40,721 bases of DNA from an uncultured Anaerolineales bacterium (GTDB lineage: Bacteria > Chloroflexota > Anaerolineae > Anaerolineales > UBA4823). Shown piece after piece: positions 1-40,721 of this stretch (within the stretch, counting starts at the first letter, position 1; every line of letters starts with the position of its first letter). Below the pieces are notes generated by a model that worked only from the letters and a program-made list of their open reading frames with translations, did no database searches and was not told the DNA's origin. Location: assembly GCA_903872065.1 (NCBI GenBank), contig CAIQJJ010000549.1:1-40721 (forward strand), given 5' to 3'. The translations under genes were made by a program, and so were the position numbers.

Positions 1-488
1 ACGTCAAAAGGCTGCGCCAGGTGATCGAGGACGAAGCGGACATCCGGGAAATCGGCGGCGATGTGCGGGTCCTGGATCAACACCTGCGGATCGAGCAGAT
101 CGCACGCCAGGCGGTGGCGCGCCAACGCCCGCAGGCCCGCTCGGTTGGCCTCCAATCCACCTTTCACTTCGGGATAGGGGCGCACACCTTTGAAATGAGA
201 GTCTTCGGTCAGCGCATCGAGGGTCGCGGCCACGCCAGGGGCGGTCAAATCCACCCAGCCAACCACACCCACAATCCATGAGTATTTCTGGGCCAGTTCC
301 AACATCCAATAGGCTTCATCTAGCGAAGCATCCGCCTGCACAAGGATGGCAGCGTCTACGCCCGCGGCGGCCATTTCGGGGCGCACATCTCCTGGCAAAC
401 GGTTTTGGTAGAGCGCGGGGGAATCGGGCGTCAGCCAAAAGGGCTTACGCGTCAAATCCCATAGGTGGAGGTGAGTATCAATGCGCAT
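1..488 (-). CDS. Amidohydrolase family 2, sugar-lactonase type (C-terminus off the window)
   Basis: The open frame runs from an ATG at 488 to the left window edge without a stop, giving 162 codons. The N-terminus carries the metal-binding HxH of the amidohydrolase TIM barrel (H6 and H8 in MRIDTHLHLWD). Near the edge is 'FVLDHLAQP', typical of the COG3618 lactonase-like group, which includes L-fuconolactone and similar sugar-lactone hydrolases. The ribosome binding site AGGAG (498-502) is 9 bases before the start. The gene lies downstream of a GH38-like mannosidase on the same strand, and a GH95 fucosidase lies 11 kb away, so a role in deoxy-sugar or sugar-acid breakdown is plausible. The substrate is inferred, not shown. 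The downstream metal ligands and catalytic Asp are outside the window, so completeness cannot be judged. Confidence 0.85.
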   Translation of the reverse strand, partial: MRIDTHLHLWDLTRKPFWLTPDSPALYQNRLPGDVRPEMAAAGVDAAILVQADASLDEAYWMLELAQKYSWIVGVVGWVDLTAPGVAATLDALTEDSHFKGVRPYPEVKGGLEANRAGLRALARHRLACDLLDPQVLIQDPHIAADFPDVRFVLDHLAQPFD

Positions 489-500
489 GGGTCTAATCTC

Positions 501-560
501 CTACTGACTTATCGTGCTGAAGTGGGAAATCGCGCCTTGGTAACGCTCCAAAGAATTCAT
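501..560 (-). CDS. Possible 19-codon ORF between GH38 and amidohydrolase genes
   Basis: A 19-residue frame (MNSLERYQGAISHFSTISQ) starts at an ATG preceded, 8 bases away, by a perfect AAGGAG (569-574). Its TAG stop overlaps the AGGAG of the next gene. It could be a leader or coupling peptide, or the surviving 5' end of a deleted gene. I recognise no family. Only the ribosome binding site and the tidy position between two genes support it. Confidence 0.25.
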   Translation of the reverse strand: MNSLERYQGAISHFSTISQ

Positions 561-580
561 TTCACTCACTCCTTGATGAC

Positions 581-3346
581 TTATTTCATTCGAATGGCGG
601 CTAAACCGCGGGCTGGCAATATCACTCGCACCGTTCCATGCTCTATTGGCAGGATAGCCTGCTTCCTCTCCAGTAGATCGCTGGCCCAGGCCTGTGTGAC
701 GCCCAACTTATGGGCATCCACCGTCACATCCGTTTCCTGACCGTCGCACTCCCACAGGCGCAGGGCGTAACCCTTCCCATCATCGGCGACTTTGAGGCCG
801 GTGACGATCACGTTTGGCGGCGCAACCGAGACGAATGACCCCGCCGGGGGTAGAGCAGACTCGTTCGCCCCGCTTGCCCAGGCGCGCGGCAGGCTTTGGG
901 CGTAATCGGCTGCGAACTGAACCGCTTGTGAATTTTCTCCCGGAAGTATGCTGATGGCATAGCGAAAGGTGAAGTTTTCCTGTCCGCCCTGGCGCACGAG
1001 GAAATCATTGCGGGTGAAATTGTGCAGCGCCAACGACAAAGCCAACGGTGCGTGGGGGTCGGAATCGCCCAGTGGGTCGGCCAGAATCCCCTCGCCGAAC
1101 TGGAACAGGTAGGCATCGGGCGTGGCAAGAACGATCTGCTGTTCGCCCAGGTCGGCGGCCAGGAAGCTCTGCACCGCGGTTGAAGATAGCCCCGACCCCG
1201 GCAGCAGGTCGCCGCCCTGGGATTGCAGCCCCGGACGCAGGATGGCCGCCATTCCATCATAGCGATACTGCGCCGGATTGGTGTTGAAGGGGAAGGCGAA
1301 CCAACTGGCCTGGGGTTCGCTGCTGGCTTCTTTGTAGAGTTCGTTGACGATTTCCAGCCGGGGTGTTGGGTGGTACAGCTTGTAGGTGCTGCGCAGCCGG
1401 GCGCGCAGGCAGATTGTCTCGACGATCAGATGATCGCACAGCGGCCCGCGGCGCAGGGCGATGGATTGTAGCTGCGCCCGGTGCAGGGTTCCGTCGGAGT
1501 GGTACAGATATTCGTTGAGGGTGTACCCGCTGCGCCGTACCAGCTCGCGCCCGCTGCGTTTGTCGAACACGGAATCCAGCCCGCCGTTAACGGTGTTGAC
1601 AAGCAGGCGGAAATGCTCGTTTTCGTAAAGAGTCTTGCCCTCGACGGGTTCCGACAGCGCCACCGAATTTCCACTGCGGCGGACGGTGTACGATTTCCAG
1701 CCGAAGCCGGGCACATCCTGTGCTTCAAAGGACAGGTAATGCTGCATCCAGCCGGGGCCGCGCGTCTCCACCTGGCAGGGGATGGCCTGCCCGCTGACGG
1801 CATCCACCACTTTGTAGGGCGCGGCCTCGTGAACGACGACTTCAACGATCCCGCCGCGCGGCCAGTTATTCGGGTTCGCCACCACCAGGGCCCGGCCACC
1901 TTTGGCGGCTGGGACAAACGCGGCCAGGATGGCGATGGCGCTTTCCAGGGCGCGCGTGCCATCCCGCAGCGCGGCATGGGCATAACCGGCTTTCGTTTCG
2001 TACACATCCTCCTGGTAATCGGCGCTGATCCCGCCGAAATCGTGTTCGGCGAATTGCAACAGGCCGCGCCAGGCTGTTTCGAGCGCCTGGAAACGCTTCG
2101 GGGCGCTGCGCCGTTCGAGGTTCTGGGCCAGCGCGGTCAGCGTCTCGGCCGAAAAGACGGTCTGGCGGGCGCGGCGGTAGAGATTGCTCAGGCGAGCGAT
2201 CTGCGCCGGCCATTCTTCCCAGGCCGTGCCAAAATCGCCGCGCAGAACGGGGAGTCTTTTGGGGTCAAGCTGGCTTTCTATCGCCTGCCAAAAATCGCTC
2301 CAGGTGGCGTCCACCAGGCGGGGATAGTCCCAGCCCTGGGCATTGAACCAGCCGATGAAATCGGTCGCCGCCGTGGTTTGGGGGAATTCGTCGAAGCCAG
2401 TGCCGACCAACAGGATGGCATCGAAAGGATAATCTGCGCAGGCCTCGTAACGGGCGGCGGTCTGTTCAACGTACTCAGCCCGCTCCGCGTTGGAGGCGCT
2501 TTTCCAGAAAATCCAACCCTCGCCGTAACCGCCCCATTTGCCAGTGTCGGCGTATAGATCCCAGCGCAGCAGCACGCGGCGGCCATCGGGCCCTTCCCAC
2601 CACGCCAGCGGGTAGGGGTCGCGCTCCTTCAAATGTGGGTTGCGCAGGTCGTAGGCGCCTTTGATCAGGTGCGAGAATCCCGCTCCGGCCAGCACTGACG
2701 CCATGCCCCAGGAGAGCGAAGGGGCTTCTTCCATCAGGACGGTTTGCACCGGCACACCCTGAGCGCACAGCCAGTGGGCGTACCCGAGCAGGCGAATCAT
2801 TTCTTCCACACTCAAAATTCCTGGTGAGGGAACTAACCAGTTGGCGGCCACTTCCATCTCGCCGCGGCGCAGCTTCGTCAGCAGTTGTTCGCCGCGCTCA
2901 CTTGGCCGCGCCCCCAAATATTCTTCGACACCGATGGATGATTCGAAATTCCAACGCATGTCATGATCCAGCGAGAAGTCGGTCAGGACGTTCAGGCGTT
3001 CGATCACCTGTTCAACCGGGTGGATCCAGCCGTAGTCGAGGTGCTTATCCTGGGCAATGTAGATCGTCCACGGCCGGCAGGGAATGATGCCCCCGCGGAC
3101 TTCCCAACGGCCCTGGGGCGCTTCGACAACCGCCTGGACATCCACATGCCGGTCGAAGGCCGCCAGCCCGCAAGCGAGCACGATTCCATGGGCAGCGGTC
3201 GCTTCGAGGTGGAAGGTCTCACCGCCCCCGGAGAGTTGTACCTGCACCGGGCCGCTGACCGCCTCGGGCAGGTGAATCTTCACCGCCCGGCGCAGTTGGC
3301 CGTCGATGCTGCGAAAATAGGGTGTTCCGATGATGGATTGTGTCAT
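581..3346 (-). CDS. GH38-like alpha-mannosidase
   Basis: This 921-residue protein has the layout of a glycoside hydrolase family 38 alpha-mannosidase, which removes mannose with a retaining, zinc-dependent mechanism. After about 90 residues of N-terminal beta-sandwich comes 'KHLDYGW' (H102, D104), equivalent to the family's HNDPGW zinc site. 'FAEHDFGG' (H435) matches the third zinc ligand region HHDAITGT. The block usually written IDPFGHS aligns with 'MEEAPSLSWGMASVLAGAGF' (205-224), so the nucleophile and zinc Asp appears to be Glu207. The C-terminal half resembles the family's beta-sandwich domains. There is no signal peptide, so it is probably cytoplasmic. The upstream stub ORF ends directly before the ATG. 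The family call is good; substrate linkage is unknown, and the Glu substitution leaves activity uncertain. Confidence 0.8.
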   Translation of the reverse strand: MTQSIIGTPYFRSIDGQLRRAVKIHLPEAVSGPVQVQLSGGGETFHLEATAAHGIVLACGLAAFDRHVDVQAVVEAPQGRWEVRGGIIPCRPWTIYIAQDKHLDYGWIHPVEQVIERLNVLTDFSLDHDMRWNFESSIGVEEYLGARPSERGEQLLTKLRRGEMEVAANWLVPSPGILSVEEMIRLLGYAHWLCAQGVPVQTVLMEEAPSLSWGMASVLAGAGFSHLIKGAYDLRNPHLKERDPYPLAWWEGPDGRRVLLRWDLYADTGKWGGYGEGWIFWKSASNAERAEYVEQTAARYEACADYPFDAILLVGTGFDEFPQTTAATDFIGWFNAQGWDYPRLVDATWSDFWQAIESQLDPKRLPVLRGDFGTAWEEWPAQIARLSNLYRRARQTVFSAETLTALAQNLERRSAPKRFQALETAWRGLLQFAEHDFGGISADYQEDVYETKAGYAHAALRDGTRALESAIAILAAFVPAAKGGRALVVANPNNWPRGGIVEVVVHEAAPYKVVDAVSGQAIPCQVETRGPGWMQHYLSFEAQDVPGFGWKSYTVRRSGNSVALSEPVEGKTLYENEHFRLLVNTVNGGLDSVFDKRSGRELVRRSGYTLNEYLYHSDGTLHRAQLQSIALRRGPLCDHLIVETICLRARLRSTYKLYHPTPRLEIVNELYKEASSEPQASWFAFPFNTNPAQYRYDGMAAILRPGLQSQGGDLLPGSGLSSTAVQSFLAADLGEQQIVLATPDAYLFQFGEGILADPLGDSDPHAPLALSLALHNFTRNDFLVRQGGQENFTFRYAISILPGENSQAVQFAADYAQSLPRAWASGANESALPPAGSFVSVAPPNVIVTGLKVADDGKGYALRLWECDGQETDVTVDAHKLGVTQAWASDLLERKQAILPIEHGTVRVILPARGLAAIRMK

Positions 3347-3439
3347 TTATGCCTCCATAGTCAGCCGCCGCGCCGATTCGTCCAGATGCTCGGCCACCGA
3401 TTGGGAGAGTGTGCTGCGTTCGACGGGTTTGAAGTTCAT
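3347..3439 (-). pseudogene. Truncated FadR/GntR-type regulator N-terminus (30 codons)
   Basis: A 30-codon frame (MNFKPVERSTLSQSVAEHLD...) ends in a TAA that abuts the ATG of the GH38 gene. The opening 'FKPVERSTLSQSVAEHL' resembles the start of FadR/GntR regulators, in which a short strand is followed by helix 1 of the winged helix. The rest of the DNA-binding and ligand domains is absent. A palindrome of the type bound by this family lies 27 bp upstream. I infer an in-frame deletion that left the start, but the stretch is short and the similarity could be coincidental. Confidence 0.4.
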
Positions 3440-3465
3440 GGGATTATTGTAGCAAAATGGCTATA

Positions 3466-3488
3466 GTTATCTGGTCAAACCAGATGAC
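3466..3488. promoter_or_regulatory. Palindromic operator of TGGT-N3-ACCA type
   Basis: ATCTGGTCAAACCAGAT (3469-3485) is a perfect palindrome with 7-bp arms around CAA. It extends to 10-bp arms with one mismatch (3466-3488). The TGGT-N3-ACCA core resembles operators of FadR-subfamily GntR regulators. It lies just upstream of the GntR-like stub and the GH38 operon. Binding is inferred. Confidence 0.5.
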
Positions 3489-3617
3489 CATAACATATCA
3501 GAATCTTGCGCTGAAGTCAATCTGTTGGCAGATAAATTGAGATAGCAGCAAAAGAGCATCTCTGGCCCCTGATGGATCGGATTAACCGCGAGCGCCAGCG
3601 CCGGCGCTTCCTCGTAC

Positions 3618-3636
3618 AGACGGATAATATCCGTCT
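3618..3636. repeat. 19-bp perfect palindrome
   Basis: AGACGGATAATATCCGTCT has 9-bp arms around a single A. It could be a protein-binding site or a small hairpin. No T-tract follows, so a terminator is unlikely. No adjacent promoter is obvious. Confidence 0.5.
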
Positions 3637-3686
3637 CCCGGATCATACCCGCCTCGAAAACGCCCCCACCTGCAGCTCCGACATGG

Positions 3687-3737
3687 ACGGCAAAGATCGC
3701 CGTCAGGCAAAGATCGCCGTCAGGCAAAGATCGCCGT
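3687..3737. repeat. 17-bp tandem repeat, three copies
   Basis: The unit CAGGCAAAGATCGCCGT occurs at 3704-3720 and 3721-3737, and with two changes at its left end at 3687-3703. It lies exactly where the comM remnant loses its reading frame, between residues resembling 'SSDM' and 'PAEVRKYC'. The 51 bp therefore look like an expansion inside a dead gene. There are no spacers, so this is not CRISPR. Confidence 0.85.
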
Positions 3738-3940
3738 CCCGCCGAAGTGCGCAAATACTGCCAACTGGACGATACCGGCCAATCGCTGATGAAGGGCGCT
3801 CAGAGCAGCGCACGCCATGACCCAGCTTCAGCTTTCGGCGCGCGCCTGCCATCGGATTCTCAAGCTGGCGCGCACGATTACCGATTTAGCGGGCAGTGAA
3901 CACATGTCCGGCGCACCTGGCCGAGGCGCTGCAGGTGTAG
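3738..3940 (+). pseudogene. comM: comM/YifB Mg-chelatase-like ATPase, 3' remnant with frameshifts
   Basis: Three successive frames together read like the C-terminal end of ComM (YifB), an AAA+ helicase-like protein that assists branch migration in natural transformation. They are 'PAEVRKYCQLDDTGQSLMK' from 3738, then 'MTQLQLSARACHRILKLA' with 'RTITDLAGSEH' from 3817, then 'PAHLAEALQV' ending in TAG at 3938-3940. At least two frameshifts separate these blocks. No Walker A/B region is present upstream. A weak trace ('NRERQRRRF', near 3580-3610) may belong to the preceding part. This is a decayed fragment with no expected function. Confidence 0.75.
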
Positions 3941-4059
3941 AAGAAATCATAACCGGTCTGGCAATGGAAACAGGCCCATGACAAGGCTTTGCCCGGTTCC
4001 TTAGCGCCGGCAGCGCAAGGCAGGCTGATGGGTAGCTGCCCGCAGCGGGTGCAGCTCAT
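3886..4059 (-). CDS. Possible 57-residue zinc-ribbon-like protein
   Basis: This frame encodes 57 residues with two CxxC pairs, 'CTRC' (C3, C6) and 'CFHC' (C30, C33), plus further cysteines at 15, 43 and 49. That spacing would suit a zinc ribbon. No ribosome binding site is visible before the ATG at 4059, and an in-frame stop lies 21 bases upstream. The 3' end runs antisense to the comM remnant. It may be real, a fragment, or chance in decayed DNA. Confidence 0.25.
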   Translation of the reverse strand: MSCTRCGQLPISLPCAAGAKEPGKALSWACFHCQTGYDFFYTCSASARCAGHVFTAR

Positions 4060-4180
4060 TTGCAGGGTAATCGTCGGTCAGATGTAGGCTGGGCGACGGG
4101 CAGGCGTCAAGCGCCATTGCCTGGATAGGGGTATCATCAGAACAAGATTAGCGCTTGCGACATTTCTTCTCCTCCAAAGC

Positions 4181-4212
4181 AAAAGCCAGGGTTGCTCGTA
4201 ACCCTGGCTTTT
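4181..4212. terminator. Bidirectional intrinsic terminator hairpin
   Basis: Arms of 13 bp (AAAAGCCAGGGTT and its complement) surround the loop GCTCGT. On either strand the GC-rich stem ends in a run of four T. It sits 54 bp beyond the stop of the WD40 gene and would end that minus-strand transcript. It could also stop transcription from the left. Confidence 0.85.
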
Positions 4213-4266
4213 GTGATTCAAAACTCAAGCCGCAATTTGAAAATGGGGGGATTGAGGGGGTAAACT

Positions 4267-4830
4267 TTATGGGCAGGTTGCGCCAGTATTGGTGATGTTG
4301 TAACGGGCGCGTTCATCGGGGGTCAGGTCGCGTGGTAATACATGACACATCGCAGATTTCAATGCCTCAATATCCGTCATCCAAAACTTAACCGTACCAT
4401 CCAAACTGATACTGGCAACCAGATCACCTTTGGGTGAGTAAACAACATTATTGACTAAAGCTGTGTGCCCGACAAAGCGGCGTACTTCCTTTCCGGTTGC
4501 TACATCCCACAAGCGCACTATCCCATCGCTTCCTCCACTTGCCAAATACTGTCCGTCGCTGGAAAAGCCAATATCCCAAATGACACCATTATGACCGGGA
4601 AATTCATAGACCTTTTGTAGGGTTTGGGCATCCCAAAGAGAAATCAAGCCTTTGAGAGTAGCAACAGCGATGTATTTTCCATCATACGAATAAGCCACTG
4701 CTTGCGCGCCGTCCGTAGACAATGTGTTCACCTCCTGCCAGTTCTCACGGCTCCAAAAATGGATTAAATTATCGGCGCCAGCAAATACAATCTGAGTGCC
4801 ATCAGGTGAAAAGGCAACGTCATTTACCAT
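4267..4830 (-). CDS. WD40-repeat protein, probable C-terminal piece of a broken receptor gene
   Basis: The 187 residues form about four WD40 blades, with recognisable 'VAFSPDGTQI', 'ISLWDAQT', 'IGFSSDGQYLASGGSDGIVRLWD' and 'VVYSPKGDLVAS' elements. They end in 'LTPDERARYNITNTGATCP', a tail typical of long Chloroflexota proteins that carry an N-terminal HTH, a central NTPase and C-terminal WD40 repeats. A seven-blade propeller would need more repeats, so this piece cannot close a full ring alone. The ATG overlaps the stop of the upstream HTH ORF by 7 bp in another frame. That could allow coupled translation, but more likely marks a deletion junction. I infer a decayed STAND-type gene lacking its NTPase. 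Confidence 0.7.
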   Translation of the reverse strand: MVNDVAFSPDGTQIVFAGADNLIHFWSRENWQEVNTLSTDGAQAVAYSYDGKYIAVATLKGLISLWDAQTLQKVYEFPGHNGVIWDIGFSSDGQYLASGGSDGIVRLWDVATGKEVRRFVGHTALVNNVVYSPKGDLVASISLDGTVKFWMTDIEALKSAMCHVLPRDLTPDERARYNITNTGATCP

Positions 4831-5018
4831 ATAATGAGCGGGATATTAAGCGCCATGGCCAGGCGTTCAGCGATCTGCACTGACGGGCGCAGGTCGTCAT
4901 ATTCGATTTTGCGTAAGGTAACCGGGGCGCATCCGACGCGCCGGGCCAGTTCATCCTGCGTCAGATCCCGGTCGCGGCGGTGCGTTTTGACGAGTTGTCC
5001 GAAAGATAGTTCAGCCAT
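4824..5018 (-). CDS. XRE-family HTH domain protein, probable N-terminal piece of the same broken gene
   Basis: The 64-residue frame is an XRE/Cro-type helix-turn-helix: 'LTQDELARRVGCAPVTLRKIEYDDLRPS' spans helices 2 to 4, followed by 'AERLAMALNIP'. This exact style opens large Chloroflexota HTH-NTPase-repeat proteins, in which 'AERLA..L.IP' leads into a long ATPase region. Here the frame stops after 'LIIW' and WD40 repeats begin in another frame. A GGGAG precedes the ATG by 6 bases, and a good promoter lies upstream, so it may be expressed as a stand-alone DNA-binding peptide. Confidence 0.7.
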   Translation of the reverse strand: MAELSFGQLVKTHRRDRDLTQDELARRVGCAPVTLRKIEYDDLRPSVQIAERLAMALNIPLIIW

Positions 5019-5056
5019 ATTTCTCTCCCAGGATAAAATTTGCTTCTATGCTCTTC

Positions 5057-5085
5057 ACTATAGCATAGGCCAAAGGCGCATGCAA
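5057..5085 (-). promoter_or_regulatory. Sigma-70-like promoter for the HTH/WD40 pair
   Basis: On the minus strand TTGCAT (5080-5085) is followed, after 17 bp, by TATAGT (5057-5062). Transcription would begin about 30 bp before the HTH start. Confidence 0.5.
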
Positions 5086-5154
5086 GTAGGGTTGGACGTT
5101 TGTATCACTTTTATATCACCTTGACATCCCCTTGAGCGGTTAAACACCCAGGCG

Positions 5155-5163
5155 TGTTATAAT
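5155..5163 (+). promoter_or_regulatory. Extended -10 promoter for the metallopeptidase-like gene
   Basis: TGTTATAAT combines a TGn extension with a perfect TATAAT (5158-5163). The nearest -35 candidate, TTGAGC, is 20 bp away, so the extended -10 probably dominates. Transcription would begin near 5170. That argues for translation from the ATG at 5196, which has an AAGAGG before it, over the ATG at 5175. Confidence 0.55.
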
Positions 5164-5195
5164 CCTCTTGAAACATGCAACAACAAGAGGCCTTT

Positions 5196-6440
5196 ATGCA
5201 GCTCCACACTTCCGTTCACCTGGAAAACTACTTGAATCGCCTTTTGACTGTAACAATGGATGTGCAGTCCCAGCCGGGCGAGCATGACTTCACGCTCTAC
5301 GCATTATCGGTAGAAAATGGAATTTCAGTGGTCAATTGGCAGGTAACGGGCGGTACTGAGCGCCTGGATGGATCAACCATTCATGTGACAGGCGCAGCGT
5401 TCCAGATCCAGTATTCGGTTGAAATCCAGCACCAGGTCTGTCTCGGTTCTGGGATTGAAATTGAATTCACCTACCCCTTTATCAACGAGAATGAAATCTT
5501 TTTTGGCTCAGGAATCCTGCCTGTGCCACAGGAACCCTGCAGCGCGACTTTCCAACTTGTGGGATTGCCAGGCGGTTGGATCGAGTTTTCAAGCCTGGCG
5601 CCGGGCGGTATGCACCCCGAGAAGTTTGATGAATTCTTTTGCTATTGCGCCGCCAATGGAACGCCAGTCACGCATCTTTATCATGGGCAGGCGCAAGATG
5701 TGACTTTCCGTTTACTGACTCAGCACGGGAAATCGCTGCCCATGCCCGCTCAGGCGTTATTTGCCTTCTTTGATGGATATATGGGTTGGCTGGAGCGCTC
5801 TCTGATCCCCTACTCGCGCGCAAATGAGATTAACTTCCTTGTGCTGCAAGCCCCGGCCAATTTTGCTGTTCTCGCAAATCGGCAAACATTTGCCACAGGC
5901 GAAAATGTCTTGAACGGGATTGCATGTTATGCGCCGCCCGATTTGGATTACTTGAGCGGCTATTTTGGCTATACAAGCTACGCTCAATTTTTGTACGAGG
6001 GATTGGCGCATGAACTGTTGCATTATTACACCACGGCCTCGTCCAACGGACGCGAAAAATCTGTGCTTTATCCATCTCCTCACTGCCCATCGTACGCGGT
6101 CCGCTTAATCGCCGATGCTCTGAATATTTACTTTTACAGCCAGTACGTATCAGAACATGTTCCAGAAGCGCGCGACTCGTTTGAAACGTGGGTTGCCCGC
6201 GTCCGGTCGCGACAGCAAAAAACAGGCCGCCGGCAGCCACTGCTTGATTTGCAAATCTTAGATGAACATCTGCAAGCCAAAGGCAGCTCTCTACTGGTAT
6301 TATTCCGAGAAATGGCGCGGTTAAAACTTCATGACCGGCAGCCTTACGTGTCGGCAAAGTTCCTTTTTGACACAATGCGCACTCAGCTTAACATTCTCCC
6401 GATCCAGGCAATCGAAGATGATATACTTACACAAGCCTGA
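5196..6440 (+). CDS. HExxH metallopeptidase-like protein (M61/clan MA style)
   Basis: This is a 414-residue protein, counted from the ATG that follows AAGAGG (5185-5190); an in-frame ATG at 5175 would add seven residues. The N-terminal 200 residues look beta-rich. Residues 272-276 are HELLH within 'GLAHELLHYYTT', the zinc-binding HExxH motif of clan MA peptidases. The layout of a beta-sandwich followed by an HExxH helical domain recalls the M61 glycyl aminopeptidases. I could not identify the third zinc ligand with certainty. There is no signal peptide or TM segment. The stop is 2 bases from the next gene, so the two are probably co-transcribed. An alternative is an inactive M61-like protein. 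Confidence 0.65.
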   Translation: MQLHTSVHLENYLNRLLTVTMDVQSQPGEHDFTLYALSVENGISVVNWQVTGGTERLDGSTIHVTGAAFQIQYSVEIQHQVCLGSGIEIEFTYPFINENEIFFGSGILPVPQEPCSATFQLVGLPGGWIEFSSLAPGGMHPEKFDEFFCYCAANGTPVTHLYHGQAQDVTFRLLTQHGKSLPMPAQALFAFFDGYMGWLERSLIPYSRANEINFLVLQAPANFAVLANRQTFATGENVLNGIACYAPPDLDYLSGYFGYTSYAQFLYEGLAHELLHYYTTASSNGREKSVLYPSPHCPSYAVRLIADALNIYFYSQYVSEHVPEARDSFETWVARVRSRQQKTGRRQPLLDLQILDEHLQAKGSSLLVLFREMARLKLHDRQPYVSAKFLFDTMRTQLNILPIQAIEDDILTQA

Positions 6441-6442
6441 AG

Positions 6443-7204
6443 ATGAAAAATAACCAGGCCCTTATCCAACAACTCCAGGCTGACTTAGAAGCCATCGCCT
6501 CTCCCAAATCCAAAACCTGGTGGGAGAACTACATGCGCCATGTCATTCCCTTTCGCGGAGTGGGTATTCCTCAAATTCGTGAGCGGCTGGAAGCCTGGCG
6601 CACAGCCACAGGTGTGGCAGATTGGGGCAAAGCCGACCAGCTTGAACTGGCGCTAGAATTTTTCGCTTGCCCGATCGCTGAAGATAAGTTGGCAGGGGTC
6701 CTCTTTCTGCAAGATTACCTGTACAATCAGTTCCCCTGGCAGGAGCTGCTGCCGCGTTACGCCGCCCTTTTTGCAGCAGGGCAGATTTTTGATTGGAACA
6801 TCTGCGACTGGTTTTGCGTGCGTGTGCTTGGGCCAACCATTGCCTTGCATGATGGAGACTGCGCCCAAGCCATTGCTGCCTGGCGCAGCGCGGATAACTT
6901 GTGGCAGGCGCGCGCCTCAGTGGTAGCCTTTATGCCAGTAACTGACCAAACCGAACATTACCCACTCATTTACAGCGCTTGCGCCACGCTGATCCAGCGC
7001 GAGGAGCGTTTCGCCAAGACCGCTGTTGGCTGGATTTTACGCGACATGTCAAAGCATGACTCTGCTGGCGTTGTCGCTTTTATCGAACAACATCTCGCAT
7101 CCTTTTCCCTGGAAGCGCTGAAAAACGCCATCAAATATGAGGCCAAAGACTTGCAACAAAGATTGGTGACTCAGTTCAAAGGAAGGAGAGCAGATATTTC
7201 TTGA
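6443..7204 (+). CDS. AlkD-like DNA alkylation repair protein
   Basis: At 253 residues this matches the AlkD family of HEAT-like DNA glycosylases, which excise alkylated purines such as 3- and 7-methyl adducts. Key positions are present: W118 and D122 in 'FDWNICDWF' correspond to the catalytic W and D of Bacillus AlkD (W109/D113), R157 in 'WQARASVVAF' to R148, and W197 in 'AVGWILRDMSK' to W187. 'MRHVIPFRGVGIP' near residue 31 is the usual N-terminal signature. It starts 2 bp after the preceding stop and is probably translated by coupling. It is expected to be cytoplasmic and active. Confidence 0.9.
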   Translation: MKNNQALIQQLQADLEAIASPKSKTWWENYMRHVIPFRGVGIPQIRERLEAWRTATGVADWGKADQLELALEFFACPIAEDKLAGVLFLQDYLYNQFPWQELLPRYAALFAAGQIFDWNICDWFCVRVLGPTIALHDGDCAQAIAAWRSADNLWQARASVVAFMPVTDQTEHYPLIYSACATLIQREERFAKTAVGWILRDMSKHDSAGVVAFIEQHLASFSLEALKNAIKYEAKDLQQRLVTQFKGRRADIS

Positions 7205-7232
7205 GGAAATCGTTTTTTATCAGGAGTTTTAT

Positions 7233-8279
7233 GTGACAACAAACCATTCAAAACCCCGCGTACGCGCGGTTCTCATCGGCCTCAACCATGGCCATGTCAT
7301 CTGGGTCTTGTCCAAGCTGGAGCGCGCGGATATTCAATTCGTCGGTTTCTACGAGCCCAACCGGGATATGGCTGCGCGCTATTCTGCCCAATTTGGCTTT
7401 CCCCTTTCTATGGTTTACAGCAACCTGGATGCTATGCTGGACGAGCTCAAACCTCAGGCCGCTGCCGTCTTTGGCTCGATCCATGCTCACCTCGCCGCGG
7501 TCGAAGCCTGCGCGCCGCGCGGCATCCATGTCATGGTTGAGAAACCTCTGGCAGTCAGCAGTGATCACGCCGATCGCATGGCCGCCCTGGCCCGCAAGCA
7601 TCGCATCCAACTTATCACCAATTACGAGACGTCCTCGTATGCCAGCACTTATGCTGCTCGCGCGATTGTCGAAAGCGGGCCATACGGCCTGATCCGAAAA
7701 ATGGTTGTGCACGACGGTCATCACGGGCCGGCCGAACTTGGGGTTGGCCCAGACTTCTTAAGCTGGTTGACCGACCCGGTCCTCAATGGCGGCGGCGCGG
7801 TCATTGATTTCGGCTGCTACGGCGCCAATCTGTGCACCTGGCTGATGAACGGTCAGCCGCCCAAAAGTGTCACGGCCGTTCTACAAACCCTCAAGCCGCA
7901 GGTCTATCCGAAGGTTGACGACGAAGCCACCCTTGTGTTGACCTATGACGGCGCGCAAGCCATCATTCAGGGTTCGTGGAACTGGCCGGTGGGTCGTAAG
8001 GATATGGAGATTTACGCCCAAAATGGCTATGTGATTGCCGTAGATGAGCTCACCTTGCGCCAACGCCTGCGCGGCGAGCGCGAAGAGACGATTCGTCGCA
8101 TCGAGCCAGCGCCTGAGCGCGTGCGCGACCCCTTTGCCTACCTGGCGGCTGTGGCGTGCGGCGAGGAGGTGGTCGCCCCAGGCAGCCTCTGGTCGCTGGA
8201 GAATAATTTGACTGTGGTGCGCATCCTCGATGCCGCCCGCGAATCAGCCCGGGCGGGCGCGACGATTCGCTTCGCTTGA
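7233..8279 (+). CDS. Gfo/Idh/MocA-family oxidoreductase
   Basis: This 348-residue NAD(P)-dependent sugar or cyclitol dehydrogenase-like protein starts at GTG 7233, six bases after AGGAG (7222-7226). An ATG two bases earlier runs straight into a stop. The N-terminal Rossmann fold carries a 'GLNHGH' loop (16-21), and 'VEKPLA' (102-107) is the conserved EKP nucleotide-domain motif. 'GGGAVIDFGCYGANLCTWLM' is the family's catalytic-domain helix. The family oxidises or reduces sugars and sugar phosphates; the substrate here is unknown. The gene is 28 bp after the AlkD-like gene and 25 bp before the nitroreductase, so all may share a transcript. Confidence 0.9.
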   Translation: MTTNHSKPRVRAVLIGLNHGHVIWVLSKLERADIQFVGFYEPNRDMAARYSAQFGFPLSMVYSNLDAMLDELKPQAAAVFGSIHAHLAAVEACAPRGIHVMVEKPLAVSSDHADRMAALARKHRIQLITNYETSSYASTYAARAIVESGPYGLIRKMVVHDGHHGPAELGVGPDFLSWLTDPVLNGGGAVIDFGCYGANLCTWLMNGQPPKSVTAVLQTLKPQVYPKVDDEATLVLTYDGAQAIIQGSWNWPVGRKDMEIYAQNGYVIAVDELTLRQRLRGEREETIRRIEPAPERVRDPFAYLAAVACGEEVVAPGSLWSLENNLTVVRILDAARESARAGATIRFA

Positions 8280-8304
8280 TACCCTATTTTCCCAGGAAAG
8301 AACT

Positions 8305-8817
8305 ATGGAATTCTCTCAAGTTATTACCACCCGTTACAGTGTGCGCGCGTATCGTCCGGATCCTGTGGAAGATGATAAGCTGCGCCAGGTATTAGAAGCT
8401 GCCCGGATCGCCCCATCTGCTGCGAACCGCCAGCCGATCAAACTTATCGTGATGCGCACCACCGGACGCGAAGACGAAATCAGGCAGATCTATCGCCGGC
8501 CGTGGCTTGTCCAGGCGCCTTTGGTCATCGCTGTGTGCGCCATAGCTTCCCAAGCCTGGGTGCGCGAAGATGACCGTTTCAACGCCCGCATCATTGACGC
8601 CGCCATCGCCGCCGATCACCTGATCCTGGCGGCCGCCAATCTCGGACTGGGCACCTGTTGGATCGCGGCCTTCAATGTCAAGGCGGCCCGGGCGGCCCTG
8701 CAGTTGCCGGATGAGGTCGAGCCTGTCATCCTGACTCCGCTTGGATATCCAGCCGACCAGCCTGGCCCCAAAGAGCGCAAGTCGTTGGATGAGTTGGTGA
8801 AGTACGATCACTGGTAG
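8305..8817 (+). CDS. Nitroreductase-family flavoprotein
   Basis: The 170-residue protein starts at ATG 8305, after AGGAAAG (8294-8300). A longer frame back to 8230 overlaps the previous gene and lacks support. 'TTRYSVRAYRPDPV' and 'APSAANRQP' are the FMN-binding signatures of the NAD(P)H nitroreductase family, and 'ANLGLGTCWIAAFN' is its typical central helix. Members reduce nitroaromatics, quinones or flavins, usually as homodimers in the cytoplasm. The physiological substrate cannot be read from the sequence. Confidence 0.9.
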   Translation: MEFSQVITTRYSVRAYRPDPVEDDKLRQVLEAARIAPSAANRQPIKLIVMRTTGREDEIRQIYRRPWLVQAPLVIAVCAIASQAWVREDDRFNARIIDAAIAADHLILAAANLGLGTCWIAAFNVKAARAALQLPDEVEPVILTPLGYPADQPGPKERKSLDELVKYDHW

Positions 8818-8906
8818 GTCACTCGCCGACCCGGTGATGTGAGTATTTCATCCACTACACTGGCGAAACTGGCGGTAGATGGCGTTGAAAAAAGCTCAAT
8901 CTGCAC

Positions 8907-8934
8907 TTGACAATAGTATCAATAGTGGTATCAT
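8907..8934 (+). promoter_or_regulatory. hicAB promoter, leaderless layout
   Basis: TTGACA (8907-8912), a 16-bp gap and TATCAT (8929-8934) form a strong promoter. Only six bases separate the -10 from the hicA ATG, so transcription should start at or within a base or two of the A of the ATG. The 7-bp direct repeat CAATAGT at 8911-8917 and 8920-8926 lies inside the promoter. It could be the HicB operator for autoregulation. Confidence 0.65.
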
Positions 8935-8940
8935 AAAATT

Positions 8941-9201
8941 ATGGCAAAGATCATCGAGATTCTTGATACTATGCAACACAATCCCAAAGGTGTCAGTTTT
9001 AGCGATCTTTGTAAAGTCTGCGACCACTATTTTGGTGAAGCCAGGCAAACTGGCAGCAGTCACAGGATATATAAAACTCCCTGGCAAGGCGATCCGCGCG
9101 TGAATATTCAGAACGACAAAGGCATGGCAAAGGCTTACCAGGTAAAACAAATTCTAAGAGCGATTAAACGCCTGGAGGTGCAAGATGACGCTGACGAATG
9201 A
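8941..9201 (+). CDS. hicA: HicA-type toxin (mRNA interferase)
   Basis: The 86-residue protein carries 'GSSHRIYKTPWQGDPRVNIQ' (38-57), the HicA core with the catalytic histidine H41 in a small double-stranded-RNA-binding-like fold. HicA cleaves mRNA when released from HicB. The length is that of the slightly longer HicA subtype with an N-terminal extension. The 3' end overlaps the hicB start by 17 bp, as is usual for this module. No ribosome binding site is seen, which agrees with the leaderless promoter. Confidence 0.88.
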   Translation: MAKIIEILDTMQHNPKGVSFSDLCKVCDHYFGEARQTGSSHRIYKTPWQGDPRVNIQNDKGMAKAYQVKQILRAIKRLEVQDDADE

Positions 9202-9523
9202 TCGCTACACGTATCGTATTACCTGGTCTGAAGAAGACGGCGAATATGTTGGCTTGTGCGCCGAGTTTCCCAGTTTGAGCTGGTTAGCTCTTGATCCGGA
9301 GTCGGCGCTACAAGGTATCCGGCAAGTAGTAGCCGATATTGTCAAAGATTTGCAAGAAAATGCAGAGTATATCCCTGAACCATTGGCGGCGAAAACATAC
9401 AGCGGTCGGTTTATGGTGCGCGTCCCCCCTGACCTACACAGGCGATTGGTTATTGAAGCAGCAGAGGCAGGGATTAGCCTGAATCGGCTAGCCGCTGATA
9501 AACTAAGCCGTTCCCAACCATGA
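9185..9523 (+). CDS. hicB: HicB-type antitoxin
   Basis: The 112-residue protein has an N-terminal HicB fold ('YRITWSEEDGEYVGLCAEFPSLS') that neutralises HicA. A C-terminal ribbon-helix-helix segment ('FMVRVPPDLHRRLVIEAAEA', then 'GISLNRLAADKL') binds DNA for autoregulation. GGAGGTG (9174-9180) lies four bases before the ATG, inside hicA, so the antitoxin has its own strong ribosome binding site. That contrasts with the toxin, whose message is probably leaderless, and would favour antitoxin excess. Confidence 0.9.
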   Translation: MTLTNDRYTYRITWSEEDGEYVGLCAEFPSLSWLALDPESALQGIRQVVADIVKDLQENAEYIPEPLAAKTYSGRFMVRVPPDLHRRLVIEAAEAGISLNRLAADKLSRSQP

Positions 9524-9553
9524 TCACCTGGAAGAACCAATCCAGGCAGGTAA

Positions 9554-9621
9554 GGTAGGTCTCCCCTGACTGCAATTGCAGCGCGCCAAGGGTGGATCCA
9601 TGCGCCCCGGGATAATCGGAG
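9554..9621 (-). pseudogene. Remnant of a GH95 fucosidase 3' end
   Basis: Read on the minus strand this 68-bp block encodes 'DYPGAHGSTLGALQLQSGET', clearly related to 'CPGAHGAVLDALQLQSGET' near the C-terminus of the GH95 protein at 11372-13787. At the DNA level it aligns without gaps to 11413-11480, at roughly three of four bases. The rest of the paralogous gene is missing; the ATPase gene lies where it should continue. It looks like a scar of a second GH95 copy. Confidence 0.65.
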
Positions 9622-9623
9622 CA

Positions 9624-9667
9624 TGTTATAATTTAAGTCAAATGACTTATAAGTCATTTGACTTAAA
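9624..9667 (+). promoter_or_regulatory. Extended -10 promoter abutting a 36-bp perfect palindrome
   Basis: TGTTATAAT (9624-9632) is an extended -10. Its last T is the first base of a perfect inverted repeat, 9632-9667, with 18-bp arms and no loop. Each half is itself a near-dyad (AAGTCA-2-TGACTT), so the block can hold two operator-like sites. Transcription would begin inside the palindrome. An AAGG (9668-9671) follows, 7 bases before the ATPase start. Likely uses are autoregulation or a 5' mRNA hairpin. Confidence 0.65.
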
Positions 9668-9678
9668 AAGGTGTTTCG

Positions 9679-11358
9679 ATGATCAGGAATTTTTATCCCC
9701 CTTATTTACGCCAACTTTTCACCAATCGCAGGCGCGAATTGGATTTTCTACAAAGCCTGGTTGATGATTTGCTGGCTGGCAGGCCGCGTCGACTGGCTGT
9801 ATGGGGGTTGCGTCGCGTCGGCAAAACTCTGGTGCTTCAAGAAGAGATTGCCCGGCTACACCACCAAGGTCTGGTATTTCCAGTTTACATGGATTTTGAA
9901 GACATTTGTACTTCGCCAGAATTATTTGCACAACGCTACATTGGGCTGGTCACATTTTGGACATTGGATGATGGGCAAGGTGAAGTGGATGCCTACTTGA
10001 CTGTGGAACGACTCCTGGAGGCGACTGCGGGCCGTTCAGCAGCTGCTTCACAAACGGCTGGCTCGCTTCTAAGAGAATTGTCGCGCGCCAAACCCGATCA
10101 GGCGCTGCTGCTCAAATTAGCTTTTGAGTACCCGGAAAAACTAGCTCAAGAAGTGAATCGGAAAATGATCCTATTCCTGGATGAATTCACTGAGATCGGC
10201 ACATTGGGCCACTACCCCCAGGTTCGAGAACCGTTAAAGCACTTTCGAGCCGCACTAGCCAGCCAAACCCACGTGGCTTATGTCGTTGCTGGATCAGCGA
10301 TGACAGCCATGATGAAGCTTTTCCAATCCTCAGACGCCCCACTCTTCTTGCAGTTCGAGACCCTATCCCTGGAGCCGTTTGGCCGGCAAGACGCTGAAGT
10401 CCTGATGCGAAAGTTGGGCAGTGAACACGCGCCAGAGGTATATGCGGAAGTTTATCGCTATACAGCAGGTTTCCCATTCTACATCACAGCGTTGATGCAG
10501 CGTTTAGATCGCTTGCAGCAAAGCGGGGAAGAAATCAATGCTGAAACGGTTCGGTATGCTTTTCTTCTGGAAACGCTGTGGCGGGGAGGACAAATATACA
10601 ATTACTGCCGCTATGTCTATGACCTGTCCTTGCAGCGCGCCCGCGGTTATGGCATGCTCAAAGCAATCCTACAATTCCTGGCCGATGAACAAGGATTCAC
10701 ACTTACCGAAATTGCCCGCGCTTTACGCAAGACACCCAGCGCGGTACGCGACTATCTGCGCTGGTTGAGTGAAGTTGATCTGGTTGAGGAACGAGACCAC
10801 ATTTATCAATTCCGAGATGCTGTCTTGCGTTTCTGGGTTGCTTACGCCAGCAAAGGCATTGAAATGGACGCCTTCCCGCGTCGCGAAGACCTGGCAGGGT
10901 TAGTCGCCGACCTGGAAGAGCGTTTCCAACGCACAGCAGGCGAATTGGGACGCGCAAAAGAAGCAGAAGTGCGCGAATTGATGCGCCGGTTTTCAGGGCA
11001 GGTTATCCCTGGAGCTTTGTTCGGTCAGGAAGGCAGCCTGATCTTACCCACCGTGCACGCAGTAGACGGATATCGCTCCCCCGATGGGCAGATCGAACTG
11101 GATGCTGTGGCTGAATTAACGCCAGATCCTACCCGGCCAGGCAGCCAACGCTGGGTGGTATCTATCAAGTGGCGCAACAAACGCGCCGGCAAGAAAGAAC
11201 TGGAACAACTGGCCAGACAAGCATCCGATCTTAACGCTCAAGGATGGATTATTGCCCGAGACGGTTTCACACCTGATGCAGTCAACTACGCCAGGTTCGC
11301 TGGTATCTTAATATCGTCCAGTGAAGACTTAAATCAACTGAGTAAGTTGCTGAAATGA
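9679..11358 (+). CDS. AAA-type ATPase with winged helix and nuclease-like C-terminus
   Basis: The 559-residue protein begins with a P-loop domain of the archaeal-type ATPase group: Walker A 'GLRRVGKT' (43-50), Walker B 'MILFLDEF' (163-170) and sensor-like 'VVAGSA' (202-207). A winged helix ('FTLTEIARALRKTPSAVRDYL', about 340-360) follows. The C-terminal 120 residues resemble the DUF234/PD-(D/E)xK region that usually ends such proteins: 'IELDAVAEL' with D475, then 'WVVSIKWRNK' with K497, where the usual Glu or Gln before the Lys is Ser. Proteins of this layout are often strain-specific and of unclear function. The gene is convergent with the GH95 gene, with only 13 bp between their stops. Base composition is a little more AT-rich than in neighbouring sugar genes. 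Confidence 0.85.
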   Translation: MIRNFYPPYLRQLFTNRRRELDFLQSLVDDLLAGRPRRLAVWGLRRVGKTLVLQEEIARLHHQGLVFPVYMDFEDICTSPELFAQRYIGLVTFWTLDDGQGEVDAYLTVERLLEATAGRSAAASQTAGSLLRELSRAKPDQALLLKLAFEYPEKLAQEVNRKMILFLDEFTEIGTLGHYPQVREPLKHFRAALASQTHVAYVVAGSAMTAMMKLFQSSDAPLFLQFETLSLEPFGRQDAEVLMRKLGSEHAPEVYAEVYRYTAGFPFYITALMQRLDRLQQSGEEINAETVRYAFLLETLWRGGQIYNYCRYVYDLSLQRARGYGMLKAILQFLADEQGFTLTEIARALRKTPSAVRDYLRWLSEVDLVEERDHIYQFRDAVLRFWVAYASKGIEMDAFPRREDLAGLVADLEERFQRTAGELGRAKEAEVRELMRRFSGQVIPGALFGQEGSLILPTVHAVDGYRSPDGQIELDAVAELTPDPTRPGSQRWVVSIKWRNKRAGKKELEQLARQASDLNAQGWIIARDGFTPDAVNYARFAGILISSSEDLNQLSKLLK

Positions 11359-11371
11359 TCCGGACGAATTT

Positions 11372-13783
11372 TCAATCAGAAAACGATGTCCCTTCCAATT
11401 CAATTTTAAGAAGGCAGGTCTCTCCTGACTGCAACTGCAGCGCGTCCAGGACGGCGCCGTGCGCCCCTGGGCAAGGCGCGCCGTCTACTTGAGCCGATCG
11501 TATCGCCGCCGGCAGCCGAAGCTGAATGGATTGGGTTTTCTGCGCCTGCAGCATTACCTGGATGCTCCGCGCTTCCATATCCCAGCTTATATCAACCGTT
11601 ATCCCGCCGCGGCAGAGCAAGCCTCTGACGCTGCCGCGCGCCCAGCGGCGCGGCAGCGCCGGCAGCAGCTTGATCAGGCCAGGCTGCGAGAAACACAGCA
11701 TTTCCTGCATGGCGGCTGTCCACCCCATGTTGGCGTCAATCTGGAACGGCGCCCAGGGCAAATCAACGCAGATGCCCATATTGCGCCAGTCGTTGTGGGT
11801 GGCAAAGAAGTTGTTGAGCAGGCAAGAGCGGCTGAGCAAATCCAGGCATTCCTGCGCCAGATCGCCCTCGCCCATGCGGGCGTAGTTGTTCGCCATGTAG
11901 GTCAGCCCCCAACCGGACTGCTCTTTCAAGCCGATCACCAGGCGCTTCTTGACCGCGACGACGAACGCCTGGAACAGTTCCGGGGCGCTCTCAGGCGTCA
12001 CTTCTGTCCCTGGAAACACCGGGTAGAGATGGGACTGGTGGCGGTGATGGTAATTATCGCTAAAGAAGGGGTGCATCCATTCTTTGACGGCCCCGTCTTG
12101 GTTCACCTGGTAGGGCGGAATGCGCCGCAGCATCTCTTCCCAGGTAGGAATTTCCTCGGGATACATCCCGGTTTGGCGCGCCCCTTCGATCAGGTGGGTA
12201 AGAACTTCTTTGGCAATGGCAAAATCCATCGTGGCGTTGAGCGTGGTTTCCATCTCAGGCTGACCTTCGCCGCGCCAGTAGTTGCCGGGGGTATTTTCCG
12301 GCGAATTGGAAGGAGCGCTGATCCAAAAACCATCTTCGCCAAGAATCATGAAATCCTGGTAGAACAATGCCGCTTCCCTTAGAAAGGGCAGGGCGCGCTG
12401 GCGTAAAAAGGCCTCGTCGCCGGTGTACAGGTAGTAATCGTAATAATGCTGCGCGACCCAACCGCCTCCGCCGGTCCAGTGGATGATATGGGGGGGCAAC
12501 GGTTTTCAACAGGCCCGAATCGGGCGCGGTGGGCGCGGGCAGGAAGATGCCCCGGCAGCCGTAGATGCGGCGGGCGTTCAAGCGGTAGTCGTTCAGCAGG
12601 CGGTCGTGGTAATCAAACAGCGGCAGCGCCGCCTCGGGCAGGTTGCCAGAGAGCGCCTGCCAGTAGATCATTTGCATGTTGACGTTGACCATGTTGAAGG
12701 CCCAGAAACCCTGGTATTCGCCGCCCCACAGCCCCAGCAGATGGCAGGGATTTCCGCCCGGGCGCGAACTGGAAATCAACAGGTAACGCCCATAGGCCCA
12801 CATCTTTTCAATCAATTCCAGCGGCGCTTCGCCGGCGTAGGCTTCCAGCAGCAGTTCTTCATTCGAACGGCCGGCGCTTCGTCGCGAGGCTTCATCGCCC
12901 AGGCTGAGCTGCGCTGAGTGGAACAGGCGGCCATGTTCAGCGGCGTGTGGAGCAAGCAAGCTGGCGTAATCAGCCTGGATGGCGCGGATTTCTGAAGTCA
13001 GCCGCGCCCAGGCTGCTTGACGCTCTTCGTGGGCGAACACTTTCAGGAGGATCAACACCCTCTGCGGGGCCTGGATTTGCAGCGTCGCTCCGTCGGTCCT
13101 CATCTGCCCATCCACGGCAACCACGCGAGCGACCGCGCCAAAATCGCCCCCTCCCGTGTCGCCGGCGGCGGCATAGAAAATGCAGTCGTCTTCGGCGCGG
13201 ACTTCCAGATCGGTGGGCAGCGGGGCGGGCGGCCAATCGAACGGCTTGCGCACATCCGAACGGTCGTGCAGATCAAGCATGATGGCAGCCTGAACCGGCA
13301 GCGGGCCGCTGGAGCGCAGTTCGCACACCACCAGGTCGGCAGGGCGCGAGACAAAGACCGCCCGCTCGAAGCGCGTCTCCCCATCGCGCCAGCTTACGGC
13401 CACCTCGCCGGTCGCCATATTTAATTCGCGCCGGTAGGCTTTAAATCCCTGCCTGGCAGGTTGGACGATCAACAGATCGCCCACTGGCAGCGGGCTGCCC
13501 AATTGAGGCTGGTAGCCGCGAGCGGCGAAGGCGTCGGCCAACACGCGGTCGGCTTCGGCGGGGCGATCGGCCAACAGCAGGCGGCGCACTTCGGGCAGCC
13601 GATCGCTGACATCCGGCAGATCAGGCGTGCGGCTGCCCCACCACAAATCGCCGTGATTGAGCAAGATGCGCTCGCGCTGCACGCCGCCATAAACCGAGAC
13701 GCCAATCGTTCCATTGCCCGACGGCAAAGCGTCGCGCCACTGCGCGCTCCAAAAAGAAGCCGGGGTTAGAAGGGTAAGGATGT

Positions 13784-13787
<4 letters not shown>
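11372..13787 (-). pseudogene. GH95 alpha-L-fucosidase, split by a frameshift
   Basis: Two overlapping frames (13787-12255 and 12499-11372) together encode a GH95 protein of about 804 residues, a normal length. GH95 enzymes are inverting 1,2-alpha-L-fucosidases. The first frame has 'GNGTIGVSVYGGVQRERILLN' near residue 24 and the catalytic Asn pair N368 and N370 in 'NVNMQMIYW'. The second has 'SNSPENTPGNYW' with the general acid Glu, 'HHRHQSHLYPVFPG', and 'QIDANMGWTAAMQEML' with the Asp of the Asn-Asp catalytic set. The frame breaks at seven C (12490-12496 on the plus strand); six would restore 'VAPHIIHWTG'. This may be a sequencing error, a slippage-prone tract or a true mutation. The ATG overlaps the stop of the upstream surface-protein gene (ATGA), showing coupling. 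No signal peptide is evident. Confidence 0.85.
12490..12496. repeat. Seven-base G/C tract at the GH95 frameshift
   Basis: Seven consecutive G on the plus strand (C in the gene) mark the exact point where the reading frame of GH95 shifts. Removal of one base rejoins two conserved halves. Confidence 0.85.
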
Positions 13788-16687
<2,900 letters not shown>

Positions 16688-16705
16688 GGCGTTCTCCTTT
16701 TTAAG

Positions 16706-16734
16706 ATTATACTTCATTCACGTAAATCTGTCCG
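16706..16734 (-). promoter_or_regulatory. Promoter for the surface protein/GH95 operon
   Basis: CGGACA (16729-16734), a 17-bp gap and a perfect TATAAT (16706-16711) face the surface-protein gene. Transcription would begin near 16699, which fixes the start codon at 16687. Confidence 0.6.
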
Positions 16735-16764
16735 CTTGCTCACTACTCGACCTTGGCTCAAGTC

Positions 16765-16802
16765 TGGTACAATCCATTACCGATCCTCTTTTGCCTGGCA
16801 AA
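16765..16802 (+). promoter_or_regulatory. Extended -10 promoter and small palindrome before GH43
   Basis: TGGTACAAT (16765-16773) is an extended -10 for the GH43 gene. Just downstream, TTTGCCTGGCAAA (16790-16802) is a perfect 13-bp palindrome around one T. It is placed where a repressor would block early elongation. The operator role is a guess from position. Confidence 0.4.
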
Positions 16803-16877
16803 GCTCGCTGCAATGTTTCAAGACTGCTGGCAGGGTAAGATATCCATAGCCATTCATCAATTACAGGAGTTTCAGCG

Positions 16878-18161
16878 ATGAATCCCGTTTTACCATTACA
16901 CCATCGTGTTCCCGACGTCGAAGCCCGCGTGTTCGACGGACGACTTTATCTGTATGGTTCCTACGACAAGAATGCAGATCCGCCGTTTGACATCCACTAC
17001 TGCAGTCAGGAATACCATGTGTTCTCGACTGCTGACCTGCAGGAATTTACTGACCATGGCATTGGCATGCAGGCCGGATGGACGCCCTCGCCCAATACCC
17101 TGCTCTATGCCCCAGACTGTGTCAAGGTTGGGGACACTTATCACCTGTTTTGGGCCTCCTCTTGCGGGCGAGAATGGGCGGCGCAGTGCGCCACGCCGGG
17201 CGGGCCTTTCTCCAATGTCGAGGAAATCCACCTGCCGGTCAGCCAGATCGATCCGGCGGTTCTGGTGGATGACGATGGAGCGGTATACTACTATTGGGGA
17301 CAGTTTCAATGCCACGGGGCGCGCATGCTGCCGGGGCTGCGCGCCATCGATCCCGCAACCTACCAGGCCAGCCTGCTCGATGAAATGGCGCATGGCTTCC
17401 ACGAAGGCGCTTCAATCCGCAAGATCAACGGCCTGTATTACCTGGTCTACACAGATGTCAGCGGAGGACGGGCGACGCGCCTGTCATACGCCACGGCCGC
17501 ATCTCCGCTTGGGCCATTCACCAAGCGGGGCGTCATCATTGATTGTGTGGACTGCGACTTTGAATCCTGGAACAATCACGGCTCCATCGTAGAATTCCAG
17601 GGGCAGTGGTATGTCTGCTATCACCGTTCGTCTATGTGCCGGGAAGGCATGCGGCGGCTGTGCATGGAAAAGATCGCATTTGGCCCCGATGGCTCTATTG
17701 CCCAGGTGGAGATGACCACTCAAGGGCCGGGCGCTCCGCTGCAGCCGCGCACGCCGCTCCCGGCTGTGTACGCCTGTCTGCTGCGCGGCAAGGTTCGCAT
17801 GGCCGGTTCAGAACGCTACCTGGCCCGCTTCGAGCATGGCAGCGGGGCGGCGTACAAATACTTCGACTTTGCCGGGGAAGATCATTTCCGCGCGACCTGC
17901 GCCTCGCTCTTTGCGGGATGCCGGCTGCGCCTGCGGCTCGACGCCTGGGATGGCGAGCTGTTGGGAGAAACGCCGATCCCCTGCACCGGCGGTTGGATGA
18001 CCGGCGGGATTGATGGGTTCATCCCTGTCACCCTGGATCACCGTCCTGTGCATGGGCGACACGCCGTATTCCTGGAAGCGGTATGCTCGGAAAACCGGTT
18101 CTTCAACCTGCAGGAGTTTGTCTTCGAGCGGCATGGCGAGCCGACCAGCGTACAGAAATAA
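16878..18161 (+). CDS. GH43-like glycosidase with C-terminal carbohydrate-binding-like domain
   Basis: The 427-residue protein has a five-blade propeller typical of GH43/GH117-type enzymes (arabinosidases, xylosidases, galactosidases). The catalytic triad can be placed: D13 in 'VPDVEARVFDG', D125 in 'SQIDPAVLVDDDG' and E176 in 'GFHEGASIRKINGLYYL'. Residues from about 300 form a beta-rich domain that looks like a CBM6-type module. No signal peptide is present, which suggests an intracellular enzyme or processing of imported oligosaccharides. AGGAG (16865-16869) lies 8 bases before the start. It is divergent from the surface-protein/GH95 operon and may share regulation. The exact sugar specificity is unknown. 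Confidence 0.88.
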   Translation: MNPVLPLHHRVPDVEARVFDGRLYLYGSYDKNADPPFDIHYCSQEYHVFSTADLQEFTDHGIGMQAGWTPSPNTLLYAPDCVKVGDTYHLFWASSCGREWAAQCATPGGPFSNVEEIHLPVSQIDPAVLVDDDGAVYYYWGQFQCHGARMLPGLRAIDPATYQASLLDEMAHGFHEGASIRKINGLYYLVYTDVSGGRATRLSYATAASPLGPFTKRGVIIDCVDCDFESWNNHGSIVEFQGQWYVCYHRSSMCREGMRRLCMEKIAFGPDGSIAQVEMTTQGPGAPLQPRTPLPAVYACLLRGKVRMAGSERYLARFEHGSGAAYKYFDFAGEDHFRATCASLFAGCRLRLRLDAWDGELLGETPIPCTGGWMTGGIDGFIPVTLDHRPVHGRHAVFLEAVCSENRFFNLQEFVFERHGEPTSVQK

Positions 18162-18178
18162 GGACAGGAAGCGGCCGG

Positions 18179-19570
18179 TTATTCATCTTTTCCGCTGCCG
18201 ATGGTGAAGAAAAATGTCGCCCCCTGGTTTGGCTGCGATTCGGCCCAGATACTGCCGCCGTGGACGGTGATGATGCGCTGGACAATGGCAAGGTTGATGC
18301 CAACCCCGTCGAATTCGCCGACGCGATGCAGGCGCTGAAACACGCCAAACAGCTTGTTGTAATACTGCATGTCAAAACCGACGCCGTTGTCGCGCACAAA
18401 ATAGATGATGGCTTCGCCCTGCGCTTGCGAGCCGATCTCAATATGCGGCTGTTGGCAGTTCCGGGTAAATTTCACCGCATTGTGGATCAGTTTTGCATAC
18501 ACCTTTTTAATCAGGCCCAGGTTTCCATAGAAAGATGGCAAATCGCCGATCACAATTTCAACCTGGCGCGTCTGGATCTCTTTTGCCAGAGCATTGATGA
18601 CCTCATGGACAATTTGGGTGGGCTCAATCAACTGTTGGGGCAGTGTCTGGTGTTTTACGCTGTGAAATTCCAGCAACCCGTCTACCAGTTGGCCCATATA
18701 AATGCTGTTGTCTCGAATGACTTCGAGTTTTTGAAGCGCTGCTCCTGGCAGTTCCCGCCCGTAATCTGCAAGAAGGATGGTAGCATAGCCATTGATCGCC
18801 CGCAGCGGAGAGCGTAAGTCATGCGAGACCGAGTAAGAAAAAATCTCCAATTGATAGCGGGTATGCTCAAACTGGTTAGTGCGCTCCTGGACGCGTTGTT
18901 CCAGTTCGGCGTTCAGCTGCTGCGCCCGTTTTTCAGCAATCAAGCGCTGCTGAATTTCTTCTTCGAGCCTGGCCTTGATGATGCGCTGCTCTTCAAGCTC
19001 TTTTGCGATGCGATACTGGTTTTGGAATAAGCGCTCGACCAGGGCGCGGACGATGATCGCGGTGCTGACGATAATCATAGTGACCGTGAAGAAATCGCCG
19101 GGGACGCTTTGGGAGAAGGTTTGGGGGATATAGAAATGGTATAGTTCCCCAAAAACCAGCCAGGCGACGCAGGCAATTGTGACCAGGGTCAGAAAAGCCA
19201 GGGTTTTTCGCTGAACCACCAGGCTGGCAACGAGCAAAATCAGGGCATAAGCCATGTTGCCGATGTGATGAATGCCCAGTCCGAAGGTGGCGATGAATGT
19301 CAACAGGATAATTAAGGTCAGCGCAATAAAAATGACCGCCCACTCAAATTGTTGGCGGCGGATCAAGAAATAGGCGAGAAAAACAAAGGGGATTGCGACG
19401 CTCAAGACAACGGGGGTGAAGTGATCCTGGTTGGCAACGGCGATAAAAATTCCCGCCATCAGGGCCAGTTGGGTGACAAACAGAAACCAGGAAAACATCC
19501 GTTTGACGGCGCGCAAGTCGCCATAGGCTTCGAGCGGCGGCTTGTGAGGGTCAAAAGTAGGAAGCGTCAT
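18179..19570 (-). CDS. Membrane histidine kinase (last gene of signalling operon)
   Basis: The 463-residue protein has about six TM helices (25-175), a coiled coil (180-240), a HisKA domain with phospho-acceptor H250 in 'FSYSVSHDLRSPLRAINGY', and a HATPase domain with 'NAVKFT' and 'DNGVGFD'. The ATP-lid motif usually written GxGxGLAIV reads 'GVGINLAIV', with Asn for the last Gly, so catalysis may be weakened. No PAS, GAF or HAMP domain is seen, so sensing should be through the TM region. The start overlaps the previous stop by 4 bp. It is closely related in layout to its upstream neighbour. It ends 17 bp from the convergent GH43 stop, without a clear terminator. Confidence 0.9.
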   Translation of the reverse strand: MTLPTFDPHKPPLEAYGDLRAVKRMFSWFLFVTQLALMAGIFIAVANQDHFTPVVLSVAIPFVFLAYFLIRRQQFEWAVIFIALTLIILLTFIATFGLGIHHIGNMAYALILLVASLVVQRKTLAFLTLVTIACVAWLVFGELYHFYIPQTFSQSVPGDFFTVTMIIVSTAIIVRALVERLFQNQYRIAKELEEQRIIKARLEEEIQQRLIAEKRAQQLNAELEQRVQERTNQFEHTRYQLEIFSYSVSHDLRSPLRAINGYATILLADYGRELPGAALQKLEVIRDNSIYMGQLVDGLLEFHSVKHQTLPQQLIEPTQIVHEVINALAKEIQTRQVEIVIGDLPSFYGNLGLIKKVYAKLIHNAVKFTRNCQQPHIEIGSQAQGEAIIYFVRDNGVGFDMQYYNKLFGVFQRLHRVGEFDGVGINLAIVQRIITVHGGSIWAESQPNQGATFFFTIGSGKDE

Positions 19571-20943
19571 TTTTCCCCTTTGTAGGATAAGGTGAAGTAG
19601 AAAGTGGCGCCCTTTCCAGGTTCGGCTTCAGCCCAAATGCGCCCGCCATGCCGTTCAACGATGCGCCTGACGATGGCCAGGCCGATGCCGTTGCCTTCAA
19701 AATCATTGTGCAGCCTTTGGAAGACCTCAAAGAGGCGATCGGCGTACTGCATGTCGAACCCCACGCCGTTGTCGCGGACAAAATAGATGATCTCGTCGCT
19801 TTGTTGGACGCTGCCAATTTCAATGTGGGCTGCAGGGCATTTGCCGGTATATTTAACCGCATTCCCAATCAGGTTCGCATAGACTTGCTGGATCAAGCCA
19901 GGGTCGCCAGTGGCAGTGGGAGTATCCTCCAGGATCCACTCAATTTGACGATCAGTGGTTTCGGGGGCAAGAAAATCCACAACCGATTGGGCGATCGTTT
20001 TCAAGTCGAGAACCTCCACGTTAAGCGGTTTGCGTCCCAGGCGAGCAAAGTCCAAAAGATCATCAATGATATGGGTCATTTTGTTGCCAGATACCATAAT
20101 TTTTTGTAAGTAACTGCGCCCCATGGGGTCGAGTTGATCTGAAAAATCTTTGTTCAAAATTCTGGAAAAACCGTTGATGGCGCGCAGAGGCGCACGCAGG
20201 TCATGCGAAACGGAGTAGGAAAAGGATTCGAGCTCTTTGTTGGCAAATTCGAGCTGGGCGGTGCGCTCACGAACGCGATGTTCGAGTTCTTCGTTAAGCT
20301 GGCGGATTTGCGCTTCGGCGCGCTGACGTTCAAGCAGTTCCTGGTGCAGTTCGGCGTTCAAGCGCTGGGTGTTGACGAGTATCTCTTTGATCTGGGCCTG
20401 AGTTCTGCGGATTTGCTCAAGGTCGTGTTCCTGGCTATCCTGAATAACCCAGATGATCAGGCTGGCAAGGGCCATGAAAAGAGCAACCGGTAAGAAGACC
20501 GATACATCATTTGCCCGAATGGTGGGGCGGGTGAAACCATTGGCCTGCGAGTAAGCGACGAGCAGCAGGGAAAGAATCGCGGCGAGGAAAAGCCAGGGTG
20601 TGGCGCGCTTGTTGAGCAGCATCGTACCAAGCAGGATGAAGAGCGGGTAGCCCACGATGCCGGGGTCAAACAGCCCGTCCCCATCGAAGATACTGTAGGT
20701 AATGACGCCCAAAACCGATGTGAGAAGTAAAACGATGGCAAGCAGGCGATGTTTGCGACTGTTCAGGTAAACACTGACGAGGCAGGTGATACCACAACCG
20801 AAAATTGCAGCAGCGGAACGCCATTCGGACAGGTTGATATTGAAAACACCAAACAAGATTGTGACGACAAAGACAATCCACAGCGTGGCGGTCAGTGTGC
20901 GGTTGCGGCGGTGAGCGATGTATGAGTTTTCGATGTCAGTCAT
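19567..20943 (-). CDS. Membrane histidine kinase
   Basis: The 458-residue protein has about six TM helices (18-168), a coiled coil (175-240), HisKA with H247 in 'FSYSVSHDLRAPLRAINGF', and a complete HATPase domain ('NLIGNAVKYTGK', 'DNGVGFDMQYADRLFEVFQR', 'GNGIGLAIVRRIVERHGG'). The kinase half is of the type often found after phytochromes and PAS arrays. Its catalytic motifs are intact, unlike those of its downstream paralogue, so the two may work as an active/weak pair. The 4-bp ATGA overlaps on both sides indicate strict co-translation. Confidence 0.92.
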   Translation of the reverse strand: MTDIENSYIAHRRNRTLTATLWIVFVVTILFGVFNINLSEWRSAAAIFGCGITCLVSVYLNSRKHRLLAIVLLLTSVLGVITYSIFDGDGLFDPGIVGYPLFILLGTMLLNKRATPWLFLAAILSLLLVAYSQANGFTRPTIRANDVSVFLPVALFMALASLIIWVIQDSQEHDLEQIRRTQAQIKEILVNTQRLNAELHQELLERQRAEAQIRQLNEELEHRVRERTAQLEFANKELESFSYSVSHDLRAPLRAINGFSRILNKDFSDQLDPMGRSYLQKIMVSGNKMTHIIDDLLDFARLGRKPLNVEVLDLKTIAQSVVDFLAPETTDRQIEWILEDTPTATGDPGLIQQVYANLIGNAVKYTGKCPAAHIEIGSVQQSDEIIYFVRDNGVGFDMQYADRLFEVFQRLHNDFEGNGIGLAIVRRIVERHGGRIWAEAEPGKGATFYFTLSYKGEK

Positions 20944-23711
20944 TGGTCAATCAGCCTTTTTAAGAAAACCTCCACGACTTGTGGATCAAAATGCTTGCCG
21001 GCCTGGGCAGCAAGGTATTCAGCAACCTGCTTTTGCGGCCAACCAGAACGGTAGGGCCGGTCATAGAGCAGGGCGTCCCAAACATCTACAATGGCAAAAA
21101 TACGGGCAGCGAGGGGGATTTCTTCTCCTTTCAATCCACGGGGATAGCCAGTGCCATTCCATTTTTCGTGGTGGCAGTAGGGAATATCGAGGGCGGGCTG
21201 CAAATGGCGCACCTTTGAGAGCAGCTGGTAAGCATGGACAGGATGCTGGCGCATAATTTCCCATTCTCTTTCGGTTAACGAGCCAGGTTTTTGCAAGATG
21301 GAATCAGGAACGCCCATTTTACCAATATCATGCAGAATGGCGCCGCGGCGGATGTTATCCATTTGGCGCTCATCCAACCCAAATTCGTGAGCCAGTTTCA
21401 GGGTCATTTCAACGACGCGCTCAGAGTGTCCCATCGCTTCCTGGTTGCGCAATTCGAGGGCATGCGCCCAGCCTTCAAGCGCAGTATCATAGGCGCGGGC
21501 AAGTTCAAGGGCGTCGCGCTGGGTCTGCTCGTGCAGTGTGGCGCGACGGATCGCGTTGGCAGCAATATCGGCTACAGCCGAAAACACCTGCACATCTTTG
21601 AAAGAGATTTCTTTTTCACTGCCCACCCACAGGAAGCCGATCCGGCAGTCTTTTTCGGCAGAATCAACCGCCGCCACCAGATCCACCCCGGCGATGGAGC
21701 GCAAATTTCCCTTTGAGAAGGCGCTTGGGATCATGGAAAGCGCTTCGTCGTCAAGATTGTTGACGTGAAAGGGCTTGCGGGATTGCGCCAACACCTGGTT
21801 CAGGCCAGTGTCGGGCGATTGGTGGAAGTGGAGGGCTGATTTCCAGGGGCCAGAGGCCGCTTCGACGACTGAAAAGCCGGTCTCTGGATCAATCATCTCG
21901 ATAGAAACCGCGTCGCAATGGATCAGATGCTCCAACTGTTCGATGATGACTGGCATCATGCCGGCGCGAGAGGTGGAGGCTCGTAGGGCCGAACTGAGCG
22001 TAGCAATGGCGCGCATCTCATCTTCACGCTGTTTGCGCTCGCGGATATCGCGCGCAATGGCGGTGATGAAAGTTCCTGCGCCCGACTGCCACGTCGAAAG
22101 CGATAATTCGAGCGGGAATTCGTATCCGTCTTTGTTAACGCCGCTGGCTTCAAAGGCTCTGTTGATCAGTCCCTGGGGGTGGTTGGTCAGCACTTCGGCG
22201 GCGGCGCGCCAACTGCGCTCGCGAAATTGTTGGGGGATAATTTGCGCCATCGGTTGGCCAATGATTTCGGCGGCGCGATAGCCAAACATTTTTTCGGCGG
22301 CCTGGTTCCAAAACGTGATGGTTTGTTGGACATCCACTGTCAGGATGGCATCGTTGGCGTTTTGCACCACGGCGCGAAACTGCTCTTCGGCCTGTCGCAG
22401 GGCTTCTTCGGCGCGTTTTCGCTCGGTGATATCATGTACCAAGGCAATAACGCAGTCCTGTCCAAAATATGCGCCGCGATACAGCCGCACCTCCTGCGGG
22501 AAAACTTCGCCGCTGCTACGCAATCCCCAAAACTCCAACTGCTGCGGCTGACCGGCGAAAGCGCTCCTAATGAAGCCGGCGATTTTGAGCATATCGTTTT
22601 TGCCCGGCGCGCTCAGCACTTCGGGAGTGCGTCCAATAAAAAATTCTTTGGGGCGGCCGTACATTTTTAAAGCGCCTTCATTCATATCTATGAAACAACC
22701 CTGCGGGTCTTGAATGAAAATCCCATCGGCGACGCTGTTGAACAAGCCGTGATAACTGCGCTCAGAGGCTTTCAGAGCATCTTCTGCCTTTTTGCGAGAG
22801 GTGATATCGAGCAGGTTGCCCACAATCGCCGGGCGGCCATCCACTTCAGAGCGCACCCCTAGCACTTCGCCATAGATCACTTCGCCATTTTTGCACACCC
22901 CACGCAAGAAGTAATGGATGCTCTCTACCTCGCCGTCAATCCGCTGGCGGATGTTTTCGGCGACAACAGGCTGGTCATCCAGGTGCGTGATTTGCAGCGG
23001 GCTGGCGCCGATCAGTTCATCGGGTTGGTAGCCGAAAAAGCGCGCCAGCGCCGGGTTGACATATTTGAACAGACCGTCCTGGATGATGTACATCCCAATC
23101 AACGAATCTTCGCTCAAGGCGCGAAAACTGCTGGCCTGTGAAGCCAGGGCCTGTTGGGCCTGCTTGCGTCTCTTTTCTTCCGTTTTGGAATGAATGCCAA
23201 AGGCGATATCCGCGGCGATTTCTTGCAAAAATTCAACTTCCTGGTCGTCGAAAGCGTCCGCCTCGCCAGCAAAGACATTCAGCACCCCCACCAGGCAGTC
23301 CTCGTGGATTAATGGCGCAGCAATGGTGCTGACCAGACCAGCGCCGGCCAGTTCATCTCTCCACGGAGCGTAACGCTCATCTTGATAGATGTCGGCGCAC
23401 AGCGTGGCTTCCAAAGTTTGAGAGGCGATTGCACAAGGCATGGTGCGAGACCGCTCAAACGTGGCAGAGCGGATCATTTTTCGCAGCACATCCAGCCCAT
23501 TCCCCGCCTGGGATACGAGACGCAAACGGGCCGCCGCCGGTTGACCAATCCATACGCAGCGGTATTCTCGCGTTTTCACCAGGAACTTGCAAATTTCGTC
23601 CATCAGACGCTGAGGGTCGTCTTCGCGGGCAATCAGCCGGTTGAGGTCGCGGGCGGTCTGAAGAACCTGGATCGTCTGCTGTGAATACAAAGTTTCGCAG
23701 GAATTGTTCAT
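20940..23711 (-). CDS. GAF-PAS-PAS-PAS-GAF-HD-GYP cyclic-di-GMP phosphodiesterase
   Basis: The 923-residue soluble protein has a GAF domain (about 15-175), three PAS domains (about 195-305, 315-430, 440-560), a second GAF (about 575-725) and an HD-GYP domain (about 740-920). HD-GYP enzymes degrade cyclic-di-GMP. Visible metal-site residues include H762 in 'GHSERV', H794-D795 in 'ILHDIGK', H823 and 'HHE' (847-849). The signature HHExxDGxGYP reads 'HHEKWNGTGYP', with Asn for Asp. It starts 6 bp after the cyclase gene and overlaps the next kinase by 4 bp. It probably sets local cyclic-di-GMP in response to several ligands or redox cues. Which ones cannot be told. Confidence 0.92.
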   Translation of the reverse strand: MNNSCETLYSQQTIQVLQTARDLNRLIAREDDPQRLMDEICKFLVKTREYRCVWIGQPAAARLRLVSQAGNGLDVLRKMIRSATFERSRTMPCAIASQTLEATLCADIYQDERYAPWRDELAGAGLVSTIAAPLIHEDCLVGVLNVFAGEADAFDDQEVEFLQEIAADIAFGIHSKTEEKRRKQAQQALASQASSFRALSEDSLIGMYIIQDGLFKYVNPALARFFGYQPDELIGASPLQITHLDDQPVVAENIRQRIDGEVESIHYFLRGVCKNGEVIYGEVLGVRSEVDGRPAIVGNLLDITSRKKAEDALKASERSYHGLFNSVADGIFIQDPQGCFIDMNEGALKMYGRPKEFFIGRTPEVLSAPGKNDMLKIAGFIRSAFAGQPQQLEFWGLRSSGEVFPQEVRLYRGAYFGQDCVIALVHDITERKRAEEALRQAEEQFRAVVQNANDAILTVDVQQTITFWNQAAEKMFGYRAAEIIGQPMAQIIPQQFRERSWRAAAEVLTNHPQGLINRAFEASGVNKDGYEFPLELSLSTWQSGAGTFITAIARDIRERKQREDEMRAIATLSSALRASTSRAGMMPVIIEQLEHLIHCDAVSIEMIDPETGFSVVEAASGPWKSALHFHQSPDTGLNQVLAQSRKPFHVNNLDDEALSMIPSAFSKGNLRSIAGVDLVAAVDSAEKDCRIGFLWVGSEKEISFKDVQVFSAVADIAANAIRRATLHEQTQRDALELARAYDTALEGWAHALELRNQEAMGHSERVVEMTLKLAHEFGLDERQMDNIRRGAILHDIGKMGVPDSILQKPGSLTEREWEIMRQHPVHAYQLLSKVRHLQPALDIPYCHHEKWNGTGYPRGLKGEEIPLAARIFAIVDVWDALLYDRPYRSGWPQKQVAEYLAAQAGKHFDPQVVEVFLKRLIDQ

Positions 23712-23717
23712 AGGCGC

Positions 23718-26700
23718 CTAATGGGGCAAAAATTCATCCAATGTCAGGTCAATGATCTGCTCCAGGGTCAATTCTTTCCCCTCGCGGCGGGCCTCGTCGA
23801 ACATCGGCTCACCGATCTCCTGGCAGACAGAGGTGATCACTTGATCATAAAGCGGGCGGACAATGGCTTTGATGTGATAATGGGGGCCGATTGCATTTTG
23901 CACGCTTCCAATCAGTTGGGCGGCGCGCCAGGGATCTCCCAGAGTCAAAAAGACCCTGGCCAGGCCGATCAAATTGCAGATGGTTCCGGGTTTCTGGCCG
24001 GTTTCACGATAAAGTTTCAGACTTTCAAGCATCGTCTGCTGCGCTTCAACAATGTCGTTCCGGGCAAGTGCGACCAGCCCCAGTCCCAGGCGCGCATGCC
24101 CCTGGTTGACTTTATGGCCCAGTTCCTCGGCGCGGGCCGCAGCTTCAGAAAAATAGTCGATCGCCCGCGCGTACTCTCCCCGGCAAAGGGCTACTTCACC
24201 CAGGTTGTTCAAGGACATGATCATACCGGCTTTGTCACCCAATGCTCGCCTGAGTTTCAAACCCTCCTCATGCAGGCCCTGCGCGGCCGAGTAATCGCCC
24301 TGCTCACACGCCAACATCCCTATATTGTTCAAGGAGCGGGCAATGCCCGCCTGGTCTCCGATTTCACTACGCAGTGCCATGCTCTCTTCGTACAACGAAC
24401 GGGCGACAAGGAAATCATCCTGGACATAGGCCATCAATCCCAAGTTGTGCAGAGCATCGGCAATGCCCTGCTTATCGCCCATTTCGCGGCGTAGTTCGAG
24501 CGTTTTGGCATAAAGCGGGCGAGCTTCGGCATACTTCCCTTCATTCCAAGAAATCGTTCCCAACACCTGGAGGGATTGGGCAATACCCTGTTGATCATTC
24601 AGTTCGCGAGCGTACATAAGACCATCGTTGATGTAACAACGCGCCGAGATATAATCGCCAATCTGCAAATAAACGGTTGCCAGTTCAATCAAAACCTGCA
24701 CCATCCCGGCGCGATTCTTGGCGACCTCCAGATTGTCGCGCGCATTTTGCAGCCAGAAAACCGCGGAGGTGTAATGGGCGCTCAGGCGCATGAATTTCCC
24801 AAGCGCCAACTGGCAACTGGCCAATGACGCCGGCTGGTTTCCATCTTCAGCCAGCGCCAGCGCGTCGTTATAATGGCTTTCGGCCTGCTCCCACTGTCCC
24901 ACCAGTTCAAGCACCACCCCCCACTTGAGATGCAAGTCAATGCGGTCTTGCGGTTCCGTCAGAAGCGGCAGCAGGCGGAAAAAATAACCGAGCGCGGCAT
25001 CGTTGGCAAAGCTGGCCTGGGCTGCATCGCCGGCTTTGCGCAAATAATCCATCTTCTTGGGCAGGTTATCGCTCTGACTGTAGTGATGGGTCAACAGATT
25101 GAGAATGGACGGGGTGGGGTAGTAATTCAGTTCGAGATAGCGCGCCATCTGTTCGTGCAGCTGGGCGCGGCGGCTGTAGGGCATACTCTCATAAACCACG
25201 GTGCGGGTGATGGCATTCTTAAAGTCATAAGCCTGTTCGGTTTCAGGCGCATGGGCTGGCAGAGGCAGGCGAGTAATAAGCCCCTCGGTCTCCAGTTCGT
25301 CCAGGCTTTTGCGCAGTTGCGCCGAATCATCCAGCGCGGGGTAACAGCCGCTCAACCATGCGGAGCGGAAGGTGCGCCCGGCAATGCTGGCGACGCGCAG
25401 CGCCATCTTTTGCCGCTCTGGCAGGTGGTCAATGCGCCCCAGGATGAGCGTGTGCAGGCTGTCGGGGAGTTCAATTTCCTGCGAAACGGTCAACTGTTCC
25501 AGCACAAACGGGTCATAGGGATTTAACTCATGATCGTGCAGGTAATTGATCAATTCTTCCAGGTAAAACGGGTTGCCCTGTGTGCGCTCCATCAGCGTAT
25601 CGAGCAGGCCGTGGGGGATAACCCCCTCGCCTTGCGGATACAGTTCGGCCAGTTTGGCGCTGGCGATGCGCGAACATTCCGATCGCGAAAGCTCAGACAG
25701 GCTGATGCGCGTATAGTGCGGCAGCGACTCGACGCGGGCCGCGCGCAGCCACTCCAGGTAGGGCGGACGATAAGCCAGAGCGATCATCACCCGCGCATTG
25801 ACCACAGACTGGGCAATGTCTTCGAGCAAATCGTGCGAAAGCGCGTCCATCCAGTGGGCGTCTTCCACCACAATCAACACCGGTTCGGTTTGGGCGGCGG
25901 CTTTCAAACAGTCTTGCAGCAGGTTGTGCAGGATATTTTTGCGGCTCTTCGGGTCGAGCGATTGGGTAAAAGCATTATAGGTGAACGCCTCCGGGTGATC
26001 CAGCACCTGACCAAGCAGCGGCAAGGCCTCGGCGCGGTGAGGCGCAAGCGAGCGCAGTTTCTCTGTCAGAGTCAGGTTCACCTTGGCCGGGGTGAAACTG
26101 GCATCCACGTCAAAGAATGAGTTCCAAACCGGCTTCCACATCAGATATGGACTGTCCACCCCATCCGATTGACAGCCCCCGGAATAGCCAATGAAACCCT
26201 TGCGCCGCGCCATGCGAATCATTTCGGCCAGCAAACGCGATTTCCCCACCCCGGCGTCGGCGACAATCCCCAACACCTGCCCATGTCCCCGGCGGGCTTC
26301 GTCCAGCCTGGCCTCGATTTGCTCCAGTTCTGCCTGCCGCCCCACAAATGGCAGCGAAAAAGTCTGCTCTTGCAAACGGACGGCGCGGCGGGTCTGGAGA
26401 CCGGTCACAGCAACGACTGGGATCTGACTGCTCTTCCCTTTGACGGTGGCCGGCAAGTGGGGTTTGATCACCGCCAGGTTCGAAACGGCATATTGGGCGC
26501 GCCCGCTCAACAAAATCTCGCCTGGCGCGGCAATTTCCATCAGGCGCGCCGCCAGGTTCACATCATCGCCCAGCACGCTAAACGTCCGGCGGGTGGTTCC
26601 ACCATAGACGCCCACATACTGCACCCCTCGGCTCAACCCAATTTGCACCGGTTTTAGAAATTTCAACTTCCCGGCCATATCCCGAATCTGAATAGCCGTC

Positions 26701-27788
26701 TTCACCGCGCGGTGGAGGTCATCTTCATGCGTCACCAGCGCCCCAAAAGCGATAAACGCATAACTGCCCTTATCGCCTACTGAAACCGAGAGCAGTACGC
26801 CGCCATATTCCAGCATAATGGACTGCAGAGAGCGCAGGAACTGATCCAGTTGCGGCGCGGCGGCCGGGGAATCATAATTGATGCCGGTAAAACGGACAAA
26901 CATTGCCACACAGGGGCGGAACTCCGCCAGGAAATCCCCATGCCCGGCGAGTTCTTTTTCGAATACGGTGGATGGCAGCCAGGAACGCACTGCAATGGGC
27001 GCGGCGGATTTGGCGACAGCCCAGCCTGTCCTGGCGACCGCCTTCTGGATTGACAGGGTTTTCATCGCGCTGGAAAGCATTCCTGCCGCCTGCTGCGCCG
27101 CAGCAGGATTCAACACGGCAAACTTTTCCTGGGTAATGGGCTGTACCCGCCACCCAAGCGCCGCCGGCCTTATGAATAGTTTTTCCAACACTCCAGCCGT
27201 TTCTGCGTCGAGCAGAGTTTCCCCGCCGGCGGCCAGTTGTTCCCCGGCGGCCATGCGGTCGAGCGTCCCCCCGCCCAGCACATCCAAGGCCTGGATTTCC
27301 GGGTCGCCCACAATGAACCGGCGCGCCATGCCGCTGGCAATGCCAATTTTCAAGGTTAAGGTCGGAGTGCTGACCGGCAGTGTGATTGTGGACAGGCTGC
27401 GCATCACCGTTTGCATTGCCAACCCACAAGCCAGCGCCCGCAGAGACGAGTGATAACGCTGAAGCAGCTTATTTTCGCCATCTAAAAATTCCACATCATC
27501 GTTCTGGTCGAACCAGCAGGTGATGGCATCCCCGGCAAACCCGATAACGCTTCCGCCATAATGCTCTACCTCGGCAACCAACATCGTAAAAATGGAATTC
27601 AGATTGCGAGTCAGCACTTCGGCGCCAAAACGGCGGCCCAGGGTATCGCGCAAATTTTCAGTCAGCGAAGTGAATCCCGAAAGGTCGGCAATCAAAGCCG
27701 CCCCAAACATGCGATCGGGAAGCATCTCGCCGCGCGACAGCGCACGCAAACGATCTTGAGGGAGGTAAGTGAGGAGACGAGTATTCAT
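23718..27788 (-). CDS. Tandem class III cyclase domain-AAA ATPase-TPR protein
   Basis: The 1356-residue protein, counted from ATG 27788, resembles soluble adenylyl cyclase. A TTG at 27842 would add 18 residues. The first cyclase domain keeps both metal Asps, D35 in 'IADLSGFT' and D87 in 'GFAGDAITCWF'. The second ('CVAMFVRFTGINYD', 'SVSVGDKGSYAFIAFG', 'GDDVNLAARL') lacks the first metal Asp, as in a regulatory or pairing half. A STAND/AAA domain follows, with P-loop 'GIVADAGVGKSR' (507-518) and 'LIVVEDAHW' as Walker B. The last 400 residues are TPR repeats of about 40 residues ('LHNLGLMAYVQDDFLVARSLYEES' style). Such proteins either make cAMP or act as signal-gated scaffolds. No ribosome binding site marks the start clearly. 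Confidence 0.9.
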   Translation of the reverse strand: MNTRLLTYLPQDRLRALSRGEMLPDRMFGAALIADLSGFTSLTENLRDTLGRRFGAEVLTRNLNSIFTMLVAEVEHYGGSVIGFAGDAITCWFDQNDDVEFLDGENKLLQRYHSSLRALACGLAMQTVMRSLSTITLPVSTPTLTLKIGIASGMARRFIVGDPEIQALDVLGGGTLDRMAAGEQLAAGGETLLDAETAGVLEKLFIRPAALGWRVQPITQEKFAVLNPAAAQQAAGMLSSAMKTLSIQKAVARTGWAVAKSAAPIAVRSWLPSTVFEKELAGHGDFLAEFRPCVAMFVRFTGINYDSPAAAPQLDQFLRSLQSIMLEYGGVLLSVSVGDKGSYAFIAFGALVTHEDDLHRAVKTAIQIRDMAGKLKFLKPVQIGLSRGVQYVGVYGGTTRRTFSVLGDDVNLAARLMEIAAPGEILLSGRAQYAVSNLAVIKPHLPATVKGKSSQIPVVAVTGLQTRRAVRLQEQTFSLPFVGRQAELEQIEARLDEARRGHGQVLGIVADAGVGKSRLLAEMIRMARRKGFIGYSGGCQSDGVDSPYLMWKPVWNSFFDVDASFTPAKVNLTLTEKLRSLAPHRAEALPLLGQVLDHPEAFTYNAFTQSLDPKSRKNILHNLLQDCLKAAAQTEPVLIVVEDAHWMDALSHDLLEDIAQSVVNARVMIALAYRPPYLEWLRAARVESLPHYTRISLSELSRSECSRIASAKLAELYPQGEGVIPHGLLDTLMERTQGNPFYLEELINYLHDHELNPYDPFVLEQLTVSQEIELPDSLHTLILGRIDHLPERQKMALRVASIAGRTFRSAWLSGCYPALDDSAQLRKSLDELETEGLITRLPLPAHAPETEQAYDFKNAITRTVVYESMPYSRRAQLHEQMARYLELNYYPTPSILNLLTHHYSQSDNLPKKMDYLRKAGDAAQASFANDAALGYFFRLLPLLTEPQDRIDLHLKWGVVLELVGQWEQAESHYNDALALAEDGNQPASLASCQLALGKFMRLSAHYTSAVFWLQNARDNLEVAKNRAGMVQVLIELATVYLQIGDYISARCYINDGLMYARELNDQQGIAQSLQVLGTISWNEGKYAEARPLYAKTLELRREMGDKQGIADALHNLGLMAYVQDDFLVARSLYEESMALRSEIGDQAGIARSLNNIGMLACEQGDYSAAQGLHEEGLKLRRALGDKAGMIMSLNNLGEVALCRGEYARAIDYFSEAAARAEELGHKVNQGHARLGLGLVALARNDIVEAQQTMLESLKLYRETGQKPGTICNLIGLARVFLTLGDPWRAAQLIGSVQNAIGPHYHIKAIVRPLYDQVITSVCQEIGEPMFDEARREGKELTLEQIIDLTLDEFLPH

Positions 27789-27829
27789 AAGGCAAAAGAA
27801 AGGATCTGCCAGAGAAAGATAGACATCTT

Positions 27830-29047
27830 CTATTCTTCGCAATTCAACGGCAGCGCCACATGGAAAATACTGCCGGGAAAGGATTGCGCATCATTGACCG
27901 GACTTTCGACCCAAATGCGCCCGCCATGGGCGTCCACGATGCCTTTGGCAACCGCCAATCCCAGGCCCGGCCCACCGCTTTTAAATCCATACTTGCCGGA
28001 TGTATGCAGCTTGGCGGGCGACAACTGGAAGAATTTCTCGAAGATGATTTCATGGTTTTCCGGCGCGACGCCAATCCCACTATCAATCACTTGGATCTCA
28101 ACCTGCGGCGTATCCCAATCAACGCTCGCCTGTCCATAGACAGTGATAAACCCGCCATCTGGCGTGAATTTGATGGCGTTGACTACCAATTGGTAAAACA
28201 GTTTGTAAACCAGGTCAGGGTCAGCGTTCAAGTCTGGCAGTTCATCCAGGCCTTCCAGCCCCAGGGTGATCTGGCGCTCATTGAGCGGCCCTTGCAAGCT
28301 GGTTTTCAGCTTGGCGAACAGGTCTGCCAGTGAAATACGCTCTGGGAGGACCTTCAAAACCTGGGTATCAATACGGGATATATCCAACATGCTGTTGATA
28401 ATCTCCAACATGCGCTCGCTGCCGGTGTTCATGCCCTGCAGCAGGTTTTGCACCTGCGCCGAGTCCTGGCTTGATCCCTGGAGCATATTGATGTAGCCCT
28501 TAATCACCGTCAGCGGGGTGCGCAGTTCATGGGCGGCAATTTGGATAAAATCGCTCTTGGCCCGATCGAGCCTGGCCAGCCGGGCGTTGGCCTGCGCCAG
28601 TTCATTGGTGCGCTGCTCGACGGTTTGTTCCAACATGCGGCTCCAGTTGGCAAGCTGCATGCGCTGTTCATACAGGCTCAGGAAAACTTTGATTTTGCTC
28701 AACAAAATTTCCGGGACGAAGGGCTTGCTTAAAAAATCCACTGCGCCGGCATCGTAGCCTTTGCGGTGATGATACTCGTCCGAATAAATGGCGCTAACGA
28801 AAATGATCGGCAGGTTGGCAGTGGATGGGTCTGAGCGAATGATGTCTACCAGCTCGTAGCCATCCATTTCGGGCATCTGCACATCCACAATCGCCATGCA
28901 AAACTCATGGTCAAGGATCATGCTCAAAGCGTCATTGCCCGATTGAGCGGTATAGATGCCAACGTCCAGCTTTTGGAGCAGTTTTTGCATCGAATACAGG
29001 TTTTCGGGTTTGTCATCAACGATTAAGATCTTGGATTGCTCGGACAT
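27830..29047 (-). CDS. Receiver-histidine kinase fusion
   Basis: Counted from ATG 29047, which is preceded by GAGGAA at 7 bases, the protein has 405 residues; a GTG at 29068 is less likely. An N-terminal receiver (1-125) has 'IVDD' acid residues, the phospho-acceptor D55 in 'MAIVDVQMPEMDG' and the Lys of 'LSKPF'. A coiled coil leads to HisKA with H173 in 'QIAAHELRTPLTVIKGY', and a HATPase domain with 'NAIKFTPDGG', 'DSGIGV' and 'GPGLGLAVAKGI'. Receiver-first kinases usually take phosphate from another kinase and relay or modulate it. The gene lies 36 bp after a hybrid kinase, its probable donor. Confidence 0.92.
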   Translation of the reverse strand: MSEQSKILIVDDKPENLYSMQKLLQKLDVGIYTAQSGNDALSMILDHEFCMAIVDVQMPEMDGYELVDIIRSDPSTANLPIIFVSAIYSDEYHHRKGYDAGAVDFLSKPFVPEILLSKIKVFLSLYEQRMQLANWSRMLEQTVEQRTNELAQANARLARLDRAKSDFIQIAAHELRTPLTVIKGYINMLQGSSQDSAQVQNLLQGMNTGSERMLEIINSMLDISRIDTQVLKVLPERISLADLFAKLKTSLQGPLNERQITLGLEGLDELPDLNADPDLVYKLFYQLVVNAIKFTPDGGFITVYGQASVDWDTPQVEIQVIDSGIGVAPENHEIIFEKFFQLSPAKLHTSGKYGFKSGGPGLGLAVAKGIVDAHGGRIWVESPVNDAQSFPGSIFHVALPLNCEE

Positions 29048-29083
29048 AACAGATTCCTCAATCAACACAGGGCAAAATAAATT

Positions 29084-32000
29084 CTACATTACCGATTTAA
29101 AAAATATTCTCAATAACGCGATCAGCCGATCCGTATTCACTGGCTTGGAGATATACTCGCTTGCGCCAACAGCCAGGCATTTTTCGCGGTCTTCGGGCAT
29201 GGCTTTGGCTGTCAGGGCAATGATCGGCAGGCGCTCAAACCCATCCTGAGCGCGGATACGTTGAATGGTTTCGTAGCCGTCCATTTCGGGCATCATGACA
29301 TCCATCAACACCAGGTCGTAGCGTTTGGGTGAGTCGAGCATTTCAAGGGCTTTTGCGCCAGAGCTGGCAATGCCAACTTCCATTTTCTTTTCCTTCAACA
29401 GGTGACGCATGGCAAAAGCGTTGCGCATATCATCATCTACCACCAGGATTTTCTTGCCCGTCAGGACCGTTTCTGACGCATCCAGTGATACAACCGGAGG
29501 CCGCTTCTCCTGCTCAAGCCGGGCGTTCACATGGTGCAAGAATGAATCGACATTGTTGAGCAGCTTTTCGGGGGAGCGGCTGCCTTTGACAATGACGCTG
29601 TCGGTGTATTTGTGCAGTTCGGCGCTCTCTTCGGCGGTTAGCGAACGGCCCGTGTAAACGATCACCGGGCAGCGGTTCAAGTCCTTGCGTTCGTTAATTT
29701 GCCGCAGCACATCGAAACCGGTCATATCTGGCAGGCTCAGATCGAGGATCATGCAGTCGAAATGCTGCTTCGAAAGCCAATCGAGGGCGGCGCGGCCCGT
29801 TTCGGCGTCGAAAATTTTGACTTCGCTGCGGCGCAGCAGTTTACGCATACTCTGGCGCATGCGAACGTCGTCTTCGACAATCAACAGCGTCTTGAGGTCG
29901 CGCGCCAGGAAACGGTTGATTTCTTCAAAAACCTGATCCAGATCGCCCATCGTCACCGGCTTACTGATGAATCCAACTGCACCCTGGCGCATGGCGACCA
30001 GCGTGGCATCGGCAGGCGAGCCTTCTGCGCCCGAAAGGACATGAACGGGGATGTGACGCAGTTCTGGCGTGTGTTTGAGTTGGTCAAGCACTTCCCACCC
30101 ACTGCGCCCCGGCAGTTTGAGATCGAGCAAAATCGCATCAGGCTGAAACTGGCGCACATGCTCAATGCCCGAGTCGCCATCGAGCGCCGCCAGGCACTTG
30201 TAGCCCTTCTGCACACTGTAATCATAGAGCAGCCTGGCAAACTGGGGGTCGTCTTCGATCACCAGCACAATCCGATCGCCAGGCCGGATGGCGGCGCGGT
30301 CGTCGGGGAAGGGGGGCGCCGCTAAGACGGGAGTCGCCGGCAGAGGGGAAGCTCCTGAGGCTGCATTGAGGCGCGCTTTAGGGCGCTCTTCCGCTCTGAG
30401 AAAGCGCGCTTCCGTTTCGGCAAGGCGCGCTTCTATTTCGGGGACAGGATTCGCCGCCGGGGTAGAGCCATCTGCCTGGATTTTTCCGGCTGGGCTTTTG
30501 AGCGGCAAATACAGCGTAAAGGTGCTGCCGCGCCCCAATTCGCTCGTTACGACGATGCTGCCGCCCAGGTTGGCGGCGAGATTGCGCGAGATGGTCAGCC
30601 CCAGGCCGGTGCCGCCATACTTGCGGCTGGTGGAGCCATCGGCCTGCTGAAAAGCCTGGAAGACGCGCTGCTGCTGCTCGGGCGTCATGCCAATACCGCT
30701 GTCGCTGACGTGCATGGCGATTTGGTGGGCTGCGCTCTCAAATTTCAGGCTGACATGACCTTTTTCGGTAAATTTCAACGCGTTGCCAAGCAGATTCTTC
30801 AAGATTTGCTCGACGCGCTGCTGATCGCTCTCAAAGCTTTCGGGCAGGTCAGCAGCCAGCTCAATGTCAAAATCCAGGTTCTTTTCGCGGGCATGGGCGG
30901 CAAAAAGGGCGCGCATATTGTTGGCCAGTTCGGCCGGGCGAATGATGGAGATATGAAAAACAGCGCGCCCGGCCTCGACTTTGGATAAATCAAGAATTTC
31001 GTTGATCAGCGCCAACAGGTCTTTCCCGCTGTTGTGGATGATGGCGGCGCTTTCCACCTGTTCATCGGTCAGGTTTCCGCTCTCATTGTCCTTAAGAATG
31101 CGCGCCAGGATGAGCAAGCTGTTGAGCGGGGTGCGCAGCTCGTGGCTCATGTTGGCCAGGAACTCAGATTTGTATTTGTTGGCGCGAATCAGTTCTTCGG
31201 TTTTGCGCTGAAGCTCCTGCTGGGCAACCTTCATCTCCTGGTTTTGCAGATCGAGGACACTGCGTTGTTCCACCAACTCAGCGTTGGATTCTTCGAGAGC
31301 CGACTGCTGTTCTTGAAGCTGGATTTGCGAGGCGCGCAGGTTTTCGGTTTGGGCTTGCAGTTCGGCGTTGACGCGCTGGAGCATTTCTTCGCGAGCTTTC
31401 AGGGCCGCCGCCTGTTCTTGGGTTTGGCGCAGCAGCAAATTGACCTGGGCGCGGGTGCGGGCGGTGTGAAAGGCCACGGCGATGCTGTTGAGAGTACCGT
31501 TCAGAAATTCAATCTGGAGGGGGGTGAACGGCTGGAGCAGGGTCAGTTCGATGACGCCAATCACTTTTTGATCGTATAGGAAAGGCGCAACCACGATTGC
31601 AATGGGTTCCAGTTCCACCAGGCCAGAAAGCACCGGGTGATAACCGGAAGGCGGTTTGCGCAAGGTGAACATCCTCTTTTCAAGCGCCGCCTGCCCCACC
31701 AATCCCACTCCGGGGGAGAAACTGGCAGCGAACTGATCACGGTATAGATAGGCGTAGCTGCCGGTCAGTTGCAAGACACCCTCTTCATTGGCGATGAACA
31801 GCCCGCCCAGTGGGACGTTCAACTCATGGCACAGGTGGCGGATCACCCGATCGGCAAGGGTGGGAACATCCTGCTCGCCGCTGATGGCCTGGCTGAGCAA
31901 GGCAATCGAGGCTGAGAGCCGGGCCTGGTTCTCCATCTTTTCGCGGGTGGATTCGGCGCTGCGGGTTCGGTCATCGAGCAGTTGGTTGGCTTGATGCAGC

Positions 32001-32614
32001 TCTTCGGCGCGCTGTTCGAGCAGGAATTGGGTCTCAGACGCGACGCGCCGGGCATCCGCCTCGGCATTGAGCGCCTGGCGGAAGAAGTTTAGCGAGGCCA
32101 TCGTGATGCCAATTGCAATCGCGAACCCCAGGCCCTCGATAATGATGGCGGTCCAGGTTTGAGGTGGATTAATCGGGCGCAGAGCCATCCAACCCTGGTT
32201 GTAGACCAAACCGAATCCCCAAAAGGTCAAAAAACTCAGCAAGGCTGCAATCCAACCGGCGCGCGAGCCAATCAGGATACTGGCGGCGACAATCAGCGCC
32301 ATCAAGAAAACGCGCCCCCCGCTTTCGAGCCAGCCCAGGTAGAAGCAAAAGGCTGCAAAAAGGTAGATCGCCAACAAAATGCCCAATGAACGCCAGTAAT
32401 CAGAAATCTGCCGTCCATAGAACAAAATGATTAAGAAGATATAGGCCCCAATATAGGCGACGGTTGCCTGCACGTCGCCGCTGCCATTCCAGATGCGCCA
32501 CAGGCTGTAGATAATGCCCGGCAAACCAATCACCGCGACGCCGCCCAGCAGCCTGTTAATCATCTTATGGCGCAGGTCACGCAGCCAGACGACGGAGTTG
32601 TAATCGTGTCTCAT
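29084..32614 (-). CDS. 6-TM GAF hybrid histidine kinase with three receivers
   Basis: The 1176-residue protein has six TM helices (20-178), a coiled coil (180-240), a GAF domain (about 245-385), a long coiled coil (390-480), HisKA with H491 in 'FLANMSHELRTPLNSLL', HATPase ('NLLGNALKFTEKGH', 'DSGIGM', 'GGTGLGLTISR'), a Pro/Ala-rich linker (705-778) and three receivers with phospho-acceptors D831, D958 and D1105. All catalytic motifs look intact. The membrane-coiled coil-GAF front half matches the two preceding, kinase-less genes. It probably acts as the phosphotransfer hub of the operon. The receivers could take phosphate from several partners. Its start overlaps the previous stop by 4 bp. Confidence 0.93.
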   Translation of the reverse strand: MRHDYNSVVWLRDLRHKMINRLLGGVAVIGLPGIIYSLWRIWNGSGDVQATVAYIGAYIFLIILFYGRQISDYWRSLGILLAIYLFAAFCFYLGWLESGGRVFLMALIVAASILIGSRAGWIAALLSFLTFWGFGLVYNQGWMALRPINPPQTWTAIIIEGLGFAIAIGITMASLNFFRQALNAEADARRVASETQFLLEQRAEELHQANQLLDDRTRSAESTREKMENQARLSASIALLSQAISGEQDVPTLADRVIRHLCHELNVPLGGLFIANEEGVLQLTGSYAYLYRDQFAASFSPGVGLVGQAALEKRMFTLRKPPSGYHPVLSGLVELEPIAIVVAPFLYDQKVIGVIELTLLQPFTPLQIEFLNGTLNSIAVAFHTARTRAQVNLLLRQTQEQAAALKAREEMLQRVNAELQAQTENLRASQIQLQEQQSALEESNAELVEQRSVLDLQNQEMKVAQQELQRKTEELIRANKYKSEFLANMSHELRTPLNSLLILARILKDNESGNLTDEQVESAAIIHNSGKDLLALINEILDLSKVEAGRAVFHISIIRPAELANNMRALFAAHAREKNLDFDIELAADLPESFESDQQRVEQILKNLLGNALKFTEKGHVSLKFESAAHQIAMHVSDSGIGMTPEQQQRVFQAFQQADGSTSRKYGGTGLGLTISRNLAANLGGSIVVTSELGRGSTFTLYLPLKSPAGKIQADGSTPAANPVPEIEARLAETEARFLRAEERPKARLNAASGASPLPATPVLAAPPFPDDRAAIRPGDRIVLVIEDDPQFARLLYDYSVQKGYKCLAALDGDSGIEHVRQFQPDAILLDLKLPGRSGWEVLDQLKHTPELRHIPVHVLSGAEGSPADATLVAMRQGAVGFISKPVTMGDLDQVFEEINRFLARDLKTLLIVEDDVRMRQSMRKLLRRSEVKIFDAETGRAALDWLSKQHFDCMILDLSLPDMTGFDVLRQINERKDLNRCPVIVYTGRSLTAEESAELHKYTDSVIVKGSRSPEKLLNNVDSFLHHVNARLEQEKRPPVVSLDASETVLTGKKILVVDDDMRNAFAMRHLLKEKKMEVGIASSGAKALEMLDSPKRYDLVLMDVMMPEMDGYETIQRIRAQDGFERLPIIALTAKAMPEDREKCLAVGASEYISKPVNTDRLIALLRIFFKSVM

Positions 32615-33792
32615 GCGTTTGGCTCCTTCTGAAATTTACGCGCCAGGGTGTCGGCGGCCTGTGCGAGGAATTCTTGTTGAATATCGGTCACTTCACTCAT
32701 CAGGCCCAGTTCGATCACGCCAACCAGATGGCTGCCGGCGCAAAACGGCCAGCAAACAAGCTGATGCGGCAGCGCCAGGCTTAAACCTGAGGCGATCTTG
32801 AAATATCCAGGCGGGGGATTGGTCAGGATCACAGGGCGCCGTTCCAGCGCGGCTTGCCCGGTCAATCCCTCGCCGGGACGAAATTTCGGGGCCGAGTCCA
32901 TATCCCGCGAGTAGGCATAGCCTCCCATCATCTGCAGCAGTCCATCAGAAAAGAGAAACAATCCGCCGGCCGGGGCTTCAAGATGCTGGCACAGGGCGCG
33001 GATGGCGGCGCTGGCCTGCCTTTCGACGGTCACTTCATTATTAACTGCTTCACCCAGCCGCATCAGGCCCTGGTTTTCCCAGACCTGGTCATTGAGCCGC
33101 TTGCGGGCGGCCTCGGCCTCCATGCGCGCCATTTCGGCGGCAAGGGTGCGCTCGGCCACGCGCTGTTCGAGCAAATCTTGCGCGCTTTTGAGTTCCTCGT
33201 TGGCCTGGCGCAGTTCTTTCATACGCGCACGGCTGATTGTTTCGCGAAATATGGTCATAATGATGAGCAAGGTGGCAATCGAAAAAAAGTTGCCTGCAAT
33301 CCGGGCCGCTTCAAGATTAGTTATCTGCAAAGTGATGAATGGCACTGCGATGGTTACAACAATGGATGCCGCTGTCAGCAGGATAAGTTCGGGCAGTCGG
33401 AATAAAATCCCGCCCAAGACCAGGACAACCGGGATGGTGGAGGTCAGGGAAGCAGTGGGCGTACCAACCCCTGTCCACAAAAAGCTGTAGCCGAGCGCGG
33501 CCAGGCTCCAGGTCAGGATGCTGGAACCCATGCGAAACAGGCTCGTGCGCCCGAGACTGTAGGCCAAAAGCCCCAGCGCGGAAAAAGAGAGCAGCGAAAA
33601 GAATTCTGCGTCCCATCCCCAATTTACACCGTGCGCCAGGCTGGCAACCAGGTTGCCCAAGAACGTGGCCAGCGAGAGCGCCATTAGCAACTGCGCCTGG
33701 CGGATGCTGTCGAGGTCGGTCAGGCTGCTATCCGTGTGGAAAATGGCGCGCCAGAACGCATTCCAGGATAGGTTGGGGATGTTCGCGGTCAT
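32611..33792 (-). CDS. 6-TM coiled-coil GAF protein without output domain
   Basis: The 393-residue protein has about six TM helices (35-190), a coiled coil (190-245, 'RQANEELKSAQDLLEQRVAE') and a C-terminal GAF domain (about 250-385, with 'GGYAYSRDMDSAPKFRPGEG' and 'LVGVIELGL'). It stops where the related hybrid kinase downstream continues into HisKA. No kinase, cyclase or phosphatase domain follows, and no frameshift is visible that would reveal one. It is probably a sensory partner that dimerises with the kinases through the coiled coil. Overlaps of 4 bp on both sides show that stoichiometry is coupled. Confidence 0.85.
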   Translation of the reverse strand: MTANIPNLSWNAFWRAIFHTDSSLTDLDSIRQAQLLMALSLATFLGNLVASLAHGVNWGWDAEFFSLLSFSALGLLAYSLGRTSLFRMGSSILTWSLAALGYSFLWTGVGTPTASLTSTIPVVLVLGGILFRLPELILLTAASIVVTIAVPFITLQITNLEAARIAGNFFSIATLLIIMTIFRETISRARMKELRQANEELKSAQDLLEQRVAERTLAAEMARMEAEAARKRLNDQVWENQGLMRLGEAVNNEVTVERQASAAIRALCQHLEAPAGGLFLFSDGLLQMMGGYAYSRDMDSAPKFRPGEGLTGQAALERRPVILTNPPPGYFKIASGLSLALPHQLVCWPFCAGSHLVGVIELGLMSEVTDIQQEFLAQAADTLARKFQKEPNA

Positions 33793-35111
33793 GCGTTTAT
33801 CTCCTGCAAACGGGCGCGGGCGTCATCGAGCAGCTTGTGCAGCTGGCGACGGATGCGCAGGTTGTGAATGGTAATAGCGATACTTTCGGCGCTGCGGTTC
33901 AGGAACTGAACTTGCTCCGGGCTAAAAGGTTTCACCCCGGCCATTTCGATGACGCCGACTTCGTTATCGAAATGCGCCTTGGCCATCTCCCAATCAAGGC
34001 CCAATGTAGAAGCCAGTTCGTTAACGTCAGCTTCGTTATCGAAATGCAGCAGCGGCAGCAAAAAGAGATGCGTGGGGATGGTTTCGCCCAACCCGGACGT
34101 GACCCGAATCCGGGCGGCGTCCGTTTCAATGGACAACGAGCGTTTTTCCACCGCCGCCTGGCCTATCAAACCCTCGCCTTTGCGAAAGAACCCGGGGGTT
34201 TGTTCCCCCGGACGACAGGCAAACCCGCCGGCAAACTGCCAGCCAGCCCCGGCCTCTGCCTCGCTATAAACGAACAGTGCACCAAAGGATGCATCCACAT
34301 AGCGGCAGAGAAAGCTCATCACCTTATCGGCCAAAATTTCCAGGCTTTGCTCGCCGCGCAAGATTTCGTTGAGCTTTTCCTGCCCAGCGATCTGCCAGAG
34401 CTGCTGCTGAAGCGCGGCCTGGGCCTGTTCGGCTTCGCAGCGGGCCTCCTCCGCCCGGCCGGTGCGCTCAGAAACCTGCACTTCCAGCGAGGCGCGAATA
34501 TCTTCCAGTTCCCGATTCTTAGAGGCAAGCGTCTGTTCATCCTGGCGCAGGCGGGTAATGCTGGCAACCAGGTTATCAATCGCCAGGTAAATCAGCAAAC
34601 CGCTCAACGTGATCATAAAGTTGAGCAAAGTCACCCGCGCCGGGCTGTAAAGGCCGGCATACCTGGCGGGCCACGTTTGCCCAAGTTCGCCATATCCGAG
34701 GACCGAAACCATCGCGACGGACAAAAAGGTAAAAACAATCACCCCGCGCCGCCCCAAAAGCAGTCCGGCCATCGCAATCAGGGCGGGAAAGGCCAGCAAG
34801 GCTTCATCGTAGGCGCCCTCGCCGCTCCAAATGACCATCATCAGAAACACGATCATGTAGGCGGGATACATGATTTTGGAAGCCCCCAAATACCCCATCC
34901 AGTTGAGCGCTATCAGCCCCAGCGAAATGACCACGCCAACGCCCAGGATAAGCGTTGCAAAATAATAATTCGCAATGTAAGACACCACCCAGGAGGCCAA
35001 CACAAAAAAAAGCACCACTGCGCCAATCACATACAGCAAAATGCGCAGGCGGCGCGCTTCTTGGTTCGCGCGATCGTCCAGTTTGAGCCAATGTTCGAGA
35101 TTTAATCGCAT
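33789..35111 (-). CDS. 6-TM coiled-coil GAF protein without output domain
   Basis: Counted from ATG 35111 the protein has 440 residues; an upstream in-frame ATG at 35180 lies inside the previous gene. Six TM helices (22-185), a coiled coil (195-245) and a GAF domain (about 255-420) follow the same plan as the next two genes. The GAF domain holds an internal 24-residue duplication: 'HFDNEADVNELA' and 'HFDNEVGVIEMA' are successive copies of one strand-turn. It ends in a basic helix ('RRQLHKLLDDARARLQE') that may continue a coiled coil. No output domain is present. The start overlaps the pseudo-receiver stop by 10 bp. Confidence 0.83.
   Translation of the reverse strand: MRLNLEHWLKLDDRANQEARRLRILLYVIGAVVLFFVLASWVVSYIANYYFATLILGVGVVISLGLIALNWMGYLGASKIMYPAYMIVFLMMVIWSGEGAYDEALLAFPALIAMAGLLLGRRGVIVFTFLSVAMVSVLGYGELGQTWPARYAGLYSPARVTLLNFMITLSGLLIYLAIDNLVASITRLRQDEQTLASKNRELEDIRASLEVQVSERTGRAEEARCEAEQAQAALQQQLWQIAGQEKLNEILRGEQSLEILADKVMSFLCRYVDASFGALFVYSEAEAGAGWQFAGGFACRPGEQTPGFFRKGEGLIGQAAVEKRSLSIETDAARIRVTSGLGETIPTHLFLLPLLHFDNEADVNELASTLGLDWEMAKAHFDNEVGVIEMAGVKPFSPEQVQFLNRSAESIAITIHNLRIRRQLHKLLDDARARLQEINA
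33959..34047. repeat. 72-bp in-frame duplication within a GAF domain
   Basis: The 17-mer CTTCGTTATCGAAATGC occurs at 33959-33975 and 34031-34047, a period of 72 bp or 24 codons. It encodes the repeated 'HFDNE' element. The remainder of each unit has diverged, so the event is not very recent. Confidence 0.8.
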
Positions 35112-35539
35112 AAAGGCCCGCCTTCCAACTTGAGCCGCTCCACTTCGCGGATCAGCAGGGTGAATGAAAATCCATTGCATAACACCGAGTCGGGGCGGTC
35201 AGGGCTGTTTTGGAACATTTCGCGCGGGTGCGCCGCCAACAGCAAAATCGAAGCGCGGCTGTTCCACTGGCGAATAATCGGAATGGCCTGCCTGAGCGGG
35301 CCGCCATCCACGGCCTGGTCAATGATAATCAGCGCCGATTCGGGGGTTTTCACCTGGGTTTCGCTCTCGTCAAGGGTGGAAAAGTTCAATACATCCTGCG
35401 GGCCTGGCATTGAGCGCAAAATTGCCAACAGCGCATCGCGCCGGGGGCCGGGATCAGAAAGCAGGATGATTTTCCAGCGTTTTGGGAGGAATTCCTGGGG
35501 CGCGGGTTCAGTGGCAAAAGATGGTTTCAGATTAAGCAT
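35102..35539 (-). CDS. Degenerate receiver (pseudo-REC) protein
   Basis: Counted from ATG 35539, the protein has 145 residues. It has the alternating strand-helix pattern of a receiver domain: 'WKIILLSDPGPRRDALLAIL' (strand 1, helix 1), 'SALIIIDQAV' with a possible acceptor D74 (strand 3), 'SILLLAAHP' (strand 4). The acidic pair after strand 1 is reduced to D29, and the Lys-Pro after strand 5 reads 'CNGFSF', so normal phosphorylation is doubtful. It overlaps the upstream gene by 8 bp and the downstream gene by 10 bp. It may be a phosphorylation-independent docking module. The fold assignment rests on pattern only. Confidence 0.65.
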   Translation of the reverse strand: MLNLKPSFATEPAPQEFLPKRWKIILLSDPGPRRDALLAILRSMPGPQDVLNFSTLDESETQVKTPESALIIIDQAVDGGPLRQAIPIIRQWNSRASILLLAAHPREMFQNSPDRPDSVLCNGFSFTLLIREVERLKLEGGPLCD

Positions 35540-37142
35540 GGCCCAACCCTTGTGTTTCAAAATGGGAAATATTGTTTAGCGCCGTTTCGCTAAACCTGGC
35601 GCGGACGCCGTCAATGGTCGCATCCACACTGGCTGCGCCGGTCAAGCGCGACATGAACTGCCGCGCGGTTTGAAATAATACTGGCAGAGCTTTCCCCACA
35701 TCTGGCGCGGCCAGGGAGTTCACATCTATTGAGAGATTAGGCTGTATCTCCACCTGCCATCCGTTTTGCCCGGCGACCAATTTCAACTCGGAGACCAGAG
35801 CATCTGCCAGGATGCTCCCCCCTTCAGACACAACCAGGCGGTGAAATGCCTTGAAATGCGCATCGTAATAACTGCTCAAAATTTGCTTGATTTCGAACTG
35901 TTCTCTTTCATGGACGCCGGTTTTGTTCATCACATAGCTCAAAATGCCCTTTTCCTGGTCGGAAATGAATTCATCCAGGGTGTAATCGGGAGTGAATACT
36001 CGCACCAAGAATGTCGCGCCGGAATATTGTTTTTGTGAATTGTTGACCGCAATCCCTGAAATCAAGATCTGCTTTTCCCCAAAGTGGGTGCTGGCCTGCA
36101 AGGGGATTTCTTCCAGGACTTCAGCCCGTTTCACCCTTTCCAGGATCGTTTGCTCTGCCTCGAGTGATATTGCCAGGGCTTCGGTCAACCGTCTTCCAAC
36201 CATATTGGACTGCGAAAAAACGCGAAAATAATTTTTTGTGACAGAGATAATGGCGTCATCGCCTTTGGTGTAAACCAGAATGTGGGTATTGGGAACTATC
36301 GCCGGTTGACGGATTTCGTATTGCTCTGCTGGACGGTGGATTTCTTGCATGATTCCAAGCAAGAAAAGACCTACGCCCCAGAGCAGGTACGACAGGTTGT
36401 AAGGGACATCAATAACGAGAGCGCTGATCAGGTTGACCTGCTGATCGGGATAGTACAAACCAGCCGTTGTCGCATAGGAAAAAAACAGGTTGGCAAAAGA
36501 ATGCAGGACAAACCCCGCCGACAGCCAGATCCAGGTCCGGCCATATAAGCCTGCCTGGTAGGTGAAGAAAATGCGCAAGACCAAGAGCAGCAGGATCAAA
36601 TCGGCCAGGGGATAGGCAAGATTCAGAGTGTTGATCAGCAAAGCATCGGGGGCGTTGTTTTGAACGATCGGGACGAGGATGAAAATGGTTGAGAATCCAA
36701 AGGTCAGCAGGCTAATTCCCGCCAGCCAAACCTTCTGGGCCAGATTGTTGAAACGCGGCAGCAAACGGATGCGCATCCCCATGGCCATGTACATGGGAAT
36801 ATAACCGACAATCCAAAAAAAATCGGCCCAGGATGGGTACGGAACTTCCCGCCCAATGAGCGACGCGGCTGCCCACCATAATTCTGCAATCATCCACATC
36901 CCCCAGCCGAGAGTCAGCCCGGCCCACAAGACGCGGTTCTGCATTCCAACGATAGCTTGTCGCCAGACCATCAGCGCCAGGATGAACGTCGCCACGGCAA
37001 AAGGCGCTGATAATACATTATTCAGGTTAAAGATAAAATTATCCCCGCCGAGATGAAAAATATTGATAATAATATAGGAAATAACCAATAGCGCGAAGGC
37101 AATGTGCTGCCAAAAGGAATGAATGGGCTTCTTAGAGGACAT
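35532..37142 (-). CDS. 8-TM sensor protein with PAS-like domain (first gene of signalling operon)
   Basis: The 536-residue protein starts with about eight TM helices (10-265), including aromatic-rich 'GWGMWMIAELWWAA'. A PAS-like region (about 285-400, 'GDDAIISVTKNYFRVFSQSNMVGRRL') and a C-terminal domain (about 415-536) follow. I do not recognise the C-terminal domain; it contains 'RLVVSEGGSILADALVSELK'. No kinase motifs were seen. As first gene of the ten-gene operon it may be the primary membrane sensor. Its stop overlaps the pseudo-receiver start by 8 bp. The ATG at 37142 has only a weak upstream purine stretch, so the start is less certain. Confidence 0.8.
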   Translation of the reverse strand: MSSKKPIHSFWQHIAFALLVISYIIINIFHLGGDNFIFNLNNVLSAPFAVATFILALMVWRQAIVGMQNRVLWAGLTLGWGMWMIAELWWAAASLIGREVPYPSWADFFWIVGYIPMYMAMGMRIRLLPRFNNLAQKVWLAGISLLTFGFSTIFILVPIVQNNAPDALLINTLNLAYPLADLILLLLVLRIFFTYQAGLYGRTWIWLSAGFVLHSFANLFFSYATTAGLYYPDQQVNLISALVIDVPYNLSYLLWGVGLFLLGIMQEIHRPAEQYEIRQPAIVPNTHILVYTKGDDAIISVTKNYFRVFSQSNMVGRRLTEALAISLEAEQTILERVKRAEVLEEIPLQASTHFGEKQILISGIAVNNSQKQYSGATFLVRVFTPDYTLDEFISDQEKGILSYVMNKTGVHEREQFEIKQILSSYYDAHFKAFHRLVVSEGGSILADALVSELKLVAGQNGWQVEIQPNLSIDVNSLAAPDVGKALPVLFQTARQFMSRLTGAASVDATIDGVRARFSETALNNISHFETQGLGHA

Positions 37143-37308
37143 AGGCAGATCTCGTCAGATTGGTTGGAGGTTTCAATAAGGTTATCTTATCAAACTCCCG
37201 ACAAGTTCAAAAGCCAATTAATTGTGAATTCAATTAACGAAAAAGTTGTTATTTTGGCCGGTCAAGATTAACAATTTTTTGTTAATCTGAATGGCGTACA
37301 ATAGCAAT
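37143..37308. promoter_or_regulatory. Divergent regulatory region with AT-rich inverted repeats
   Basis: This region separates the ten-gene operon from the NarL-type kinase. It contains an inverted repeat with 7-bp arms, TTAATTG/CAATTAA (37218-37237), and a stronger one with 10-bp arms, AGATTAACAA and its complement around TTTT (37265-37288). A -10-like TACAAT (37297-37302) lies exactly six bases before the ATG at 37309. I found no convincing -35 for either direction. The repeats could bind a regulator common to both transcripts. Confidence 0.5.
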
Positions 37309-40300
37309 ATGACAGAAAATCCTAAAAATTCACCCAACCCTAACGAATTCCTTGTAGATACTGATCAATATTTCAAGTTCACCTTCCATGAATCGATGCT
37401 AGGAAAGGCGTTGGTAGGGCTGGATGGCCGACTGCTCAAAGTAAATCGCACGGCCTGTACCATGCTGGGTTATCCCGAAGCAGAATTGTTGACCAAAACA
37501 TTCCGCGACATCAGCCACCCAGACGATATTGCCCCAACAGAGTCCAGACTCCAACCTGTGTTGGATGGAAAACAGACCACCAACTGGCTCGAAAAACGCT
37601 ATCTGCGCAAAGATGGAACTATCGTTTGGGCGCTCGTCCAAACTGTCATGATCCACGCCGAAGACGGCTCACCGCTGTATCGCCTGACCGAGGTGGAAGA
37701 CATCACCGAACGCAAACTGGCCGAAGAATCCTTGCGGCGCAGCGAGGCCAAATTCAGGGCAATTGTGGAAAACAGCGATAGCGGGGTCGCTTTCCTGGAT
37801 GCAAATGGCAACATTTTGTATCGCAGCCCCAACTATGACCAGATCAATGGCTTCACCAGCGAAGAGCGGATAGGGCGGAATGGTTTTGAAACTGTGCACC
37901 CCGATGATCTGGAAAGGGTTCGAGCGCTGTTCAACGAGGTATTGCAACGACCGGACGTCCCGATTCAGGCTGAATTTCGAATTCAGCACAAAAATGGCAG
38001 GTGGCTTTGGATTGATGCCATTGTGCGGAATCTATTGAAGAACCCCGATGTGGAAGCGATCGCTATCAGTGCGCGAGACAGCACGCAGCGCAAACAGGCG
38101 GAAGAATCCTTGCGACGCAGCGAGGCCAAGTTCCGCGCGGTGGTCGAGAACGGCAGCGACGAATTTCTGTTTGGCGATTCGGAGGGGATGATTTCCTATC
38201 GCAGTCCGGGCCTCCTGAACATCAATGGCTACGCCAATGAGGAGCGTGTTGGGTACAATGGGTTTGAATTTGTCCATCCAGACGACCTGGAAAATGTCCG
38301 CAAGGTGTGGAGCAGGGTTTTGGCTGAGCCCAATACGCCATTGAGCGCGGAATATCGTCACCGTCACCGCGACGGCTCCTGGCGCTGGGTGGAATCGACT
38401 GCCCAAAACCTGCTGAACAACCCCGATGTGCGGCAGCTGATCCTGGTGACGCGGGATATCCACGCGCGCAAACAGGCGGAAAAAGCGCTGCAAATCAGCG
38501 AACAAGCGGCCCAGCGGGCGAATGAACAACTGCGCATGGTGAACGAGACATTGGCTAACCTGACCAGCGGCCTGGACATTGAACAACTGATGCAGAAACT
38601 GCACGAACAGTGCCAGCAAATTGGGGAGATTGATACGTTTTATGTTTTGCTCTACGATGACAAAACCACCACCCTGAGCACCCTCTATTTTGTCAAAGAT
38701 GGCGAACGCCGCGTCTTGCCGCCGCGCAATATCCGCGAGAACCCCGGCCTGACCGGATACGTAATCCAAAACCCCCAAACGCTTTATATTCCAGATAGTC
38801 TTAACTGGCCTCAGGAACGGCCTCGAGGCATCGCGCAGCCCGGCAAGTGGTCACGATCCATCGTTGTGGTTCCGCTGCTGTTCAGAGGGAAGATCATCGG
38901 TATTTTGTCCATGCAAAACCACGAACCCAATGTTTACAGTCCCGAACAAATTCAAACGCTGGAGTTGTTCGCCCCACAGATCGCTATCGCCATTTACAAC
39001 AGCCGGTTGTATACCGACCTGCGCCAGCGGGTGCAGGAACTGGAGACCATTACCCAGGTTTCTATGGCCATGCGCCTGGCGCAGACCCGCGCCGAAATGA
39101 GCCAGATTTTGCTGCGCGACTCGATGCGCATCCTGCAGGCCCAGGGTGGGGCGCTCGGCATCTTAAATGGCAGCACACTTTCCATCCAGGGCGCAGCCGG
39201 TTTGGTGGAAATGCTCCAGGGTCAGAATATCCCCGAAAACGATGGGATGATCTGGCGCATCCTGCGCGCTGGCAAGGCGCATTTTTATGATGTACAGGAT
39301 GGAAAAGCGCCTTCGACCCTTCTTTCGATGCTCAATGAGGCCAAAACCAGCATCCAGGCGGGGATCGTGATCCCCTTAAAAAGCGGCGACCTGATCATTG
39401 GCGTTATTTTCTGGGGTTTTACCTCCCCACAGCCCGCCAGCGACGATCAGCGCCGCCTGGCGATTGCTATGGCTGAAATGGCAGGCGTGGCGCTGCACCG
39501 CGTCAGCATGTCTGAGGCGCTGGAGAAAATTGTCACCGACCGTTCGCGCGAACTGCAAACCATTTATCGCGTGGCGGCCAGCGCCAACCCGCGCCTGGAA
39601 CTGGGCTCGGTCATCAAGGACGCGCTGGAACTGATTTTGCCCGCCGTCCACGCCAGCTCAGGCGCGGTGTTGTTCTGGGATGAAGCGCAAGGCAGCTATC
39701 TTGTGCTTGCCTCGCAGGGGCTGCCCGCCCAGGCGCTTGACTACCTGCAAAAAAGCGGGAAGAACAGTATCGAAGGATGGGTTTTGGAGAATCGCCAACC
39801 TTTGGTGCTGGCGGATCTATCTGCCACGGATCGCATCCCGTTTAAGCACCCTGGCCTACTGCCCTTTGCCGCCCTACCCATGCTGGCCGGCGAGCGGGCG
39901 GTGGGTGTGTTGGATGTCAGCCGCCCCGGCGGCGAACCCTTTAACCTGGAAGAACTCACCCTGTTGGATTTTATCGCCGATCACCTGGGGTTGGTGGTGG
40001 AAAACTCGCTGCTTTTCAAGCAGGTGGAGGGTCACGCCGTGCTGGAGGAGCGGGCGCGTGTCGCTCGCGCCCTGCACGATTCGGTTACGCAGTTGCTTTA
40101 CAGCGCCATGCTCTATGCCGAAGGCAGCGCTCGCCTGGCCGAAAACAACCATTGGGATCAAGTGCGAGCCAACCTGCACGAACTGAGTCAGATCACCCGC
40201 CAGGCTTTGCAAGAGATGCGCCTGATGGTCTACGAACTACGCTCGCCCACTCTGCATCACGATGGGCTGGTACATGCCATCCAAAACCGGTTGGATGCAG

Positions 40301-40707
40301 TGGAAATGCGTTCCGGCATCCAGGCTTCCATCGTGGCCGATGCTCTGCCGCGCCTGCCCGAACCACTGGAGGAGGCCTTGTACCGCATCGCGCTCGAGGC
40401 GCTGAACAACTCGCTGAAACATTCCCACGCCAAAACTGTAACCGTCTTCATCCTCTGCGCACGACGTGAAGTGATGTTGTGCATCCGCGATGATGGCATT
40501 GGGTTCGAGGTGGATGGGGCGAGAAAAGGCGGACTCGGCCTGGTCAGCATGAAGGAGCGAATTGAACGCCTGGGGGGACAGCTTACCATCCGCTCTGCCC
40601 TCGGGGCTGGCTGCGAGGTCGAGGCGACGCTCCCACTCTCTGAGGCAAAATTACCAGCCAGAAAAAACAAACCGCGGAAACCGTTGAGCGCGCCGAAACG
40701 CAAGTAA
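37309..40707 (+). CDS. PAS3-GAF3 NarL-type sensor histidine kinase
   Basis: The protein has 1132 residues from ATG 37309; an ATG at 37291 overlaps the probable -10 and is disfavoured. Three PAS domains (about 18-135, 142-265, 270-390) are followed by three GAF domains (about 418-565, 580-730, 755-900). A HisKA_3 domain has acceptor H923 in 'ARVARALHDSVTQLLYSAM', and the HATPase domain has 'IALEALNNSLKHSHA', 'RDDGIGFEVDG' and 'GLGLVSMKERIERLGG'. PAS 2 and PAS 3 are close paralogues, each preceded by 'EESLRRSEAKFRA'. No TM helix is present, so it senses cytoplasmic cues. Kinases of this class pair with LuxR/NarL-type regulators. A ribosome binding site follows its stop. Confidence 0.93.
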   Translation: MTENPKNSPNPNEFLVDTDQYFKFTFHESMLGKALVGLDGRLLKVNRTACTMLGYPEAELLTKTFRDISHPDDIAPTESRLQPVLDGKQTTNWLEKRYLRKDGTIVWALVQTVMIHAEDGSPLYRLTEVEDITERKLAEESLRRSEAKFRAIVENSDSGVAFLDANGNILYRSPNYDQINGFTSEERIGRNGFETVHPDDLERVRALFNEVLQRPDVPIQAEFRIQHKNGRWLWIDAIVRNLLKNPDVEAIAISARDSTQRKQAEESLRRSEAKFRAVVENGSDEFLFGDSEGMISYRSPGLLNINGYANEERVGYNGFEFVHPDDLENVRKVWSRVLAEPNTPLSAEYRHRHRDGSWRWVESTAQNLLNNPDVRQLILVTRDIHARKQAEKALQISEQAAQRANEQLRMVNETLANLTSGLDIEQLMQKLHEQCQQIGEIDTFYVLLYDDKTTTLSTLYFVKDGERRVLPPRNIRENPGLTGYVIQNPQTLYIPDSLNWPQERPRGIAQPGKWSRSIVVVPLLFRGKIIGILSMQNHEPNVYSPEQIQTLELFAPQIAIAIYNSRLYTDLRQRVQELETITQVSMAMRLAQTRAEMSQILLRDSMRILQAQGGALGILNGSTLSIQGAAGLVEMLQGQNIPENDGMIWRILRAGKAHFYDVQDGKAPSTLLSMLNEAKTSIQAGIVIPLKSGDLIIGVIFWGFTSPQPASDDQRRLAIAMAEMAGVALHRVSMSEALEKIVTDRSRELQTIYRVAASANPRLELGSVIKDALELILPAVHASSGAVLFWDEAQGSYLVLASQGLPAQALDYLQKSGKNSIEGWVLENRQPLVLADLSATDRIPFKHPGLLPFAALPMLAGERAVGVLDVSRPGGEPFNLEELTLLDFIADHLGLVVENSLLFKQVEGHAVLEERARVARALHDSVTQLLYSAMLYAEGSARLAENNHWDQVRANLHELSQITRQALQEMRLMVYELRSPTLHHDGLVHAIQNRLDAVEMRSGIQASIVADALPRLPEPLEEALYRIALEALNNSLKHSHAKTVTVFILCARREVMLCIRDDGIGFEVDGARKGGLGLVSMKERIERLGGQLTIRSALGAGCEVEATLPLSEAKLPARKNKPRKPLSAPKRK

Positions 40708-40708
40708 C

Positions 40709-40714
40709 AGGAGA
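40709..40714 (+). promoter_or_regulatory. Ribosome binding site of a gene beyond the window
   Basis: AGGAGA lies directly after the TAA of the kinase and 7 bases from the window end. This implies that another gene starts immediately outside, probably co-transcribed. By the class of the kinase it is plausibly a NarL-type response regulator. Confidence 0.6.
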
Positions 40715-40721
40715 TAATTTA

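Follow-up and report, generated by a model that had tools for sequence, protein, structure and literature searches.

A solitary ATPase–winged-helix–nuclease gene with an operator-like palindrome, flanked by an orphan piece of a GH95 3′ region, in an Anaerolineales genome

The locus described here lies in a 40,721-nt stretch of DNA from an uncultured Anaerolineales bacterium (the whole stretch is referred to as the window). A gene encoding a protein with ATPase, winged-helix and nuclease-like domains stands beside the 3′ end of a GH95 gene, and is bracketed by two copies of a short piece of that GH95 3′ region (Table 1). Beyond the left copy, hereafter the scar, lie a HicB gene and a presumed HicA-like gene; the latter ORF has a strong promoter of the form TTGACA-16-TATCAT. 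HicAB and then the ATPase gene make up a low-GC island (0.45–0.57, about 8.8–11.4 kb) between GC-rich neighbours.

Table 1. Coordinates of the features at the ATPase locus in the window
Feature	Position	Strand	Remarks
HicA-like gene (presumed)	8941–9198	+	no Pfam match; beyond the scar
HicB gene	9185–9523	+	beyond the scar
Left copy of the repeat pair (scar)	9552–9611	−	diverged orphan piece of GH95 3′ region; 20 codons, without stop codon, without GH95 body
−10 box of the ATPase promoter	9627–9632	+	TATAAT, with TG one nucleotide ahead of it
Perfect palindrome, 36 bp	9632–9667		two operator-like 14-bp sites, 16 bp apart
Operator-like site 1	9635–9648		AAGTCAAATGACTT
Operator-like site 2	9651–9664		AAGTCATTTGACTT
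ATPase–winged-helix–nuclease gene	9679–11358	+	559 aa; ATPase_2 P-loop domain 14–271, winged HTH about 330–370, Mrr-like PD-(D/E)XK domain 467–553
GH95 gene	11372–13787	−	two overlapping frames, 11372–12499 and 12255–13787; frameshift at or near the G7 run 12490–12496
Right copy of the repeat pair	11411–11470	−	within the genuine GH95 C-terminal tail; codons 344–363 of ORF 11372–12499

The ATPase_2 domain (PF01637) was recognised with 44.9 bits against a gathering cut-off of 33.2, above the Pfam threshold, and the Mrr_cat domain with 25 bits against a cut-off of 21. With the motif assigned by eye, the catalytic ExK of the nuclease domain is not intact: the window protein and its homologue in genome G057 carry SIK, and the other homologues that reach the motif carry E-V-K, E-I-K or E-L-K (also by eye), except that of G768, which has EVR. 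Since SIK replaces ExK, the cutting activity of the window protein may be lost or changed. The best match among solved structures was weak (2fna, E = 0.041), while the PADLOC model PDC-S27 matched residues 148–392 with an E value of 2.7e-13 (profile positions 88–328 of 474). In work on archaeal defence, PDC-S27 is presented as an ATPase joined to a PD-(D/E)XK domain, and most such candidates are said to await validation (PMC12988326). PDC-S27 resembles the window gene in having the same domain plan and in being a solitary gene. The window protein nevertheless differs, because the model matched it only in part and because it carries SIK instead of the catalytic ExK; in addition, the winged helix and the covarying double operator of the window family are absent from the accessible part of the description (PMC12988326). 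By its likeness to this candidate defence family, the function of the ATPase unit is probably anti-phage or otherwise conflict-related. The own genome encodes a second ATPase, 44% identical (locus L017, G000:C706, positions 315–2000), which carries 16-bp TAGTAT-type repeats where the window has the perfect palindrome.

No clear −35 element was seen by eye in the ATPase promoter, which was missing from the list of window promoters returned by a sigma-70 scan. The palindrome begins on the final base of the −10 box. Similar sites stood at the same position in the three other homologues inspected first, and by eye such sites occur in nearly all of the 24 homologue loci. When 29 homologue upstream regions were tested automatically, a 14-mer with at least five of six arm pairs was placed behind a −10-like box in 18 of them, versus 7% of shuffles; some of the picks were wrong sites. 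The operator arms covary: 117 of 144 are paired, whereas arms dealt anew gave 83 on average and never more than 97. Across the homologues the letters of the sites vary, the symmetry stays and the variation tracks winged-helix residues: operator distance followed HTH distance once the remainder of the protein was allowed for (partial r = 0.31 over 24 loci, with G768 and G542 excluded; 0 of 2000 permutations), in a permutation that models phylogeny only partly. On these comparisons, the palindrome is a putative operator and not an element end. The ATPase protein most likely binds it through the winged helix and thereby keeps its own promoter repressed, as predicted from the position of the site directly behind the −10 box. 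The perfect palindrome does stand at one border of the unit, as a structural end or a replication or transposition signal of an element might; such a role is nonetheless very improbable, because homologues keep the site behind the −10 box, the symmetry is kept despite letter changes that follow the winged helix, and no operator-like site was found at the far border in any of four loci scanned, one of which (L014) has an inverted repeat of different sequence there. In the open-access literature we found no published description of this operator or of the tail brackets considered below.

As judged from homologous DNA, the palindrome and the ATPase gene travel as one unit, because similarity between homologues mostly spans promoter, operator and gene only. 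In most close pairs it runs from about −50 to −109 relative to the start codon to about the stop codon, or ends short of it (C706/G050, G430/G598a, G192/G236, G192/G244, G236/G244 and G598b/G654). Exceptions are G192/G383 and G236/G383, which are similar further upstream, G192/G236, with one additional upstream block in common, and G405/G472, alike over about 2.5 kb downstream. The first-pass annotation had suggested that palindrome and ATPase entered as a unit, and the borders and operator layout shared among homologues bear this out, except that the palindrome appears to be an operator, not an end of the element.

The homologues are patchily spread. They occur in 12 of 400 genomes searched in the order, 15 of 396 in the class, 4 of 400 in the phylum (under a stricter limit) and 1 of 48 in another order, the one to which G598 belongs; G461 alone has six ATPase matches, one of them a fragment. 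No relatives were found in viral contigs or phages, and a plasmid search gave one weak match. Empty sites were found in G583 for one of the G461 units (G461a) and in G192 for the G244 unit; G192, although empty at that site, holds a 78% relative at another place. By eye, the G244 unit sits between two copies of a short repeat of which the empty site has about four. For the ATPase of G057, no empty site was found in its genus among the matches listed. Locus L086 contains repeats of about 115–130 bp (8060–8189 and 10208–10321) that match many places in G057 on both strands and are therefore self-complementary in part, with the look of dispersed palindromic repeats.

A repeat search of the window aligned the two bracketing copies over 60 nt at 82% identity without gaps. 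A 68-bp ungapped pair (9554–9621 and 11413–11480) had been proposed from a first reading of the sequence; the pair is real and gap-free, but it extends over 60 bp only, because the final ten positions claimed (9612–9621 versus 11471–11480) agree at 4 of 10 by eye. The match is far outside chance: its ungapped score is 38, whereas 120 mismatched flank pairs averaged 11.1 and reached 15 at most. The longest identical run between the copies is 11 nt. On the minus strand both copies encode versions of PGAHG..L.ALQLQSGET, in agreement with the first reading. In a codon test 6 of 11 changes were synonymous (P = 0.06) and one opposite-strand frame scored equally; the codon signal for coding divergence is weak and suggestive only. 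When the own genome (7.49 Mb in 927 contigs) was searched with a 141-base query, no third copy came up; the remaining matches had E values of at least 0.26, the self-complementary palindrome excepted.

The two copies differ in context. The right copy runs on to the GH95 stop codon at 11372, in a frame of 375 codons; the protein encoded by this frame has matches to both the catalytic and the C-terminal domain of GH95. GH95 relatives from other organisms align through the right-copy region, several reaching query residue 364–368, and the tails of the closest relatives have a similar residue pattern, though without PGAHG. The right copy is thus the true GH95 tail, as first supposed. The left copy is cut off at both ends, stopping 12 codons before the GH95 stop codon would come, and no GH95 body lies to its right; its earlier description as an orphan scar also holds. 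The scar is a patch of GC 0.65 within a segment of about 0.5, and it separates HicAB from the ATPase gene. Because a GC-rich scar parts the two within a low-GC segment, the arrangement agrees with two insertions made one after the other at the GH95 end, of which the newer would adjoin GH95. No GH95 match with E ≤ 1e-20 was found in the other 37 genomes of the family (38 searched, the own included); in the order, matches occurred in 2 of 301 genomes, one of the two being the own genome. No empty site for the window unit came to light in these searches. ATPase and HicB were absent from all 34 GH95 loci of other organisms. The GH95 gene is a single frame in relatives as against two in the window, and the split at or near the G7 run is therefore either a genuine frameshift or an assembly error.

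We scored brackets in flanks of up to 1500 bases at 26 ATPase loci. A strong direct-repeat bracket was present at three (the window, G461a and G461d), whereas the other 23 scored 17 or less; the bracket is therefore not a fixed property of the unit. At G461a an intact 23S_rRNA_IVP gene precedes the ATPase gene, and 28 bases past the ATPase stop begins a partial copy of its 3′ region (340 bp, 67%) from which the first part of the gene is missing; G583 has the same neighbourhood with a single 23S_rRNA_IVP gene and no ATPase. At G461d a gene end precedes the ATPase gene and a second, partial copy (168 bp) follows its stop codon, this bracket adjoining a 52-N gap and the contig edge. All three loci share the same host-gene order (intact 3′ end, ATPase, partial 3′ copy), irrespective of ATPase direction. 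With 600-base flanks, a score of at least 30 was reached by 2 of 20 ATPase genes besides that of the window, compared with 3 of 528 other genes, two of these three lying in one locus (in this comparison the L175 gene was shifted by hand). The enrichment at ATPase loci is suggestive, not strong, because both cases outside the window belong to one genome. Moreover, the orphan copy at G461a is no nearer than the intact copy to the empty-site allele of G583, so that an old tandem duplication is possible there. A translated comparison of flanks was noisy where these were GC-rich, and among the matches listed only the window and G461a were clear. At locus L088 (1926–2516 and flanks), the 23S_rRNA_IVP-type genes of G461 and G583 are edged by TATTGGG-type heptamer runs, which also lie between other genes there.

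How the scar arose can be read in several ways. The reading that we prefer, and to which we give about an even chance, is that 9622–11358 is a self-regulated solitary unit, made up of promoter, double palindromic operator and ATPase–winged-helix–nuclease gene, and that it entered by an insertion anchored in the GH95 tail, leaving a displaced tail behind. The incoming DNA would have carried a diverged GH95 tail adjoining the ATPase unit and would have entered beside the 3′ end of the resident GH95 gene. At one end the incoming tail would have paired with the resident tail, while the other end would have been joined without homology; alternatively, a circle bearing tail and ATPase could have been taken up by a single crossover. 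Either way, the outcome would be the host-gene order seen at the three bracketed loci: in the window, a single GH95 gene whose tail, on the right, is complete, and a second tail pushed beyond the cargo, where we infer that it decayed to 60 bp.

The first-pass annotation had offered two other origins, replacement of most of a second GH95 gene by the ATPase gene, or duplication of the target end on insertion. On the former, the left copy would be what survives, at the 3′ side, of a second, tandem GH95 gene that lost its body on entry of the unit or through later deletion; this is a minority reading with some claim to attention. Tandem paralogues produce just such diverged copies in the same orientation, the changes tend towards synonymous third positions (6 of 11), and the truncated copy at G461a resembles a second gene that has its own leader but has undergone an internal deletion. 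The reading is unsupported by the locus itself, because neither a start nor a body nor an intergenic region from a second GH95 is left in 9612–11371 and the genome's other GH95 copies are just 35–40% alike and end differently. The remnant also lacks the last 12 codons, and at the 34 loci of other organisms a second GH95 was found nearby only at L027 and possibly L040, both distant. Rather unlikely is a templated patch of 60 bp, copied from the nearby GH95 tail during break repair at the insertion site and then left to drift, even though it makes a second gene unnecessary and agrees with a left copy cut at both ends. An identity of 82% would demand long drift, the synonymous lean slightly opposes pure drift (P = 0.06), and the 340-bp and 168-bp brackets at other loci would go unexplained. 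Target-site duplication, with the ATPase unit inserting in the manner of a transposon, has very little to commend it beyond direct repeats on both sides and the sharp borders of the unit: 60 bp is far above the usual length, the copies have diverged to 82% identity with identical runs of 11 nt at most, neither a transposase nor an integrase gene is present between them, the bracket sequence differs from locus to locus with most loci having none, and the right copy retains the natural end of GH95. With that natural tail and without a longer identical run, a short target duplication is unsupported. A homing-like scheme goes beyond the tail-anchored insertion that we prefer and is decidedly improbable: the ATPase–winged-helix–nuclease genes would be self-repressed solitary mobile genes, whose own nuclease would open a site near a gene 3′ end and whose one-sided tail homology would copy the unit in. 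If so, the displaced tail would be the footprint of that process, and the operator would silence the copy and may mark copies already present.

Some integrative elements have their attachment site at a gene 3′ end and likewise leave an intact gene end on one side and a displaced copy on the other, but the window unit is only about 1.8 kb long and has no integrase between the copies, where the ATPase gene is the sole recognised gene, and no identical core. Type II toxin–antitoxin operons such as HicAB are autoregulated and resemble the window unit as small mobile modules with an operator at their own promoter (putative in the window), whereas the unit is one gene, with presumed regulator, ATPase and nuclease in one protein. 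For orphan immunity genes in type VI clusters, homology-facilitated illegitimate recombination has been proposed, the same model of a homologous anchor at one end and illegitimate joining at the other that we prefer for the window, with reference to work on rhs genes (PMC5361080). The orphan immunity arrays, and the rhs C-terminal displacement cited there, share with the window a 3′ region displaced beyond the cargo and surviving as an orphan (PMC5361080). In contrast to these systems, the window cargo is no effector tail but a gene in its own right, whose promoter bears operator-like sites, and the anchor genes vary between ATPase loci.

By itself, the scar is a local insertion relic. The more general point is a patchily spread ATPase–nuclease gene with a covarying palindromic operator, as a putative site, at its own promoter, which predicts autorepression. 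This operator gives a handle on how candidate defence genes stay silent, and displaced gene tails, taken as insertion footprints, could reveal how single genes that lack an integrase enter genomes.
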